From a virus, in IMG/VR virus record IMGVR_UViG_3300027782_004732, positions 1 through 64,000 of that record: a DNA stretch of 64,000 nucleotides; one strand, 5' to 3'. The notes below the pieces were generated by a model. That model saw only the letters and a program-made list of their open reading frames with translations. It had not been told where the DNA came from and searched no databases. This document shows positions 1 through 64,000 of the stretch, one piece after another. The stretch's first letter is position 1; every line of letters begins with the position of its first letter. Position numbers and translations under genes: made by a program.

Positions 1-555
1 GAATACATCTCCACAAGTGGCGTTGTTATTAGACCAGGTCAGAGAGTGTTTTTAGAACGTTTCCTTGACACTAACAACAAGTTTGAGTTCAGTACCTACG
101 AAGTAAAAGATACGTCGGCAAACAGGACGGCAATTGATTTAAATGGGGATGTTAGAATTGAGTTCTATAACGAACAAACTTATCAACCAAATTATGGTTT
201 AACATTAAGATTAGGTGGTAACGCAAATACCACTATCCATACAGGTTCACCGTATTATGGTGATATGACATTTACAACATCAAATTCCGCTCCAATGGCG
301 TATTATTCTAACACTTCATCTGTCAGTAACACTATTGAAACAGGTAGGGTTGAAAAGGGTCAAAAATCAAAACAACAATTCACCAACTCATACAATAATT
401 TTGAATACAATGTATCTCATCAAATTAGTTTAAAGATATTACCATTAGGTACCAAAAATAAAACAACAGATGATATTAAACATTATTGTACAGAGTGTGG
501 TATCAAGACAAAATCAAAATATAAATTTTGTCCGTCTTGCGGAAATAAGTTATAA
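1..555 (+). CDS. Partial virion-type protein with C-terminal zinc ribbon
   Basis: The reading frame is open to the left edge, so the start is missing; a GTG at 46 is internal. The visible 184 residues are rich in Asn, Thr and Tyr, like the beta-rich virion proteins elsewhere in the window. The last 25 residues form a zinc ribbon with two CxxC knuckles (YCTECG and FCPSCG). A strong hairpin terminator follows the stop. The zinc ribbon could bind nucleic acid or protein, or simply stabilise the fold. I do not recognise the family of the upstream part; a structural role is inferred from composition only. Confidence 0.7.
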   Translation, partial: EYISTSGVVIRPGQRVFLERFLDTNNKFEFSTYEVKDTSANRTAIDLNGDVRIEFYNEQTYQPNYGLTLRLGGNANTTIHTGSPYYGDMTFTTSNSAPMAYYSNTSSVSNTIETGRVEKGQKSKQQFTNSYNNFEYNVSHQISLKILPLGTKNKTTDDIKHYCTECGIKTKSKYKFCPSCGNKL

Positions 556-558
556 ATA

Positions 559-590
559 AAAAGGAGTCCCGTGAGACTCCTTTTTTTATT
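559..590 (+). terminator. Rho-independent terminator
   Basis: Stem AAAAGGAGTC / GACTCCTTTT with loop CCGTGA, followed by a T run. The A-rich 5' flank means it could also end leftward transcripts, including the small gene at 586-792. Confidence 0.85.
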
Positions 591-792
591 TTAAAAATCT
601 AAGTGATTTAGAAACAATCTCAGATTCGGTCAAAGAATATAATCCATTCTTATATGCCATTTGAACCGCCCTTATTAACATAAATTTTGCCTGTTCTTCA
701 GTTAAAGTATCAATCAAATTATCAATGTCTTCAGGTTTGTATACTGCAACTTCTTCAAATAGAAATAATATTGGTTGTTTTTGTTGTTCCAT
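586..792 (-). CDS. Small hypothetical protein, 68 aa
   Basis: This acidic protein has predicted helices (for example IDTLTEEQAKFMLIRAVQMAY) and no recognisable catalytic motif or membrane segment. It is transcribed away from the gene at 826 across a 33-base gap. Its stop lies against the bidirectional terminator, so it appears to be a single-gene unit. I do not recognise the family. The coding call rests on a complete frame, sensible composition and an isolated position between other features. Confidence 0.55.
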   Translation of the reverse strand: MEQQKQPILFLFEEVAVYKPEDIDNLIDTLTEEQAKFMLIRAVQMAYKNGLYSLTESEIVSKSLRFLK

Positions 793-807
793 AATGTGTT
801 ATCTGTA

Positions 808-814
808 TATTTAT
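808..814 (+). promoter_or_regulatory. TATTTAT late-promoter candidate
   Basis: TATTTATA lies 11 bases before the ATG at 826. Read on the other strand it is TATAAATA, the T4-type late box, so it could also serve the divergent gene at 792. Confidence 0.45.
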
Positions 815-825
815 AGTATAAGTAT

Positions 826-1515
826 ATGAAAAAAAATAGAATAAGTGAAGCAACAGGTTCAGGAAGTGCAGGACATTTTAAAGTCCCAATAGTTCTTGCG
901 CCTCAAGATTGGAAACCAGACCAATTGGCACCGTTCAACACTCCTGTTTATAATTATACAAACGCGGAACTTGCGTATGAAGAAGCTGATGGCGATTTTA
1001 AAGAAACTCCAGAAGAAAGAAAAAAAATTGAAAATAAAACTGAAAAGTTATCAAAAGTTGACACATATTTAAAAAGTTTTTACACAGGTCAAAATGATGA
1101 CGAGGGTAGTAATGTTGCAGATGTTGAACCTCCTGAAAAATTAATTCAACAAGCCGTTGGACCATTAAAAGAAGATTTGGCGGTTTGGTTTGGTACCAAG
1201 AAAAAACCAAAAGGAAGTAAACAACCAAAAGGTCCTTGGGTTAATATATGTCGTAAAGAAGATGGTAAACATCCACCATGTGGTAGACCTGAAGCGTCAG
1301 ACAAAGGTTATCCTAAGTGTCGTGCCGTTGGCGTTGCATCTAAAATGAGTGATTCAGAAAAAAGAAGTGCTTGTCAACAAAAAAGAAATGCCGAAAAAAC
1401 ACATTCAAAATCAGGAACAGGTAACTCACCTAAAATGGTTCACTATGAACCAAAAAATGAATCGTTAAGAACTACAATTTCTGCAATCCTTAACGAGTAT
1501 AAAAAATCTATTTAA
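826..1515 (+). CDS. Virion-associated protein with Cys/Pro-rich module, 229 aa
   Basis: The N-terminus (RISEATGSGSAG, then LAPFNTPVYNYTNAELAYEEADG) follows a pattern I associate with structural proteins of marine T4-like phages. The middle is Lys/Glu-rich. Residues about 135-190 form a compact module with GPWVNICRKEDGKHPPCGR, YPKC and SACQQKRN, probably metal- or disulfide-stabilised. The C-terminal helix (SLRTTISAILNEYKK) is amphipathic. An ISE tripeptide near the start resembles the (I/L)xE sites cut by T4-type prohead proteases. The 3' end overlaps the convergent gene by 8 bases. The virion role is inferred. Confidence 0.6.
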   Translation: MKKNRISEATGSGSAGHFKVPIVLAPQDWKPDQLAPFNTPVYNYTNAELAYEEADGDFKETPEERKKIENKTEKLSKVDTYLKSFYTGQNDDEGSNVADVEPPEKLIQQAVGPLKEDLAVWFGTKKKPKGSKQPKGPWVNICRKEDGKHPPCGRPEASDKGYPKCRAVGVASKMSDSEKRSACQQKRNAEKTHSKSGTGNSPKMVHYEPKNESLRTTISAILNEYKKSI

Positions 1516-1822
1516 TTGTATCTATAATCACTGAAGTATCTTGTTTTTTAGAAACTTCAGGTATTGATTTTGGTTTAACTGAAATAAAACTTTTAGGAGT
1601 ATCGTTAGATTTTACATGAGGTTTATCAACATAAACGGTGTCATGTATAACTTCTTTTTCAGGTTGAAACGTATCCATATAAATTTCAAGTTTATCTTTT
1701 TTAAAATTTGGAGTAACGGCTTTAAAAATATTATAACCAATTAATATTAAAGTGGAAGTTATGACTGTAAGAACAGCTAAGCCCAAATAAAATGTTGTCT
1801 TAAATGAATTATTCTTTTTCAT
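1508..1822 (-). CDS. Single-pass membrane protein, 104 aa
   Basis: A short Lys-rich cytoplasmic head is followed by one hydrophobic helix (about residues 10-33, FYLGLAVLTVITSTLILIGY) and a polar, Lys/Asp/Ser-rich tail with DTVYVDKP. The topology is N-in with the tail outside. That would fit an inner-membrane lysis accessory such as a spanin-like protein, but there is no sequence match to claim this. It overlaps the upstream gene by 4 bases (ATGA type), so the two are probably cotranscribed. Confidence 0.55.
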   Translation of the reverse strand: MKKNNSFKTTFYLGLAVLTVITSTLILIGYNIFKAVTPNFKKDKLEIYMDTFQPEKEVIHDTVYVDKPHVKSNDTPKSFISVKPKSIPEVSKKQDTSVIIDTIK

Positions 1823-2223
1823 TGTATATTTTGTAATATATTTTGAAGGGAATGTTTAATGTTTGACATAATTTCTTTTTCAAACTCTTCTCTACGTTTT
1901 TCTACTTCATTGTCAAACGCAACAACAATATTTTCCCATGGTTTTTGCTCTAAAAACACAGTATAAGAATATACATGGTTAATTACTTTCACATTATGAC
2001 CTTCAAGAATTACAAATATTTGTAATTCCTCATTTCTAATGTAACGTTTGTTTGAAATTGGTGTTAATAAAAGTACCGTATCTTCTTTAGAGATTAGTTT
2101 TTTACAAATCGCAATACAATCTCTTTCGTATTCAGATTTCTCCATTGGAGGGGTAGACAATCTAACTATTGAAATGTACCATTTCTGAATTAGTCGTTTA
2201 AATTTGTGTAAATGTGAATTCAT
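1819..2223 (-). CDS. Hypothetical protein, about 134 aa
   Basis: A longer frame begins at a TTG at 2250, but that codon lies inside a TATCTTTG box. I therefore choose the ATG at 2223 (MNSHLHKFKRL). The protein mixes beta-like segments (EELQIFVILEGHNVKVINHVYSY) with a C-terminal charged helix (NEVEKRREEFEKEIMSNIKHSL). No catalytic motif is visible and I do not recognise the family. The stop overlaps the start of the membrane-protein gene downstream. Confidence 0.5.
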   Translation of the reverse strand: MNSHLHKFKRLIQKWYISIVRLSTPPMEKSEYERDCIAICKKLISKEDTVLLLTPISNKRYIRNEELQIFVILEGHNVKVINHVYSYTVFLEQKPWENIVVAFDNEVEKRREEFEKEIMSNIKHSLQNILQNIQ

Positions 2224-2247
2224 TGTTGTGGGTATGATATATACCAA

Positions 2248-2255
2248 CAAAGATA
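2248..2255 (-). promoter_or_regulatory. Bacteroidota-type -7 box (TAnnTTTG)
   Basis: TATCTTTG reads toward the gene ending at 1819, about 25 bases before its ATG at 2223. It matches the TAnnTTTG element used by Bacteroidota housekeeping sigma factors. No TTTG partner is seen at the usual distance upstream, so this is weak. Confidence 0.3.
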
Positions 2256-2291
2256 ATCAAAATTTTTAAATAAAAAAATGTTTTTAGAAAA

Positions 2292-2759
2292 TTAACAGTA
2301 CGCTCCTGAACAATGTTTTTTACCATCTAAACCTTTGATATCACCTTTACATACTTGAACTGCATAACCATTTGCGTATGCTGAAGGATAAACTTTAAAT
2401 TTTGATTTAGCCGCAGATTTACCTCTTGAACAAAGTGGAGTTCCTGTTTTTTTCCTACCTTCATTCATTTCTTCATAATCCACATATTGTGATTCCTTAT
2501 CCATTTCATTTTTTAAGAAATCAAATACTTGGTCTATATTGGTTTTTGCTCCAGATATATGGTCATCAGCCCAATCATGTCCGTTTTGAATAATATCGTC
2601 AATCATGTTTGGGTCCATTTCCATCATCATTTCAATTTGTCTTTTCATTTGTTTTAAATTAGAAAAGAACATATAGTTCGCGTTTTCAACTTCTTGTTCT
2701 GTAAGAACTTTTTTAACTATTCGGTTTAAATCTGATTCTGTTAATTTAACTGTTTTCAT
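2292..2759 (-). CDS. Phage protein with capsid-targeting-like N-terminus, 155 aa
   Basis: Residues 1-21 form an amphipathic helix (MKTVKLTESDLNRIVKKVL, ending LTEQ) with two LTE tripeptides. This resembles T4 capsid-targeting peptides removed by the prohead protease. The middle is acidic and Met-rich. The C-terminal 55 residues (GTPLCSRGKSAAKSKF, then KVYPSAYANGYAVQVCKG and a final HCSGAYC) follow a motif I have seen in phage and large-virus proteins of unknown function. It contains four cysteines. The start shares one base with the stop of the upstream 506-residue gene. A packaged internal protein is inferred. Confidence 0.55.
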   Translation of the reverse strand: MKTVKLTESDLNRIVKKVLTEQEVENANYMFFSNLKQMKRQIEMMMEMDPNMIDDIIQNGHDWADDHISGAKTNIDQVFDFLKNEMDKESQYVDYEEMNEGRKKTGTPLCSRGKSAAKSKFKVYPSAYANGYAVQVCKGDIKGLDGKKHCSGAYC

Positions 2760-4279
2760 TATAGTGTAGGATAATTTTGTTTTTTATTAATTATATTAAA
2801 TGTTAATTGTCTCTTATAAGTATCTTTCTCTCCTGAAGTATTCACTTGAATATCAACATAATATTGATTAGGTATTTTATCTCTCATATCAAATATAAAA
2901 TAATACTCATTTGGTGTTCTATTGATTGGAGTCCAATCTTGAACTAATACTTCAGTTGTTCCTTCTCTAACATATACTCTATAAAATGCCGAAATATCTT
3001 GTAATAAAACTTGACCAGTGTATGCCTTTTTAATTGTGACACCAACTTTTCTAATATCAGAATTTAATATTTTTTCATCTTGTAATATACCATAAAAATC
3101 AAATCCATAAATGTCAGGTTCTTTTGACGTTGAGCCAATATGAATACCAGCACTATATTGTTGTAATGTAAATTGATTTGTAACATTTGGTAATGGTTGT
3201 CCATTAATTGTTAAACCTGACCATATATCGTAATATTGACATGGTGTTGGTGAACCTGAAAATCCATTAGGTACTATAACTTCATATATTCCTCGTGTTC
3301 TTAAACAAGTTGATAAAGTTGCCATACCTGCAACTGCATCACCATTTCTGTCTTCAATTCTAACAACAGGGTCTGAATCTAAATTAACGTAATCACCATT
3401 TTGATAAACATATAGATACAATTTATTTTCTTGGCTTTTTAAGAATAAGTTTCTATTGTCCTTAACTAAATCGTTATAAGTTGTTTGAAGGAATGGCTGA
3501 TAAAATGTTTGTGTGTGTCTTGAGAAGAACGCAACGCTATAACTGTCAGTTAAACCTGTAATGTTTTCAATTTGTGGTAGATATGCAACCCCCCAACCTG
3601 TAACACCAGTTATAGTACCGTTTAATATACCATTTATTTCGTTGGTCATATCCATATTAATATTCTCATTACCAAGTTCAAAATGTTGTCTTGCAACAAT
3701 AGTTAAACCTGAGAAATTAACGGTACCTTCATTTTTGTTATTATAAACACCTGATTGAGACCAACCACTTATTGTTGTTGTTTGATACCAATTTGATGGT
3801 CTTGTTGAATACGCACGACTATCTACGTATGTAATAGGTGTTGAACCTCCATAAGGGCTGTTTTGATTTATATTAGAATCTGTATAGTCAAAACCAACAC
3901 CCTCATCCCAATATTGTGGGTTTCCTGTTGTTCCTGATGTTTTTGGAATTCTAAATAAAATTAAATCAAATGAAGTTGCTCTTCTTCTTTCATTTGACAT
4001 GAATGTATTTAATAACTCATTATCAAATGATGACGTATTTGTCATACTAAGAAAGTGAGTCATACCTGTAGTACATCCTGTTGATATTACACCTGATACA
4101 ATATTTTCTTGTAATAGACCTAAATCTAAGTTAAACAGTAACCTACTGTAACCATAATTTGGAACAATGAAATCAGACGAACCAAAATTCAACTCAATAA
4201 TGGGGTTTCTACCAGTATTGACGTATGAATTTGATTGAATGGTATTGTTCTTATCTACGTATGACCTTAAAATTGACAT
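2759..4279 (-). CDS. Virion structural protein, 506 aa
   Basis: The protein is long, beta-rich and full of Asn, Thr, Tyr and Gly, with no enzymatic motif or membrane helix. It starts MSILRSYVDKNNTI and contains many short strand-like stretches (LYLYVYQNGDYVNL, YRVYVREGTTEVLVQ, YYVDIQVNTSG), as expected of a tail, baseplate or fibre component. It lies directly downstream of the gp5-like spike gene and has its own TATTTAT box, which fits late structural expression. The precise part of the particle is not clear from sequence. Confidence 0.6.
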   Translation of the reverse strand: MSILRSYVDKNNTIQSNSYVNTGRNPIIELNFGSSDFIVPNYGYSRLLFNLDLGLLQENIVSGVISTGCTTGMTHFLSMTNTSSFDNELLNTFMSNERRRATSFDLILFRIPKTSGTTGNPQYWDEGVGFDYTDSNINQNSPYGGSTPITYVDSRAYSTRPSNWYQTTTISGWSQSGVYNNKNEGTVNFSGLTIVARQHFELGNENINMDMTNEINGILNGTITGVTGWGVAYLPQIENITGLTDSYSVAFFSRHTQTFYQPFLQTTYNDLVKDNRNLFLKSQENKLYLYVYQNGDYVNLDSDPVVRIEDRNGDAVAGMATLSTCLRTRGIYEVIVPNGFSGSPTPCQYYDIWSGLTINGQPLPNVTNQFTLQQYSAGIHIGSTSKEPDIYGFDFYGILQDEKILNSDIRKVGVTIKKAYTGQVLLQDISAFYRVYVREGTTEVLVQDWTPINRTPNEYYFIFDMRDKIPNQYYVDIQVNTSGEKDTYKRQLTFNIINKKQNYPTL

Positions 4280-4291
4280 TAATTTTTATTT

Positions 4292-4298
4292 ATAAATA
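4292..4298 (-). promoter_or_regulatory. TATTTAT late-promoter candidate
   Basis: Read leftward the sequence is GATATTTATAAATA, which contains both TATTTATA and TATAAATA. It lies 12 bases before the ATG at 4279. Confidence 0.45.
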
Positions 4299-5837
4299 TC
4301 AATTAAGTCGGATATTGCCATTAAGAATTTTTGTATATGCGTTTTGCATTTCTGTTAACATATCTGAAACGTTTGAACCGTCTTGAGTTACAGGGACTGG
4401 AGGTAGTCCAGGATATGCGTGAGTGTGAGTTGTTAAGAACCTAACAATTATATTAATTAATTCTAAAAGTTCTTCACCTCTAACTAAACTTGATGTTTTT
4501 GGTGTTATTTCATCAACAAATTGGTCTAAAGAAATACCATATAAAGTATTGTCAAAATTAATCTTACCTTTTCCTGGTATTGACGAGTTATGTGACAATA
4601 AGAATAAATAATCACTTGCCAATGCACCATAAGTTGTTGGGTCTGCAAAATATGAAGATTGAGGTACTACAGTTCTTGTTGTGTTTGTTGGCGTACCAAC
4701 CTTACCTTGAACATAAATTAAACCATAACCCGAAACTCTTAGTGCGTTATTTAGTTTTACTTGATTAAAAATTTCACTAACGTTTTTATATGCTGCGGTT
4801 GAATTTTCAGTTGTACCTGAACTAGGTTCCGAAGATTTTATGTTGTTGTAAGTTAAATTGTTTGGTCTATAAAAAATTGGAAATTTATTATCAGATTGGG
4901 AAAATAACTGAATTCCAGATTTTGTAACATTTGATGTATTACAAGTTTGTATAAAATTATTAATAAATGCTGCAACTTCTTGTTTAGATAGTAGACTAAA
5001 ACTTTCAGATGCTACTAATGATTTCAAGTTTTCTTTAACAACACTATCTACCGTTAAATTTTTAGAATTAGTTGATAAATCATTTTTTAATCTATATAAA
5101 TAAACTGAACCTGTAAATTTTTCTTGGGTATTTTCAGGGTTTGTTATTACCCATTCAATCAAATAATTAACTTGAACAATTTGTTCATTAAGTTGAGTTA
5201 TTATTTTGTCAGGTTGTTTTTGTTTTCTTAATCCAAATCTTGATAATTGTAAAAATCCTCTTTGAGAATTACCAACAGGAGTAACATTTGGTTCAAGGGA
5301 TGACCCTCTAAATTTGCCAGCCCTTAATAATATTTCATCTTGTTTAACAACTAAGTCAGCACTACCACGACCTAACACAGCATTGTCACCTGGTTCAGGA
5401 AACACTCCTTTATGAATGGATTGGTCTGTAAATGTACCATCTTGGTTTTTTAATGGTTTTGGTGCCGATAATTGAGTACCAGTTCCTGTGAATTTATTTC
5501 CACCTACATAATATTCAAATTTTGTTGTTGTCGGGCTTGAAAAAGTACTTTGTATATAATATTGATTTTGAAATTTAAAATCCTTATTAACGTAAATTAC
5601 TTGTGTTAGTTCGTCTTTTAATGGAACTTGATACATGAAATATGGTATTAAAGGATTAAATACAAATGGGTCTCTTATAGTCCATTTATCTTTTTCTTCA
5701 TTCCATATTGGGTCATTAATACTTTTAATAATATCTTCGTAATTATCAATTAATAATTTGGCTCTAATCCTACCCAACATCATTGGGTCCTCGTTGTCCA
5801 TTACTTGAGCTTGAAAAAATATTGAATTATTTTCCAT
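4299..5837 (-). CDS. Baseplate central spike / hub protein, gp5-like OB fold, 512 aa
   Basis: The N-terminus (QVMDNEDPMMLGRIRAKLL) is typical of gp5/VgrG-type OB domains. Residues about 145-170 (GDNAVLGRGSADLVVKQDEILLRAGK, seen in parts) match the second conserved OB-fold stretch of phage spike proteins. In T4, gp5 forms the trimeric spike at the baseplate centre. This protein has a long insertion but no visible lysozyme domain, so cell-wall cutting would need another protein. The C-terminus (LINIIVRFLTTHTHAYPGLPPVPV) resembles the closing segment of related hub proteins. It overlaps the next upstream gene by 11 bases. Confidence 0.7.
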   Translation of the reverse strand: MENNSIFFQAQVMDNEDPMMLGRIRAKLLIDNYEDIIKSINDPIWNEEKDKWTIRDPFVFNPLIPYFMYQVPLKDELTQVIYVNKDFKFQNQYYIQSTFSSPTTTKFEYYVGGNKFTGTGTQLSAPKPLKNQDGTFTDQSIHKGVFPEPGDNAVLGRGSADLVVKQDEILLRAGKFRGSSLEPNVTPVGNSQRGFLQLSRFGLRKQKQPDKIITQLNEQIVQVNYLIEWVITNPENTQEKFTGSVYLYRLKNDLSTNSKNLTVDSVVKENLKSLVASESFSLLSKQEVAAFINNFIQTCNTSNVTKSGIQLFSQSDNKFPIFYRPNNLTYNNIKSSEPSSGTTENSTAAYKNVSEIFNQVKLNNALRVSGYGLIYVQGKVGTPTNTTRTVVPQSSYFADPTTYGALASDYLFLLSHNSSIPGKGKINFDNTLYGISLDQFVDEITPKTSSLVRGEELLELINIIVRFLTTHTHAYPGLPPVPVTQDGSNVSDMLTEMQNAYTKILNGNIRLN

Positions 5838-6039
5838 TGTTTCTTGATTGATATTCGTCTAATGATTTATTATAAAATTCTTCAACTTTATCCAAATATA
5901 AAGTTAATCCAATTATGTTATTTTTTGTAAATTCAAATTCAGTGGTTAAGTTATCCATAATTTCAATTAACTTACTATTCGGAAGATTTTTTAAATCTTC
6001 CAATTCATTTACTATTTTTTTAAATTCTTCTTTTGTCAT
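5827..6039 (-). CDS. Small helical protein in baseplate operon, about 70 aa
   Basis: An ATG at 6057 would overlap the upstream gene. The ATG at 6039 follows that gene's stop by one base (TAA-T-ATG), a junction used repeatedly in this window, so I prefer it. The product is all-helical and charged (MTKEEFKKIVNELEDLKNL, then FYNKSLDEYQSR). Its place between two large baseplate genes, with overlap at the downstream end, suggests an assembly chaperone or minor baseplate part, but no family is recognised. Confidence 0.55.
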   Translation of the reverse strand: MTKEEFKKIVNELEDLKNLPNSKLIEIMDNLTTEFEFTKNNIIGLTLYLDKVEEFYNKSLDEYQSRNNGK

Positions 6040-6040
6040 A

Positions 6041-8134
6041 TTATGTGGTTTTACCATAACCTGGATAAATTCCAGTTGTTGTTAAAACGGCAACTTGAGT
6101 ATTACTGTTTTCGGCATTTTCTTTATCAGCACCTTTGTGTGTCATTAAATTATAAATCCCCATTAAATTAGGAGAACCATCTGGTAATACACCAGTCGGA
6201 ATCCCAACCCCTTGCAAAAATTCAATACTGTTTATTGTTGACCTTTCAGGTGAAGTTCCTGGTAAAAATTTTGATAATGCTAATAGAGGTAATGGTATAG
6301 ACCCATTAGGTTTTCCAAATATTGTTTTTAACAATAATAAAATATCATTAATTAATGACTTACATTTTCTATAATCATCTACTAATTGAGCAACAATTAA
6401 AAGTATATTAACCAATCTTAATATTATTGTATATTTTTTTAATACTGCGGATTTTGAAATATCAGAAATTACCGAACTAATAAGATTTATAATATCTTTC
6501 TTTAAAATTTCATATAAAGTTTTTATAAAAATTGCCCCTATTCTTGAAACAACTTGAATATTAAAACTTTTAAAAACTTTTAAAAAATCTACTCCATTAT
6601 TTATAATATTATTGACACCACCAAGAGTAGTATTACCTGATTGTATAATAGTATTCCCTGATGTTACTGCTTGATTATATGTATTTTTTGCCTGACTTTC
6701 AACTACTTGCATTAAAGTAAGAATTGGAAATAAAACTTTTGGACTCAACACCGCAGATGCGAGTGCCAATGGGATTTGTTTTACATATTCTTTATTAACC
6801 GCCAATTCTAAATTAAAATTTGTTGGTAAAAACGCTTGCCAATCAGGATTTTGATATAGAGTGTCTAAAACATTACTGATACTTTTTACTTGTTCATCGG
6901 GACTTTGGTCGTCAATAACATCTCTTAATCTAACTAACTCATCAATTAACGTTTCATAATCAACAGGTAATTTAACATTATCACAACCTTCAAACTCCAC
7001 AACACCGTTTTGAATGTTTGAAACTTTAATTTCAATATTCCTTAAATCAACTTGAGTTAATTCGTAAAATGTGTCATCAACACCATCTAATTCTGCAACT
7101 TTTGAAACACCACTAACATCAATCTCTCTTCTACTATCAAAACATAGACCTAAAATTCTCTGAATAATTAATGAAAATTGTGTACCCTTTTCAATTTCTT
7201 GTGCACTCAAATTTGATTTAATACTGATTGCGCCTGAAATTATATTTAAAAGTATTGCAACAAAATCAACTTTGTCTACTAATTTAATTGTTGAGTAATA
7301 ATCATTTAAAAATTCACCTACTTTATTTAGTGTTTGACCTGGAGTTATTCCTGATATTGTTAATGTGTTCGCGGGTTTATCAATTAATGCGACTCTATAA
7401 GAAGGTTGGTTTACACCATATTGGTTTGTTGTACTATATACAAAATCAAATAAATCTAGACCTGAGGTTCCTTGGTAATATTTACCAAACTCTTGTTCAT
7501 ACGACCTACTTAAATTTGAATTTTCCATTCTAAGATTTAATGTTTTATTCATTGGGAATGGAAGAGGACCTGAGTAAGGTTTATAAACTCCTGATTGAAC
7601 ATTTGGGTCATTTTTTTCAAATGAAATTTTACCTAATTTACTATCTACAGGATTTTTTAATAAATTTGCTAAATCTAAAGATTGTACTGGAACGTATATA
7701 CCTTCACCTGCAGGAAGAGTTGTTAAAGGATTTAATTGTAAATTTGATTTATCATATCCATTAAATGTTTGTTCTTGTGAACAACCCAAAGCTTTTAATG
7801 CTTCTTCGGTAATAATTTTTTGAATTTGAGGCTCTATCTTTACAACAACCTCTAAAAGTTTTTTTTTCAAATAATTAGTAGAACTTAATCCACTACCATT
7901 TGTAATATTAATTAATTCCAAAAGTTGGTCAAAGGATGTTGGTTGGTCCCTTAAGTATCTTTTTTGTTGGTTTGATATATTATCTAATGATGAATTTAAA
8001 CTTGCCGTAGATTGGGCAAATGAATCTCCTGCCGAACTTTTTAATTTTTTTGCTCCTGCCGAAATGTCTTTATAAGATTTGATTGAGTTTATTTGACTTT
8101 TTGCGCTGTCATAACTCTGATTTAAATCCGCCAT
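6041..8134 (-). CDS. Baseplate/tail structural protein, 697 aa
   Basis: The N-terminal 90 residues are Ser/Lys-rich and helical. The central part is mixed, with GQTLNKVGEFLNDYYST-type helices and Asn/Gly-rich loops. Residues about 470-660 hold long hydrophobic helices (IGAIFIKTLYEILKK, IILRLVNILLIVAQLVDDY, LINDILLLLKTIFGKP), unusual for a soluble protein. They could insert into or span the host envelope during infection, or pack in the baseplate interior. It sits next to the gp5-like gene and is therefore probably a hub or wedge component. No named family is recognised. Confidence 0.6.
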   Translation of the reverse strand: MADLNQSYDSAKSQINSIKSYKDISAGAKKLKSSAGDSFAQSTASLNSSLDNISNQQKRYLRDQPTSFDQLLELINITNGSGLSSTNYLKKKLLEVVVKIEPQIQKIITEEALKALGCSQEQTFNGYDKSNLQLNPLTTLPAGEGIYVPVQSLDLANLLKNPVDSKLGKISFEKNDPNVQSGVYKPYSGPLPFPMNKTLNLRMENSNLSRSYEQEFGKYYQGTSGLDLFDFVYSTTNQYGVNQPSYRVALIDKPANTLTISGITPGQTLNKVGEFLNDYYSTIKLVDKVDFVAILLNIISGAISIKSNLSAQEIEKGTQFSLIIQRILGLCFDSRREIDVSGVSKVAELDGVDDTFYELTQVDLRNIEIKVSNIQNGVVEFEGCDNVKLPVDYETLIDELVRLRDVIDDQSPDEQVKSISNVLDTLYQNPDWQAFLPTNFNLELAVNKEYVKQIPLALASAVLSPKVLFPILTLMQVVESQAKNTYNQAVTSGNTIIQSGNTTLGGVNNIINNGVDFLKVFKSFNIQVVSRIGAIFIKTLYEILKKDIINLISSVISDISKSAVLKKYTIILRLVNILLIVAQLVDDYRKCKSLINDILLLLKTIFGKPNGSIPLPLLALSKFLPGTSPERSTINSIEFLQGVGIPTGVLPDGSPNLMGIYNLMTHKGADKENAENSNTQVAVLTTTGIYPGYGKTT

Positions 8135-8136
8135 TA

Positions 8137-8505
8137 TTATTTCATTTTATAAGTTTCCTCATCGTTAGAAACATCCTTATCAATTAAATTTTGAATAAGG
8201 TCATCATCTAAATCCGCAAGAGAAAACGATTCATTATTATTGTTATTAGATTTTTCCCAAATACTTGATTGTAATTTAGATAGACTAATTTTTTTCTCAA
8301 CGCAATCATTAACAATCTTTTGTTGTTTTTCAATTACAGGACCAATAGTCATCATGTCATTAGGGTCTTTTAACATTGAAAGCATTTTATTTTGAATCCT
8401 AATTGCTGTTTGTCTTTGTTCTACAAGTTCATTATAGATTTCTTGCATTAAAGATAATATTGAATCTTTACTAAAATTAATTTCTTTACGTTGTGGTCTA
8501 GGCAT
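8137..8505 (-). CDS. Small coiled-coil protein, 122 aa
   Basis: The first 90 residues are predicted coiled coil (SILSLMQEIYNELVEQRQTA, then IEKQQKIVNDCVEKKISLSK). A poly-Asn stretch and an acidic tail (LADLDDDLIQNLIDKDV) follow. It precedes the 697-residue structural gene by two bases and is led by a TATTTAT box only 4 bases before its ATG. It is probably the first gene of the late baseplate operon. A structural or chaperone function is inferred from position only. Confidence 0.55.
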   Translation of the reverse strand: MPRPQRKEINFSKDSILSLMQEIYNELVEQRQTAIRIQNKMLSMLKDPNDMMTIGPVIEKQQKIVNDCVEKKISLSKLQSSIWEKSNNNNNESFSLADLDDDLIQNLIDKDVSNDEETYKMK

Positions 8506-8509
8506 ATCT

Positions 8510-8516
8510 ATAAATA
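8510..8516 (-). promoter_or_regulatory. TATTTAT late-promoter candidate
   Basis: Leftward AAGTATTTATAGAT then ATG at 8505, a gap of 4 bases. It lies in the 15-base gap after the sigma-factor gene and would start the baseplate operon with a very short leader. Confidence 0.5.
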
Positions 8517-8520
8517 CTTT

Positions 8521-9270
8521 TTAATCAGTTTTCATTTTACTTTGAATGAAAATATACAACTTTTTAAATCTTTTCATTGAGCTGCGAATTTCCTTTGTAC
8601 TTAAATTTGTCATTTCTCTTAACGACAAAAGAATGACATTTTTATTAAATTTATTATTATCAGCCCCTGAAAAGATTGATTCGTAGTTATCAAATAAGTC
8701 AATTAGAGCGTACCCCAACTTTCTTTCATTATCGTTCAAATTTTCACCTTCAATAAAATCTTTTAATTCTTTAAGGTATTCAGTGATTATAATACTAGTA
8801 TCAACTTGGTCTTCATCAATACGATACATCATATCGGGTCTTTCTTCAATACTTTCTGACATATCTTCATAAGATACCTTTCTGTTAATCTCTTTTTGGT
8901 CTTTTATTATTTGACCCATTAAATAATTTTTACAGATAGTACCAAAATAAGAATATGCTTTCTTTTCTTTTGAAGGTTTAAATTTATCAACCTTTGTCAT
9001 TAAAAATGAATGAGTATCACAATGGATTTCGGTAAAATCCATATCTTTACGATATAATTTGTATCGTCTAATAATAGATGATATCATCTTATCTAAAGGA
9101 CCTCTTAAGAATTCGTTATATATTTTGTTCTTCTCTTCTGAAGTTTCAGCCAATAAAAAATTTCTTACTGCGGTCTCTTCTCTAACATCAAAATAATTTA
9201 CATTTACCGTTTTCCTACCCCTTTTTTTAGATAAAACATCTTCTGTTGTTGCAGATAGAGTTTCTTGCAT
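8521..9270 (-). CDS. Late RNA polymerase sigma factor, gp55-like, 249 aa
   Basis: Residues about 60-125 carry a sigma-70 region 2 pattern (DKMISSIIRRYKLYRKDMD, then DKFKPSKEKKAYSYFGTICK and NYLMGQIIKD), very close to the core of T4 gp55 and relatives. The N-terminus has a basic KKRGRK stretch. The C-terminus (SLREMTNLSTKEIRSSMKRF) resembles a region-4-like helix-turn-helix. T4 gp55 directs host RNA polymerase to late promoters with a minimal -10 box. The protein is longer than T4 gp55, which is about 185 residues. It lies next to a late operon and is the likely reader of the TATTTAT boxes listed here. Confidence 0.8.
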   Translation of the reverse strand: MQETLSATTEDVLSKKRGRKTVNVNYFDVREETAVRNFLLAETSEEKNKIYNEFLRGPLDKMISSIIRRYKLYRKDMDFTEIHCDTHSFLMTKVDKFKPSKEKKAYSYFGTICKNYLMGQIIKDQKEINRKVSYEDMSESIEERPDMMYRIDEDQVDTSIIITEYLKELKDFIEGENLNDNERKLGYALIDLFDNYESIFSGADNNKFNKNVILLSLREMTNLSTKEIRSSMKRFKKLYIFIQSKMKTD

Positions 9271-10076
9271 TATCCATTGTCTGATTGATATTTTATGACT
9301 CTATCGTCAACAAAGAAAAATTCTTTTTTTGCGGTCTGAACCCAAAACTTAACTTCGTCTTCTAACATTTTGTTTTCACCAAATTTATAATTCCAAAAAA
9401 TAGAACCTTCTCTCATGTTGGTGTGTTTATACCCAAGTTTAGGTATTGTCATAATTGACACAGAATTGTAAGTTAATCTTAACAAAAACTCATAGACAAA
9501 AGTTAATTTGATTGAAGGTTTAAATCCTCCAAAATCTTCAATAACTTGTTTTTTAATAACCGCACCAGCAGTTTGGAAGTTTTGATAATCTTGTAAAGTT
9601 TCATTAGTTAAGAATCCCATTTCTTGACTAAAGTTTGCTGCAAATGTTGCCTCATTAGTAAATCCTGCAAATAAACCTTTTTCATCTGTTTCAACAACTA
9701 CAGGTAAAAATACTTGAGTTTCAGGAAATGAACCAATATATTTTTTAACATTTTTAAACCATATTGATGCATATTCATCATCAAATTCAAATAATGAAAT
9801 CCAAGTACCTTTGGCGTTTTTAACACCAAAATTAACTTGGTCTGCATAATTAGGTTCTTTGTCCCATAATAATTTTGTAACATTTAAGTCACCAAAATCA
9901 TATCCGTTTAAATGGTCAACTAATGATTCTTCAGTCGTATGTACAATTATTAATTCTTCAATATCAACAGTTTGTGATTTTATTGAAGTTATTGCCTTTT
10001 CAAAATAATCATTAAAATCTCTAGATTTAGATGATTTGATAGGTAGTATAATGGATAGTGATAATTTGTCGTTCAT
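9270..10076 (-). CDS. Family 2 glycosyltransferase, about 268 aa
   Basis: An upstream ATG at 10109 overlaps the previous gene. The ATG at 10076 (MNDKLSLSIILPIK) follows that stop by one base, and I choose it. The N-terminal SIILPIK strand, a long Rossmann-like half and the acidic triad LFEFDDEYAS match GT-A family 2 enzymes, where the DxD binds the metal-nucleotide sugar. The second half (TAGAVIKKQVIEDFGGF) fits the acceptor side. The donor and acceptor are unknown. It opens the large sugar cluster on its promoter-distal side. Confidence 0.75.
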   Translation of the reverse strand: MNDKLSLSIILPIKSSKSRDFNDYFEKAITSIKSQTVDIEELIIVHTTEESLVDHLNGYDFGDLNVTKLLWDKEPNYADQVNFGVKNAKGTWISLFEFDDEYASIWFKNVKKYIGSFPETQVFLPVVVETDEKGLFAGFTNEATFAANFSQEMGFLTNETLQDYQNFQTAGAVIKKQVIEDFGGFKPSIKLTFVYEFLLRLTYNSVSIMTIPKLGYKHTNMREGSIFWNYKFGENKMLEDEVKFWVQTAKKEFFFVDDRVIKYQSDNG

Positions 10077-10077
10077 A

Positions 10078-11130
10078 TTATTCTTCTGTTTTAGATATTT
10101 GTTGTTCAAATGATTCAGCTCTTACGTTTAAGTAATTTTCAAATAATGAAATTACGGTAGAGTCAAATTCTTGTTTATTTGTGTAGTTTTCAACCGTTGT
10201 TTTCATATTCTCATAAAGTTCGGTTTTGATGTTATCCTCTAACCAATTTTGAATGTAGTCAGCAATAAAATCACAAATTAAATTTTTATTTGTAATCCAA
10301 ACTCCGTTATCATCATTCATCCATTCAGGTTGAATATTTGGAACTTTACCAATAACAGGTACACCCGATACCATTGATTCTAATGGGAAGGTACCAAAAC
10401 CACTCTCATCATCAATCCAAACACTAACAAAACAATCTCTTAATGAGTTTGCAAATTCTTTTTCAGAAAGACCTCTTAAATCTCTAAATGTAAACCATCT
10501 GTATTGAGGGAATTTTAAATAGAATGTTTTAATTATATTAATTGTATCTGATTGGTCTTTAGTGTGAACCCCAATAATTGGCATTGGTGGAACATTTTTT
10601 GGGTAAAAACTATCTGTAATTAAAGGTTTGATAATATCAAAACTTGATTGTCTCATAACCGTTTCAACATACTCTTGTTGTTTTGTTGTTGTCGTTAAAC
10701 ATTTAAAGAAACCATATTGCGCCCAATTTTGACCAGGTTGTAAAGTTTCAACAATGTGATTATAGTTTTGAGTAAAAACTATTTTACCACAAGGTAAATT
10801 TTTAATTTGGTCCATTACGTACCCAAATAATTCAGGAACAATAATAAAATCTTCAGGGGCGATTTCTAAATTTTGACCTTCAATTGCTCTGTGAGGAATT
10901 GACATGTATTCTTCATCAAGCCAAGCAACAACGCCTGAGTATTCTTTTTTCTCGTGAAGAATTATAGGATTAAATCCTGCATCCAATAGCGTTTTTGCCA
11001 TTTGATAAATTAATCTAACAGATGCTTTTGCATTACCTTTAGTATCTTGAATAAGAAAATAAATTCTTGATTTCTTATCTTTAAGGTTTTGAATTGACTG
11101 TTTTACTTTTTCGTTTAACGATGTGTCCAT
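10078..11130 (-). CDS. Family 4-like (GT-B) glycosyltransferase, 350 aa
   Basis: The N-terminal Rossmann half begins SRIYFLIQDTKGNAKASVRL. The C-terminal half has the diagnostic GT-B donor-site region (DDESGFGTFPLESMVSGVPV, followed by IGKVPNIQPEW), including the Glu that contacts the nucleotide sugar. Family 4 enzymes are retaining transferases using UDP- or GDP-sugars. It is followed after a one-base gap by the family 2 gene, so both probably act on the same glycan. The sugar transferred cannot be read from sequence. Confidence 0.75.
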   Translation of the reverse strand: MDTSLNEKVKQSIQNLKDKKSRIYFLIQDTKGNAKASVRLIYQMAKTLLDAGFNPIILHEKKEYSGVVAWLDEEYMSIPHRAIEGQNLEIAPEDFIIVPELFGYVMDQIKNLPCGKIVFTQNYNHIVETLQPGQNWAQYGFFKCLTTTTKQQEYVETVMRQSSFDIIKPLITDSFYPKNVPPMPIIGVHTKDQSDTINIIKTFYLKFPQYRWFTFRDLRGLSEKEFANSLRDCFVSVWIDDESGFGTFPLESMVSGVPVIGKVPNIQPEWMNDDNGVWITNKNLICDFIADYIQNWLEDNIKTELYENMKTTVENYTNKQEFDSTVISLFENYLNVRAESFEQQISKTEE

Positions 11131-11131
11131 A

Positions 11132-11413
11132 TTAATAATGATTTATAAGTTTTTTGTTTAATAAGCTATTAAATGCTAATCTGAATGGTATACTTGTGTT
11201 TGAACTTGATTTCATTCCTAACTGCTCATCAATTTCTTCATGTTCAGTTAAAACGGTGTCCATTAACATTTTTACCATTTCAAATTTTATGATGTTAATC
11301 CTTGTTTCTGTGTTACCTGAAGTCTCGTCGTCAGGGTATTGGTCAGACATGTCCAAATATTCTTCAACCTTGTCTAAGTCAATATAGTAGTTTTCTCCTA
11401 ATACTTTAATCAT
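11132..11413 (-). CDS. Hypothetical protein, 93 aa
   Basis: This small acidic protein starts MIKVLGENYYIDLDKVEEYL and has a central helix (INIIKFEMVKMLMDTVLTEH) and a C-terminal helix (FRLAFNSLLNKKLINHY). It overlaps the upstream gene by 8 bases and precedes the GT-B gene by one base, so it is part of the operon. No catalytic motif is visible and no family is recognised. Its position between the nucleotide-metabolism and sugar genes gives no clear hint of role. Confidence 0.6.
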   Translation of the reverse strand: MIKVLGENYYIDLDKVEEYLDMSDQYPDDETSGNTETRINIIKFEMVKMLMDTVLTEHEEIDEQLGMKSSSNTSIPFRLAFNSLLNKKLINHY

Positions 11414-12002
11414 ATAGCTCTTTTATTTTTGTTTGTAATTCTTTTAATTTTGTTATTGAATATTCTGTTTTAATATCTTTGTTATACGATGTTTCATATT
11501 TAATAACAATTTTTCCATTCGGATGATTTAATAATAAGTTAGGATTTGCCGTAAGTAAAATGTCTATTGAGTCCCACATAGAATTAATTGTTGGTTCACT
11601 ATAAAATTTAACTGATTCAACAAGACATCCAAACTTTGATATAAAAAACAACGAGGCTGGTTTTGATTTACCTATCTCATCAGAAACTATCGTAATATCA
11701 TGATTATCTCTCATGTCTAAATAAAAGTCATTAAAATCCATCATACTTGAAGTTTCTACTGAACCTGCATGGCCAAAAATCTCCATGGTGTGCTCTTTGT
11801 ATAAAAAATTGTAAAGTTCGTCCTCATCTTTAAATTTAAGATGTTTTGAAATATCCAAAGTTGTTAAATCAGAAATTACTTCGTATTCAGATTTTTCTTC
11901 ATCTTCTTTGAATGGATTTTCTAAATACCATTTTTCATACTCTTGTTGTATTTTTTTCAAGGTATCACGTAATACTCCATTTAATTCTATTGCAATTCTC
12001 AT
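11406..12002 (-). CDS. HAD-like protein lacking catalytic aspartates, 198 aa
   Basis: The N-terminus MRIAIELNGVLRDT aligns by eye with the DxDGVLRDT loop of HAD-family phosphatases and 5'-nucleotidases. Both catalytic aspartates are replaced, giving E-L-N-G. A later stretch (ITIVSDEIGKSKPASLFFIS) matches the motif II/III region, including a Lys. It is therefore probably a HAD fold without the usual phosphotransfer chemistry, perhaps a binding or regulatory protein. It overlaps phoH by 4 bases (ATGA), so the two are coupled. Active HAD phosphatases with DxDG are common phage nucleotide-salvage enzymes. Confidence 0.6.
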   Translation of the reverse strand: MRIAIELNGVLRDTLKKIQQEYEKWYLENPFKEDEEKSEYEVISDLTTLDISKHLKFKDEDELYNFLYKEHTMEIFGHAGSVETSSMMDFNDFYLDMRDNHDITIVSDEIGKSKPASLFFISKFGCLVESVKFYSEPTINSMWDSIDILLTANPNLLLNHPNGKIVIKYETSYNKDIKTEYSITKLKELQTKIKELYD

Positions 12003-12748
12003 TCCGTTTCGTTATCGTATTTTTGTAATATCTTAGTAATTAAAGGGTTTCTAACAATATCATTTTTGTCTTTAAACTCAAAAGTTGAAATATATTTGTC
12101 ATCTCTAAATTTTTCAATTGCATCCCACAATCCACTATGAGTTTTGTTTTTATATCGGTCCGATTGTTCTACATCACCCGATATAAAAAATTTACTGTTG
12201 AATCCAATCCTTGTCAATAGAAGTTTCATTTGACTTGGAGTTGCATTTTGACCTTCTTCAAAAATTAAAATTGAATTATCAATATTCATACCTCTCATAA
12301 ATGCCAAAGCAAATACTTCAACAATTTCTAATTCTTTTAATTTTTCTCTTGTTTCTTTTCCAATTATTTTATTTAACAAATAATATGATGGGAAAATATA
12401 AGGGTCTAATTTTTCTTCTACATTACCAGGTAAACTACCTAATTTTTCTTCAGCCTCAACCGCAGGTCTTACAATAATAATTTTTTCATATGGAGTGGTT
12501 GGGTCTGAAAGTAAGTCAATTGCCGCTTTCATGGTAATATAACTTTTACCTACACCAGCTGGTCCTGAACATATCGTAACTTCACTTGAAGTTAAAGTAT
12601 CGTAGTATCTTTTTTGCGTTTGAGTTAGAAATTTTTCTTTGGTTTTCTTTTTTAGAATTGAACAAATTATTTCTTTTTTTGTTTTATTATGACCCTCTTC
12701 CATTGAAGGGGTTGGTACTGGTGATTTTTTTGGTCTTGTATTACCCAT
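11999..12748 (-). CDS. phoH: PhoH-like ATPase
   Basis: Walker A is GPAGVGKS at residues 62-69. The family signature LGSLPGNVEEKLDPY follows near 103-117. The Walker B region reads ILIFEEGQN near 160, with EEGQN in place of the usual DEAQN. FISGDVEQSD is the sensor stretch. PhoH proteins are superfamily 1-like ATPases very common in marine phages; a role in RNA or phosphate metabolism has been suggested but not settled. The first 45 residues are a basic, low-complexity extension. It sits in the leftward operon between DUF6165 and the HAD-like gene. Confidence 0.92.
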   Translation of the reverse strand: MGNTRPKKSPVPTPSMEEGHNKTKKEIICSILKKKTKEKFLTQTQKRYYDTLTSSEVTICSGPAGVGKSYITMKAAIDLLSDPTTPYEKIIIVRPAVEAEEKLGSLPGNVEEKLDPYIFPSYYLLNKIIGKETREKLKELEIVEVFALAFMRGMNIDNSILIFEEGQNATPSQMKLLLTRIGFNSKFFISGDVEQSDRYKNKTHSGLWDAIEKFRDDKYISTFEFKDKNDIVRNPLITKILQKYDNETE

Positions 12749-12767
12749 TTATTTTTTATTTTTAGTT

Positions 12768-13151
12768 TTATTGATAATTTACATAATCTTTTTGTTCTCT
12801 AACGTCAGAGTTAGTAAGAGTATTAATTTTATCTTTTAGTTCAAATCTTTTGTCATTAGTAAAATACACACTTCTTGATAGTTCAATAAAATTATTGTCA
12901 AAGTTTTTTTTACTTTCAATGACTCTTAAATTATCCTCAATGTCCCAAAGTTTTGAATTAGTCTCTACTAATTCATGATATAGTTTTAATACTTCCTCAT
13001 CGTTTAAAAAAACGGATGAAAAATTATATAACAATTCAAATTCATTATTAACATAGTTTAATTTATCTATGTTAGTTATTTTTGTTTTTTTAACGTGTAA
13101 TATTGATAATTTATCAATTAATTCACCAATGCTAATAGGTACTGTAATCAA
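12768..13151 (-). CDS. DUF6165 family protein, 127 aa
   Basis: The sequence follows the DUF6165 pattern I recall: ITVPISIGELIDKLSILHVK at the start, LWDIEDNLRVIESKKNFD in the middle, then FIELSRSVYFTNDKRFELK. Proteins of this family are found in bacterial surface polysaccharide clusters and in phages with sugar genes, but their activity is unknown. It lies directly between the GDP-mannose-epimerase-like gene and phoH, in keeping with a link to nucleotide-sugar or glycan assembly. Confidence 0.7.
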   Translation of the reverse strand: MITVPISIGELIDKLSILHVKKTKITNIDKLNYVNNEFELLYNFSSVFLNDEEVLKLYHELVETNSKLWDIEDNLRVIESKKNFDNNFIELSRSVYFTNDKRFELKDKINTLTNSDVREQKDYVNYQ

Positions 13152-13153
13152 TT

Positions 13154-14269
13154 TTATTTTATTTTAGTTCTGTTTATTGAATTTTCATTCGCATCTCTAC
13201 GATAAACGGTTTTACCATTATCTGGACTTTCATAAATCCATACAGTTTTTTGTTCTTTATCGTCTACTTGAGCTTTAATCCATTGATATGTTTTTTTCAA
13301 TCCAATAGATAATGGTTGACTAACTTCCCAACCAACTTTTTCTTTGTATAATTTGTTATCAGAATTTCTACCTTTAACACCCAACGGGCATTTAAATCCG
13401 TATTTACTAATAAATTCTTCACCTTCAATATTTTTGATGGTTAAATCTTTAGTTGAAATTGCAATTGCCATTCCAGCCAATTGGTTAATGGTTACCATTT
13501 CTTCTGACCCAATATTAACTGGCCCTGTAAAATCGCTCTCCATTAATCTTAAAACAGCCTCTACGCACTCATCAACATATAAAAATGAACGTGTTTGTTT
13601 ACCATTACCCCAAACCTCAATAATATCACCATCTTTAGCTTCTGCTACTTTTCTACACATAGCTGCTGGTGACTTTTCTCTACCACCAATCCAAGTTCCT
13701 TGTGGTCCAAAAATGTTATGAAATCTTGCAATTCTAACATTTAATCCATAATTTCTATGGTAAGCCAAAAATACTCTTTCCGAGAATAATTTTTCCCATC
13801 CATACTCAGAATCAGGATTTGCAGGATATGCAGAACTCTCTTCACAATTTGGATTATTTGGGTCTAATTGGTTGTGTTCAGGATACATACAAGCGGATGA
13901 TGAGTAGAAAACTTTTTTAACTTTTTTCTTAACGCACTCTCTTGATACGTTTAAATTAATTGTTGCAGAATTATGCATTAAATTTGCGTCGTTCTCACCT
14001 GTAAAGATGTATAACGCTCCACCCATATCTGCAGCCAATTGATATACTTCATCAACACCTTCTTCAATGACAGTATCAACTACTTTAGGGTCAGTTAAAT
14101 CACCTAATATAAATTCATCACAAATTTCACTATGGAAAAAATATTCGTGTTTTTTAATGTCACATATTCTTACGTGATTACCTTCTTCTTTTAATCTTTT
14201 TGCTAAATGACCACCGATAAAGCCACCGCCACCTAATACTACAATTTTCTTACCTGTCTTTTGATTCAT
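13154..14269 (-). CDS. GDP-mannose 3,5-epimerase-like SDR enzyme
   Basis: The nucleotide-binding loop GGGGFIGG is at residues 13-20. The protein follows the plant GDP-mannose 3,5-epimerase closely by eye: ADMGGA, SSSACMYPE (catalytic Cys), YGWEKL (YxxxK), RFHNIFGPQGTWIGGREKSP (second catalytic Lys), TRSFLYVDECVEAVLRLM and GVKGRNSDN. That enzyme converts GDP-D-mannose to GDP-L-galactose and GDP-L-gulose. All the residues I would expect for catalysis are present. GDP-L-galactose is an analogue of GDP-L-fucose and could feed the GT10, GT11 and GT23-like transferases nearby. Another GDP-hexose epimerase activity remains possible. Confidence 0.82.
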   Translation of the reverse strand: MNQKTGKKIVVLGGGGFIGGHLAKRLKEEGNHVRICDIKKHEYFFHSEICDEFILGDLTDPKVVDTVIEEGVDEVYQLAADMGGALYIFTGENDANLMHNSATINLNVSRECVKKKVKKVFYSSSACMYPEHNQLDPNNPNCEESSAYPANPDSEYGWEKLFSERVFLAYHRNYGLNVRIARFHNIFGPQGTWIGGREKSPAAMCRKVAEAKDGDIIEVWGNGKQTRSFLYVDECVEAVLRLMESDFTGPVNIGSEEMVTINQLAGMAIAISTKDLTIKNIEGEEFISKYGFKCPLGVKGRNSDNKLYKEKVGWEVSQPLSIGLKKTYQWIKAQVDDKEQKTVWIYESPDNGKTVYRRDANENSINRTKIK

Positions 14270-14885
14270 GTGCTACTTTGTATTCTATGTTAAGTTTATT
14301 AAAAATTTCATCACAACTAATATTATCTGATGACCATTTATCTAATTCTGATTTTTCAAAATATTCTTCATTAACCCACCAATCTTCAAATGGATGGTTT
14401 TTATATAGTTCGTGTGACACATCAGCACAAAGTAGACGATAACCTTTTGATTTTAAAAGTTCTCTTTGTGGTACCCTTTCTTGTTCGTGAAAATGATTAC
14501 CAATATAAGCGTCATGCTCAATTGTGATTATTTTAAATGAATAATTTGTGTCAATAATTTTTTGAAGTAATTTGAATCTATCTCCACATTCTTCCATATC
14601 TAAAGTTAAATAATCAATTACTTTATCTGAGTAATAATCTTTAAGTAAATCATTGTAATCTTGATTTAAACAATCTTTTTGAAGAAATTTGCAATTCCTT
14701 ACTTTCCATTCTTCGCTGAAGTCTTTAATATCCAAAGATATACCGTCCCATCCGTTTAGTTCTAACAAATAAGTGTTATTAATTTTTTTAGGTAAAGAAC
14801 ATCCTAAATCTAAAAATGTTCCTGGTTTACCGTTCATTAAGTTGTGGACAAATAAGTCTTGTCCTGATTGTGAATATGATTCCAT
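14250..14885 (-). CDS. FkbM-like SAM methyltransferase, 211 aa
   Basis: The opening YSQSGQDLFVHNLMNGKPGT and the SAM-binding loop FLDLGCSLP, followed by NTYLLELNGWDGISLDI, match FkbM-type methyltransferases. LTLDMEECG corresponds to the second conserved acidic stretch. Such enzymes O-methylate sugar hydroxyls and often cap glycans. It overlaps the epimerase gene by 20 bases, indicating tight coupling. It differs in sequence from the two other FkbM-like genes in the cluster, so each probably methylates a different position. Confidence 0.78.
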   Translation of the reverse strand: MESYSQSGQDLFVHNLMNGKPGTFLDLGCSLPKKINNTYLLELNGWDGISLDIKDFSEEWKVRNCKFLQKDCLNQDYNDLLKDYYSDKVIDYLTLDMEECGDRFKLLQKIIDTNYSFKIITIEHDAYIGNHFHEQERVPQRELLKSKGYRLLCADVSHELYKNHPFEDWWVNEEYFEKSELDKWSSDNISCDEIFNKLNIEYKVAHESKDR

Positions 14886-14897
14886 AATTTTTTTTTA

Positions 14898-15764
14898 TTA
14901 AAATAGTTGAGCATTGTCTTTAAATAAATAACAATTATCAAAAGACTTTTTTATTATTGGTATATAAGTTGTTGGATTTCCAGGATATAAAATTGTTTTA
15001 TATGAATCTCTACCAATTAAAGACAAACAATACATTTGTATTAGATATTCCTGTTTAGTTATGTTGTAAGTTGAAATGAATTTATCGTCTCTTATGTCTT
15101 TTAATTCATTGTGAAACCCTATCAAATTATTAGACATTGGTATTTGTGTTATAGTTTTAAACTTAAGGTTTGAACTTTTAAAATCGTTTAAAACTCTATA
15201 ATCATCAGTTTGTATTAATATTTCTTTACCATCTAAATTAAGTGTGTTTAAAATACCTATGTAAGCACTTGTGTCTGGTATTCTTGATTCACCAGACTTG
15301 TCAGTACTTCTTGCCCACACAAATACAGTATTATTTATATCAATATTGTTTGAATACATTAAATTGTTATAATAACTAACAATACTTTCTTTTGGGGTAA
15401 AAAACTTATCAATAACTTGATTGGTTATGTTAAAGTTAAGATGTTTAACATCATCAATACCAAGACCAAAAGCACTGGTAATTAAGTATTGTTCAAAATA
15501 ACTTTTATCTTTGTCTGATATGTTTGAGTAATCAATTTGATTATTATTTTTTTCAAAAAATAAATCAAACGCCTCTTCTCCATTATATTCGTCTAATATT
15601 AATTCTACTGACTCTACTTTATATCCGTTTAATTCTAACAACGCAATTTTACGAATAACCCAAACCAAATTTGCATATAACCCAGCATCTCTTTTAAACT
15701 GATATGACTTAGTTTCTTGATTATAACTTTCGTAGTTTAAACTTAAAATGTTAGATAATTTCAT
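14898..15764 (-). CDS. GT23/NodZ-like fucosyltransferase-fold protein, 288 aa
   Basis: The stretch VFVWARSTDKSGESRIPDTS near residue 145 resembles the HxRRTDK donor-binding motif of alpha-1,6-fucosyltransferases (FUT8, NodZ), with W-A-R-S-T-D-K here. It is followed by EILIQTDDYRVLNDF, matching their xATDD strand. These are GDP-fucose-dependent GT-B enzymes. The match is short and the first His is absent, so this is a fold-level assignment. It lies with GT10 and GT11 genes and the GDP-mannose epimerase, which supports a GDP-fucose or GDP-L-galactose donor. Confidence 0.55.
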   Translation of the reverse strand: MKLSNILSLNYESYNQETKSYQFKRDAGLYANLVWVIRKIALLELNGYKVESVELILDEYNGEEAFDLFFEKNNNQIDYSNISDKDKSYFEQYLITSAFGLGIDDVKHLNFNITNQVIDKFFTPKESIVSYYNNLMYSNNIDINNTVFVWARSTDKSGESRIPDTSAYIGILNTLNLDGKEILIQTDDYRVLNDFKSSNLKFKTITQIPMSNNLIGFHNELKDIRDDKFISTYNITKQEYLIQMYCLSLIGRDSYKTILYPGNPTTYIPIIKKSFDNCYLFKDNAQLF

Positions 15765-16575
15765 TATTAATTGATTTTATAATTTTGTTTACACCTTCTT
15801 TTAGAGATATTTTTGGTTTCCAAAATTCAAGAATATATGGGTCTGGTTCATTTTTCTTATTTAATTGAACACTATCAATTTCTGTTGATGGGGTAATTTT
15901 ACATGTTATTGTTTCTTGTATAATTTCAGCAATTTCCAAAATTGTACTCCATTCAAAACTGGTAATATGTAAATTTTTATCTCTGTCAATTTTATTATAT
16001 TTTTCAGATAAAATCATAAGTGCGTTTGAACAATCTTCAGCATGAAGAAATTGTCTTTCTTCTTTACCATCCGTCATCATTGTAATCTCACCTTCTTTCG
16101 CCTTTAAAATAAAATCGGTGATTACATGAGACTTTTCTAAATCGTGTTCAACACCATAAACATTCCAAAATTTAACAGTTAATCCATTTAAAGCTTTTGA
16201 ATATACTTCACCAATTGATTTACAAACACCATATGGGGAGTATGACATATTAGCCATTTGAGATGATGCAAAAATAAATGGTTTATTGTATTTTTTAATT
16301 GTTTCAAATGTGAATAAAGTTAACCTTACGTTGTTGTCAATGAATTCATATGTGTGTTGATATTTTTTTAAATATCTTGAACCACCGACATCAAATGCTA
16401 AAAACATTACAAAATCGGTGTCCTTGATATATTCTTCTAACACACCTTGAATTCTTAAATCTTTATTTTTATCTGACGCGATATCAAATTCTACAACCTC
16501 ATGTCCTTTATCTTTTAGGAAAATACATAATTCGTGTCCAACTTGACCATCAGAACCTAATACCAAATACTTCAT
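15751..16575 (-). CDS. NAD-dependent sugar epimerase/dehydratase, 274 aa
   Basis: A frame beginning at 16605 overlaps the previous gene; the ATG at 16575 shares bases with its stop (TAATG) and begins MKYLVLGSDGQVGHEL, so I use it. GSDGQVG is the NAD(P) loop, and YGVCK in ASSQMANMSYSPYGVCKS is the YxxxK catalytic pair. RQFLHAEDCSNALMIL fits the extended-SDR substrate region. It probably makes a nucleotide-activated deoxy- or epimerised sugar for the cluster. The exact reaction cannot be assigned; RmlD- and GalE-like enzymes are both possible. Confidence 0.75.
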   Translation of the reverse strand: MKYLVLGSDGQVGHELCIFLKDKGHEVVEFDIASDKNKDLRIQGVLEEYIKDTDFVMFLAFDVGGSRYLKKYQHTYEFIDNNVRLTLFTFETIKKYNKPFIFASSQMANMSYSPYGVCKSIGEVYSKALNGLTVKFWNVYGVEHDLEKSHVITDFILKAKEGEITMMTDGKEERQFLHAEDCSNALMILSEKYNKIDRDKNLHITSFEWSTILEIAEIIQETITCKITPSTEIDSVQLNKKNEPDPYILEFWKPKISLKEGVNKIIKSINNEII

Positions 16576-17411
16576 TAAAATAAGTTTTTTAAATAATTCT
16601 CCCACATATAATCTTCAGATGTGCCCATTTCCATTGCAATTTTAAAATTTCTTTCAATTGCAGGTAACATAGATTGATATTTTTCAGGAGTTAATGTTGA
16701 CAAATCTGGGTCATCTTCCAAGAAAATAACACCAGCAGGGTCAAAATACTTTTCAACAACTTTTCTTGAACCCCAATAAACAGGTACGGTTCCCATTACA
16801 AAATTGTCAGTTAATTTTTCGGTAAAATAAGTGTCTGAATTATCATTTTCAATTGATACTGAGAACATATAATCTCTTAATCCGTCTTCTTTATCTGTTA
16901 ATTGATTTGGTCTTCCTGAACCAAATAAATCAACTTTATCTTTTAATTTTTCTACCCAATCTAATCTGTTTTGGTGACCACGTAACCAACCTTTAGTTGA
17001 AGCAATCATACTAACCAATTTAGTTTTTGGGTGAATTGTTCTGTTTTGAGGCCAAATCCATGGAGCAGCATTTGAAATTGTATACGTAAATGGAGCACCT
17101 AATTCAAGTAGACTGTCCATACAAGTGAAAATACATTTGTAATGCTCTCTTGTCATTTCCAAGTTGTCAACAAGATATTTGATAGTACCCTCATTCATTT
17201 GAGGTGATTCTAACAACCATCCAATTTTTTCTCTTGACGGGTCATTAAATCCCAAATCTTTGATGTAATTATCAACATAAACACTCACGGTGTGAGGGTC
17301 TTGTGTATCTCTTGATAGCCATTGAATATACTTTGGCATGTTTCGGTTAGATGAACAATCGTAATCGCCCCACCAGTCTGAAACTTTTCTAATTTTTACT
17401 TTTTCACTCAT
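16575..17411 (-). CDS. GT10 alpha-1,3/4-fucosyltransferase-like enzyme, 278 aa
   Basis: The signature of family 10 is clear: DYMFSVSIENDNSDTYFTEK, then LTDNFVMGTVPVYWGSRKV (residues about 180-217). These residues bind GDP-fucose in known members. The N-terminal half (KIGWLLESPQMNEG) is the acceptor-side domain. Family 10 enzymes make Lewis-type fucosylated structures in bacteria, phage-like elements and animals. It starts three bases after the GT11 gene's stop, so two different fucosyltransferase families are cotranscribed. Confidence 0.85.
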   Translation of the reverse strand: MSEKVKIRKVSDWWGDYDCSSNRNMPKYIQWLSRDTQDPHTVSVYVDNYIKDLGFNDPSREKIGWLLESPQMNEGTIKYLVDNLEMTREHYKCIFTCMDSLLELGAPFTYTISNAAPWIWPQNRTIHPKTKLVSMIASTKGWLRGHQNRLDWVEKLKDKVDLFGSGRPNQLTDKEDGLRDYMFSVSIENDNSDTYFTEKLTDNFVMGTVPVYWGSRKVVEKYFDPAGVIFLEDDPDLSTLTPEKYQSMLPAIERNFKIAMEMGTSEDYMWENYLKNLF

Positions 17412-17414
17412 AGT

Positions 17415-18233
17415 TTAATTTTTAGGTTTTAATTCTCCATCAACATAGATTACTTCTAATTTTGTCCAATCAGGTTGAAACATATCGTAATAATTCTGTG
17501 GACCACTAGGACCGAACCAAATTGATGGTGATATAATTTGTTTATTTTTGTTTTTATTTAAAAATGCTGACCACCAAGAAAAAGTGGAATTTGGAATTAT
17601 ATTGTTCTTACATAAAGACATCATCCACATATCAACATAATCATCTTCATCAACTAATGTTATGTTTTCACCATTAAAGTTTTTATTTAACCATTCTTTA
17701 TCATCACCAAATAAAAATAAGTGACTGTATGGTCCAACCATTTCTAATGCCTTATCCAAATACTCTTTAGATACACTTGGGTGAATGTGTGGATTTTGTT
17801 TGTAGTCACCAAATCTAATGTGAATTGATACCGTATTGTCTTGATTAAGTTGTGGGTATTTTTCATAAATTTGTTTTATGAATTCTTCAGTTGGGCCAAA
17901 CAAATCTTGTATTTTTTCGTCAAATCCTAAAAGGTTTTTCCCACTCTGGAAGTAACCCTCAAACACTGTATTATCCTCAACAGGATTTACTTCAGAATAT
18001 TCCCACGGTCCTTCATGTACTTTAGTAAACCCATCAATGTTATCAACAAATTTTAATCCTCTAAAGACGTTATCTTTATAATGTGAAGTATCTTTACCTT
18101 GCATTGGGGTCCAAGACCTTGGGATAAAAACGGTTTCTCTATTATTTTTCCATCCTTGAGCCAACGCGTGTGCTGCTTGGAACATTTGATTACCAAGACC
18201 ACCCATTAAATTACATGATATTAAATTGCTCAT
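17415..18233 (-). CDS. GT11 alpha-1,2-fucosyltransferase-like enzyme, 272 aa
   Basis: All family 11 landmarks are present: LMGGLGNQMFQAAHALA at residues 9-25, VSIHIRFGDYKQNPHIHP near 136 (the HxRxGDY motif) and IIPNSTFSWWSAFLN near 210. These enzymes use GDP-fucose to add fucose to the 2-hydroxyl, typically of galactose. It is the best defined enzyme in the cluster. GDP-L-galactose made by the nearby epimerase could be an alternative donor, as fucosyltransferases in other organisms can accept it. Confidence 0.88.
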   Translation of the reverse strand: MSNLISCNLMGGLGNQMFQAAHALAQGWKNNRETVFIPRSWTPMQGKDTSHYKDNVFRGLKFVDNIDGFTKVHEGPWEYSEVNPVEDNTVFEGYFQSGKNLLGFDEKIQDLFGPTEEFIKQIYEKYPQLNQDNTVSIHIRFGDYKQNPHIHPSVSKEYLDKALEMVGPYSHLFLFGDDKEWLNKNFNGENITLVDEDDYVDMWMMSLCKNNIIPNSTFSWWSAFLNKNKNKQIISPSIWFGPSGPQNYYDMFQPDWTKLEVIYVDGELKPKN

Positions 18234-18236
18234 AAT

Positions 18237-18824
18237 TTATTTAATTTTCCAATTTTCCCAAACAAAGGGGAATCTCCAAGTAAGTTCATGTGTTTTTGAC
18301 AGTTCTTCACTAATATAGTTATAGTCTGAATTTTCTTCCCCATCAAAAAGATGAAACTGTACTTGAATGTTTTTTATCTTTGTTATTTTATCAGACTCTA
18401 TTAAATTTTTTAATATTGGGTATTCAGCACCTTCAACATTAATTTTCATTAAATCAATTGATTCTTGACCAATTAATTCAAATATTTCTTTAGCCTCAAT
18501 TGAATCACTTTCAAATGTTGATTCATTGAAAAAAATTGATGCCTCTGATTCCGAAACACCTAAAGTTATTTTTTCTTTTTTATCTGAAACGGCAACACAA
18601 AAAGTTTCATATCCCGAACCTTTTAATTCATTACAAAATTGAGGTACAACCTCAAAACAATATATTTTTGAATTATATTTACCTCTAATCAAATTACACC
18701 AATTACCATGTCTTGCACCTAAATCAACAACAATTGAATTATTATTTAATTCATAATTTATTCTATAGGTATTATCACCATTTTGTTGTCTCCACTCAAT
18801 ATCGTTTGACGGTTTAATTTTCAT
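18237..18824 (-). CDS. FkbM-like SAM methyltransferase, 195 aa
   Basis: VVDLGARHGNWCNLIRGKYN is the SAM loop. IYCFEVVPQFCNEL is the second strand with the acidic residue that holds the SAM ribose. DLMKINVEGAEYPILKNLIE is the conserved FkbM core (KxDxEGxE pattern, here KINVEGAE). The C-terminus (IKNIQVQFHLFDGEE, WRFPFVWENWK) is shared with the methyltransferase at 20276, so the two are paralogues. The role is probably O-methylation of a sugar in the phage-made glycan. Confidence 0.8.
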   Translation of the reverse strand: MKIKPSNDIEWRQQNGDNTYRINYELNNNSIVVDLGARHGNWCNLIRGKYNSKIYCFEVVPQFCNELKGSGYETFCVAVSDKKEKITLGVSESEASIFFNESTFESDSIEAKEIFELIGQESIDLMKINVEGAEYPILKNLIESDKITKIKNIQVQFHLFDGEENSDYNYISEELSKTHELTWRFPFVWENWKIK

Positions 18825-19595
18825 TTAACAATTTCTATTTTCTACAAATTTATCACCATAAAGTAAATCTCTATGTTTTTCTAATATTTTTTGGGCATTT
18901 ACAGTAACTAATTGACTGTGTAATGCATGGTTTTTTTGACGAGTAGACCCCCAACTTGGGTCAGAAGTATAGTCAATCCAATATAGCCCTGATACCTTAT
19001 TTAACTCTTTAAATGCTCTCATTGATATATCCATATCGTCATAATTTTGAGGTGAAAAATATTCATCTAAAAAATTAAGTTTTACAACATCTTGGTAGTC
19101 ATACATTAATGGACCTCTATTACCATATTCTCGGGCATAAAAAATGTCTCTTGACGAGTCTTTTTTACCTGCCATGTCAACATAATTAATTTCTCTTGAT
19201 TGTTCGTTGTATGTGTTATTATGTGCGATGAATGAGGTTACCGCAAAAACGTCATCAAATGTTTGATATGGTTTTAACATTCTAACATCAAAATCTTTTT
19301 CATTTACGACCATATCATCTTGTATCAACAATGCGTAGTCGTTTTCAACTATTTTTAAACCTGCGTTATTTGCTTTAGTTTCAAAAACGTCATCAGTATA
19401 TACGTAATTAACTTTCATTCGTTTAACATCTTTAAGTATGTTTTTAACGATAGGAATTGAGTTATCGGTACATCCGTCAAATACGACTATAAATTGATTT
19501 GTGTTGTTAGATAAATTATTAACCAACGAGTGACAGACTTTTTCAATTAAAAAATCTTTATTGTGTATTGTTAAAACACAGGATACATTTTTCAT
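18825..19595 (-). CDS. Family 2 glycosyltransferase, 256 aa
   Basis: The GT-A start NVSCVLTIHNKDFLIEKVCH, the FIVVFDGCTDNSIPIVKNIL strand-helix and the metal site region YALLIQDDMVV are typical of family 2. EYFSPQNYDDMDISMRAF fits the acceptor/base segment (an ED-like pair, DD here). The enzyme probably extends the same glycan as its neighbours. It starts two bases before the previous FkbM gene region and forms part of an uninterrupted run. The sugar donor is unknown. Confidence 0.78.
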   Translation of the reverse strand: MKNVSCVLTIHNKDFLIEKVCHSLVNNLSNNTNQFIVVFDGCTDNSIPIVKNILKDVKRMKVNYVYTDDVFETKANNAGLKIVENDYALLIQDDMVVNEKDFDVRMLKPYQTFDDVFAVTSFIAHNNTYNEQSREINYVDMAGKKDSSRDIFYAREYGNRGPLMYDYQDVVKLNFLDEYFSPQNYDDMDISMRAFKELNKVSGLYWIDYTSDPSWGSTRQKNHALHSQLVTVNAQKILEKHRDLLYGDKFVENRNC

Positions 19596-19596
19596 A

Positions 19597-20274
19597 TTAA
19601 GGTAGAAAAAAATTGTGAGTTATGTTGTTTATAAAACTATTAGAAAATTTAAGATTATTTTTTACAATTAAATTTGTTAATATACTTTGGTCCCATCTAT
19701 GAAACTGCCAACCAGGAAAGTTTTCACCATGAATGTTTTCATCATCAGAAACAATTTGTCTATTTCTACAAAAAAATAGATATTCTTCAAAAAATGTAAT
19801 CATTTCTTTGGTTTTTTTAACACCAATAATTCCTGCTTCAACTTGAGCTACCTCATGATACTTTTCTTCATCACATCCCATTAAAACAAAACAATCTCTT
19901 TTTGTTGCGTGTTTTTGTTTTATTCTTACCCCATTCCAATTTGTAAAATAATAATCTTCTGTTTTAAAAAAATCTTTCATTGAGTTTACAATCTCTCCAT
20001 TAAGTTTGTCCCCAGCATCAATATATAATAAAACATCACCAAATTCCATGTTATTAAAAGTGTCCAATATAATTTTAGGCTTCCAAACCCAATATCCGTC
20101 ACCTTTTTCTAAATCAAGTAATTCTTTATTTTCTAAATAAAAATCACCTTGCTTAACATCTTCAGCCCGATAGTTGTAAATTTTATCAAACCCTTTTGAT
20201 TTTAAATCGTCAATTAAAATATTTTCTCTTATTCTAAAATTTTCGTCAGTATAAAAACAAACATTAACTTTCAT
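19597..20274 (-). CDS. GT-A glycosyltransferase-like protein, 225 aa
   Basis: The ATG at 20274 (MKVNVCFYTDENFRI) follows the preceding stop by one base, whereas the frame start at 20334 overlaps that gene, so I choose 20274. GDGYWVWKPKIILDTF and FGDVLLYIDAGDKL resemble a family of GT-A enzymes often found in surface polysaccharide clusters, where the DAG stretch takes the place of DxD. FPGWQFHRWDQSILTNLI near the end fits the acceptor side. The assignment is to fold, not to a specific sugar. Confidence 0.65.
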   Translation of the reverse strand: MKVNVCFYTDENFRIRENILIDDLKSKGFDKIYNYRAEDVKQGDFYLENKELLDLEKGDGYWVWKPKIILDTFNNMEFGDVLLYIDAGDKLNGEIVNSMKDFFKTEDYYFTNWNGVRIKQKHATKRDCFVLMGCDEEKYHEVAQVEAGIIGVKKTKEMITFFEEYLFFCRNRQIVSDDENIHGENFPGWQFHRWDQSILTNLIVKNNLKFSNSFINNITHNFFLP

Positions 20275-20275
20275 A

Positions 20276-20905
20276 TTACAAATTTTTATTTTTCCATGAT
20301 TCCCATACAAATTCATAATTAAATTGTAAGTCAAAACCTATAGATTCTAATTTTTCTTGTATGTTTTTATGTTTAAGTTCATAATCTTCACCGTATTTGT
20401 GGAATTGAACTTGTAGGTATTTTATTTTATTAATAATACCAGAGTCAATCCATTTTTCCAATAATGGGTATTCCTCACCTTCAATATTAACTTGTAAAAG
20501 GTCAACTTGTTTTATATTGTATTTTTCTAAAAAATACTCTAAAGTGTGACAAGTTACTGTAATTTTTTCTGAAGATTCTAAATAAGATGATGTTGCATCA
20601 CCATCCATATAAAGAGTGATTTCTTTTTCATCGGTAGATATTCCACAATTTTCAAGTTTAATTTTTTCTCTACTTGGTTTGTTAAATGTTCCAATGTAAT
20701 AGTCAACCTCATCAACTAATTTGTTATAAAATTGTGGAACAGGTTCAATTGATAATATGTTGCAATGAAATTTTTGTGATGCGGTTTTTGTCCAATATCC
20801 ATGGTATCCGCCAAGTTCAATTATTTGAGAATTTTCATCTAATGGGTAATTTAATATTAATAAATCATTTCCTCTGTCTGCGTCCCATTTTTCGTTTGGT
20901 GTCAT
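20276..20905 (-). CDS. FkbM-like SAM methyltransferase, 209 aa
   Basis: IIELGGYHGYWTKTASQKF is the SAM loop and ILSIEPVPQFYNKLVDEV the second strand. VDLLQVNIEGEEYPLLEKWI is the FkbM core. The ending (IKYLQVQFHKYG, YEFVWESWK) parallels the gene at 18237, indicating duplication. The N-terminus DADRGNDLLILNYPL is specific to this copy. It overlaps the next upstream family 2 gene by 4 bases. The likely role is sugar O-methylation. Confidence 0.8.
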   Translation of the reverse strand: MTPNEKWDADRGNDLLILNYPLDENSQIIELGGYHGYWTKTASQKFHCNILSIEPVPQFYNKLVDEVDYYIGTFNKPSREKIKLENCGISTDEKEITLYMDGDATSSYLESSEKITVTCHTLEYFLEKYNIKQVDLLQVNIEGEEYPLLEKWIDSGIINKIKYLQVQFHKYGEDYELKHKNIQEKLESIGFDLQFNYEFVWESWKNKNL

Positions 20906-21612
20906 AGTATAATATAAGGTTCTTTATTTCTAATTATGTTAACAATTGAATTTACCATTGGCATATTAACTTTATGGTCATTCAATGGGTTATTTTCGTT
21001 ATAAATGTAAGTTATTGTTGGGATATGTCTATAATGTTTTTCTCCCGACATTTCAAACATTGGGAACATAAATGATAAGTCACCTGCAACACTCCAATAA
21101 TTTCCTTCAGAATCTTTTAAATCTTCTTCTTTGATTTTTTTCCATAACCAAGATTTCCATGTCCTTAAATGAGAAAGTGTAAAGTTTTGTTTTCTAATGT
21201 TATCAAAATTTGCTGGTGGTACTGAGAATCCCTGAGCTCCGTTACTATACTTAAATGAACCACTTGTTATCCAAACATTCTCATCTTGGTATGTGTCATT
21301 AATTAATCCCAATACGTTTGAGTTTGGTAACCAATCGTCCCCATCAATTTCAACACAAATTTCATCATCAGGAACATTCATACCCCTAATTATTTGGTCG
21401 TAATTACCTGGTTGATACATTTTAGTTTTATTCTCAATCAAAATAAAACGTTCATCACCCTCAATAGTTTTCTTAATAGTATTAACCGTATCATCAGTTG
21501 ATAGGTCATCGGTTATGTAACATTTAAAATCTTTAAATCTTTGAGACATAATACTCAATAAAGATTTTTCTACATAATTTTCACAATTATATGTTGTGGT
21601 TAATATTATCAT
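20902..21612 (-). CDS. Family 2 glycosyltransferase, 236 aa
   Basis: The ATG at 21612 (MIILTTTYNCENYVEKSLLS) comes one base after the previous stop and gives a canonical GT-A start; the longer frame from 21687 lies inside the upstream gene. FKCYITDDLSTDDTVNTI and EICVEIDGDDWLPN (DxD metal site) are clear family 2 motifs. GNYWSVAGDLSFMFPMFEM fits the acceptor region. This is one of the more canonical transferases in the cluster, with unknown donor. Confidence 0.8.
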   Translation of the reverse strand: MIILTTTYNCENYVEKSLLSIMSQRFKDFKCYITDDLSTDDTVNTIKKTIEGDERFILIENKTKMYQPGNYDQIIRGMNVPDDEICVEIDGDDWLPNSNVLGLINDTYQDENVWITSGSFKYSNGAQGFSVPPANFDNIRKQNFTLSHLRTWKSWLWKKIKEEDLKDSEGNYWSVAGDLSFMFPMFEMSGEKHYRHIPTITYIYNENNPLNDHKVNMPMVNSIVNIIRNKEPYIIL

Positions 21613-21613
21613 T

Positions 21614-22771
21614 TTATAATGTAATTTTATATCCTTCAGGTTTAGAGCCAGATTTAAAAAGTCTAAGTCTATTATTATATGATTCACACAATGAGTTTAA
21701 CTTTTTTGATACATCGTCGTGTTCAATTACGTTTAAAGAATAACCTTCATTCAATAGGTCAATACATAATTGAAATTGTTGTGACTCGTCTAAAATATTT
21801 ACCCCCTTTTTATATGTTATGTGTTCCATAACAAATGGGACTTCTTTATTTGGATTTTGTTGTATAAAAAAGTTTTTAATGAATGATGAATGTTCTTTAT
21901 TAAGAGTGTCGGTAAATAATGGTAAGTTTGATTCAATCCCAAGGTTTTTAGTAAAAATACCTAACGCTCTATTTTCATTCGGTAATGATGGTCCTCCATA
22001 TCCAAACCCATATTTTAATGATTTTTTTCCAATTCTTGAATCACCACCAATTGTTGTTAGTACCATATTAATTTCATCTTGAAGACCTAATTTTGACATA
22101 ACATCCCCAATCATATTTGCATATGTAATTTTAGTTGCAACAAAACTACTAATAGCTAATTTGGTTAATTCGGATGCTTTGATTGACATACTATAAGCAT
22201 TAACAGGAACTTTTAAAATTTTATTATAAAGTTTAATTAATTCGTTAGCTAATTCTTGATATTCAGTACCAATCAAAATAACATCAGAAGTTTCAATACT
22301 TGATACAATATTACCATTTATAGTTTGTAAAGGATTATACGCAACTTGGACGTTAAACATGTTTAACCTTTCTTGTATTTGTGATACGTCCCCAACATTT
22401 GTTGTACTACCTACTATAAATTTTTTATTATATAGTGGAGTGTCTAATGAAGATGCACTATAAAAATTAGTGACTAACTCAAAAATTTTTCTCGTGTCAT
22501 AATCACCATCAATATTGATTGGGGTATCTACATAAGTAAAAATTATATCTGAGTTTATAATAACGTCTAAAGTATTTGTTGTTGCACTAAATTGTTTAAC
22601 ATCAAATAGCATTGATTGAATCATTGGTTCATTTGTAATACAAATTTTTTGATTCAAATTGTAAACGTAATCTTCATTATCATCATGAATAATAACATTG
22701 TAACCATTTTTTTCACACAATAATCCAAATGAAAGACCTACTTTATCTCCACCAATAATACCTATTATCAT
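21614..22771 (-). CDS. UDP-sugar dehydrogenase-like protein, probable pseudoenzyme, 385 aa
   Basis: The NAD loop IIGIIGGDKVGLSFG and the dimer-core stretch KASELTKLAISSFVATKITY place it in the UDP-glucose/UDP-ManNAc 6-dehydrogenase family. The motif that should hold the catalytic cysteine reads GFGYGGPSLPNE, so serine 262 sits in its place. The stretch NPLQTINGN lacks the Glu of the usual NPEFLREG. Two-step oxidation to a uronic acid normally needs both. The protein therefore probably lacks standard dehydrogenase activity or does a different reaction. No frameshift is seen and the gene is intact. Confidence 0.72.
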   Translation of the reverse strand: MIIGIIGGDKVGLSFGLLCEKNGYNVIIHDDNEDYVYNLNQKICITNEPMIQSMLFDVKQFSATTNTLDVIINSDIIFTYVDTPINIDGDYDTRKIFELVTNFYSASSLDTPLYNKKFIVGSTTNVGDVSQIQERLNMFNVQVAYNPLQTINGNIVSSIETSDVILIGTEYQELANELIKLYNKILKVPVNAYSMSIKASELTKLAISSFVATKITYANMIGDVMSKLGLQDEINMVLTTIGGDSRIGKKSLKYGFGYGGPSLPNENRALGIFTKNLGIESNLPLFTDTLNKEHSSFIKNFFIQQNPNKEVPFVMEHITYKKGVNILDESQQFQLCIDLLNEGYSLNVIEHDDVSKKLNSLCESYNNRLRLFKSGSKPEGYKITL

Positions 22772-24393
22772 ATAATTTTTATATATTCGTCTTTTATTTG
22801 TTGTGCAACTTTTAATGTGTGGTATTTTTCAATATCTAATGGAGGGTTAAACTTTTCTTTAGATAATATAAATCCACCTTTATCTACTTTATATATCCAA
22901 CTTGGTTTCCCGCACATCCAACTTTCAATTGTTGTTCTACCTAATTGAATCCCTGCAGTTTCATATGATTTTAAAATAAAGTCTTCAATTTTCCAAGTTG
23001 CTGGGAAATGTTTAACATGATTTTCCAATAAAACATTTTCCAAATAATTTCCATTGTTATCACCAACTAACCAAAGTTCTTTTCCAAGTTCTCTGGTATA
23101 TTCAATTAAATCTAAGATTGTTTCTTTTCTCAAATAATCTATAGTACCAACAAACAAAACATAATTTTCTTCAGATACTTTTTTAGATTGGAACTTTTCA
23201 TTATCAACTGGATTATAAATCACCTCAATCATTTCTTCAGGTATGTCAAAATTGTTAATCATGTGTTCCTTAATTTCAGGTCGGATTGCAATATATTTTT
23301 TAATTGTAGGGTCAACAACAGGGTCTTCCAATGAAATAACCTCTGAATGGATTGCGCTTATTTTAGGTAATTCAGGATACATATTAAGTATTCTTTCTGC
23401 AACAGGTTTATGTTGGAAATGAATAATGTCATAATCTACATCAGATACTCGGTATAACGCGTTTGGTGTTGATGGTTTAAACCCATCAGGAGTATTAATA
23501 CCCCATTGTCCATCACCAAGTTTAAAACCAGGTGCGTTTTCAAATGAAACACATTTAATACCAAGTTTATTTGCCATATCAGTAACAGGACCACCAATTT
23601 GTGATAATACCGTAACACTACAGTTTAATTTGATTAAACTTTTTGCTAATTCAAAAACATACAATTCTGACCCCGTAAAGTTTCTAAATGAAATGCAAGA
23701 TAATAATACTTTTAATTTTCTGTTTGGGTCAAATGGGATTTTAGTTGGTAAATTTTTACTATATTTTTGGGCAAATAAATTTTTATTTTCCTCCCATTGT
23801 TCGTTTGTTTGTCCAATAGATTTGTGAGTAATTCTAATGTTTGAAATAACACCAACCTTAACCCCTTCTATTTGATTTTTAAAACAAAATCCAATATCGT
23901 AAAAATGGAAACCTTTAAACTCTTCATCAAAATTATGTTTAATTCTTGATTTACTTAATGCGATAAAAACACCGTCAACAATAACTGTTTCTCTAATTGA
24001 TTTACCTAAATCTTCAGAGTATTTTGATGTCCATTTTTTTCCACCACTTTCATGGTTTACAATACCAATCATTTTTCTTCGTGTTTCCCACCATTGACCT
24101 GACGATGGCATTTCAGTTGTACCTGCAACACCTAAAATACCGTATTCACTATTTTCAAAGTGAGTCTTCAATTTGTAATACCAACTATTAGTGTCAAAGT
24201 AAATGTCGTCATGACACAATACAACTATGTCAGTTTTTGCTTCGTCAAGTATTTCGTTATAAACTTGAGAAAGGGATTTCTCCCCATTATTAATTTTTTC
24301 AATTACCTCAATCTTCTTAAACCCTGAACTTTTTTTTAAGTATTCAATAAATTTTGGGTTATGTTCTCTTGTGGAGTATCCTACTGTAATCAT
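22768..24393 (-). CDS. Two-domain glycosyltransferase, GT-A plus GT-B, 541 aa
   Basis: Residues 1 to about 220 are a GT-A domain of the StrF/family 2-like type: ITVGYSTREHNPKFIEYL, DIVVLCHDDIYF (metal site) and IVDGVFIALSKSRI. Residues about 228-541 are a GT-B family 4-like domain: LKVLLSCISFRNFTGSELYV, VEVIYNPVDNEKF-type linker and AGIQLGRTTIESWMCGKPSW at the donor site. One protein could therefore add two different sugars in sequence. The join is direct with no stop or frameshift. It overlaps the dehydrogenase-like gene by 4 bases. Confidence 0.8.
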   Translation of the reverse strand: MITVGYSTREHNPKFIEYLKKSSGFKKIEVIEKINNGEKSLSQVYNEILDEAKTDIVVLCHDDIYFDTNSWYYKLKTHFENSEYGILGVAGTTEMPSSGQWWETRRKMIGIVNHESGGKKWTSKYSEDLGKSIRETVIVDGVFIALSKSRIKHNFDEEFKGFHFYDIGFCFKNQIEGVKVGVISNIRITHKSIGQTNEQWEENKNLFAQKYSKNLPTKIPFDPNRKLKVLLSCISFRNFTGSELYVFELAKSLIKLNCSVTVLSQIGGPVTDMANKLGIKCVSFENAPGFKLGDGQWGINTPDGFKPSTPNALYRVSDVDYDIIHFQHKPVAERILNMYPELPKISAIHSEVISLEDPVVDPTIKKYIAIRPEIKEHMINNFDIPEEMIEVIYNPVDNEKFQSKKVSEENYVLFVGTIDYLRKETILDLIEYTRELGKELWLVGDNNGNYLENVLLENHVKHFPATWKIEDFILKSYETAGIQLGRTTIESWMCGKPSWIYKVDKGGFILSKEKFNPPLDIEKYHTLKVAQQIKDEYIKII

Positions 24394-24405
24394 ATTTAAT
24401 ATTTT

Positions 24406-25029
24406 TTAAATTATTCCTGTACTACCAAATCCGTTGTTACCTCTATCTTTATCTTCAATTTGTCTTACTTGTTGAATGTTAACATATTTACCTTGAACTA
24501 CGGGACATAAGACACATTGACCTACCTTCATTCCTTTTGGGATTGTAACGGTGGTATTATTGGTGTTAAACACAATAACTTGTATTTCACCTGTATATCC
24601 TTGGTCTACAGTTCCTGGCGTGTTAAGAACGGTTAATCCTTGTTTAATTGCCAAACCACTTTTTGGTCTAACCTGTATTTCATAACCTTCTTCAAAAGAA
24701 ACTTTTATTCCTGTTGGGATTAACGCCCTACCAAAAGGTCCAATAATAACTTCTTCGGTTGCATGTAAATCAAATCCTGAATCTGACGGATATGAATATT
24801 TTGGAAGTACAGCATTTTCATGTACCAATTCAACTTTAATTGTCCTTGTTTTTGCCATTTGGTTAATTTCATTTTCCATATCTTCAAATGAAAGACCTAA
24901 CATATCTTCTAATTCTTTTTGATATTCTTCTTCGGGTTGAATCCCTAATTCAGATTGAATTTTTTCAAATTGTTTTTCAATCTCTTCTCTAAGTTTTGGG
25001 TCAAAATGACCAAGTTGTCCTAAATCCAT
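24406..25029 (-). CDS. dut: dUTPase (dUTP diphosphatase)
   Basis: All five trimeric dUTPase motifs are present: DSGFDLHA at 83-90, RPKSGLA at 121-127, NTPGTVDQGYTGEI at 136-149, KGMKVGQC at 165-172 and RGNNGFGSTG at 196-205. The enzyme hydrolyses dUTP to dUMP, limiting uracil in DNA. The core is preceded by an extra acidic helical region of about 60 residues, not normal for the family, which may mediate oligomer or partner contacts. It overlaps the exonuclease gene by one base. Confidence 0.95.
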   Translation of the reverse strand: MDLGQLGHFDPKLREEIEKQFEKIQSELGIQPEEEYQKELEDMLGLSFEDMENEINQMAKTRTIKVELVHENAVLPKYSYPSDSGFDLHATEEVIIGPFGRALIPTGIKVSFEEGYEIQVRPKSGLAIKQGLTVLNTPGTVDQGYTGEIQVIVFNTNNTTVTIPKGMKVGQCVLCPVVQGKYVNIQQVRQIEDKDRGNNGFGSTGII

Positions 25030-25730
25030 TATTTTAATTTGTTTAATTTTTTAATTACCTCAATTAATACTTCAACATCTTTTTCACAATATTTTACAAT
25101 ACCTTCAATATCTTTTTTAACCCAAAATGCTTCGTGAACTTTATTACCCGTCACCTCCATTGTTTTAGATGACTCAACTCCCAAACAAACACACATAAGT
25201 TCTAATGATGCGATTGAACCGTATCCTCCATATTGCCATACTTCTTTGGTATCCAAAGCTTTAATTTCCCATGGTTTTGTGTCGTGACCTGGTAATATTT
25301 TAGGTGGCATAATACCATTCATAATCATTCTTTTTGCCATCATTGGGATGTCAAATCCTTTTACATTATGACCACATAAATGGAAACCAAGTTCACCAAC
25401 TCTATATAATAGTTTTTGTGCGTCTTGTAATAGTTTCTTTTCATCAGGGTCACTGAATGATTGCATTTTAACTTCACCTTTATCTGTAACAAACGCAACG
25501 CTAATACAAGCAATTCTTGCAAATTCAGGAACTAACGCGGCTCTGTTAACAAACATATCACCAACAGGTTTGTCTGCGTCTTCAGGAAATCTTTTTTGAA
25601 ACCAATCGTGGTAGTTTTGAAATTGGAAAGCCAACTCAGGTCTATTTGACTCAAGTGACTTCCAATCAGGTTGAATACCTACTGTTTCAATGTCTAAGAA
25701 TAATAATTTTGTAATTGGTGTGTTTATCAT
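25029..25730 (-). CDS. DnaQ-like 3'-5' exonuclease (DEDDy), 233 aa
   Basis: LFLDIETVG gives the Exo I DxE (D13, E15), LCGHNVKGFDIPMM the Exo II Asp (D127), and YCEKD the Exo III Y-x3-D (Y214, D218). It is therefore a DEDDy exonuclease. The type resembles the PolB-like exonucleases seen in Bacteroidota. The phage polymerase has its own exonuclease domain, so this one may act in repair, RNA turnover or host DNA breakdown. It overlaps the GT-B gene upstream by 4 bases. Confidence 0.85.
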   Translation of the reverse strand: MINTPITKLLFLDIETVGIQPDWKSLESNRPELAFQFQNYHDWFQKRFPEDADKPVGDMFVNRAALVPEFARIACISVAFVTDKGEVKMQSFSDPDEKKLLQDAQKLLYRVGELGFHLCGHNVKGFDIPMMAKRMIMNGIMPPKILPGHDTKPWEIKALDTKEVWQYGGYGSIASLELMCVCLGVESSKTMEVTGNKVHEAFWVKKDIEGIVKYCEKDVEVLIEVIKKLNKLK

Positions 25731-26935
25731 TTGATTATTGATTTATAAAATTCTGCTCTGTCTTTTGTTACGTTCTTTAAATCGTATTTGTCTTTAACTG
25801 TTTCGTATAGTCTTTCACCCATATCTTTTGCCATGTTTGGGTTCTTAATTAATTTTTCAATGTACTTAGACCAATCAGAATGATTTCTTTTTTCATCTAC
25901 TAACATTGCATTTCCATCAACAAATTCACCATTTTTTAAACAATGTTTTAAATCTATAGTGTATGGTCCAATGTCGGAAGCAATTACCGCTTTTTTATAG
26001 AAACCAGCTTCAATTACTTTTAACTGAGATTTTACTCTATTAAACATGGTATTTTTAATTGGTGCCAAAGATACATCAAATTTTGAATAATTCTTAGCAT
26101 AAGATGTAACAGGTTTTGTCCACACCCTTAAATAAGCTTCATTCATTTCATTTGCGTACGACTCTTGAGTATAGTTCAATAAAAACTTCTTGTAATCTTC
26201 AGAAACCGTTGTTAAATTTTGTGTAAAGATTTTTTCGTATTGTGCCCAAACAGTTTCATGTGGTAGAATGTTTCTTTTCTTCTGTTCATTTGTTTGTTGA
26301 TTAATTTCGGTAACAGTGCCTCTAGTGTCAAACCCACATAACACAAATTGTAATTTGTCTTTATGTTGAACTAATCTACCTAAATCTAATAATTGAAGGT
26401 CATGTAAGTGAGAAGAACCACCTAACCACCCAACTCTTAATCTATCAGATTCAAGGGTAGGTTCTTTAAATTGTGGTTCGTTTGGATTAATTGCATTTGG
26501 AAAAATAACAACATTTTTGTTTAACTTTTTAATTTCGTCCGCAAATATAGTTGTTGTTGTTGTAACATACTTGGAAACCCTAAGGTTTGCCATAATTTTT
26601 TCGTTAATCTTATTAACTCTAATAATATCGTGAATTGGGTGTTCTTTTCCTGGCATCCAATAGTCATCAATATCACAAATTGTAATAACACCAAGTTCAT
26701 TTAATTTTTGAATTAAATCGTAAGCCCTATCAAAATCAGGACCAATACTTCTGTGAAATGCGACTATTTGATATTCTTTCCAAAAGTTCATATCATCATA
26801 TGATGGTTCGTATATGATATCTACGTGAAAATCATTCCCATAAAGATTTTGTAAAAAGACGTGAGGGTCTACAGACCTAAATTTACCCACACCTGTTCTG
26901 TCGGATGGGACAACTAATACTTTGATTTTAGACAT
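25727..26935 (-). CDS. Family 4-like (GT-B) glycosyltransferase, 402 aa
   Basis: The protein has a GT-B outline: IKVLVVPSDRTGVGKFRSVD at the start, CDIDDYWMPGKEHPIHD in the first half, RVGWLGGSSHLHDLQLL at the domain boundary, and FNRVKSQLKVIEAGFYKKAV with the donor-site Glu in the second. It is the first gene of the long leftward sugar operon and has its own TATTTAT box. CDIDDYW is typical of a subset of family 4-like enzymes in phages and Bacteroidota. Confidence 0.75.
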   Translation of the reverse strand: MSKIKVLVVPSDRTGVGKFRSVDPHVFLQNLYGNDFHVDIIYEPSYDDMNFWKEYQIVAFHRSIGPDFDRAYDLIQKLNELGVITICDIDDYWMPGKEHPIHDIIRVNKINEKIMANLRVSKYVTTTTTIFADEIKKLNKNVVIFPNAINPNEPQFKEPTLESDRLRVGWLGGSSHLHDLQLLDLGRLVQHKDKLQFVLCGFDTRGTVTEINQQTNEQKKRNILPHETVWAQYEKIFTQNLTTVSEDYKKFLLNYTQESYANEMNEAYLRVWTKPVTSYAKNYSKFDVSLAPIKNTMFNRVKSQLKVIEAGFYKKAVIASDIGPYTIDLKHCLKNGEFVDGNAMLVDEKRNHSDWSKYIEKLIKNPNMAKDMGERLYETVKDKYDLKNVTKDRAEFYKSIIK

Positions 26936-26978
26936 AATAAATTAATATATTTTACAAAAATATAGTAATTCACGACTA

Positions 26979-26985
26979 ATAAATA
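26979..26985 (-). promoter_or_regulatory. TATTTAT late-promoter candidate
   Basis: Leftward TTATTTATTAG, 43 bases before the ATG at 26935. It is in the only non-coding gap ahead of the sugar operon, suggesting late expression of these genes. Confidence 0.4.
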
Positions 26986-26991
26986 AAGGGG

Positions 26992-27609
26992 TTAGGACAA
27001 TTTTTTAATTTTGGTGACTTTACCTTCAAAGATGTGCTTTCCAACTTTAAAACTAAAAACTTCATTAGATTTTTCAGAACTTTCAGTTATTAAACCATTT
27101 TCATGTAATGCTTCATTAACCGCTTCATTAATCATCTTTTTAATTAATTTATAGTCAATTCCACCCACAGAAGATTGTGGTTGTTGGGTTTGTTGTTTTG
27201 GTTTTGCAGATTCAGGAATATATCCTTCTTTGTTTGCATTCATTAACCTTGATGCTCTTTCAATCAAGTCATTAGATATTGTTGTATTTTGTTGTTGAGG
27301 CTGACCAATAGGGTGTTCCATCATTAACCTTTTGATTTCATCAGGTAATTTAGAATTTTTAATTGCATCTACCGTAGGAACCCCAACTGGCTTAGTATTT
27401 TCTCTTGGTACATTTGAAAGGTAAGGTTGTTGTGTTTGTTCCGATTCCTGTAAAAATTCTGCAGGAATATTATATTTTGCCGCTGGCGCATCAAATTGTT
27501 GTAATGATGTAGGAGGTAATCCTCCATTCATAGAATTACTATTTTTAATTCCATCTGCTTTATCCATAATTGCTTTTGATAAAGCTAATTTTTCCATTAA
27601 ATTGCTCAT
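26992..27609 (-). CDS. Gln/Pro-rich phage protein, 205 aa
   Basis: The N-terminal 145 residues are low in predicted structure and rich in Gln, Pro and Ser. A helix with YKLIKKMINEAVNEALHENG and LITE follows, resembling the targeting-type motif found in other proteins here. The C-terminus (FSFKVGKHIFEGKVTKIKKL) is a small basic beta unit. A disordered linker between a helix and a beta tail suggests a scaffolding or head-associated protein, but no family is recognised. It ends the 29642-26992 operon. Confidence 0.6.
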   Translation of the reverse strand: MSNLMEKLALSKAIMDKADGIKNSNSMNGGLPPTSLQQFDAPAAKYNIPAEFLQESEQTQQPYLSNVPRENTKPVGVPTVDAIKNSKLPDEIKRLMMEHPIGQPQQQNTTISNDLIERASRLMNANKEGYIPESAKPKQQTQQPQSSVGGIDYKLIKKMINEAVNEALHENGLITESSEKSNEVFSFKVGKHIFEGKVTKIKKLS

Positions 27610-27610
27610 A

Positions 27611-28072
27611 TTATGTTATATTTTCTTCTTCAGGCGTTGGTGGTTGAGTTGGTGGTGTTTCAGGTGTTGGTTGAGGTGTTGGAGGGCTATTATCAAACTT
27701 TGCGTTTATTATAACACTGACCATACTTTTATCACCGTTAAAATTATAACCTGGTTTAGGTTCATTGTAAACCTCACCTGTAGGTTTGTTTGATAGTATT
27801 TTATCTAATCTAAAAAGTCTCCATCCAGGTAATGGTTGTTCACCTTTGTACCCTGTGTGAGAAGCTCCTTCATTATCCCAAGCCCTTAAAACTTTATTAC
27901 CTGCTTTACTAACTCCTAAGCATACAGGTTCAATTTGACGTATACCTCTACCACCTGGTTCATCACCATCGTAGTAAATAATAACAACTTTTCGTCCTTT
28001 AATAGCATCAATAATACTATCTAAAGAAGCGATTTCACAAATTAAACCTTTTAATGCTCCTTGAAGTTTCAT
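27611..28072 (-). CDS. WYL-like domain protein with Pro-rich tail, 153 aa
   Basis: Residues about 25-100 follow the WYL fold pattern: RKVVIIYYDGDEPGGRGIR, then IEPVCLGVSKAGNKVLRAW, and GWRLFRLDKIL, the last being the diagnostic FRLDRI-like strand. WYL domains bind nucleic acid or nucleotides and usually sit in bacterial regulators, including those controlling phage defence. Here the domain stands alone, without a DNA-binding helix-turn-helix. The tail (PPTPQPTPETPPTQPPTPEE) is a Thr/Pro run like the linkers in the surface genes. It overlaps its upstream neighbour by one base. Confidence 0.6.
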   Translation of the reverse strand: MKLQGALKGLICEIASLDSIIDAIKGRKVVIIYYDGDEPGGRGIRQIEPVCLGVSKAGNKVLRAWDNEGASHTGYKGEQPLPGWRLFRLDKILSNKPTGEVYNEPKPGYNFNGDKSMVSVIINAKFDNSPPTPQPTPETPPTQPPTPEEENIT

Positions 28073-28365
28073 TAGAAATTAGGATATGTTTGGGATTGGT
28101 TAAATTTATTAATTTTTATTTCACTTTTTCTTTCAACAACGTCTTCAATTGTTCCAGCAGCCGTGTTGTATACATCTAAAAATGTACCCGTACCTCTACC
28201 CATAGAATCTCCATCGGCAACAGCATCTTTGTTAACTGATGAATATTCATTCCCAATTTTATTATAATCATTTTTTGGGATTAATTTTGCTCTTTCTTGG
28301 TCTGCATATGCAGTTAAAGCGTTTGGTTCTGTTTGATTTAAATCAACAGGTGTTTGTTGTGCCAT
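28072..28365 (-). CDS. Hypothetical protein, 97 aa
   Basis: This is a small hydrophilic protein starting MAQQTPVDLNQTEPNALTAY with a Gly-rich centre (GDSMGRGTGTFLDVYNTAAG) and a charged tail. It has no membrane segment or catalytic motif. It lies between the WYL-like gene, which it overlaps by one base, and the gene at 28370, with a four-base gap, so it is part of the operon. I do not recognise its family; a structural or packaged role is only a guess. Confidence 0.55.
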   Translation of the reverse strand: MAQQTPVDLNQTEPNALTAYADQERAKLIPKNDYNKIGNEYSSVNKDAVADGDSMGRGTGTFLDVYNTAAGTIEDVVERKSEIKINKFNQSQTYPNF

Positions 28366-28369
28366 ATTT

Positions 28370-28837
28370 TTATATTTTTGATATTAGTTCGTTTATTCTC
28401 TTAACACTTTCATTCACTGATGGATTATACTTATCTACAGTTCTTGAATGTTCTTGAGATGTTCTTACGTTTGTAAAATCTTTTTTCTCGTGAGGGTCAA
28501 TAAATTGGTTCATCATACCAGCATTCATTTTATTAGTTTTGGTATTTTTAACATAATCCCTCATTTTTCTTAATTCATCGTTAACCCAATTTTTAATTTC
28601 AACACCACCATTTAAAATAAATGAAGGTTGTTTGTGGTTACCTTTAAAAGTATCAAAAAAGTTTTTAATCCTTTTTAATTGTTTGTAGGTTATGAATTTT
28701 TGAGATTGTAATTCTTTGTTTCTATTATAACCTTCAGTATTCTCATCCGCATTCTTTACCATATGAAAACATTTTTTCATATGTTCCCTTTTATCGGATG
28801 GGAATTCTATTTCGTTATCGTATAAACTTTTATTCAC
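28370..28837 (-). CDS. Basic helical protein, 155 aa
   Basis: The protein is rich in Lys and Asn, with helical stretches (YKQLKRIKNFFDTFKGN, WVNDELRKMRDYVKNTK). Its end (NESVKRINELISKI) is an amphipathic helix similar to the terminal motifs of other proteins in the window. The net positive charge would suit nucleic-acid contact. It overlaps the upstream gene by 8 bases. No family is recognised. Confidence 0.55.
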   Translation of the reverse strand: MNKSLYDNEIEFPSDKREHMKKCFHMVKNADENTEGYNRNKELQSQKFITYKQLKRIKNFFDTFKGNHKQPSFILNGGVEIKNWVNDELRKMRDYVKNTKTNKMNAGMMNQFIDPHEKKDFTNVRTSQEHSRTVDKYNPSVNESVKRINELISKI

Positions 28838-29642
28838 TTTTAAACATCTTTAATAGTTCAGAAATAGAAATTCCTTCTTTTTCTGCTTGTTTCTTTAATG
28901 ATGAAATATTTTTCTTTAAAATATTTGATGTGTTTGATTCTTTTCTACCAACTTCAGAATTGTCTGAATTTTTTTTACCCATTAAAATATCTTCCACAAC
29001 TTTAATCATCTTTTGTTTTTGAATTTCTGATAAAGTTGCTCTTGTTACAAAATTTTTATCTTTATAATATTTTGATTTTTTATCTTTATTACCTGTTGGG
29101 TCTTGACCTTTTTGTTTTGTTCTTTCTTTTGCTTCATCAGGTTCCATTCCCATCTTCTTAACTAAATATTTGTAAGTTTCAGCTCCGTCCATATCTTCGG
29201 TTTCTTCATAACCAAAAGCACCTGACATATCAATCTCACTTACTTCTTCAACTGACTCACCATAATATGTTCTATAACCACGAGAAATAGGGTCGTTTGT
29301 AATACGAGCCGCAGCAACCGTTTGGTCCATTGTCTTTTTTGGGTGAAGTTTTGGGTCAAGAATTGGAATTTTAGAGTTGGATAATGCTCCATCTAAATTT
29401 ACTAATTCTTCCAAATCCTTCTTAAGACCTTTAGTTGTTTTAATTTTTTTCTCTTTGGCAACTTTCTTAAGATGGTTTTTAACTTTTGTACCCTTACTTT
29501 TTTCAAAGTGAATCACCTCATCTTTTTCACGGGCTTCAGTCAAATTTCCTTCTACAGAGAAATATAATGAGTATTTATCTCCCTTATCTCTTAAAAGAAA
29601 ATAGTATGGTGATGAATAAAATTCTGTATCTGTTGTAATCAT
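28830..29642 (-). CDS. Charged protein with internal TLSE helix, 270 aa
   Basis: It is highly charged, mostly Lys and Glu. Residues 43-82 are Lys-rich helix. Residues 203-221 ([20 protein letters not shown]) match the recurring (L/I)xE-amphipathic motif, followed by a second helical part ([20 protein letters not shown]). It is the first gene of the 29642-26992 operon, with its own TATTTAT box divergent from the surface genes. A scaffold-like or packaged protein would fit, but no family is recognised. Confidence 0.6.
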
Positions 29643-29658
29643 CTCTTATTTTTATAAT

Positions 29659-29665
29659 ATAAATA
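29659..29665 (-). promoter_or_regulatory. TATTTAT late-promoter candidate
   Basis: Leftward TAGTATTTATATTAT, 16 bases before the ATG at 29642. With the box at 29679 it forms a divergent pair inside a 52-base gap. Confidence 0.5.
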
Positions 29666-29678
29666 CTAGCTCACAAGG

Positions 29679-29685
29679 TATTTAT
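29679..29685 (+). promoter_or_regulatory. TATTTAT late-promoter candidate
   Basis: GGTATTTATC, 9 bases before the ATG at 29695, the first gene of the mucin-like surface block. Confidence 0.5.
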
Positions 29686-29694
29686 CATTGTAAC

Positions 29695-32256
29695 ATGGCA
29701 TATCAAAATATTAATCAATATAATTTTAGAAGATTTGGTCTAAAACCTGTCAATGAAGTGACCGACTTATGTCTTGCTTCAGATGAAAAAGATTACGACC
29801 AAGAAGTTATTTTTTCACCATTATTAATTGGTGAAGACGATGGTAATAGAATGCCATTCAAATTTGATTTTAATAGTAGTGGTACCACATTATGTCAGGT
29901 TTCACCTTGTGTTTTTAGTAGTGATACAATCGTTTCTGAAAATTATTGGAACCCAACAGACACTGACCCAAATTTTTGCCCTATAGTTACTAACTTATGT
30001 GATGTTGGACTGACAGGTATTGATAACGGGTTGGTACAGAATATGTCGGGAGAAACTATTCAAGTAACAACAGGGTTATATACAAATATTTCTGATAAAT
30101 TTAGCAGATACAAATATGATAGGAGAATGAAACTTCATCCTATCACTGGTTTTACAACAACACAAAATAGATTGTGGAATGATGGTTCATACAATTATGA
30201 TTTATCGTACACAAATGCAGGTGGAGATATTGGATATGTTGCAACTTTAAATGGTGGTTTCTATCAAGGATTCTACAAACTTGCAGGATATAATTACCAA
30301 GTATTCCCTGAAAGAGTTAGTTTAGGTTGGACAACTGAATTCATGTTAAAATACAGATGGACTGGTGATACTTCAGTTGGATTAAATGTTAGATACCCTG
30401 AAAATAAAGGAACATTCTTTTATATGGGGGCAAGAGCAGAAAATAAATTTTATCATTATGCCGATGGTAGTCCAAAACAAGATACAGGATATACAAGAGT
30501 TACCTCAGGTTTAACTTGTATGCACACTTGTGGTTGTGCTAGTAGTGCAAATACATCTTCAGAATGTCTTCAAGTTTACCAACCATCAGGAGGAACTATC
30601 ACAACTTGTTTATGTGGTTGTCCATGTGAATGTAGTACAAGTGCTCAATACCCTGAAAAAGACCCATTATACGATGAAGTCTCAAACGCTCTATCATTAA
30701 GATTAAGTGGTGATACTGGTAGTCCAAGATTATGTGTTAAAACATATAGAATAACTGGTGGATGTGAAAGTACTGGAACTTGTTTAACAGGTATAACCTA
30801 TGTTACAGGTACTTCGGTAACTGAATGGTGTTCAACAAGAGGTATTTTTGATGATTGTTCGGGAACAACTTACCAAAACGTAGAACATTGGGCTCAAATT
30901 GATGCCGTATTCCAAAGATATGAATGGTTAGATACTTGTGACTTATATGATAAAGGTGGGTTAGGTCTGCTTGTTAAAGACGTATATTTTGCAACAATTG
31001 AAGGTAGAAGTGTTTCGTTAATTGAACCACCAATTACCCACGAACAACCTTACGACCCAGCGTCAACCGAAGTTGTGACATTTAATGACATGTGGACTGA
31101 AGAACAAAAATACAGATTAGGTACACTTAAGTTTTATGTTAACGGTAAATTATTCATGGTTGTTGAAAACTTTGAAGAAATAATTCCAAGATTATTGAAT
31201 ACTCCAAAAGAAAAACAAATTGGTGTTGGATATAACATTTCAATTGGTGGTGGTACCCAAGGTCTTCACGACAACTTAACTTTTTCAGGTGGGTGTTCAG
31301 TTGATTTAAGTGGACTTCAATATCAACAAGACCCTGAATGTTTAACAACTTATGATTTAGATAATACAATTTATTCAGGTTTAACAACCCAAATTAGATT
31401 AGAAGAATTGTTTGGTGGTAGTATGATTGGTGATATTAGTGCGTTTAGAATGTATACCGAACCATTAAACGCCGCTCAGATTAAACATAATTTTAAAATA
31501 CTAAAAGACACATATAATTTATTAAACCCTGATTGTCTTAATTGTAGAATTGTTATACCATCAAACGATTTATATTATATAACAATCCCTGATAATGATT
31601 TATCATATATTAGTATACCAGCAAATGATTTATATTATGAACTAATTCAACCTAGTCCAACACCAACAAACACCCCAACGTTAACTCCAACACAAACGGT
31701 AACTCAAACTCCGACAAATACTAATACCCCAACGTTAACCCAAACTCCAACTAATACCCCAACTAATACTTTAACTAATACGCCAACAAATACATTAACT
31801 AATACTCCAACAAATACATTAACCCCAACCAATACTGAAACACCTACAAATACACCAACTGTTACTCCAACTAATACACCAACTAATACTCAAACTCCAA
31901 CACCTACTAATACTGAAACGCCGACAAATACACCTACTAATACTAATACACCAACGGTAACTCAAACTCCAACAAATACTGAAACGCCAACACCAACCAA
32001 TACTGAAACACCAACTAATACACCTACAAGTACAGAAACTCCGACTAACACTCCTAGTGAAACTCCAACTAACACGCCCACAAATACAGAAACTCCAACT
32101 AATACTCCAACTAACACACCCACAATAACTGTGACACCAACTAATACTAAAACTCCAACGCCGACACCAACGTCAACTGAACCATTCTTTATTTTAATTC
32201 AAAGTGGTGACATATTAACGGCTCAAGATGGTAGTGGAATAGAATATCAACATTAA
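29695..32256 (+). CDS. Large virion surface protein with lectin-like domain and Thr/Pro/Asn linker, 853 aa
   Basis: Residues 1-640 are beta-rich, with a concanavalin/LamG-like feel in the second half ([39 protein letters not shown]). A cysteine-rich insert lies near residues 274-315, with many CxC pairs ([10 protein letters not shown]). Residues 619-648 are three copies of a 10-residue unit, for example [10 protein letters not shown]. Residues about 653-828 are a long linker of PTNT, TPTNTET and similar units. A short beta tail ([17 protein letters not shown]) ends it. The layout suggests a fibre, or decoration anchored to the particle, carrying a binding domain on a rigid, possibly glycosylated stalk. 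Confidence 0.7.
31549..31638 (+). repeat. Three 10-residue in-frame repeats
   Basis: [20 protein letters not shown] and [10 protein letters not shown] follow each other without a gap inside the 853-residue protein, just before its Thr/Pro linker. Each unit has the I-x-I-P-x-N-D-L-x-Y pattern. Confidence 0.85.
31651..32180 (+). repeat. Thr/Pro/Asn-rich low-complexity repeat, about 175 residues
   Basis: The DNA is built from short units such as ACTAATACTCCAACA coding PTNT, TETPT and NTPT. Codons vary (CCA, CCG, CCC, CCT), so the repeat is kept at protein level. No other reading frame here is credible. Confidence 0.9.
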
Positions 32257-32262
32257 AACTAA

Positions 32263-32269
32263 TATTTAT
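32263..32269 (+). promoter_or_regulatory. TATTTAT late-promoter candidate
   Basis: AATATTTATAGAA then ATG at 32274, a gap of 4 bases, in the 17-base space after the 853-residue gene. Confidence 0.45.
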
Positions 32270-32273
32270 AGAA

Positions 32274-32786
32274 ATGGCAAACGTACTAATCGCAAATTTA
32301 CCAACATACACAGGAAACACAAATGGTGCTTTTCTTGTTATGAACAATAGTGGCAACACAGAATCATTCAAAGTAACCAAAGAAACATTACTTAGTGGGT
32401 ATTCACAAAATGCAATATCACCAGTAACGGGAAGCTGGACGGTGACTCCAGGGACTAATAACTACAGTTTTACGGTTGATATTAATAATACATATAACTT
32501 ATGGGTTCTTGGAAATATACCAAATGGTATAATAGTTTATAATGCCACAGTAAGTGTTAGTAATACTAATGTACCCGTAATTGGTGTTCAGTATGCATGG
32601 AATTATACTGGTGGGAGTAGTCCAATATTGTTTACAAGTATCCCTGTACAGATTATAGGAACCGCGGGTGCAATATCCACAGCGTCACCAGCTGTAGGTA
32701 CATCAACAAATACATTTGTATTCGGTATTCAAAACAATACGGTATCAGGTCTTACGGTTAATTACGGATATGTTAAAGTAAGTTAA
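32274..32786 (+). CDS. Beta-rich fibre-like protein, 170 aa
   Basis: The opening (VLIANLPTYTGNTNGAFLVM) resembles short fibre-attachment segments of tail-fibre proteins. The rest alternates strands and Asn/Ser/Thr-rich turns with no motif and ends YGYVKVS. It lies between the large lectin-like protein and the modular linker proteins, starts 17 bases after one and ends one base before the other. It is probably part of the same surface structure. It is the only gene of the block without a Thr/Pro linker. Confidence 0.6.
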   Translation: MANVLIANLPTYTGNTNGAFLVMNNSGNTESFKVTKETLLSGYSQNAISPVTGSWTVTPGTNNYSFTVDINNTYNLWVLGNIPNGIIVYNATVSVSNTNVPVIGVQYAWNYTGGSSPILFTSIPVQIIGTAGAISTASPAVGTSTNTFVFGIQNNTVSGLTVNYGYVKVS

Positions 32787-32787
32787 A

Positions 32788-33351
32788 ATGTACACTACAG
32801 ACTGTAATTACTATAGAATAACAAATTATAATAATGTCCAAGAAGGATATTATAGTTGGACTGGTTGTACTGATATAATTAGTGTTAGCCCTATTGGTAC
32901 CCTTCAAACAAGTTATGTTTGTGCTAAAAATATATTCGTTGAAGAATATGGTGCACCTCTTGATGTTGTCTTTATTGGATTATGTCCGTCAAGTACCCCA
33001 ACACCAACAGTAACTCCAACAGTAACTCCAACAAGAGCTACACCAACGCCAACTCCAAGTCATACCGCAACACCGACAATAACACCAACAATAACACCAA
33101 CAATGGTTTTAATGTACAATTTAAGAACTGGTGGTTACTATCAGGATGTTTGTGATTCAATAAATTTTGGTAACGCAGCAAACGTGACAATTTATACTCA
33201 AAAAGCATTTACGTCTTTGGTTCCTGGTGACCATGTTTATGGTAACCCTGCATTAACAATACCACCAATAAATGCAAACTTTACAATATCAAATGGTGCT
33301 AAATTTATTCAAATAAGTGGAACGTTAGTAATTAATGTTGGAGTGTGTTAA
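32788..33351 (+). CDS. Modular surface protein with Thr/Pro linker, 187 aa
   Basis: The N-terminal domain of about 65 residues (YYRITNYNNVQEGYYSWTG) is joined by a Thr/Pro linker (residues about 68-105) to a C-terminal domain of about 78 residues (YNLRTGGYYQDVCD through LVINVGVC). This C-terminal domain shares an outline (early Cys, TIY, central Gly and final C) with domains in the next two genes. It starts one base after the previous gene. A particle-surface adhesin or decoration role is inferred. Confidence 0.6.
   Translation: MYTTDCNYYRITNYNNVQEGYYSWTGCTDIISVSPIGTLQTSYVCAKNIFVEEYGAPLDVVFIGLCPSSTPTPTVTPTVTPTRATPTPTPSHTATPTITPTITPTMVLMYNLRTGGYYQDVCDSINFGNAANVTIYTQKAFTSLVPGDHVYGNPALTIPPINANFTISNGAKFIQISGTLVINVGVC
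32989..33103 (+). repeat. Thr/Pro linker repeat
   Basis: Units TPTVTPTVTP and TPTITPTITP join the two domains of the 187-residue protein. Confidence 0.85.
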
Positions 33352-33366
33352 TTTAAAATAATTAAG

Positions 33367-33373
33367 TATTTAT
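33367..33373 (+). promoter_or_regulatory. TATTTAT late-promoter candidate
   Basis: AGTATTTATTGAT then ATG at 33378, a gap of 4 bases. Confidence 0.45.
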
Positions 33374-33377
33374 TGAT

Positions 33378-34568
33378 ATGGCAATTGGAATAAGAATTTT
33401 AAGTAATAATTTGAGTGGTCAAACCACAAATGTTACGTATTTCCCAGATACAGGGGGTACAATTGATTTGGGGTCTCAGGTATTCCCATTTAATTATATA
33501 TCAAGTTATTATTATGGTAACTACGATTGTTATGTTCCAACATATGGATATAACTATGTTATTAATGTGCCAGGACCAACACCTACACCAACAATAACAC
33601 CTACACCAACAATTACTCCAACAGGTTTAACCCCTACTTCTACTACAACACCAACACCTACACCAACTAACACGGAAACACAAACTAGTACGCCTACAAA
33701 TACTGCAACACCAACTAATACTCCAAGTGTTACCACAACAAATACTGTAACGCCAACAGTAACATCAACACCAACAGTAACATCAACTCAGACACCGACT
33801 GCAACAATTGGTTTAACCCCAACTCCAACGCCAACAAGAGCAAGATTTAGTTTTGTTGTTTATCCAGGCGCAACTTATGATGAATCTTGTGGTCAATATA
33901 ATTCAACAACCACAATTTATGGTGAAAAGTCAATTTTTGATGAAAACTCAGAATTCTTTAATAGTGTTTATGGTCCTGTAACGATTAACATGTCAGGATA
34001 TTATAAAAATAGTGGAACCGTTGTTGAGTTAAATACCAATGGTACCCTAACAACTGGTGTATTTAGTTTATGTACAACATTAACACCAACACCAACTAAT
34101 ACTGAAACTCCTACACCAACCCCTACTAATACAGAAACACCTACACAAACTCCGACTAACACCGAAACTCCTACACAAACCCCAACTGAAACTCCAACAC
34201 AAACACCAACTGAAACTCCAACACAAACACCAACTGAAACTCCCACACAAACACCAACTAACACTGAAACACCAACACAAACACCAACTAACACTGAAAC
34301 ACCAACTAACACTCCAACACCAACAATAACCGCAACATCAACTATTACTCCAACACTAACACCAACACCAACAGCCACAATTCCTTTCTGTAGAAGTTTT
34401 ACATTTAATGGTGGAACTGGTCCTGATGGTACTCTTTTTGTAGTTACAGAATGTAATGGACCTAGTTATTCATTTACATTACAACAAAATAATACAGATA
34501 TCATTTGTGTTTCAAATTACATTATACTTAGTGGTAATGGTTTTGTAACCTATAGGAATCCTTGCTAA
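33378..34568 (+). CDS. Modular surface protein with two Thr/Pro linkers, 396 aa
   Basis: There are three folded parts separated by two linkers. Residues 1-65 are an N-terminal domain. Residues about 66-155 are linker one. Residues about 155-232 are the shared domain ([19 protein letters not shown] through LTTGVFSLC). Residues about 236-335 are linker two, built from ETPTQTPT units. Residues 335-396 are a C-terminal domain with [19 protein letters not shown]. The shared domain aligns closely with the middle domain of the next gene (IYxExSxFDxNxxF and SGxY). This is a beads-on-a-string surface protein, probably receptor-facing. Confidence 0.65.
33573..33840 (+). repeat. Thr/Pro linker repeat
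   Basis: Linker one of the 396-residue protein, with units such as [19 protein letters not shown] and [10 protein letters not shown]. Confidence 0.85.
34082..34380 (+). repeat. Thr/Pro/Glu linker repeat
   Basis: Linker two of the 396-residue protein. A near-perfect 24-base DNA unit coding TPTETPTQ recurs in tandem around 34180-34250. This is the most regular DNA repeat in the window and a likely place for copy-number change. Confidence 0.88.
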
Positions 34569-34611
34569 GAAATATTTTAAACATTATTGAAAATAATAAA
34601 CAACATTGTAG

Positions 34612-34618
34612 TATTTAT
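34612..34618 (+). promoter_or_regulatory. TATTTAT late-promoter candidate
   Basis: TAGTATTTATATTT, 18 bases before the ATG at 34637. Confidence 0.45.
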
Positions 34619-34636
34619 ATTTAAACAGAATTTAAG

Positions 34637-35641
34637 ATGGCATGTAGTAAATATACTTTAACAAATACGGGTACAACCGCAATCAACTTCAACTATAGAA
34701 GATGCGATGACTCTATGTGGGAATATCAAGTAAACCTTGACCCAAATCAAACTAAAAATATTTGGTTAATTAACGGAACTTATGATGCCGCTCAAATTTT
34801 TGAGTCAAGCATTGTATTGGTTAATGACGGAGCATATCCTTTAACTCCAACGCCAACAAGAACTCCAACATCAACACCAACTAACACTCCAACTCCGAGC
34901 GTTACTGCAACTAATACAGGGACACCAACATCAACACCAACAAACACTCCAACAGTAACACAAACTCAAACTACAAGTGCTACTCCAACTCCGAGCGTTA
35001 CTGCAACTAATACAGGAACTCCGACATCAACACCAACAAGAACTCCAACACAAACTGTTACACCAACAAATGCATATGATACGTTTAATATAACTTCAGG
35101 TTCAACTGCAAATAATGCATGTGCTGGTGGATTATCAGGAACTATTTACGCAGAAAATTCATTGTTTGATAGTAACACCCAATTCTATAACAACTCAAAT
35201 GGTACTGTTTCTGGTAACATGTCAGGTTTCTATAGTTATGGTGGACAATATATTCAATTAAATTCAGATGGTAGTTTGACAACAGGTATTTATAGCTTAT
35301 GTTCAGTAGTACCGACTCAAACCCCAACACCAACAAATACCGTAACACCAACAACTACAACAACTCCTACAACAACACCTACCGCAACATTTGGTTATTA
35401 CACGTATAGTTTAGGTACAGGTGCAACCGCAAATGATGCTTGTATTGATTTTGGTTCGGCACCTAATACAATTTACGGAACAGTTGCTGGAGGTCCTGGA
35501 CCAAATACAGGTGAATACTTATACTTTAATACCGCATTAACTATTGCGGTTGCGGATGGTTATTATTCTAACGGAACTGCTTGGTATCAAGTTACTGGTG
35601 GAGCAGGTCAAATTACTTCGGTAGACCCAACAGGATGTTAA
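34637..35641 (+). CDS. Modular surface protein with two copies of the shared domain, 334 aa
   Basis: Residues 1-68 are an N-terminal domain ([20 protein letters not shown], resembling a C-type beta sandwich). Residues about 69-145 are linker one. Residues about 147-225 are shared domain copy one ([16 protein letters not shown] through LTTGIYSLC). Residues about 227-250 are a short linker. Residues about 251-334 are shared domain copy two ([17 protein letters not shown] through VDPTGC). It ends the surface block just before a strong terminator. The combination with the two previous genes points to tandem duplication and domain shuffling. Confidence 0.65.
34841..35066 (+). repeat. Thr/Pro linker repeat
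   Basis: Linker one of the 334-residue protein. The segment coding [17 protein letters not shown] occurs twice almost identically (about 34892-34945 and 34986-35040). Confidence 0.85.
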
Positions 35642-35671
35642 TATAAAAAAAACAATACAAATATATTTTAG

Positions 35672-35702
35672 AAAACCCTTCACCTTCGTGGAGGGTTTTT
35701 TA
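35672..35702 (+). terminator. Rho-independent terminator
   Basis: A 12-base stem (AAAACCCTTCAC / GTGGAGGGTTTT with one T-G pair), loop CTTC and a T run. It separates the surface block from the glycosyltransferase block. Confidence 0.92.
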
Positions 35703-35727
35703 TTTTTATGTATAAATTATATTATAC

Positions 35728-36993
35728 ATGAAAATATTCGTTCAAATAGCATCTTACAGAGACCCTCAGTTGGTTCCAACTATTAAAGACATGTTGGCAA
35801 ATGCCAAAAAACCAAATAACCTTGTTATCGGTATTGCAAGACAATATAGTCCTGAAGACGGGTTTGATAATTTAGATGAATACAAAAACGACAAAAGATT
35901 TAGAATCTTAGATATTCCTTATCAGGATGCAAAAGGTGTATGTTGGGCAAGACACCAAGTTCAACAACTTTACAAAGGTGAAACATACACATTACAAATA
36001 GATTCTCATATGAGATTTGTTAAGGATTGGGACGATATCCTTATCAAAATGATAAAGGGGTTACAGAAGGACGGTTACAAAAAGCCTCTACTTACGGGCT
36101 ACGTTCCTTCTTTTGACCCCGAGAATGACCCATCAGGAAGAGCAACTGATGCTTGGAGAATGGTATTTGATAGATTCATTCCTGAAGGTGCGGTGTTCTT
36201 CTTACCTGAAACAATTCCAGGTTGGAAAGAAATGAAAAAACCTGTAACAGGAAGATTCTACTCGGCTCACTTCTGTTTTACATTAGGACAATTCTCAACT
36301 GAAGTTCAACACAACCCCGAATATTATTTCCACGGTGAAGAGATTTCAATTGCTGCAAGAGCTTACACTTGGGGTTATGATATATTCCATCCACACATTC
36401 CTGTTGTTTATCACGAATACACTCGTAAGGGTAGAACAAAACAATGGGATGATGATAAAACTTGGGGACAAAAAAACAGTCACTCCCATTTAACAAATAG
36501 AAAGTTATTTGGTATGGATGGTGAAAAACAAGAAGGTCATGATGGTCCTTATGGTTTTGGTCCTGTTAGAACTTTAACTGAGTACGAAAAATATGCGGGT
36601 ATTTTATTTTCAAAAAGAGCAATTGACAAATATACTTTAGATAAGAATTACCCACCAAACCCATACAATTTTGAAACTGAACAAGAATGGAAAGATAGTT
36701 TCTGTATGATGTTCAAACACTGTATTGATATTGGATATTCTCAAGTTCCTGAAACAGATTATGATTTTTGGGTTGTTGCGTTCCATAATGGTAAAGATGA
36801 AACTTTATTTAGAAAAGATGCAGATAAGAATGAGATTGCAGGATTTATGAAAGACCCTGATAAGTATTGTAAAGTGTGGAGAGAATTCCAAACTGACGAA
36901 TTACCATCATATTGGGTTGTATGGCCTCACTCAGAATCAAAAGGATGGTGTGATAGAATAACAGGTCAATTAACCCATAACACAGTTAGTTAA
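35728..36993 (+). CDS. GT60-type polypeptide GlcNAc-transferase-like enzyme, 421 aa
   Basis: The start (IFVQIASYRDPQLVPTIKDM) and the core (KGVCWARHQVQQLYKGETYT, LQIDSHMRFVKDWD) match the GlcNAc-transferase family typified by the Skp1 enzyme of Dictyostelium and the mucin-modifying enzymes of trypanosomes. Q-I-D-S-H is the DxH-type metal and donor site. YFHGEEISIAARAYTWGYD and PVVYHEYTRKGR are further conserved segments. Those enzymes transfer alpha-GlcNAc from UDP-GlcNAc to hydroxyproline or Thr in proteins. It stands directly after Thr/Pro-rich surface genes, so those are natural candidate substrates. Activity here is inferred. Confidence 0.8.
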   Translation: MKIFVQIASYRDPQLVPTIKDMLANAKKPNNLVIGIARQYSPEDGFDNLDEYKNDKRFRILDIPYQDAKGVCWARHQVQQLYKGETYTLQIDSHMRFVKDWDDILIKMIKGLQKDGYKKPLLTGYVPSFDPENDPSGRATDAWRMVFDRFIPEGAVFFLPETIPGWKEMKKPVTGRFYSAHFCFTLGQFSTEVQHNPEYYFHGEEISIAARAYTWGYDIFHPHIPVVYHEYTRKGRTKQWDDDKTWGQKNSHSHLTNRKLFGMDGEKQEGHDGPYGFGPVRTLTEYEKYAGILFSKRAIDKYTLDKNYPPNPYNFETEQEWKDSFCMMFKHCIDIGYSQVPETDYDFWVVAFHNGKDETLFRKDADKNEIAGFMKDPDKYCKVWREFQTDELPSYWVVWPHSESKGWCDRITGQLTHNTVS

Positions 36994-37727
36994 TGAACAT
37001 TACCAATATACCTAAATTTGTTGTTAATTTAGAAAGAAGACCAGACCGACTTGAACATATCCAAAAAGAAATGGATTATATGGGTTGGGAATATGAATTG
37101 TTTAAAGCGGTTGATTTAAATAATCATGGTGGTTGTACTTTATCTCACGTTGAAATATTAAAAATTGCAAAAAGTAGAGGGTATGAATCAGTAATGGTTA
37201 TTGAAGATGACTGTACATTTTTACCATACTCTAAAGATTTAATAAATAAAATTGAAACTGAAGCTGGTGAGTTTGAATTTGGTATTATAAATTTAGCACC
37301 AACTTTAAATAGACCCGTTAATCGTAGTGGAGACCAACCATTATTTTTAGATATAACAAATCTACCTCCTAAAGAAGAACACCATAGAGGTATTTTTGCA
37401 ACTAACATCATTCTTTATCATAATTCAATTTATGATAAAGTTATTGAAATGGAAAAACCTGAGATTTTAGGTTACTATGCAATTGATGATTACATTTATC
37501 AATTCATATTACCGATTAAACAAAGTTATGCTCCAATACTACCAATCGCCCCACAAATGAGTAGTTGGTCAGATGTTTCGCAAGGACAGTATAATAATTT
37601 TTATACACAAACCTACAATTGGAATTTATACAGTCCATGTAAAATTCCTTCCGAATATTTAAATGGTGAAACAACTAAAGAATTAAAGAACAATAAAATA
37701 CACAAAGAATTTACATATGTCGGCTAA
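36993..37727 (+). CDS. GT25-family glycosyltransferase, 244 aa
   Basis: The N-terminus KFVVNLERRPDRLEHIQKEM and GCTLSHVEILKIAKSRGYES, with VMVIEDDCTF, are the family 25 signature (LPS galactosyltransferases and the collagen galactosyltransferases). IEDD holds the metal site. Members act on lipopolysaccharide cores or on hydroxylysine in collagen. The ATG shares one base with the stop of the GT60-like gene, so translation is coupled, suggesting that it extends the sugar placed by that enzyme. Confidence 0.82.
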   Translation: MNITNIPKFVVNLERRPDRLEHIQKEMDYMGWEYELFKAVDLNNHGGCTLSHVEILKIAKSRGYESVMVIEDDCTFLPYSKDLINKIETEAGEFEFGIINLAPTLNRPVNRSGDQPLFLDITNLPPKEEHHRGIFATNIILYHNSIYDKVIEMEKPEILGYYAIDDYIYQFILPIKQSYAPILPIAPQMSSWSDVSQGQYNNFYTQTYNWNLYSPCKIPSEYLNGETTKELKNNKIHKEFTYVG

Positions 37728-38604
37728 AGTTAAATTTATAACATCAATATATAGTGATTTACATGGAACCGAATTTGGTGGTAGAACAGGTAGACACGGA
37801 CATTATAGATATAGTTTATTATCTATATTAAAAATAACTAACGCAGATTTTCTGTGTTATACTTCAGATAGAGAAATTGAATCGTTAAAATCATTTTTTT
37901 ATGAAGAAAATTCAATATCTCCTGAAAAATTAGAATTTAAAGTTTTTAACATTGCGGATACAAAATTTAAAGACTTAATTAATTTAAGAAAAAATGTGGA
38001 CCAAATAAAACAAGGAGACAGGTGTATTGAAATTCAATATTCTAAATTTTCTTGGTGGTGGAATGAAGATAAAAGTTATGATTACTATTATTGGATTGAT
38101 GCTGGTTTATCTCATTGTGGTTTAATACCAAACAAATATCTTTTAGGTACTCACCCACAGGCAAGATATTACGAAAGTAGTTTATTTAATGACGATTTTT
38201 TAAATAACTTGATTGAAGATACTGGTGATAAATTTTTAATTTTAGGAAAAGAAAACGACCGAAATTATTGGTCAGGTACCGTTAACCCAAAATGGTATAA
38301 TGAATTTGACAGAAGTATCCATATTATTGGTGGAATGTTTGGTGGTCATAAAGACAAATGGGATAATATTGTAAACATTTTTGAAGACTATACCACAAAA
38401 ATATTATCTGAAGATGAGGGGTTACCACATGAAGAACAGATAATGAGTTTAATGCATGTAAATCATCGCGATTTATTTGTACGTAAACATTTTGATATTT
38501 GGTGGTGTAGAGACAACGCACCTGCAGGTGTGTCAGATGAAATGTTTGAACAAAATAAAAGTTTTTTTAGAATTTTAGAAGAATTTAATAGAATATATGA
38601 GTAA
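37717..38604 (+). CDS. HtrL/WlaTC-like glycosyltransferase, 295 aa
   Basis: KVKFITSIYSDLHGTEFGGR at the start, the YYYWIDAGLSHCGL stretch and HIIGGMFGGHKDKWDNIV resemble the HtrL/WlaTC glycosyltransferase family found in surface polysaccharide loci. The same three landmarks recur in the N-terminal half of the next gene. It overlaps both neighbours (11 bases with the GT25 gene, 8 bases with the next), so the four-gene set is one operon. The donor is unknown. Confidence 0.65.
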   Translation: MSAKVKFITSIYSDLHGTEFGGRTGRHGHYRYSLLSILKITNADFLCYTSDREIESLKSFFYEENSISPEKLEFKVFNIADTKFKDLINLRKNVDQIKQGDRCIEIQYSKFSWWWNEDKSYDYYYWIDAGLSHCGLIPNKYLLGTHPQARYYESSLFNDDFLNNLIEDTGDKFLILGKENDRNYWSGTVNPKWYNEFDRSIHIIGGMFGGHKDKWDNIVNIFEDYTTKILSEDEGLPHEEQIMSLMHVNHRDLFVRKHFDIWWCRDNAPAGVSDEMFEQNKSFFRILEEFNRIYE

Positions 38605-40273
38605 TATAACTTTAGTAACGGGGATATGGGATATTGGTCGTGGAGAACTATCAGAAGGATGGTCAAGACCTTTTCAACACTATTTAGATAAGTTTGAACA
38701 ACTTTTAAAGTGTGATGAGAACATGATTATTTTTGGGGATGAAGAACTCCAAAAGTTTGTGTTTGAAAGACGAAGTGAAGAAAACACTCAATTTATACTT
38801 AGACCAATGTCTTGGTTTAGAGAGTCTGAGTTTTTTGATAAAATTCAAAAAATTAGAACTAATGAAAATTGGCAAAATTTGTCTGGTTGGTTAAAAGAAT
38901 CTACTCAAGGTAGATTAGAAAACTACAACCCGTTAGTAATGTCTAAAGTATTTTTATTACATGATGCAAAAATCATGGACCGATTTAATTCTGAATATAT
39001 GTTTTGGATTGATGGCGGTTTAACAAATACTGTACATCAAGGATATTTTACTCACGACAAAGTTTTAAATAACTTATCAAAATACATTTCAAAATTTTCA
39101 TTTATTTGTTTCCCTTATGATGCGGAAAATGAAATACATGGTTTTGAATATAATACCTTAAATTCAATTGCAGGTGCAAAAGTTAATAAAGTTGCCAGAG
39201 GAGGATTCTTTGGTGGTCCAAAACATACTATTGGTGATATTAACGGAATTTATTATGGATTATTAAAATCTACATTAGATGAAGGTTATATGGGTACTGA
39301 AGAATCAATTTTCAGTATTATGTGTTATAAACATTCAGATTTAGTAAATTACTTTGAAATAGAATCTAATGGTTTAGTTGGTAAATTTTTTGAAGATTTA
39401 AAAAATAATGACCTTAAACCTAAATCAGAAAATATTAATAAATCAACTAACAGTTTAGATATTAATAAAGTTGGTTTGTATGTTATTACATTTAATAGTC
39501 CAAAACAATTCATGACGTTGATTGAGTCAATGACTGCATATGATAAAGATTATTTGTTAAAGACTAAAAAGTTTTTATTAGATAATTCAACAGACGAGTC
39601 TACATTTAATGATTATGCTGAAATATGTGAAGAATATGGATTTGAACATATTAAAAAAGATAATTTAGGTATTTGTGGTGGTCGTCAATGGATTGCGGAA
39701 CATTTTCAAAATGAAACTGATTTAGATTTTTATTTATTCTTTGAAGATGATATGTTTTTCTACCCACATGAAGGTCATGTATGTAGAAATGGTTTTAATA
39801 GATACGTTCCAAACCTTTATTCAAAAACATTACAAATTGTTAAAAAAGAAAACTTTGATTTTTTAAAGTTAAATTACAGCGAATTCTTTGGTGACAACGG
39901 AACACAATGGTCTTGGTATAATGTACCACAAAATGTTAGAGAAAAGTTTTGGCCAGGTAAAAACAGGTTACCTCAACAAGGTTTAGACCCAAATGCTCCA
40001 AGAGCTCTTTATGATTCGGTTAATTCATTCCAAGGTATTCCATATGTTACAGGTGAAGTTTATTATTGTAACTGGCCACAAATTGTGACCAGAACAGGTA
40101 ATCAAAAAATGTTCTTAGATACAACGTGGGGACATCCTTTTGAACAGACATGGATGAGTCATATGTATCAATTAGTTAAAAAAGGTGAATTATATCCTGG
40201 GTTATTACTTATGACACCAACTGAACATGATAGATTTGACCATTATGAAAGAAGTTTAAGAAAAGAGTCATAA
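38597..40273 (+). CDS. Two-domain glycosyltransferase, HtrL-like plus GT-A, 558 aa
   Basis: Residues 1 to about 280 are HtrL-like (ITLVTGIWDIGRGE, NMIIFGDEEL, YMFWIDGGLTN, ARGGFFGGPKHTIGDING). Residues about 290-558 are a GT-A domain (KVGLYVITFNSPKQFMTLIE, LDFYLFFEDDMFFYPHEG as metal site). A short Asn/Lys/Ser-rich joint links them. A bifunctional enzyme adding two sugars in turn is the simplest reading. It overlaps the preceding HtrL-like gene by 8 bases. It is the last enzyme of the operon that begins with the GT60-like gene. Confidence 0.75.
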   Translation: MSNITLVTGIWDIGRGELSEGWSRPFQHYLDKFEQLLKCDENMIIFGDEELQKFVFERRSEENTQFILRPMSWFRESEFFDKIQKIRTNENWQNLSGWLKESTQGRLENYNPLVMSKVFLLHDAKIMDRFNSEYMFWIDGGLTNTVHQGYFTHDKVLNNLSKYISKFSFICFPYDAENEIHGFEYNTLNSIAGAKVNKVARGGFFGGPKHTIGDINGIYYGLLKSTLDEGYMGTEESIFSIMCYKHSDLVNYFEIESNGLVGKFFEDLKNNDLKPKSENINKSTNSLDINKVGLYVITFNSPKQFMTLIESMTAYDKDYLLKTKKFLLDNSTDESTFNDYAEICEEYGFEHIKKDNLGICGGRQWIAEHFQNETDLDFYLFFEDDMFFYPHEGHVCRNGFNRYVPNLYSKTLQIVKKENFDFLKLNYSEFFGDNGTQWSWYNVPQNVREKFWPGKNRLPQQGLDPNAPRALYDSVNSFQGIPYVTGEVYYCNWPQIVTRTGNQKMFLDTTWGHPFEQTWMSHMYQLVKKGELYPGLLLMTPTEHDRFDHYERSLRKES

Positions 40274-40278
40274 CAATA

Positions 40279-40285
40279 TATTTAT
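40279..40285 (+). promoter_or_regulatory. TATTTAT late-promoter candidate
   Basis: ATATATTTATTGTT then ATG at 40290, a gap of 4 bases. Confidence 0.45.
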
Positions 40286-40289
40286 TGTT

Positions 40290-40667
40290 ATGGAATTTTA
40301 CATAAAACAAAACGCAACTCTTCCTGTATTAAAAATGCAGGTTGTTAAAGATGGTAGAGCTGGGTTTCTACAACTAATGGAAGATTTAGCGGTTTCTACA
40401 ATTTTTTTCACAATGATAGATGTAGAAACGGGAATTCCTAAAATTGTTTCAGCCCCTTGTGGTATTGTACCTTTAATCTTACCTTTGGGTTCAACACCTG
40501 AATATTACGTATATTTTCAATTTACTGCAAGAGACACAAATACCCCTGGTAGATACCAAGGTCAATTCTTAATTAAGAATGATGAGGGTAACTTAATCTT
40601 ACCAATCAGGGAAGAATTATATATTAACATCCAAGAAAGTTTTATTTCAGAAACTGCGTGTTGTTAA
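40290..40667 (+). CDS. BppU N-domain-like virion protein, 125 aa
   Basis: FYIKQNATLPVLKMQVVKDG, FFTMIDVETGIPKIVSAPCG and GRYQGQFLIKNDEGNLILPI follow the pattern of the N-terminal Ig-like domain of BppU-type baseplate proteins, which attach receptor-binding modules. Only that domain is present. It has its own late-type promoter box and lies between the glycosyltransferase block and DNA polymerase. It may cap a fibre or attach one of the surface proteins. The resemblance is by pattern and should be treated as moderate. Confidence 0.5.
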   Translation: MEFYIKQNATLPVLKMQVVKDGRAGFLQLMEDLAVSTIFFTMIDVETGIPKIVSAPCGIVPLILPLGSTPEYYVYFQFTARDTNTPGRYQGQFLIKNDEGNLILPIREELYINIQESFISETACC

Positions 40668-40692
40668 TTTGATTACTCAATTTTTTATTTTA

Positions 40693-40699
40693 TATTTAT
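40693..40699 (+). promoter_or_regulatory. TATTTAT candidate promoter upstream of DNA polymerase
   Basis: TTATATTTATAAC, 55 bases before the ATG at 40755. The longer leader is unlike the other boxes. Confidence 0.35.
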
Positions 40700-40712
40700 A
40701 ACAGAAGGTAAA

Positions 40713-40730
40713 TTTCACGAAGGTGTGAAA
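40713..40730 (+). promoter_or_regulatory. Leader hairpin, candidate translational operator
   Basis: TTTCAC, loop GAAGGT, GTGAAA, ending 24 bases before the polymerase ATG. T4-type polymerases repress their own translation by binding a leader hairpin near the start, so this is a candidate for the same control. There is no T run, so it is not a normal terminator. Confidence 0.4.
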
Positions 40731-40754
40731 GCTAATAAACCAACTGTATAACTT

Positions 40755-43484
40755 ATGATATCTAACGAAGAAATTGAATCGTTCTTGCACGGGAACGACC
40801 CTGAAGAATTTATAGTCGCTATTGAGTACGACTATCGTGAAAACTGCATTTACAAAATTAAAGAGATTCCTGGTAAAGGAAAAGAAATCCGTAAGGATAC
40901 ATTTACACCATTTGCGTGGGTAGGTGACCTACGTGGTATTAACTTTTACGGTAATTCAAAGGCAGCTCAAAAAGAAGCCATGACCAAACATGGTATTATG
41001 ATTGACAAATTGGAAACCCATGGTAATGAAAGATTACAAAATGGTATGACCTTTATGGTTAAATCACTTAAAGGTTATAGAGAACTTATCCAATTCTTCA
41101 GAGAAGGTGGTTGTGACCCATGGGGTGAAAAAACAAAAGACAAAGTAATGGTTCTACCTCCTGTAGAACAATATTTAATATCCAAAGAAAAAAGATTATT
41201 TAAAGGGTTTGAAAACTATCAAGAAGTGACCAGACTTGTATATGACTTAGAGACGACTGCTCTTGAACCAAAGGACGGTCGTATCTTCATGATTGGAATT
41301 AAAACAAATAAAGGATATCACCGAGTTATTGAGTGTGTAGATGAGGCGGAAGAAAAGAACGCTATCATTGAATTCTTTAAGGTAATTAACGAATTAAAAC
41401 CAAGTATAATTGGTGGATATAATTCAGCAAACTTTGACTGGCATTGGATTTTTGAAAGATGCAACATATTGGGAATTGACCCAAAGAAAATTTGTAAATC
41501 GTTACATCCTGACCATTCGTTCACAAGAAAAGATAGTATGTTAAAACTTGCAAATGAGGTTGAGACATTTACTCAGACTTCAATTTGGGGTTATAACGTA
41601 ATTGATATTATCCACGCTGTTCGTAGAGCTCAGGCAATTAATTCAAGTATTAAATCTGCGGGTTTGAAATACATCACCCAATATATTAATGCAGAAGCCC
41701 CTGACCGTGTTTACATTGACCACTTAGATATTGGACCATTCTATACAAAGAAAGAAGACTTTTGGTTAAACACTAAAAACGGTAACTATAAGAAGGTTGG
41801 TGCGGATTCTAAGATTGATGAAATCTGTGAAAAACGTAATGACATTTATAATAAAATTAGTGGTGACAAGTTAGTTGAGATGTATCTTGACGATGACTTA
41901 GATGAGACTCTAAAGGTTGACCAAGAGTTCAACCAAGGTTCGTTCTTGTTGGCCGCAATGATTCCAACAACATATGAAAGGGTTTCAACTATGGGTACCG
42001 CAACTTTATGGAAAATGTTGATGTTAGCTTGGTCTTATAAACATGGACTTGCTATACCAGCAAAACAAGGTAAGACAGACTTCGTAGGAGGTCTTTCACG
42101 ACTACTTAAGGTTGGTTACTCTAAAGATGTACTTAAGTTAGACTTTTCGTCTCTATACCCTTCTATTCAGTTGGTACACGATGTATTTCCCGACTGTGAT
42201 GTAACAGGGGCAATGAAAGGAATGTTAAAGTGGTTCCGTGATACTCGTATCAGATACAAAGAACTTGCTGAAGAGTTTTATGAATCAGACCGTAAGAAAT
42301 CTGAATCGTATGGTAATAAACAATTACCGATTAAAATCTTTATTAACTCCATGTTCGGTGCATTGTCAGCTCCACAGGTTTATGCTTGGGGTGACATGTA
42401 TATGGGAGAACAAATTACTTGTACGGGTAGACAATATCTTCGTCAGATGATTAAATTCTTTATGACAAAAGGTTATATTCCATTGGTAATGGATACGGAT
42501 GGTGTGAACTTTTCAACCCCAACTGATGCTAAAGACAGAGTTTATGTTGGACGTGGATTAAATTGGAAAGTTAAGTTAGGTAAAGAATATTATGGTCCTG
42601 AAGCTGATGTTGCCGAGTATAACGATATCTTCATGAGAGGTGAGATGGCATTAGATACTGACGGTGTTTGGCCTTCATGTATTAACTTGGCTCGTAAGAA
42701 CTATGCCGTTATGGATGCTAAAGGTAAAATCAAATTGACAGGTAATAGTATTAAATCAAAGAAACTTCCATTATACATTGAGGCGTTCTTGGATAAAGGA
42801 GTTAAAATGTTACTTCAAGGAGACGGTAAAGCATTTGTTGAATATTACTATGAGTATCTACAAACCATTTTTGATAAAAAAATTCCATTAAGTAAGATTG
42901 CTCAAAGAGCAAAAGTTAAGTTATCAATGGAAGATTACAAAAAACGTCTAACAGAAAAAACCAAATCAGGGAATAGTATGAGCCGTATGGCACATATGGA
43001 ATTAGCCCTTCAATCAAACTTGAATGTTAGTTTAGGTGATGTTATTTTGTATGTTAACAACGGACTTAAGTCGTCTCATGGAGATGTTCAGAAAAAAGGT
43101 GATGGTGTTCAAATTAACTGTTATATGTTGGATAAAGACATTTTGGATAACGACCCCAACTTAACTGGTGATTATAACGTACCAAGAGCGATAACCACAT
43201 TCAATAAAAGAATTGAACCATTATTGGTTTGTTTTAAAGACGAGGTTAGAAATGGTTTAATTGTTAATGACCCTGAACAAAGAGGTATTTTTACAACAGC
43301 TCAATGTGAACTAATAAATGGTCAACCGTTTGACGAATCGGGTCAAGATAAATTAGAAGATGTATTAGCAATAACAGACGCTGAAATGTCTTATTGGGAA
43401 AAACGAGGTTTAAGTCCTGACTATATGTATGACTTAGCTGAAGAAGGTTGGCAAGAAAAGTTAGGAATTCTTGAGACCGTCTGA
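40755..43484 (+). CDS. Family B DNA polymerase, T4 gp43-like, 909 aa
   Basis: The exonuclease domain has Exo I DLETT (D164, E166), Exo II in YNSANFDWHWIF near 228, and Exo III YLDDD near 376. Polymerase motif A is LDFSSLYPSI near 462, motif B KIFINSMFGALSAP near 527, and motif C MDTDGVNFS near 578. Motif C has Gly where most members have Ser (DTDS); both catalytic Asp are kept. The length matches T4 gp43 (898). It replicates the phage genome with proofreading. The 3' end overlaps the convergent gene by 24 bases. A leader hairpin may mediate autoregulation. Confidence 0.95.
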   Translation: MISNEEIESFLHGNDPEEFIVAIEYDYRENCIYKIKEIPGKGKEIRKDTFTPFAWVGDLRGINFYGNSKAAQKEAMTKHGIMIDKLETHGNERLQNGMTFMVKSLKGYRELIQFFREGGCDPWGEKTKDKVMVLPPVEQYLISKEKRLFKGFENYQEVTRLVYDLETTALEPKDGRIFMIGIKTNKGYHRVIECVDEAEEKNAIIEFFKVINELKPSIIGGYNSANFDWHWIFERCNILGIDPKKICKSLHPDHSFTRKDSMLKLANEVETFTQTSIWGYNVIDIIHAVRRAQAINSSIKSAGLKYITQYINAEAPDRVYIDHLDIGPFYTKKEDFWLNTKNGNYKKVGADSKIDEICEKRNDIYNKISGDKLVEMYLDDDLDETLKVDQEFNQGSFLLAAMIPTTYERVSTMGTATLWKMLMLAWSYKHGLAIPAKQGKTDFVGGLSRLLKVGYSKDVLKLDFSSLYPSIQLVHDVFPDCDVTGAMKGMLKWFRDTRIRYKELAEEFYESDRKKSESYGNKQLPIKIFINSMFGALSAPQVYAWGDMYMGEQITCTGRQYLRQMIKFFMTKGYIPLVMDTDGVNFSTPTDAKDRVYVGRGLNWKVKLGKEYYGPEADVAEYNDIFMRGEMALDTDGVWPSCINLARKNYAVMDAKGKIKLTGNSIKSKKLPLYIEAFLDKGVKMLLQGDGKAFVEYYYEYLQTIFDKKIPLSKIAQRAKVKLSMEDYKKRLTEKTKSGNSMSRMAHMELALQSNLNVSLGDVILYVNNGLKSSHGDVQKKGDGVQINCYMLDKDILDNDPNLTGDYNVPRAITTFNKRIEPLLVCFKDEVRNGLIVNDPEQRGIFTTAQCELINGQPFDESGQDKLEDVLAITDAEMSYWEKRGLSPDYMYDLAEEGWQEKLGILETV

Positions 43485-43796
43485 AGATAAAATATACCAG
43501 TTACCTGTGCAGAATCTAAATTCAATACAAGCATATTTGTCGGCAACGATTTCATCGTAGTCTTCATCAATCTTACCCGTATCAGGTTTGATTATAATTT
43601 TTGTCATTGCTTTTACCACAACGTGGTCAGTTGTTTTAGAATCTAAAATAATTGTAGATTCTGCCACATTTCTTACAATAACACATTCTTCACCGTTAGT
43701 TCTGTATTCCCTTTCAGATACAATTGAAATTTCTGATGTTTCTAAAATTTCACCGTTGATTAATCTTGTAGATGGGATTGTTTTTATAATTGCCAT
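43461..43796 (-). CDS. Small beta-rich protein, 111 aa
   Basis: The sequence alternates short strands (IVSEREYRTNGEECVIVRNV, STIILDSKTTDHVVVKAMTK), a pattern like a phage decoration or head-fibre domain, and ends with GNWYILSSDG. It follows the neck-like gene after four bases on the same strand, so it is probably cotranscribed with virion genes. It overlaps the polymerase gene tail-to-tail. No family is recognised. Confidence 0.6.
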   Translation of the reverse strand: MAIIKTIPSTRLINGEILETSEISIVSEREYRTNGEECVIVRNVAESTIILDSKTTDHVVVKAMTKIIIKPDTGKIDEDYDEIVADKYACIEFRFCTGNWYILSSDGLKNS

Positions 43797-43800
43797 AATA

Positions 43801-44922
43801 TTAAATTACATATATTTGACGAGGCATTGCTCTGTACTTCATTTGTTTATTTAAGTTTTCCGCAATTAAGGCTTCTCGTTCCATAACTTTTTCAGGTCTT
43901 AATCTTGTTAACCAACCTTCAGCACCTGTAAGTTCTTCTATTAATTTTGTTTTTTCATCTTTACCCTCGGTCAACAAACTTGTGTAGTCCATAGTTAATT
44001 CCGAATCAGGAACTTTTAAGTTTCCACTATATTTTCCTCTAACCCTACCTAATGTTTCTTTAACGTAAGCGGTAAACCATCTTCTAACCCATTGTTGTGC
44101 AGGTACGTTTAAGTCAGACCAAGTAAGTTCCTCTAATGGAACATCGTTTGGTGATTTAATTACATCAGGATTATTTTTTAAACAGTCTGCTCTACTATCA
44201 GGAGTTACATCGTAATACCAATACCAAACAGCCTTACCAACATATTGACTATAATTTCCCCAGTTAAAATGATTACCAGGTGCATTGTATAATTGTAAAT
44301 CTTTTTTACCATCAGGTAATGCTGTGATTCTATAAGTTAAAGAACCTCCAAGGATTCTGTTTAAAATGTTCGCTTCTTGCATTCTTATTAGATAGTCAAA
44401 ACCTGACATCATATAATAAGAACCTTGATACCCCATTTGGGCAAAACCAGCTTCATTTGCACCAAGTCCTGCACCACCAAATCCACCAATACCACCCATA
44501 CCAAATGCGGTAATAGGTTGGTTACTAAACCATAACACTTCATTAATTTCACGACCTGCAGGGATTTCGTAGTTTTGTTTGTTCTGTTCAAGAATAATAT
44601 AATCTTTCTTTAACACCCAAGGACCTTCGGCTTGAAGACCAACAATTTTTGAATATGAATATGCAAATTGTTGTTCAAAATCCATTGTTCTTGTAATCAA
44701 TGCATTTGCAACGGATTTTTCAGTCATGTTTAAGTTAACCAAGTTAACCCATTGACTATCAATCAACCAATTTAAAATGTATTGTTCATAATCTTGAATA
44801 GAAAGTTCCATTAAAGAATCCATCATTTCATCTTCAATCTCAACACTTCTAATTGGGGCTCCCAATAAGTGTTTAACTCTCGTATAAATTTTTGACCTTT
44901 CTGGTTCTGGAATAACTGCCAT
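43801..44922 (-). CDS. Neck / head-tail connector candidate, 373 aa
   Basis: The N-terminal helices (KIYTRVKHLLGAPIRSVEIE, DEMMDSLMELSIQDYEQYIL) have the paired-helix layout of connector and neck proteins such as T4 gp13-type. A Gly-rich loop (GMGGIGGFGGAGLGANEAGF) lies in the middle. The C-terminus (LGRVRGKYSGNLKVPDSELT, YRAMPRQIYVI) looks conserved for interaction. It has its own TATTTAT box 5 bases before the ATG. A portal-proximal or neck role is inferred from architecture, not from a confident family match. Confidence 0.5.
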   Translation of the reverse strand: MAVIPEPERSKIYTRVKHLLGAPIRSVEIEDEMMDSLMELSIQDYEQYILNWLIDSQWVNLVNLNMTEKSVANALITRTMDFEQQFAYSYSKIVGLQAEGPWVLKKDYIILEQNKQNYEIPAGREINEVLWFSNQPITAFGMGGIGGFGGAGLGANEAGFAQMGYQGSYYMMSGFDYLIRMQEANILNRILGGSLTYRITALPDGKKDLQLYNAPGNHFNWGNYSQYVGKAVWYWYYDVTPDSRADCLKNNPDVIKSPNDVPLEELTWSDLNVPAQQWVRRWFTAYVKETLGRVRGKYSGNLKVPDSELTMDYTSLLTEGKDEKTKLIEELTGAEGWLTRLRPEKVMEREALIAENLNKQMKYRAMPRQIYVI

Positions 44923-44927
44923 ATCTA

Positions 44928-44934
44928 ATAAATA
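44928..44934 (-). promoter_or_regulatory. TATTTAT late-promoter candidate
   Basis: Leftward GATATTTATTAGAT then ATG at 44922, a gap of 5 bases. Confidence 0.5.
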
Positions 44935-44946
44935 TCAATTAGTTTA

Positions 44947-46479
44947 TTATTGTATATTATACATTAGAGAATCAATTGGAAAAATAAAATTACCTTTAAC
45001 AATTTTAGGTTTCTTGTTAAATATTAAAACGTTTTTACCTTTTTGAAAAATCATTAAGTCTGTGTTATAAATCTTAACACTTGCGGTACCTTCTAAAGTA
45101 ATCCCATCTTCACCCATAATCATATGTCTAAATGGTTTAATTTGGCCAGTTAAAACTTCACCATCTCTTGTAATCTCTAAATCAATACCTTGTATTGCAT
45201 CTCTTTTACTTCCTAATTCACCAACAACTTCAACTTTAACATCTTTACCAAAATGTCTTTTAAGGATTGACGCGGTAATTTCTTCTCGTTTTGAGCCAGC
45301 TTTATCTTTATCTGTTAAAGTTCTTAATAGATTATGAAGAGTTGTGCTATCTTTATCAAAGATTCTATATTTGAAGTGGTCAATCGCTTTAATAAACCTT
45401 TCAACCTCCCTCTTTTGTTCTAATGGTTTTTTGTCCATAAAACTAATTGGTTTTTTATTTGGGATTTTTGAAATGACTTGGTTTAAATCTTTTAATAAAA
45501 TACAAAAAGCTGTGTAGTTTGTGTTTAACTTATTTATAACAGACCTACCAGGACCTTCAAGGTCATAAACACCAGGTAATTGGTCGTTTTCAGGTTTTAA
45601 TATATAATTTTCAGGAAAAACTTCTTTCATGATTTTATTAATACCATTCATATAAGTCCATTTAATATCTGAATTTACATTGAACAACATTCTATAAAAT
45701 TCGTTCTCTGATTGAGAACACATTTCAGATTTACCTTCACTCAAAACTTGTTTCATTTTGGTTGACTCGGTTAGTTTGGTTTCAACTTTCATTTCATACA
45801 TCTTGGTAACAAAGTCCCAATTAACTACTTTCCAAAAGTTTGTGATGTATTCATCTCTTTTGTTTCTGTATTTCAAATAGTAAGCATGTTCCCATAAGTC
45901 CAGCCCTAATAAAGGGAATCCCCCACCTTCAATCACATTCATTAATGGATTGTCTTGGTTTGGAGTTGACATAATTTTTAACGTATTATTTGAGGTTAGA
46001 ATTAACCATACCCAACCTGAACCAAAACGGTCTTTGGCTTGTTTTTCAAATTCTTTTTTGAAGTTGGTGAATGTCCCCCATTGTTTGGTTATCTTTTTAT
46101 AAAGTTCGCCATCCAATTTTTTAGGTTCAGGAGTTAACATGTTCCAAAACAATGCGTGGTTAAATGCTCCACCTGCGTTGTTTCTTATTGTCTTATCAAA
46201 ACGACTGATGGTCTTGATAATTTTTTCTAAATCTAAATCTCCGTATTTCTTTTTAGCTAATGCGTCGTTTAGTTTATCCACGTACCCTTTATAATGTTTA
46301 TTATAATGAAAGTTCATTGTCTCTGGGTCAATAAACTGTTTGAGGGCTGTATAGGAGTAAGGTAACTTTTCTATTCCTATTTTTTTCATTTCGGTAATCA
46401 ACAACTCTTTTTCTTGGTTAACGTGGTTCTCAAGTATTTGTTTTTCTAGTTGTTGGATTTTCTCTTGTGTTTTTTTCAT
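44947..46479 (-). CDS. Superoxide dismutase fused to PD-(D/E)xK-like nuclease domain, 510 aa
   Basis: Residues about 1-30 are coiled coil. Residues about 36-228 are an Fe/Mn superoxide dismutase with all metal ligands (H58, H108, D194, H198). NNAGGAFNHALFW, NQDNPLM and GLDLWEHAYYLKY favour the Mn type. Residues 235-250 (KLTESTKMKQVLSEGK) are a linker with LTE and LSE tripeptides. Residues about 255-510 contain a nuclease-like core: EEITASILKRHF (Glu), IDLEI (D433) and GQIKPF (Q446, K448), the order expected in PD-(D/E)xK enzymes. The dismutase removes superoxide; the partner domain may bind or cut DNA. The linker may be a proteolytic site. Confidence 0.8.
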   Translation of the reverse strand: MKKTQEKIQQLEKQILENHVNQEKELLITEMKKIGIEKLPYSYTALKQFIDPETMNFHYNKHYKGYVDKLNDALAKKKYGDLDLEKIIKTISRFDKTIRNNAGGAFNHALFWNMLTPEPKKLDGELYKKITKQWGTFTNFKKEFEKQAKDRFGSGWVWLILTSNNTLKIMSTPNQDNPLMNVIEGGGFPLLGLDLWEHAYYLKYRNKRDEYITNFWKVVNWDFVTKMYEMKVETKLTESTKMKQVLSEGKSEMCSQSENEFYRMLFNVNSDIKWTYMNGINKIMKEVFPENYILKPENDQLPGVYDLEGPGRSVINKLNTNYTAFCILLKDLNQVISKIPNKKPISFMDKKPLEQKREVERFIKAIDHFKYRIFDKDSTTLHNLLRTLTDKDKAGSKREEITASILKRHFGKDVKVEVVGELGSKRDAIQGIDLEITRDGEVLTGQIKPFRHMIMGEDGITLEGTASVKIYNTDLMIFQKGKNVLIFNKKPKIVKGNFIFPIDSLMYNIQ

Positions 46480-46501
46480 AATTTTGGATTATCCGTTATA
46501 T

Positions 46502-46508
46502 ATAAATA
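46502..46508 (-). promoter_or_regulatory. TATTTAT late-promoter candidate
   Basis: Leftward ATTATTTATATATAAC, 22 bases before the ATG at 46479. Confidence 0.4.
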
Positions 46509-46520
46509 ATCCGTAGTTGC

Positions 46521-48272
46521 CTAATTTCGCAGATTATTAATTCTTTGTAGAATTTCTTCTGCTGCGTCGGCGGGGTGTTGGTCATCTCCCATTACTGTTG
46601 CGATGACTTGTTTTTTGTTGTTTAGGATATCGTAGATGATTCCTTCTATTGTGTTTTCAAAGATTGGGTAATAAACCAAAACATTATTCTTTTGTCCGTA
46701 ACGATAAGCTCGGTCTTCTGATTGGGCGTGGTCTGAAGGTAAAAACGATAGGTCATTCATAATAACCGCTTCAGCGGCTGTTAATGTAATACCAACACCT
46801 GCGGCTTTAATATTACCCACAAAAACTTTAACTTTTGGATTGTCTTGAAATTGGTCAACCGAATGTTGTCGTTCAGGTTTTGACATTGAGCCGTCAAGTT
46901 TAACCGCGGCTTTTCCAAAATGTTCGGTAATCTTATTTAAAGAATCGGTAAAGTTACAGAATATAATAACCTTCTTGTCTTGTTCTAAAATGTTTTCAGC
47001 AAGTTCAATTGTTTGAGCAATTTTTTCGTCAGCAATAATTTGTCTAACCTTTGTCAGTTTTGAGAATTGAACCGTAAGTGATTTTGATTCTTCAGGATTC
47101 TTATCATACCAATCATAATATTCCCCCATCACTTCTTCGTATTGTTTAGATTTTAATCTAAGGTATACTGGTGTAATAATTTTGTCAGGTAGGTCAAGAA
47201 CATTCTCTTTTAATCTTCTTAAAGTTAATCCTAATGTTCGGTCTCTTAACTCTTCCAAGTTTGATGCTCCCGTTACATTCCAAACTTTTCTTCCACCAAC
47301 ATTAAATTGATAACCTTGACAATATCTGATTGCATATGCCATCCAATTCTTTGCCACAGGTGAATCAATTAAACTTAATAAGTTGAAATAATCTATTGGT
47401 CGTGATGTCATTGGGGTTCCCGTCAATAACCAAAGTCTGTCAGTTTTTTTAACAATGTCGTTGATTAATTTTGTCCTTTGCGCTGTAGCATTTTTAATAT
47501 AGTGTGCTTCATCAACAATGACCAAATCAAAATTGGAAGCAAGAATTTGCGACTCATCTTTCTTCTTAGTGTCATGGAAATTTTTAATAATATCGTAGTT
47601 TATGATAACAAAATCCGCTTCAGTACTAAAGTTTTTACTTTCGGCAATGAACACAGTTTTATCTGAATAGTTTTCAATTTCACGTTTCCAGTTAATTTTT
47701 AAAGTTGCTGGACAAATAATCAAAGCCTTTTTGGAACCCGCCTCTAATGCGGCAATAATCGTTGAAGTTGTTTTACCAAGACCCATATCATCTGCCAAGA
47801 TAAACTTTTTATTTTCAACTAATTTTTGGATTGCTTCTTTTTGGTGTTCAAGTGGTGGACGATGAGAATATTTTGAATAATCAATTACAACATCTTTAAC
47901 AGAATTGTCTTTTATGATTGCGGCTTTTGGTAACCAAAAATCGTGAAGTTCTTCACTATCAAAAACTTTACCCCAAATGTGGTATGCCTTTTCTTTATCC
48001 GCCAATAACTTTTCAACCCAAACTTTTTGTGGGATTTCTGTGTATAATTTGTCGTCCGCCAATTTCTGAGCAAAATAGGCATCAAGAATCACCCACTTCT
48101 TAGCAACTTTTGGTTGCTTATCGTGGAACGATATAATGTATTCCGATTGACTCCTTGTTGGGTAGAATTTCTTGTTAATTTTAGATTTACGTTTCAATTC
48201 CAAAAGGTAGTTATTACCACCTTCATAACCCTCAAGAATAGTCATCGCTTTTGACTCCAAACTTATTTCCAT
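46521..48272 (-). CDS. SNF2-family helicase/ATPase, 583 aa
   Basis: Walker A is DDMGLGKT at 161-168, the DEAH box at 254-257 (DLVIVDEAHYIKN), TGTPMTSRPIDYFNL motif III, and the second lobe carries KVIIFCNFTDSLNKI, GNIKAAGVGITLTAA and SEDRAYRYGQ (motif VI). The order and the RYGQ ending are those of SNF2 proteins, of which T4 UvsW is a functional relative. The first 130 residues may be a HARP-like or substrate-binding extension. It probably remodels forks or recombination intermediates in phage replication and repair. It is divergent from the late virion block at 48329. Confidence 0.9.
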   Translation of the reverse strand: MEISLESKAMTILEGYEGGNNYLLELKRKSKINKKFYPTRSQSEYIISFHDKQPKVAKKWVILDAYFAQKLADDKLYTEIPQKVWVEKLLADKEKAYHIWGKVFDSEELHDFWLPKAAIIKDNSVKDVVIDYSKYSHRPPLEHQKEAIQKLVENKKFILADDMGLGKTTSTIIAALEAGSKKALIICPATLKINWKREIENYSDKTVFIAESKNFSTEADFVIINYDIIKNFHDTKKKDESQILASNFDLVIVDEAHYIKNATAQRTKLINDIVKKTDRLWLLTGTPMTSRPIDYFNLLSLIDSPVAKNWMAYAIRYCQGYQFNVGGRKVWNVTGASNLEELRDRTLGLTLRRLKENVLDLPDKIITPVYLRLKSKQYEEVMGEYYDWYDKNPEESKSLTVQFSKLTKVRQIIADEKIAQTIELAENILEQDKKVIIFCNFTDSLNKITEHFGKAAVKLDGSMSKPERQHSVDQFQDNPKVKVFVGNIKAAGVGITLTAAEAVIMNDLSFLPSDHAQSEDRAYRYGQKNNVLVYYPIFENTIEGIIYDILNNKKQVIATVMGDDQHPADAAEEILQRINNLRN

Positions 48273-48315
48273 TCTTTTTAATAAAAGTTTGTATTAAATA
48301 TAGTTAAAGTTTGAG

Positions 48316-48322
48316 TATTTAT
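48316..48322 (+). promoter_or_regulatory. TATTTAT late-promoter candidate
   Basis: GAGTATTTATCAATAT then ATG at 48329, a gap of 6 bases. The motif lies inside a longer TTG-started frame, which argues that the TTG is not the real start. Confidence 0.5.
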
Positions 48323-48328
48323 CAATAT

Positions 48329-48841
48329 ATGCAGAAATTAGTTCCAATTACAAGATTAGGTAAGTTTTTTGGCGGAGAAGATTACGCCTTAGATACTGGT
48401 ATGGGTCAAGAGTGGTTAGAAGGAGATATTAACTTCACTGTTGTATTATATCGTATTGACCGATATAAAACAAAAACTGATAGTGTGTATGGTGAAGTTT
48501 TAGAAGATGGGGTACAATTCTTGGCACCTGTTGAATTAAAAGGGTTAGTTCAAGTTATGGCTCCTACCAATAAATTTTTGGGTAGTTCTAAAGTTGAACA
48601 ACAAGAACCAGGTAATATGAAATTTTCACTTTATCAAAAACAACTTGAGGACTTGGGAGTTGAAATATTTATGGGAGACTATATTGGTTATTATGAAACT
48701 GAAGACCGAGTTAGATATTATTCAGTTAGTGATGATGGATATGTAAGGTCTGACAATAAACACACATATGCAGGATACAAACCGTTCTATAGAACAATTG
48801 TTGCAACATATGTAAGTGAAAACGAATTTAGAGGAATTTAA
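48329..48841 (+). CDS. Virion protein, possible head-closure/neck component, 170 aa
   Basis: The frame can be extended to a TTG at 48311, but the promoter-like box lies there and ATG 48329 (MQKLVPITRLGKFFGGEDYA) is the better start. The protein is beta-rich with LGVEIFMGDYIGYYETEDRV and RYYSVSDDGYVR near the end, similar in style to the C-terminal part of neck proteins of T4-like phages. It starts the late rightward operon leading to the sheath and tube genes, which supports a neck or tail-completion role. Its final base is shared with the next ATG. Confidence 0.5.
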   Translation: MQKLVPITRLGKFFGGEDYALDTGMGQEWLEGDINFTVVLYRIDRYKTKTDSVYGEVLEDGVQFLAPVELKGLVQVMAPTNKFLGSSKVEQQEPGNMKFSLYQKQLEDLGVEIFMGDYIGYYETEDRVRYYSVSDDGYVRSDNKHTYAGYKPFYRTIVATYVSENEFRGI

Positions 48842-49251
48842 TGAAAGTCGTAATAACAGAATCTCAGTTTGATTCTTTATTTATAGGTAAGAAAGTTATG
48901 GTGTATTATAATTTACACAAACATACTTTTTCTGTTACATATGATAATAAAGTAATTATGCATGCAGATTATGTTAAATTGGGTGACGTTGAGTTTAGAG
49001 TTAGAAAAGGTGGTAAAGAGAGAGTTCGTTCTGAAAAATCAAAAAACGTTCACGCATTTGTGATTGGAAAATTATTAGACTATTGTGAATACCCTTGTGA
49101 CAATATACCATCACCTTCTTCAAATAAAGTTGTGACTTACAACCCATATAAATACGACACGTTTGTATTTAAAAATACGGAAGAGCCTGTTTATCATGCA
49201 CAAGAAGTTGATATGATAAACTCAAAAGATAAACTATTTGTTGTAAAATAA
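48841..49251 (+). CDS. Phage protein with ITES N-terminus, 136 aa
   Basis: MKVVITESQFDSLFIGKKVM begins with the same ITE-type motif seen in several unrelated proteins here. The body is basic (FRVRKGGKERVRSEKSKN) with a mixed C-terminal half. It overlaps the previous gene by one base and precedes the tail-terminator candidate by four. It may be a small head- or tail-associated protein. No family is recognised. Confidence 0.55.
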   Translation: MKVVITESQFDSLFIGKKVMVYYNLHKHTFSVTYDNKVIMHADYVKLGDVEFRVRKGGKERVRSEKSKNVHAFVIGKLLDYCEYPCDNIPSPSSNKVVTYNPYKYDTFVFKNTEEPVYHAQEVDMINSKDKLFVVK

Positions 49252-49255
49252 AATA

Positions 49256-50299
49256 ATGCCACTACCAAGAACCATAGTTAAACCAACATTGCCGTTAGTT
49301 CCAAAAAAAGAATTATCTGCTCGTAGAGAACAACTATTAGAGTATATTAAAAAAGATGGAACTTATTTACCAAAATCAGTATTACATGCCGATTTGGATA
49401 GGGGTATGTTGGATTTTGTTAAAACCGAATTAGAGGTTGTAACTGCAGGTAAAATTGTACCAATGTTGGATATTATTATTACAACACAAAACTGGTCACA
49501 GTATTTAGAAACGTGGAAGTTTGTTGATTTAGATTATAATCCCGCACCACCATTCATTACAGTTGTTAGAGCTCCAGAGGTTAAATACGGTTCAAATCCT
49601 GCGTTAGTTTATAATATACCAAATAGAAAACAATTCTATTATGCTTCCGTTCCAACTTGGAATGGTAATGAACAAGGTATGGACATTTATACAATTCCAC
49701 AACCTGTTCCTGTTGATATCAAATATAGTGTTAAAATCATTTGTAATAGAATGAGAGAACTTAATCAGTTGAATAAGATTGTTATGCAAACATTTGCATC
49801 AAGACAAGCCTATACTTTTATTAAAGGTCAATATGTTCCAATTATTTTAGATAACGTTTCAGATGAATCTCAAATGACAATGGATGCAAGAAAATACTAC
49901 GTTCAAAATTATGATTTTACAATGTTGGGTTATCTAATAGATGAGGATGAATTTGAAGTTAAACCCGCAATTCAAAGAATTACACAATTAATTGAAATAG
50001 ACACTACGACAAGAAGACAAAAAATTGACAAGTATCCAAAAAATCCTGACGAGTTTCCTTCTGATTTTCTTTTTGTTTCGGGTAACACCACTTTAGTTGA
50101 CATGATTGACTTTACTGCAAACATGTCGTTGGTGGGTACCGATAATATTGACACTTATGATGTTTATATTAATGACGATTATTATGGTAGTGATGTTTCG
50201 TTAATTCAAATTACAACAAATGATATTCTAAGAATAGAAGTTACAAAAAATGATAACACTCAAGAATCAAAAATAACCTTTAATAATAAGTTGGTTTAA
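49256..50299 (+). CDS. Tail terminator / completion protein candidate, 347 aa
   Basis: The central part (VPVDIKYSVKIICNRMRELN, QLNKIVMQTFASRQAYTFIK, YVQNYDFTMLGYLIDEDEFE) follows the pattern of tail-terminator proteins of the gp15 type, in which a long helix is followed by a strand pair. T4 gp15 caps the completed tail and joins it to the neck. Here it precedes the sheath gene, the expected place. The C-terminal 90 residues look like an added beta domain. The assignment is by pattern and gene order. The 3' end overlaps the antisense RHH gene by 4 bases. Confidence 0.5.
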   Translation: MPLPRTIVKPTLPLVPKKELSARREQLLEYIKKDGTYLPKSVLHADLDRGMLDFVKTELEVVTAGKIVPMLDIIITTQNWSQYLETWKFVDLDYNPAPPFITVVRAPEVKYGSNPALVYNIPNRKQFYYASVPTWNGNEQGMDIYTIPQPVPVDIKYSVKIICNRMRELNQLNKIVMQTFASRQAYTFIKGQYVPIILDNVSDESQMTMDARKYYVQNYDFTMLGYLIDEDEFEVKPAIQRITQLIEIDTTTRRQKIDKYPKNPDEFPSDFLFVSGNTTLVDMIDFTANMSLVGTDNIDTYDVYINDDYYGSDVSLIQITTNDILRIEVTKNDNTQESKITFNNKLV

Positions 50300-50457
50300 T
50301 CTTCCCCGTAGATATCTTTTTTTTCTTTACACTTTTCAATAATTAAATTTTCTAAAAACTTATAAATCTTTATCCCACGTTTATCACAGTACTTTTTTAG
50401 GATATCGTGTGATTCAGGGGATATTTTTATGTTCTTTATTTCTTTCTTTACTTTCAT
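50296..50457 (-). CDS. Ribbon-helix-helix protein, 53 aa
   Basis: I find this small frame by reading the minus strand. The core (IKNIKISPESHDILKKYCDK, then KFLENLIIEKCKEKK) has the strand-helix-helix layout of Arc/CopG-type DNA-binding proteins. These act as dimers, usually as repressors, sometimes as antitoxins. It lies antisense to the late operon in the gap before the sheath gene, and has a TATTTATA box of its own 35 bases upstream. No toxin partner is seen beside it, so a regulator is the likelier role. Confidence 0.65.
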   Translation of the reverse strand: MKVKKEIKNIKISPESHDILKKYCDKRGIKIYKFLENLIIEKCKEKKDIYGED

Positions 50458-50492
50458 GGTGTGAAAAAAGGCAGAATTAATTCCTACCGTTT

Positions 50493-50499
50493 ATAAATA
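50493..50499 (-). promoter_or_regulatory. TATTTAT promoter candidate for the RHH gene
   Basis: Leftward AAGTATTTATAAACGG, 35 bases before the ATG at 50457. Confidence 0.4.
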
Positions 50500-50536
50500 C
50501 TTACCCAAAAGTAAAGTTTTTTCATATAATAATGAA

Positions 50537-50543
50537 TATTTAT
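50537..50543 (+). promoter_or_regulatory. TATTTAT late-promoter candidate for the sheath gene
   Basis: GAATATTTATCTATAAA, 35 bases before the ATG at 50578. Confidence 0.45.
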
Positions 50544-50577
50544 CTATAAAATAAATCTGTAACAGAATAATTTAATA

Positions 50578-53500
50578 ATGGCAACAGCACAAGCAAATCA
50601 AAAAGTATTCGTATCACCAGGCGTATACACATCTGAAACCGACTTATCATTCGTAGCCCAAAGTGTGGGAGTAACGACTTTAGGTCTTGTTGGAGAAACT
50701 ATAAAAGGTCCAGCATTCGAACCAGTATTCATAACTAACTATGATGAGTTCCAAGCTTATTTCGGGGGAACAGAACCCGTTAAGTTTTACAACACTCAAA
50801 TACCTAAGTATGAGGCTGCATATATCGCTAAATCATATTTACAACAATCTAACCAATTGTTTGTTACCAGAGTTTTAGGTTTATCAGGTTATGACGCAGG
50901 TCCATCTTGGACTATTAACGTTACTGCCAATGTAGACCCAACAACTATTGGTAACCCATCTGTTGGTGTTGCGTTTAGTGCAAACTTCACAGGAAGTTCA
51001 TCAGGTAATACAATTACTTTTGTTGGTGGTTCTTTACCTACTGAAGTTAGTGCTAATTTAAATGTACAATATAGATTACAAGACGGTTCAACATCAACAT
51101 TACAAGACGACTTTAACACTTATTTAGATGCTATTATGGACACACCATCTACATCTGCAACAACTGCAGTTATATATGGTTCAATTCCTGAAGTAGATTA
51201 TCAAAACTTAAGTGATGTTTATACAAATGATTATAGTCCTTATGGTTGTGAAAATAATTTTTCTCAAAATGATTTAAGTGCTGGTTCAAACGATAGTTGG
51301 TATTATGCTAATTTTGAATTTGAAAATTATGATTCTACAACAAACAATTATACAGGTTATTCATTCTACTATACAGTATCTAATTTAGTGTCTGGTGCTT
51401 CAAGTACATTCACAGGTACTATTACAGGTTATTCGTATACTTTTACAGGTACAGCATATTCTGAATTTAATAACATGGTTATTGCTACTGTTCGTTCAAG
51501 AGGTGTTTCTCAATATGAAAATAGTAGTTCAAGTATTAATCACGGACCTGTTTATCAAGTTGGTGTTGACTATGACAATAATAATACTTGGGTACCAAAC
51601 AATTTAAAAATGGTAACAACTGGTCAATATTCAGGAATAACTAAATCACCATATGCACAATTTGCTTTATCAGGTTTAACTAAAGAAGGAACTGTTTTTG
51701 AATTAGTATCATCTTTACTAGCGTCTGACGCAAAATATATCACTAAGGTTTTAGGTGTTGACAATTTTGGTAAATCAAGATTTGATGTTCCAATTTATGT
51801 TGAGGAAGCTTATCAAGCGTCTTTAAATTATGCTTATAATCAAGGTTATATTCGTGGATTAAATCCTGAATTAATCGCTTTACCTGATGCTAGAAGTGAA
51901 AATAGTTTATCAATTGCATATAACTTAGAAAAATACCAATCACCTGAAACACCTTATTTAGTTTCAGAATTAAGAGGTAATAAAGTTTATAACTTATTTA
52001 AATTCATATCAATTTCTGATGGTGATGCTGCAAACACTGAAATTAAAGTTTCAATTGCTAACTTATCATATAATAATATGTCTTTTGATGTATTAATTAG
52101 AAATTTCTTTGACACAGATGCAAATCCTGTTGTTATTGAAAAATTCACAAATTGTAACATGGACCCAGGTTCAAATAACTTTGTGGCTAAAAAGATTGGT
52201 TCTGCTAATGGAGAGTTCGCATTAATATCAAGATACGTTATGATTCAATTAGCTGACGAATATCCAATTGATGCGTTACCTTGTGGTTTTTATGGTTATA
52301 CCCAAAGAGAATATGAAGACTATAACATTTATCCTTCACCATATCCTAAATATAAAACAAAATACTATTACCCTGGTGAAGTTGTTGCTAACCCACCATT
52401 TGGTTCAAGAGCAGGTGGAGGAACAGTTGAATCAGCAGGTGACATAGTTAGAAGAACTTATTTAGGTTTTTCAAGTCAATTTGGTATTGACGAATCTTTC
52501 TTAACTTATAAAGGTAAACAAACACCATCAAATTGGATTTCAAACCCATTGGCTGAAGGTCAACCTTGGAATGTGATAAGTAAAGGTTTCCACATGGACT
52601 CAGGTGCTACAGTTGTAACAATCGGTATTACATCAATGTCAAGTGGTGAAACTGCATTTGAATGTGGTGTTGCAGAATTTAGAGCTGACCCAGCAACTCA
52701 AGAAAATCCATACTATTTTATCTACTCAAGAAAATACACAGTATGTTTCGCAGGTGGATTTGACGGATGGGATATTTACAGAGAGTGGAGAACTAACCAA
52801 GATAGATTCCAATTGGGTTCATCAGGTTACTTAGCAGGAGCATCCGCATCTTCAAGATACCCAACAGCGACAGGTGACGGTCTATTCAAAAGAATTGTGG
52901 TTCAAAACAATACACAAGATTTTGCTAACACTGACTACTACGCTTACTTACTTGGTATCTTAACATTTGCAAATCCTGAAGCTACAAACATTAACGTTTT
53001 TGCAACTTCAAGTATTGATTATGTTAACAACTCAAACTTAGTAGAAGAAGCAATAGATATGATACAATATTCAAGAGCTGACTCGGTTTACATCGCAACA
53101 ACTCCTGACTACAACATGTATACTCCTGATTCAACTAACCCACAAGATATCATTTACTCACAAGAGGCTGTTGATAACTTAGATAACACAGGAATTGACT
53201 CTAACTATACTGCAACTTACTATCCTTGGATTTTAACAAGAGATACAGTAAACAATACTCAAATTTACTTACCACCAACAGGTGAGGTTTGTAGAAACTT
53301 AGCATTGACTGATAACATTTCATTCCCTTGGTTCGCATCAGCGGGTTACACAAGAGGTCTTGTAAACTCAATCAAAGCTAGACAAAAACTTACACAAACT
53401 GACAGAGATACATTGTATCAAGGTAGAATTAACCCTATCGCAACTTTCTCTGATGTTGGAACTGTAATTTGGGGTAACAAAACATTACAAGTTGCTGACA

Positions 53501-53820
53501 CAGCACTTAACAGATTGAACGTAAGAAGATTATTACTTCAAGCTCGTAAGTTGATTTCAGCAGTAGCAATAAGATTATTGTTTGAGCAAAACGACCAAAT
53601 CGTTAGACAACAATTCTTGGATAGTGTTAACCCTATCTTAGACTCAATTAGAAGAGATAGAGGTTTATACGATTTCCGTGTAACCGTATCTTCAACACCT
53701 GAAGATTTAGATGCTAACAGACTTGTAGGTAAAATCTACTTAAAACCAACGAAAGCATTGGAGTTCATTGATATTGAATTCTTTATCACTCCAACAGGTG
53801 CTTCGTTTGAAAATATCTAA
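50578..53820 (+). CDS. Tail sheath protein, gp18-like, 1080 aa
   Basis: The N-terminus (FVSPGVYTSETDLSFVAQSV, LVGETIKGPAFEPVFITNYD, QAYFGG) and C-terminus (LNRLNVRRLLLQARKLISAV, GLYDFRVTVSSTPEDLDANR, VGKIYLKPTKALEFIDIEF) are the two conserved ends of contractile tail sheath proteins. The sheath contracts to drive the tube into the host. At 1080 residues it is much longer than T4 gp18 (659). The extra, beta-rich material lies around residues 120-400 and probably makes outward-facing domains. A hairpin closes the gene. Confidence 0.92.
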   Translation: MATAQANQKVFVSPGVYTSETDLSFVAQSVGVTTLGLVGETIKGPAFEPVFITNYDEFQAYFGGTEPVKFYNTQIPKYEAAYIAKSYLQQSNQLFVTRVLGLSGYDAGPSWTINVTANVDPTTIGNPSVGVAFSANFTGSSSGNTITFVGGSLPTEVSANLNVQYRLQDGSTSTLQDDFNTYLDAIMDTPSTSATTAVIYGSIPEVDYQNLSDVYTNDYSPYGCENNFSQNDLSAGSNDSWYYANFEFENYDSTTNNYTGYSFYYTVSNLVSGASSTFTGTITGYSYTFTGTAYSEFNNMVIATVRSRGVSQYENSSSSINHGPVYQVGVDYDNNNTWVPNNLKMVTTGQYSGITKSPYAQFALSGLTKEGTVFELVSSLLASDAKYITKVLGVDNFGKSRFDVPIYVEEAYQASLNYAYNQGYIRGLNPELIALPDARSENSLSIAYNLEKYQSPETPYLVSELRGNKVYNLFKFISISDGDAANTEIKVSIANLSYNNMSFDVLIRNFFDTDANPVVIEKFTNCNMDPGSNNFVAKKIGSANGEFALISRYVMIQLADEYPIDALPCGFYGYTQREYEDYNIYPSPYPKYKTKYYYPGEVVANPPFGSRAGGGTVESAGDIVRRTYLGFSSQFGIDESFLTYKGKQTPSNWISNPLAEGQPWNVISKGFHMDSGATVVTIGITSMSSGETAFECGVAEFRADPATQENPYYFIYSRKYTVCFAGGFDGWDIYREWRTNQDRFQLGSSGYLAGASASSRYPTATGDGLFKRIVVQNNTQDFANTDYYAYLLGILTFANPEATNINVFATSSIDYVNNSNLVEEAIDMIQYSRADSVYIATTPDYNMYTPDSTNPQDIIYSQEAVDNLDNTGIDSNYTATYYPWILTRDTVNNTQIYLPPTGEVCRNLALTDNISFPWFASAGYTRGLVNSIKARQKLTQTDRDTLYQGRINPIATFSDVGTVIWGNKTLQVADTALNRLNVRRLLLQARKLISAVAIRLLFEQNDQIVRQQFLDSVNPILDSIRRDRGLYDFRVTVSSTPEDLDANRLVGKIYLKPTKALEFIDIEFFITPTGASFENI

Positions 53821-53831
53821 TAAAAATTTAT

Positions 53832-53852
53832 GGGGGTACATAAAGTACCCCC
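53832..53852 (+). terminator. Hairpin after sheath gene
   Basis: GGGGGTAC, loop ATAAA, GTACCCCC. It is GC-rich and 11 bases after the sheath stop, but has no T run, so it may attenuate, stabilise or process the message rather than end it. An ATG at 53830 lies in its 5' flank. Confidence 0.5.
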
Positions 53853-53865
53853 TAATTGCCAAAGT

Positions 53866-54699
53866 ATGAGAAAACAAATTAAAGAAGGTTTCAAAGGTGA
53901 GGGTATTGGTACTCCAGATATGAAATATTATGCGTTTGATTGGGATGACAACATTGTTCATATGCCAACAAAGATAATGTTAAAGACTGAAGACGGTGAT
54001 GAAATTGGTATGAGTACTGATGATTTTGCGGAATACAGACACGATTTGGGTAAAAAACCTTTTAAATATAAAGGTGAAACTGTTGTTGATTTAGCCGATG
54101 ATGCGTTTAGGAATTTTAGAACTGCGGGAGATAAAGATTTTTTAATTGATGCGATGAGAGCTAAAGAAGGTCCTGCGTTTGGGGATTTTAGAGAAGCAAT
54201 CAATAACGGTTCAATATTTTCAATTGTAACTGCAAGAGGTCATAACCCTGAAACATTAAAACAAGCCGTTTACAATTACATTGTTAGTGGGTATAATGGG
54301 ATAGATAAAGACCAACTAATTAAAAACCTTAAAAAATATAGGACGTTTGTCGGTGAAGAAGATATGAGTGATGACGATTTAATTAAATCATATTTAGAAC
54401 TCAACAGATACCACCCAGTTACATTTGGAGAAGGAAGTGCTGCCAATCCTGAAGAATTAAAAGTTAAAGCGATGGATGAGTTTGTTTCCTATATAAAAGG
54501 AATTGCTGGTATACTTAATAAAAAAGCATATATAAAAAATGATATATCTAATAACTTTATACCAGAACAACCTAGTATTGGATTTTCAGATGATGATATA
54601 AGAAATGTAGAAGTAATGAGTAAACATTTTAAAGATAAACCAGATAATATAGTTAAGACTTATTCTACTGCTGGAGGCATTAAAAAGGAATATAAATAA
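53866..54699 (+). CDS. HAD-superfamily hydrolase-like protein, about 277 aa
   Basis: A longer frame begins at ATG 53830, but it would start within the hairpin flank, so I choose ATG 53866 (MRKQIKEGFKGEGIGTPDMK). YYAFDWDDNIVHMPT is the HAD motif I with both Asp. SIVTARGHNPETLKQAVYNY gives motif II (Thr), and IGFSDDDIRNVEVM is motif IV with acidic pair. It is therefore probably catalytic, unlike the HAD-like protein at 11406. The protein sits between sheath and tube genes, where a virion-associated phosphatase is unexpected. Its substrate is unknown. Confidence 0.68.
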   Translation: MRKQIKEGFKGEGIGTPDMKYYAFDWDDNIVHMPTKIMLKTEDGDEIGMSTDDFAEYRHDLGKKPFKYKGETVVDLADDAFRNFRTAGDKDFLIDAMRAKEGPAFGDFREAINNGSIFSIVTARGHNPETLKQAVYNYIVSGYNGIDKDQLIKNLKKYRTFVGEEDMSDDDLIKSYLELNRYHPVTFGEGSAANPEELKVKAMDEFVSYIKGIAGILNKKAYIKNDISNNFIPEQPSIGFSDDDIRNVEVMSKHFKDKPDNIVKTYSTAGGIKKEYK

Positions 54700-54751
54700 A
54701 GAATAATCTCACCAAATTAAAAGTAAAGAGAAAAATTTTTTAACAAGACTA

Positions 54752-54758
54752 TATTTAT
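54752..54758 (+). promoter_or_regulatory. TATTTAT late-promoter candidate for the tube gene
   Basis: ACTATATTTATAGATA, 40 bases before the ATG at 54799, in a 99-base non-coding gap. Confidence 0.4.
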
Positions 54759-54798
54759 AGATATAAACAACAAAGAAACTAAAAAAAATTAAAATAAC

Positions 54799-55287
54799 AT
54801 GGCTGATTTATTAATGAAAATGCCGATACCTTACGAACCGAAACGTCAGAATCGTTTTATCTTAAGGTTTCCATCAAGTTTGGGTATTAACGAATGGTTT
54901 GTAGAATCAACGGCTAGACCACACATCCAAATTGTCGCAACAGAAATACCGTTTTTAAACACATCTACTTATGTTGCTGGTAGATTTACTTGGCAAACAA
55001 TCCCAGTTAAATTCCGTGACCCTATTGGACCTTCAGCGGCTCAAGCTCTTATGGAGTGGGTTCGTTTACATGCTGAATCAGTTACAGGTCGTATGGGTTA
55101 TGCTGCTGGTTACAAAAAAGATATTGACCTTGAAATGTTGGACCCAACAGGAGTTGTGGTTGAGAAATGGATTCTTTATGGAACATTCTTAACTGACGTT
55201 AACTTTGATTCGTTAGCTTACAATACTGATGGATTGGCAACAATTTCAGCAACATTAAGAATGGATAGATGTGTGTTAGTTTACTAA
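54799..55287 (+). CDS. Tail tube protein, gp19-like, 162 aa
   Basis: PYEPKRQNRFILRFPSSLGI, ARPHIQIVATEIPFLNTSTY and WQTIPVKFRDPIGPSAAQAL match gp19-type tube proteins, as does the length (T4 gp19 is 163). Hexamers of it stack to make the tube through which DNA passes. The spacing from sheath with a HAD gene in between is unusual. The gene is closed by a very strong terminator, so tube synthesis can be set apart from downstream genes. Confidence 0.92.
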   Translation: MADLLMKMPIPYEPKRQNRFILRFPSSLGINEWFVESTARPHIQIVATEIPFLNTSTYVAGRFTWQTIPVKFRDPIGPSAAQALMEWVRLHAESVTGRMGYAAGYKKDIDLEMLDPTGVVVEKWILYGTFLTDVNFDSLAYNTDGLATISATLRMDRCVLVY

Positions 55288-55319
55288 TACTATTTACAAA
55301 TTTTCACAACTAATTATAT

Positions 55320-55357
55320 TTAACCGTAAAGCGATAAACTTTACGGTTAATTTTTTT
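55320..55357 (+). terminator. Rho-independent terminator
   Basis: A 12-base perfect stem TTAACCGTAAAG / CTTTACGGTTAA, loop CGATAAA, and seven T. It separates the tube gene from the gp26-like gene, whose ATG follows three bases later. Confidence 0.95.
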
Positions 55358-55359
55358 AT

Positions 55360-56103
55360 ATGGATACACAATCAAACGACTACGGTCAACAAAATTTTAC
55401 ATTACCACACGACGTGGTACCATTACCATCACAAGGTATTTTTTACAAAAACAGAAAAAAATCAATTAAGGTTGGTTATTTAACTGCTGCGGATGAAAAT
55501 ATCATAATGGCAGGTGGGGGTGACTTAACACTTAATTTATTAAGAGCAAAAATCTATGAGCCAGATATGAGGGTTGAAGACCTTATTGAAGGAGATGTTG
55601 AAGCTATCTTAATTTTCTTAAGAAACACAGGGTTTGGACCTGAAATAACATTAAACCTTACTGACCCTGGAACTAAAAAATTGTTCCAAACTAACGTTAT
55701 GTTAGACCAGTTATCTATTATTAATGGTCAAGAACCTAATGAAGATGGTTCTTTTATGGTTAGTCTTCCAAAGACACAATCAACGGTTAAGTTAAAACCA
55801 TTAACTTATGGTGAAATTTTGGAAATTGGTAAAATGGCGGACTCATACCCACAAGGAAGGGTTGTACCAAAAATTACTTGGAGAATGCAAAAAGAAATTA
55901 TTGAAGTTGACGGTTCAAATGATAAGTCGGCTATTGCAAAATTTGTTGAATCAATGCCAATCGCTGATTCAAAATTCATTAGAAAATTCATGAACGAAAA
56001 TGAACCTAGATTGGATATGACTAAAACTATTATGGCCCCGTCTGGAGAAAAACTAACAGTAAATGTTGGGTTTGGGGTCGAATTTTTTCGTCCTTTCTTC
56101 TGA
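55360..56103 (+). CDS. Baseplate hub / tail assembly protein, gp26-like, 247 aa
   Basis: VVPLPSQGIFYKNRKKSIKV at the start, YLTAADENIIM and LIEGDVEAILIFLRNTGFGP match the T4 gp26-type baseplate family. The length is close to T4 gp26 (208). It lies just after tube and before tape measure, the position where tail-assembly chaperones sit in many phages. A second reading frame overlaps its last 41 bases. An actual baseplate or chaperone role cannot be separated from sequence. Confidence 0.78.
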   Translation: MDTQSNDYGQQNFTLPHDVVPLPSQGIFYKNRKKSIKVGYLTAADENIIMAGGGDLTLNLLRAKIYEPDMRVEDLIEGDVEAILIFLRNTGFGPEITLNLTDPGTKKLFQTNVMLDQLSIINGQEPNEDGSFMVSLPKTQSTVKLKPLTYGEILEIGKMADSYPQGRVVPKITWRMQKEIIEVDGSNDKSAIAKFVESMPIADSKFIRKFMNENEPRLDMTKTIMAPSGEKLTVNVGFGVEFFRPFF

Positions 56104-56242
56104 TTATAGGAAAACTCAGATAGATGAATTTTACTATCTGAACAATTTAATGAAAATAACATATCAAGATTTTATTCAAATGCCAATATTTGTTAGAAAA
56201 TATTTGTTGGATAAATGGATTGAAGAAAATAGGAAGGACTAA
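56063..56242 (+). CDS. Small overlapping ORF after gp26-like gene, 59 aa
   Basis: In the +1 frame a reading frame opens at ATG 56063 and continues past the gp26-like stop (TGA at 56101) to TAA at 56240. The part beyond the overlap (SSDYRKTQIDEFYYLNNLMK, ITYQDFIQMPIFVRKYLLDK) looks like a true protein, with a conserved-type MPxFxRKY ending. It could be expressed from its own ATG, from the later ATG at 56150, or as a frameshift extension of the gp26-like protein, as in lambda G/GT. The position before the tape measure gene fits the last idea. Confidence 0.65.
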   Translation: MLGLGSNFFVLSSDYRKTQIDEFYYLNNLMKITYQDFIQMPIFVRKYLLDKWIEENRKD

Positions 56243-56254
56243 ATTTTAGTCCTT
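56234..56254 (+). terminator. Hairpin at end of gp26-like unit
   Basis: AAGGACT, loop AAATTTT, AGTCCTT; the loop can extend the pairing. It overlaps the small ORF's stop. A weak T-rich tail follows. Confidence 0.55.
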
Positions 56255-56258
56255 CTTC

Positions 56259-56265
56259 TATTTAT
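56259..56265 (+). promoter_or_regulatory. TATTTAT late-promoter candidate
   Basis: TTCTATTTATATATAA, 21 bases before the ATG at 56287. Confidence 0.45.
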
Positions 56266-56286
56266 ATATAAAACTAATTATAAATT

Positions 56287-58131
56287 ATGGCGACTAACAA
56301 TCCAGAAGATAAAGGTAGTGCTAAAGACCTTGAAGAAAGTTTTAAAAAATTAGGGAGACCCATTGAAGAAATATTAGACGCAATTGGTAACATGTACGAT
56401 GAAGCGGACAAGTTAAACAATGCGTTTTTACAGGGTAGAACTAGATTAGATGAAATGAACGATGCGGTCTCAAGAGCGGCTGCGGGGGTAATTCGTTTAG
56501 GTGGGGACATTAGTTCCGTTAGCAGAACAATGATTGAAATTGCTGATGGTTCTAGAAGAAATGTTATTGCGACAGAAGAACAAGTTAGTAAATTATATGC
56601 AGCTTCAACAATTCTTGGTAAAGGTGCTGATGAATTGGTTGAATCATTTGCTAAAGTTGGATATGAAACATCTCAAATTGGTCCAAATTTAGAAAATTCA
56701 ATAGATTATGTTCAAAGTGTAGGTCTTAATGCTAAAACAGTAGTTAAAGACGTTGCAAATAACATGGAGTTGATGAATAGATTCAACTTTAGTGATGGTG
56801 TTCAAGGTCTAACAAAAATGGCAGCTCAAGCTTCAATGTTGAGGTTTGATATGAATAGAACTGCCGAATTTGCGGATAAAGTTATGTCACCTGAAGGGGC
56901 AATTGAAGCGGCGGCAGGATTTCAAAGGTTAGGTGTAAACATCGGTGGATTAGTTGACCCATTTAAATTAATGAATGATTCAATTAATGACCCAGGGGCA
57001 TTACAAGATAGTATAATAAAGGCAACTAAACAATATACTGAGTTTGACGAAAAAACAAAATCATTTAAGATAAACCCACAAGGTATCTTAATGTTAAAAG
57101 AAATGGCTGATGTGACTGGAATTAGCGCAAAAGAACTTTCAAAAACCGCATTAGCGGCAGCCGATTTAGATAAAAGAATTTCAACTATTAATCCATCTTT
57201 AAACTTTGACAAACCTGAAGATAAAGAATTGTTAGCTAATATGGCTACCATGGGTGAAGGTGGTGAATACATTGTACAACTTAAAAATGATAAGACAGGT
57301 GACATTGATAAAATTAAGTTAAGTGAGATAACAAATGATGAATTAAAGGCTTTAAGAAAACAACAAGACGAAAAACCCAAAACTTTAGAAGACATTCAAA
57401 TAAGCCAATTAGACGTTTTGAAAAATATTGAAGCGTCACTTAAGGGAAATATTGCTAAAGGTACTTATGGTATTGCGGGTTCTTCGGTAGTTAGAGGTAA
57501 CTTATTAGGTGCAGATAGAATTACTAGAGCGGTCACAGGAGCTGTAGATAAAAATATACCTGAAAGTGCTGAAATTACAAAAAGTGTAAATGATGGAATT
57601 GCGAAAATGGTTGAAGTTTTTACTCAAAAAGATGCGGGTAAAATTAGTAGTACGGATTTTGCAACTAAAATAGCAAAGCTTGAAGACGAAATTAAAGGTA
57701 AAGCAAGTTCATATGGTGAAAAAGGTATTGAGGCGTTAAAAGATATTTTAGAAGAAAGTAATAAAAAAGTTACTGGTAGCAGTGCAATTGAGAAAGAATT
57801 CAAAAAATACACATCAGAAATTTTAACAGGTGTTGGAAGAACGCCAGATACCACAAGTAAAACTTCAGCAATTTCAGGAACACAAAAATCAGAACCATTA
57901 TCTAGAAGTTCTGTTTTTGGTAGAGGTAGTACCCCAACTCCAACAGACACAAAAACTAAAACAACTAACGTTAATTCCCAAGTTGATTTTGGTGGAACAA
58001 TTACAATTAAAGTTGATGCACCTTCTGGTGTTAGTGAACAACAATTTAAAACATTTTTTGAATCAGATGAATTCAAAAGAAAGATTTACGAATACTATAA
58101 TCAAAAAGCAACCGAGTTAGAAAAAAGATAA
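56287..58131 (+). CDS. Tail tape measure protein candidate, 614 aa
   Basis: The protein is mostly helical and Ala/Ser/Lys-rich, with heptad-like stretches (LNNAFLQGRTRLDEMNDAVS, RAAAGVIRLGGDISSVSRTM) and a C-terminal beta unit (FGGTITIKVDAPSGVSEQQF) that I associate with tape measure proteins of marine phages. Its length is close to T4 gp29 (590), the tape measure. It follows tube and the gp26-like gene and precedes baseplate genes, as expected. The Pro/Thr stretch near residue 545 is short and unlike the surface linkers. It sets tail length if the call is right. Confidence 0.7.
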   Translation: MATNNPEDKGSAKDLEESFKKLGRPIEEILDAIGNMYDEADKLNNAFLQGRTRLDEMNDAVSRAAAGVIRLGGDISSVSRTMIEIADGSRRNVIATEEQVSKLYAASTILGKGADELVESFAKVGYETSQIGPNLENSIDYVQSVGLNAKTVVKDVANNMELMNRFNFSDGVQGLTKMAAQASMLRFDMNRTAEFADKVMSPEGAIEAAAGFQRLGVNIGGLVDPFKLMNDSINDPGALQDSIIKATKQYTEFDEKTKSFKINPQGILMLKEMADVTGISAKELSKTALAAADLDKRISTINPSLNFDKPEDKELLANMATMGEGGEYIVQLKNDKTGDIDKIKLSEITNDELKALRKQQDEKPKTLEDIQISQLDVLKNIEASLKGNIAKGTYGIAGSSVVRGNLLGADRITRAVTGAVDKNIPESAEITKSVNDGIAKMVEVFTQKDAGKISSTDFATKIAKLEDEIKGKASSYGEKGIEALKDILEESNKKVTGSSAIEKEFKKYTSEILTGVGRTPDTTSKTSAISGTQKSEPLSRSSVFGRGSTPTPTDTKTKTTNVNSQVDFGGTITIKVDAPSGVSEQQFKTFFESDEFKRKIYEYYNQKATELEKR

Positions 58132-58158
58132 ATGTCTAACAAAAAAACACCATCAACC

Positions 58159-58165
58159 TATTTAT
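58159..58165 (+). promoter_or_regulatory. TATTTAT late-promoter candidate
   Basis: CCTATTTATTAATAA, 14 bases before the ATG at 58180. It falls in a 48-base gap that can also be read as a 15-codon frame. Confidence 0.35.
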
Positions 58166-58179
58166 TAATAAAAGAATAG

Positions 58180-61100
58180 ATGGGTAGTCCATTAGATTAT
58201 ATTAATAGCGAAGGTTTTAGAAAAAAACTTATAACAAGGAATTTAGTACCATATGCTAAGTCCCCTACCAAAGTTACGCCTCCTACAACTTACGAAGTAA
58301 TTCAATCAGATTTATCGGTAGTTGATAGTCCTGATGGATTTATTGATACTCCATATTTTGCCAATAATTTAATGTATCCACTTAATAGGTGGGGAAGTGA
58401 TGGTGGTTACAAACAAGCTCCTGACATTAGTGGTAATTTAAATACAAAGTCAAATCAAGGTGAATATGGACCAGGTCAACAAGACGCTCATTTAATTGAC
58501 GAGGCACAAATTGCGTCCAAAAAAGGTTTTGGGTCAATTGCTCCTGCATGGCAACCACTTAATGCTTATGGTAATGGAGGTTTACAACAATTAGATTCTG
58601 GTACTTTTATTGGAAATATTGATGTAATAGCAAGTCCTCTTGTTGGTGGACTTAAAAACTTATATAATAATCAATCATACCCAAGTACATTTAATTCATC
58701 ATCATATACACCATTATCAATTTTATTATCACCAGACCCAACAGGTAGTAATGGATTATTAAGTCAAGATTCATTTATTGCTCGTTTAGGTGCAAAAACA
58801 CTTAGAAAAGAATTTGAAGAAAGAATTGGTAGGGCGATTATTAGAGAAACTATTGGTCGTGCCAACTTTTTAAATGTTAATAGTAGTACCAACCTTGTTA
58901 ATATATTAACAGGTAATGTTCCATTAATTGAGCCAAACTATCAAATTACAGTCCCATCAAACCCATTAACCGCAGCTGCGGATTTTGGACTTAGATTAGC
59001 TGGTAGTGTTACACCTTTTTCGTTAATACCTGGTTCTTATTTTGACCCAAATATTAATCCTGCAACACCAACAACAATACAACAATCTTTACTTGCTAAC
59101 CCACTTGCCGCCGCGGGTAATTTTGTTAGTAATCTATTAGGTGCGGGTAAAACAGGTACACAGATATTTTATAACAATACTGGTGCGGGACAAAAATCTT
59201 TGTTGTGGAAGAACATTAACTACAACAGATACAAGCCAAATTACGATAGAACCTTACTTGATAGATTAGGTGGTGCTATTGTAGGTACTGAAACAAACAA
59301 TTCTAACTTTTATGTTGGGTCAACAAGTTCTGACCCTTCAAGAGTATTCTCACCAAGTAGAGCAATACCTGTTGATGCGTTTGGTAATGAACAACAAACT
59401 CCAGTATATGGTCCATCTGAATTAGCTCAATTATATGAAGGACCAAGTAAAGAAATTCGTTTAGGTGCTAATGGTCCTACCTATAGTGATGGGGGTGGTA
59501 TTGAAGGTGGTTTTACTTGGGTATCACCAAAATATAAAGGTAATGCGGGTAAGAAAGTTGGTATTGGTGGTGAGATTATGGGTCAAGACCAAGACTTCAA
59601 ACCATCATCGTATGATTCAACAGAGTCTACTGAAAGAAAATTCAAACAAGGTTCAATCCTTGACGATACACAAAGAATTATTGATAGTCAACCACAAGGT
59701 GGTAAACGACTACAACATGTAGGTAATGCCATAGACCAAGTTAGTAAAGTATTCCATGATGGATATAAAGAAATGACCAAAGGTTCAAGAGTGATTAAGT
59801 ACACAGGTTCAATTGGACAAGAAGTTGGAACTGAGTATTGTAGAGTTTTTGCCAAAGATATTCCATATCTTCAATATAACGACCTTCAAAAAACAGATGG
59901 TATTGTAACTGAAGGTAGAAGATTTTCATATTCTGTATTAGATAAGACATATAATCTTAATATTGCTCCAAACAAAAGAGAAGGTGGACAAGATTCAACA
60001 AACTTGGTTGGAAGTTATAATAATGCTTATGCTAAAAAATATATGTTCTCACTTGAGAATTTGGCGTGGGCAACTTCAAACACACCAGGATTTGCTGTTG
60101 CGGATTTACCTGTTTGTGAGAGAGGGCCAAACGGAGGTAGAGTTATGTGGTTTCCACCTTATGGATTAACTTTTAGTGAAACTGTTACTGCTAACTGGAA
60201 TGCCAACGAATTTATAGGTAGACCAGAACCAATATATACATATAAGAGTACAAATAGAGGTGGTAGTTTAACTTGGAAGATAGTTGTTGACCATCCATCT
60301 GTTTTAAATGTTATTGTTAATAAGGTTTTAGCAAATGAAACAAATAAAGTTAGAATTGATAGTATTTTAGAATCATTCTTTGCGGGATGTAGAAAATATG
60401 ATTTATATGAACTTGCAAAAAAATATTATACAATATCACCTAATGACTTGTTTGATATACAACAGGCAATCACATCAAAAGAATTAACAAGAGAACAATT
60501 AGAGTATACTATTAGTACAATCAAAACAACACCTGAAGTATCAAGTGATACTGGAACTGGTGGTTCTCCTGAAGCAACATTTAAGACATTTGAAAATGTA
60601 GGATTTTACTTTAATAACGATATACCAAAACAATTTAACGAATCTTTTACTCCATTGTATGACACATATATCACCCAAAAATCATATTATGGAGAACAAT
60701 CACCTACCACCGCTCAGCAAACTACATCGTTTTTTGATAGTGTAGTTATATCTAACAAACAAAAACTTGACACATTAATAGATGAGTTAGATAAACAATT
60801 TACAAATAATCCTGAAGGTACTGTAACAATAACTATTGATAGTAGTACTTCACCTGCGGCTAAACAAGATTATAATAATATTCTATCAGCAAAAAGGATT
60901 AATTCCGCGGCAATATTCATAACGGGTAATAGTAAAATGACAAAGTATGTTACGGGTACACCACAAAGATTAATTGTTAAAATTGGTGAAGGTCGTGGTG
61001 AGAACGCTCAAGTAATGAAATTTGATGAAAAAACTAAAAGTTATATACCTGGAAGTAGTGTTTCTTGTGGTGACAATGACGGAAATAGCCAAGCGTTAAA

Positions 61101-63192
61101 TAAAGAAATTTATACTACAAATGCGATGGCGTGTAGAAGAGCTTACATTTCTAATATACAGTCAACATTAAAAGCTCCAAAGGCGGTAGAACCACCGAAA
61201 AAAACAACGGTAATAACAGGTAATGTTGTTACAAAGACAGAAACAAAACCCGTTCCTGAAACTAAAATAGTTAATAAAGATAATATAAGTAAAAGAATTT
61301 TACGTTCTTTATTATCAGAATGTGATTATTTTGAAACAATTAAAGAAGAAACTCCAATGGTTTATGATAACCTTAAGGATAAATTAAAATTCTTCCAGCC
61401 AGCATTCCACTCAATTACGCCTGAAGGTCTTAACTCAAGATTAACTTTCTTACAACAATGTATGAGACCTGGTGATACAATACCAACAATCAAAACAATT
61501 AATGGGGCTGCAACACCTGTTTATAATGACGCAACAAACACATCTTTTGGGGCACCACCAGTTTTAATTTTAAGGGTTGGTGATTTTTATAATACTAAGA
61601 TAATTCCAAATAACTTATCCATTCAGTATGAAAATTTAGATATAAATCCTGAAGGTATTGGGGTTCAACCTATGATTGCTAACGTTACTTTAACATTTAA
61701 TTTTGTTGGTGGTAGTGGATTAAAAGAATCTGTTGATAAATTACAAAACGCCTTAACATTTAACTATTACGCCAATACTGAAATATATGATGATAGAGCA
61801 GATTCAACTGATTTAAGTTATAAGGTTATTGATGCCCAATTTTTGAAATTAGCGGCAAGTAATGTTGCACCTCCAACAGTTAACCAAGCAACACCAAACA
61901 ACGGTCAAAGTAATGACAAACCAATTGGTACCGTCATGCTTAACGGACTTACTGCGGGTACAATTAATTATAGTGATTTTATGGATAAAGTTGTAACTGA
62001 AACACAGTCATATTTCACAAACGTAGTTAATAAAAATAAAGAAACTGTTAATCAATATAATAATGCCGTTCGTCAACAATGGATGATGGAAAGAACTTAT
62101 CAAAATGGTAAGTTTGAAATAACAAAAGACACTGATAGTGTATTATTTGGAAAACCATATAATTTAGAAAAGAGAACCGACGAAATATTTGAACAATTAT
62201 TTAAAGACATTAAAAAAGGTAATGAAGGGTTTATTGAATTCATTTCACAAAGTGAGTATGATTTTACTAATCGTCTTATAGACCAAGTTCAAGAGAATTA
62301 TTCAAATTATGTTAAAAACAAGAGGTCGTCATTCCAAAGTGCCGTTACCAATATAACAAATGGTATGGTATCTGTACAACAGAGTTATATTGGATATATT
62401 GGTAGAATAAATACTATAACATATAATGTCCCTGCATATGCAAATACAGGTACTGATGGTTATCAAATAAAAGACGGTAAAGTTAATTCTTATATTATAT
62501 CAGGTACAACAGAAGTGGACCCAAGTTCAAAAGATGTTACAAATACTTTAGATGAGTTAAAGAAAGATGTATTAAAGATTAAAACAAATATTGACGAGTT
62601 TAATACTGTTGTTTGGAAACCAACAGACTTTACTTTTTCAGACGGTAAAAGTTATACAGGCGTTTTAGTTTTTGAACCAAATTATAAATTCCCAGTAGAA
62701 CAAGTTTTTACTCCTTTTAGTAAAAAACCACAATTTGATAGTACTAATGGTTACACGTTTAGAAGGGTTTATATGATTGTTTCAGATGATGTTACTGACA
62801 GTAAAAAATACGAAACCTTTAAAAATGCGTTAATTGGTAATATACTTAATAATAGTGCATTAATGAGTAAAAATACTAAGTTTAATATTGGTGATGTGTT
62901 TAACTTGTATTGGGAAAAAACTGCAAAACCATTATTTGAAGAGGAAAATGGTATCACTAAAGGGTTTATTGAAAATATGGAAAAAGAAAAATTAAAAGAC
63001 TTTTTAAAATATACCCCATTTAATCTTAAAAAGAAAAGAACGTTTACTTATACAACAGAAAATGCAAATACTGAGGCACAACAAAAATTAATAAAAGGTT
63101 TAGGGTTTATTGAAAACCAAAACACAAATAATAAAACGTGGAATGATGAAAATCCTGCAAACGTATTTATATCTAAAGCAAAACTTAACTAA
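58180..63192 (+). CDS. Giant baseplate protein with OmpA-like domain, 1670 aa
   Basis: The N-terminal 550 residues are Asn/Gly/Pro-rich without motif. A middle region (residues about 560-740) contains YMFSLENLAWATSNTPGFAV. Residues about 805-945 follow the OmpA-like peptidoglycan-binding pattern: VGFYFNNDIPKQF, TVTITIDSSTSPAAKQDYNN, ILSAKRINSAAIFITGN and LIVKIGEGRGENA. Residues about 1065-1210 hold FFQPAFHSITPEGLNSRLTF and LNPEGIGVQPMIANV-type text, which I associate with baseplate hub proteins. The rest is helical and ends EKDFLKY-like. It probably forms a hub or wedge part that touches the cell wall. It precedes the gp53-like gene and shares one base with it. Confidence 0.65.
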   Translation: MGSPLDYINSEGFRKKLITRNLVPYAKSPTKVTPPTTYEVIQSDLSVVDSPDGFIDTPYFANNLMYPLNRWGSDGGYKQAPDISGNLNTKSNQGEYGPGQQDAHLIDEAQIASKKGFGSIAPAWQPLNAYGNGGLQQLDSGTFIGNIDVIASPLVGGLKNLYNNQSYPSTFNSSSYTPLSILLSPDPTGSNGLLSQDSFIARLGAKTLRKEFEERIGRAIIRETIGRANFLNVNSSTNLVNILTGNVPLIEPNYQITVPSNPLTAAADFGLRLAGSVTPFSLIPGSYFDPNINPATPTTIQQSLLANPLAAAGNFVSNLLGAGKTGTQIFYNNTGAGQKSLLWKNINYNRYKPNYDRTLLDRLGGAIVGTETNNSNFYVGSTSSDPSRVFSPSRAIPVDAFGNEQQTPVYGPSELAQLYEGPSKEIRLGANGPTYSDGGGIEGGFTWVSPKYKGNAGKKVGIGGEIMGQDQDFKPSSYDSTESTERKFKQGSILDDTQRIIDSQPQGGKRLQHVGNAIDQVSKVFHDGYKEMTKGSRVIKYTGSIGQEVGTEYCRVFAKDIPYLQYNDLQKTDGIVTEGRRFSYSVLDKTYNLNIAPNKREGGQDSTNLVGSYNNAYAKKYMFSLENLAWATSNTPGFAVADLPVCERGPNGGRVMWFPPYGLTFSETVTANWNANEFIGRPEPIYTYKSTNRGGSLTWKIVVDHPSVLNVIVNKVLANETNKVRIDSILESFFAGCRKYDLYELAKKYYTISPNDLFDIQQAITSKELTREQLEYTISTIKTTPEVSSDTGTGGSPEATFKTFENVGFYFNNDIPKQFNESFTPLYDTYITQKSYYGEQSPTTAQQTTSFFDSVVISNKQKLDTLIDELDKQFTNNPEGTVTITIDSSTSPAAKQDYNNILSAKRINSAAIFITGNSKMTKYVTGTPQRLIVKIGEGRGENAQVMKFDEKTKSYIPGSSVSCGDNDGNSQALNKEIYTTNAMACRRAYISNIQSTLKAPKAVEPPKKTTVITGNVVTKTETKPVPETKIVNKDNISKRILRSLLSECDYFETIKEETPMVYDNLKDKLKFFQPAFHSITPEGLNSRLTFLQQCMRPGDTIPTIKTINGAATPVYNDATNTSFGAPPVLILRVGDFYNTKIIPNNLSIQYENLDINPEGIGVQPMIANVTLTFNFVGGSGLKESVDKLQNALTFNYYANTEIYDDRADSTDLSYKVIDAQFLKLAASNVAPPTVNQATPNNGQSNDKPIGTVMLNGLTAGTINYSDFMDKVVTETQSYFTNVVNKNKETVNQYNNAVRQQWMMERTYQNGKFEITKDTDSVLFGKPYNLEKRTDEIFEQLFKDIKKGNEGFIEFISQSEYDFTNRLIDQVQENYSNYVKNKRSSFQSAVTNITNGMVSVQQSYIGYIGRINTITYNVPAYANTGTDGYQIKDGKVNSYIISGTTEVDPSSKDVTNTLDELKKDVLKIKTNIDEFNTVVWKPTDFTFSDGKSYTGVLVFEPNYKFPVEQVFTPFSKKPQFDSTNGYTFRRVYMIVSDDVTDSKKYETFKNALIGNILNNSALMSKNTKFNIGDVFNLYWEKTAKPLFEEENGITKGFIENMEKEKLKDFLKYTPFNLKKKRTFTYTTENANTEAQQKLIKGLGFIENQNTNNKTWNDENPANVFISKAKLN

Positions 63193-63515
63193 TGGCATAT
63201 CAATATTGGAATAGATATAGTGAATTTCTTATTAACGGTGAACAAACCGTTGTGCCTTTTGTTAATGTACCACAAAAGACAACTGACAAGACTTATATAT
63301 ATAAAGTTGGTAGGAGTAGGTTAGATGTTGTATCACAAGAGTTTTATAATTCACCATATTTTGGGTGGTTAATTTTACAAGCAAACCCTGAGTTTGGTGG
63401 TTTGGAAAATTATATATATGATGGTGCGGTATTGATTATTCCTTATCCTCTATTACCTTCATTACAGGATTATAAAGCTTCGTTAGCAAATTATTTTTAT
63501 TATTATGGCAGGTAA
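63192..63515 (+). CDS. Baseplate wedge protein, gp53-like, 107 aa
   Basis: TYIYKVGRSRLDVVSQEFYN, SPYFGWLILQANPEFGGLEN and YIYDGAVLIIPYP follow the gp53-type baseplate wedge pattern, which has a LysM-like fold: a helix pair, an xWLIL strand and a G-x-x-L-x-IPxP ending. T4 gp53 joins wedges into a ring around the hub. The ATG shares one base with the stop of the giant gene. The first 25 residues (MAYQYWNRYSEFLINGEQTV) may bind a neighbour. The last 11 bases overlap the next gene. Confidence 0.72.
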   Translation: MAYQYWNRYSEFLINGEQTVVPFVNVPQKTTDKTYIYKVGRSRLDVVSQEFYNSPYFGWLILQANPEFGGLENYIYDGAVLIIPYPLLPSLQDYKASLANYFYYYGR

Positions 63516-64000
63516 TGTTCAAGGGGATAACAGTGGTAATATTTTAGTTGAGTTTGATTACAATAATATTATTGTAGTTGACCCTAACAAAACTATTGAT
63601 GCGCTTGGAAATATTCGTGAAAGATTAGTTGACCATGAAAATTTGGTAATGTATGCTAATCTTGAAGCTGAGGTTGTTCCAAGAACTAAACTATCTGTTG
63701 GCGGTAGTCCTGAAGATAGACTTAGAACAATTTCGGTGGCTAAAATGAACTTTTTAAGACCAACTGAAGAAACATTTCTAACAACTGGATATTACGACGA
63801 ATTAACGGGTAAGAATGCAAAAAATGGTTTAGGTGTAAACCAAATGCAAGAAGAAATTATTGACCCAAAAGATGGTAATAAACCATATTCAAAAATGACA
63901 ATAACCGACCCTGGAGGTAAGGCAACTGACAATGGGTTATTGGGCATTACTAGTATTAACATAAAGACAAATACATCGTTTGTCCCACAAGTATCAATGA
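63505..64000 (+). CDS. Partial baseplate/virion protein, open at window end
   Basis: ATG at 63505 (MAGNVQGDNSGNILVEFDYN) opens a frame that is uninterrupted to the window edge, giving 165 visible residues. It overlaps the gp53-like gene by 11 bases. IREREL-type helix text early on is followed by MNFLRPTEETFLTTGYYDEL and GLLGITSINIKTNTSFVPQV, a pattern I associate with large baseplate proteins of Bacteroidota phages. No catalytic motif is visible. The 3' end lies outside the window. Confidence 0.65.
   Translation, partial: MAGNVQGDNSGNILVEFDYNNIIVVDPNKTIDALGNIRERLVDHENLVMYANLEAEVVPRTKLSVGGSPEDRLRTISVAKMNFLRPTEETFLTTGYYDELTGKNAKNGLGVNQMQEEIIDPKDGNKPYSKMTITDPGGKATDNGLLGITSINIKTNTSFVPQVSM

What the first reader, a model, noticed from the sequence alone, without database searches (positions are those of the whole stretch)
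44947..46479. Superoxide dismutase fused to a nuclease-like domain
Seen: an Fe/Mn dismutase with all four metal ligands (H58, H108, D194, H198) continues in frame into a C-terminal domain with the Glu, Asp and QxK order of PD-(D/E)xK nucleases. I know of no established dismutase-nuclease fusion. Inference: the protein may protect packaged or injected DNA from oxidative damage, or the dismutase may be carried in the particle and act on entry, with the second part binding DNA.
Basis: partly seen in the sequence, partly recalled or inferred. Interest (0 to 1): 0.78.

Follow-up and report, generated by a model that had tools for sequence, protein, structure and literature searches.

The report
Cleavable phage superoxide dismutase–nuclease fusion
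In a large group of uncultured T4-like phages one gene joins a superoxide-destroying enzyme to an exchangeable nuclease through a linker that looks like a cutting site for the phage's own head protease, which suggests the two enzymes are packed in the virus head, cut apart and injected together.

Summary
ORF 44947-46479(-), 510 aa, is an intact Mn-type superoxide dismutase (aa 36-230) fused in frame to a helical middle part and a PD-(D/E)xK nuclease fold (AlphaFold pLDDT 91.5; best PDB matches I-Ssp6803I and Hjc resolvases). It is no assembly error: dozens of related contigs encode the full-length fusion. The catalytic residues of both halves are invariant. The SOD is the constant part of a family at one fixed locus, between a UvsW-like helicase and a head-completion (neck) gene. 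The parts around it vary: an HExxH domain before it in some phages, and at least five kinds of C-terminal part or none after it. A 93-sequence alignment has only three conserved [LI]-x-E sites with a free middle residue: one just before the SOD, two in the linker after it. That is the T4 gp21 prohead-protease motif, and relatives encode gp21 and a gp23 capsid protein with the equivalent site (LINE|A). In one close pair of phages only the nuclease part is replaced, with the breakpoint at the linker. Best reading (about 0.6): a head-packaged, protease-matured multi-enzyme cargo, injected with the DNA. Packaging, cleavage and both activities are inferred, not shown.

The parts
44947..46479 (-). 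SOD-nuclease fusion gene, 510 aa
   Evidence: full-length homologs in viral contigs
46390..46479 (-). N-terminal helical propeptide-like segment, aa 1-30; in relatives the same place follows an HExxH domain
46390..46398 (-). predicted prohead-protease site 1, I28-T29-E30|M31, just before the SOD
   Evidence: 24/24; 98.9% of 93 sequences, P2 free; inferred cleavage
45790..46374 (-). Mn-type Fe/Mn superoxide dismutase domain, aa 36-230; ligands H58, H108, D194, H198; Y66, Q175
45724..45789 (-). linker aa 231-252, low confidence (pLDDT<50 at 239-251) in the full-length model
45766..45774 (-). predicted prohead-protease site 2, L236-T-E238|S
   Evidence: inferred cleavage
45736..45744 (-). predicted prohead-protease site 3, L246-S-E248|G; also the place where the nuclease cassette is exchanged
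   Evidence: inferred cleavage
45310..45723 (-). helical middle domain aa 253-390 with near-invariant GRSxxNKLNTNY (aa 311-322)
   Evidence: no known family
44950..45309 (-). PD-(D/E)xK nuclease domain, aa 391-510; E399, D433, Q446, K448 (and D427) invariant
43801..44922 (-). downstream gene: head-completion/neck-like protein (PHROG 211; homolog of Immutovirus 'putative head completion protein')
46521..48272 (-). upstream gene: SNF2/UvsW-like helicase; conserved neighbour

Best explanation
The gene encodes a head-packaged cargo precursor. (1) The precursor enters the prohead core, probably through its N-terminal helical segment, like the capsid-targeting propeptides of T4 internal proteins (inferred). 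(2) During head maturation the gp21-type S77 protease cuts after [LI]-x-E at E30, E238 and E248. This frees a mature Mn-type SOD (aa 31-238), a short linker peptide (239-248) and a PD-(D/E)xK nuclease (249-510) inside the head (motifs shown, cutting inferred). (3) Both enzymes pass into the cell with the DNA (inferred). The SOD removes superoxide in the freshly infected cell, sparing the incoming DNA and metal enzymes. The nuclease acts on DNA of the host or of rival elements before new phage proteins are made; its exchangeability points to an arms-race target (inferred). The SOD is the constant core, while the flanking domains are exchangeable payloads.
For: Among 93 unique family sequences only three positions combine conserved [LI] and E with a variable middle residue: before the SOD (98.9%), and twice in the linker (88.6% and 82.4%). 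The only other [LI]xE is LWE in the SOD core, with W invariant. The P1 Glu before the SOD is 71/71 over ten different P2 residues; all 44 distinct linkers carry at least one site and 39 carry two, against 37% and 8% of random 34-aa stretches of phage proteins. T4 gp21 cuts after L/I-X-E, and T4 IP propeptides of 10-19 aa target cargo to the head (PMC9026906). Relatives encode S77 protease (2 of 9 and 5 of 10 records) and gp23 capsid protein (2/2 and 7/10), whose N-terminus carries LINE|A. Synteny with the head-completion gene holds across architectures. L014 and L075 are 79-98% identical at DNA level across the flanks and SOD but only 52-74% over the C-terminal part. Different C-terminal parts share the same linker pattern. 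Catalytic residues are invariant and the fold matches PD-(D/E)xK enzymes.
Against: No virion proteomics or cleavage data exist for these phages here, and no isolate of the group was found. The window's own record (70.6 kb fragment) does not hold the protease gene; co-occurrence rests on relatives. [LI]xE is a short motif and helical linkers are rich in L and E. P1' is Met or Ile at site 1, whereas the capsid protein site has A there. No T4-type late promoter (TATAAATA) on the gene's strand was found just upstream of the gene. The first part of the full-length model is of low confidence.
Confidence: 0.6

Rival explanations
1. A bifunctional cytoplasmic enzyme made during infection and never packaged: the SOD keeps the infected cell alive (auxiliary metabolic role) while the attached nuclease degrades host DNA or processes phage DNA; the fusion only keeps expression equal.
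For: Phages such as PA5oct and Vibrio phage 2.275.O encode stand-alone SODs, and some members here are SOD alone. The upstream neighbour is a DNA-processing helicase.
Against: It does not explain three sites with fixed [LI] and E but free P2 exactly at the domain borders, kept even where the attached domain differs, nor the fixed place next to a head-completion gene.
Confidence: 0.25
2. The SOD fold is a structural or carrier module of the head (a stable dimer used to package whatever is fused to it), its enzymatic activity being secondary; the payloads are the point.
For: The SOD is the constant part while N- and C-terminal domains come and go (at least 13 changes of C-terminal type, 7 of the N-terminal domain).
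Against: All metal ligands and second-shell residues are invariant and dN is very low; SOD-only members exist, which a mere carrier would not explain.
Confidence: 0.1
3. The C-terminal nuclease is a selfish, homing-type invader parked in the SOD gene; its best PDB match is a homing endonuclease.
For: Best PDB match is I-Ssp6803I; the C-terminal part is exchanged locally.
Against: The same fusion is kept across deep branches of the SOD tree, under purifying selection, with a matched linker. No intein or intron signature was noticed (not searched for specifically). Hjc matches are nearly as good.
Confidence: 0.05

Closest known systems
T4 internal head proteins (IPI-III, Alt) with capsid-targeting propeptides cut by gp21
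   Same: N-terminal helical segment ending in I-x-E; relatives have gp21- and gp23-type genes; diverse, fast-changing cargo
   Different: T4 cargo proteins lose only a short propeptide; here two enzymes sit in one precursor with sites between them, and packaging is not shown
Polyvalent proteins of phages and conjugative elements (PMC5512222)
   Same: Unrelated enzymatic domains (zincin-like peptidase, nucleases) in one polypeptide, exchanged modularly, thought to be delivered with the DNA
   Different: The paper does not mention SOD (0 occurrences of 'superoxide'); it proposes self-processing by zincin domains, whereas the sites here match the head-maturation protease and the window's protein has no zincin
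Fe/Mn superoxide dismutases (bacterial MnSOD)
   Same: Complete active site and fold
   Different: Extended and fused at both ends; motif GGAFNH where the best PDB match (6gsc) has GGHYNH
PD-(D/E)xK nucleases of the Hjc/RecU and I-Ssp6803I kind
   Same: Predicted core fold and E...D...QxK residues
   Different: No sequence-level family hit; carries a helical domain of no known family; QxK in place of ExK
UniProt A0A6J5L953 'superoxide dismutase' (uncultured Caudovirales phage, 501 aa)
   Same: Structure match over nearly all of the C-terminal part (TMq 0.87, 35% identity), so evidently the same fusion
   Different: Deposited under the SOD name only

Membership tests
Fe/Mn superoxide dismutase | Sod_Fe_N and Sod_Fe_C domains | tested here: met
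   both above the curated cut-offs
Fe/Mn superoxide dismutase | Three His and one Asp metal ligands, gateway Tyr, active-site Gln | tested here: met
   H58, H108, D194, H198, Y66, Q175 invariant
Fe/Mn superoxide dismutase | Superoxide dismutation in vitro | not testable with these tools
   needs assay
PD-(D/E)xK nuclease superfamily | Core alpha-beta fold | tested here: met
   Foldseek prob up to 1.00 but E 0.01 at best in PDB
PD-(D/E)xK nuclease superfamily | Conserved E...D...(D/E/Q)xK active site | tested here: met
   E399, D433, Q446, K448 invariant in 30 sequences
PD-(D/E)xK nuclease superfamily | Metal-dependent DNA cleavage | not testable with these tools
   needs assay
T4-type gp21 substrate / internal head protein | [LI]xE sites at domain borders | tested here: met
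T4-type gp21 substrate / internal head protein | S77 prohead protease in the same phage | tested here: inconclusive
   absent from the window's 70.6-kb fragment; present in relatives
T4-type gp21 substrate / internal head protein | Found cut inside virions | not testable with these tools
   no proteome available
Polyvalent protein | Two or more unrelated enzymatic domains in one polypeptide, exchanged modularly | tested here: met
Polyvalent protein | Delivered with the DNA | not testable with these tools
   inferred only

The most novel reading that the evidence does not exclude
A phage 'head polyprotein': the capsid-maturation protease cuts a multi-enzyme precursor (in some phages peptidase–SOD–nuclease) into separate injected enzymes inside the head, with SOD as the fixed core and the nuclease as a swappable cassette. 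It would also be the first case known to me of a phage injecting an antioxidant enzyme.
Probability: 0.45. Interest if true: 0.88.

Novelty: new variant of a known kind. Interest (0 to 1): 0.76.

Why it matters
No paper found in the library searched describes an SOD-nuclease fusion, an SOD in a polyvalent protein, or a phage that carries an SOD in its head. If the cleavage sites are real, the head-maturation protease is used to release a set of enzymes, much as animal-virus proteases release polyprotein parts, and the linker serves as a natural exchange site for payloads. It would make the question of how phages meet the oxidative state of a newly infected cell directly testable, and it points to a set of unknown, fast-exchanged payloads (two or three look like PD-(D/E)xK nucleases) that are candidates for anti-host or anti-rival weapons.

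Tried and rejected
Assembly chimera: rejected. C-terminal half as a known Pfam, PHROG or phage protein: no significant hit. Relatives in bacterial genomes: 68 pattern matches, none confirmed. S77 protease in the window's own record: not found, fragment. T4 late promoter TATAAATA: the only copy just upstream (46501-46508) is on the wrong strand and matches are barely above chance. The idea that the C-terminal part also occurs without the SOD: the only such ORF (in L210) overlaps the end of an SOD ORF in the same locus and looks like a frameshift in that contig, not followed further; BFVD suggests a 1113-aa marine phage protein shares it, not retrievable here. Type-D C-terminal part against the window's nuclease by profile: no similarity. 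Homing-endonuclease reading: kept as a weak rival. Close isolates with the fusion: none in 50,697 phage records; nearest cultured relatives found are Flavobacterium phages immuto, whose head region shows no SOD annotation.

Full report
What is there. ORF 44947-46479 on the minus strand encodes 510 aa. Residues 36-230 are an Fe/Mn superoxide dismutase (Pfam E 1.3e-39 and 1.1e-21; best PDB matches are MnSODs, E 5.8e-58). Together with Y66, Q175 and G103 (the Mn-type arrangement, Gln supplied from the C-terminal domain; family knowledge) they are invariant in 24 aligned homologs. The remaining part matches no Pfam or PHROG family significantly and has no match in 50,697 phage records.

The C-terminal half. 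AlphaFold with 26 homologs models aa 249-510 at pLDDT 91.5: a helical middle domain and an alpha-beta domain. Foldseek against the PDB puts PD-(D/E)xK enzymes first: I-Ssp6803I (probability 1.00, E 0.01), archaeal Hjc resolvases (0.89), with RecU and MGME1 lower. Against viral models it finds an 'SOD' of 501 aa with TM 0.87 (the same fusion), a 1113-aa marine phage protein with TM 0.82, then PD-(D/E)XK proteins and a Holliday junction resolvase. E399, D427, D433, Q446 and K448 are invariant in 30 divergent homologs, and dN is well below dS. An active nuclease is the natural reading; activity is not shown.

Not an artefact. One search returned 80 viral contig loci with the fusion, 68-100% identical, from many data sets. 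All C-terminal hits in the loci tested were in one ORF with the SOD.

A family with a constant SOD. They share the SOD and, where flanks are held, the locus. The order SNF2/UvsW-like helicase, SOD gene, head-completion-like gene holds across architectures (helicase on the same strand in 158 of 166 loci, neck gene in 145; short contigs account for at least part of the rest). The rest of the protein varies. Type A is the window's form. Some members are SOD alone. Others carry in front an about 140-aa domain with an invariant HEWxH...E pattern, zincin-like by motif only (Pfam SprT-like E 0.009 at best). C-terminal parts of at least four further kinds occur: type C with GQD..QVKP, whose core aligns to the window's nuclease by profile (hhalign probability 57, E 1e-4); type D with DFE..D..SCKI (PD-(D/E)xK by eye only, no profile match); and types E and F, unknown. 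On an SOD tree of 89 sequences the C-terminal type changes at least 13 times and the N-terminal domain at least 7 (quick tree, many weak branches, and truncated contigs may inflate these numbers).

Cassette exchange. L014 and L075 are 87-98% identical at DNA level over the upstream gene (outside its first window) and about 93-97% over the SOD up to about residue 250, then drop to 52-74% to the end of the gene, and rise again to 79-94% in the next gene. Only the payload was replaced, and the breakpoint is the linker.

Cleavage sites. Among 93 unique sequences just three places combine [LI] and E two residues apart with a variable residue between: [LI]xE|M/I/A immediately before the SOD (98.9%), and two in the linker, [LI]xE|S (88.6%) and [LI]xE|G/S/A (82.4%). 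The one other conserved [LI]xE, LWE, has an invariant W and lies in the SOD core. In the window's 24-sequence alignment these are the only fully conserved [LIM]xE. Random 34-aa stretches of these phages' proteins hold two such sites in 8% of cases; 39 of 44 distinct linkers do. The linker is of very low confidence, so probably flexible, in the full-length model. T4 gp21 cuts after L/I-X-E, and short propeptides target internal proteins to the T4 head, from which many are ejected into the host (PMC9026906). Larger relatives encode an S77 protease and a gp23-type capsid protein, and all nine capsid proteins read carry LINE|A at the place of the T4 gp23 maturation cut. The motif is short, so this remains an inference, but its position, its constancy across unrelated flanking domains and its free P2 are what a protease site predicts.

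Mechanism proposed. A head cargo precursor is packaged, cut by the maturation protease into SOD and nuclease, and injected. Shown: the fusion, folds or motifs, conservation, locus, cassette swap, and protease genes in relatives. Inferred: packaging, cutting, injection, both activities, and what they act on. A purely cytoplasmic bifunctional enzyme is the main rival (0.25).

Known and new. The parts belong to known families (MnSOD; PD-(D/E)xK fold). The arrangement works like T4 internal proteins and like the polyvalent proteins of Iyer and colleagues (PMC5512222), which link zincins and nucleases in phage-delivered polypeptides; that paper holds no mention of SOD, and proposes zincin self-processing. 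Literature searches found no report of the fusion (open-access papers only). I therefore call it a new variant of a known kind.

Noticed in passing
L206, L207, L213, L222, L224, L231, L255, L257, L268, L282 (coordinates): Related phages fuse an HEWxH...E (zincin-like) domain in front of the SOD and different, mostly unidentified domains behind it.
   Followed up: partly
window 2292-2759 (-): A 155-aa protein begins MKTVKLTESDLNRIVKKVLTEQ, almost the same pattern as the SOD-nuclease linker (KLTES...VLSE), so it may be another head-packaged protein; orthologs in L183 and L184.
   Followed up: partly
window 48841-49251 (+): Homolog of mycobacteriophage L5 gp82 (Pfam PF25735, E 5e-31) in a T4-like phage, starting MKVVITESQ.
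   Followed up: no
window 29695-35641 (+): Four nearby proteins match the same unknown family phrog_15511 over short stretches (E 7e-6 to 3e-11), perhaps repeated tail-fibre modules.
   Followed up: no
window 50578-53820 (+): Tail sheath protein of unusual length (1080 aa); only the C-terminal part matches sheath families.
   Followed up: no
phages collection, OR84xxxx-OR85xxxx records: SOD hits in unannotated 'phage' records of Staphylococcus, Listeria, Salmonella and Enterococcus look like host contamination of those records.
   Followed up: no
BFVD A0A8D9CCA0: A 1113-aa uncultured marine phage protein shares the middle plus nuclease fold (TM 0.82, 20% identity), perhaps another carrier of the same payload.
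   Followed up: no
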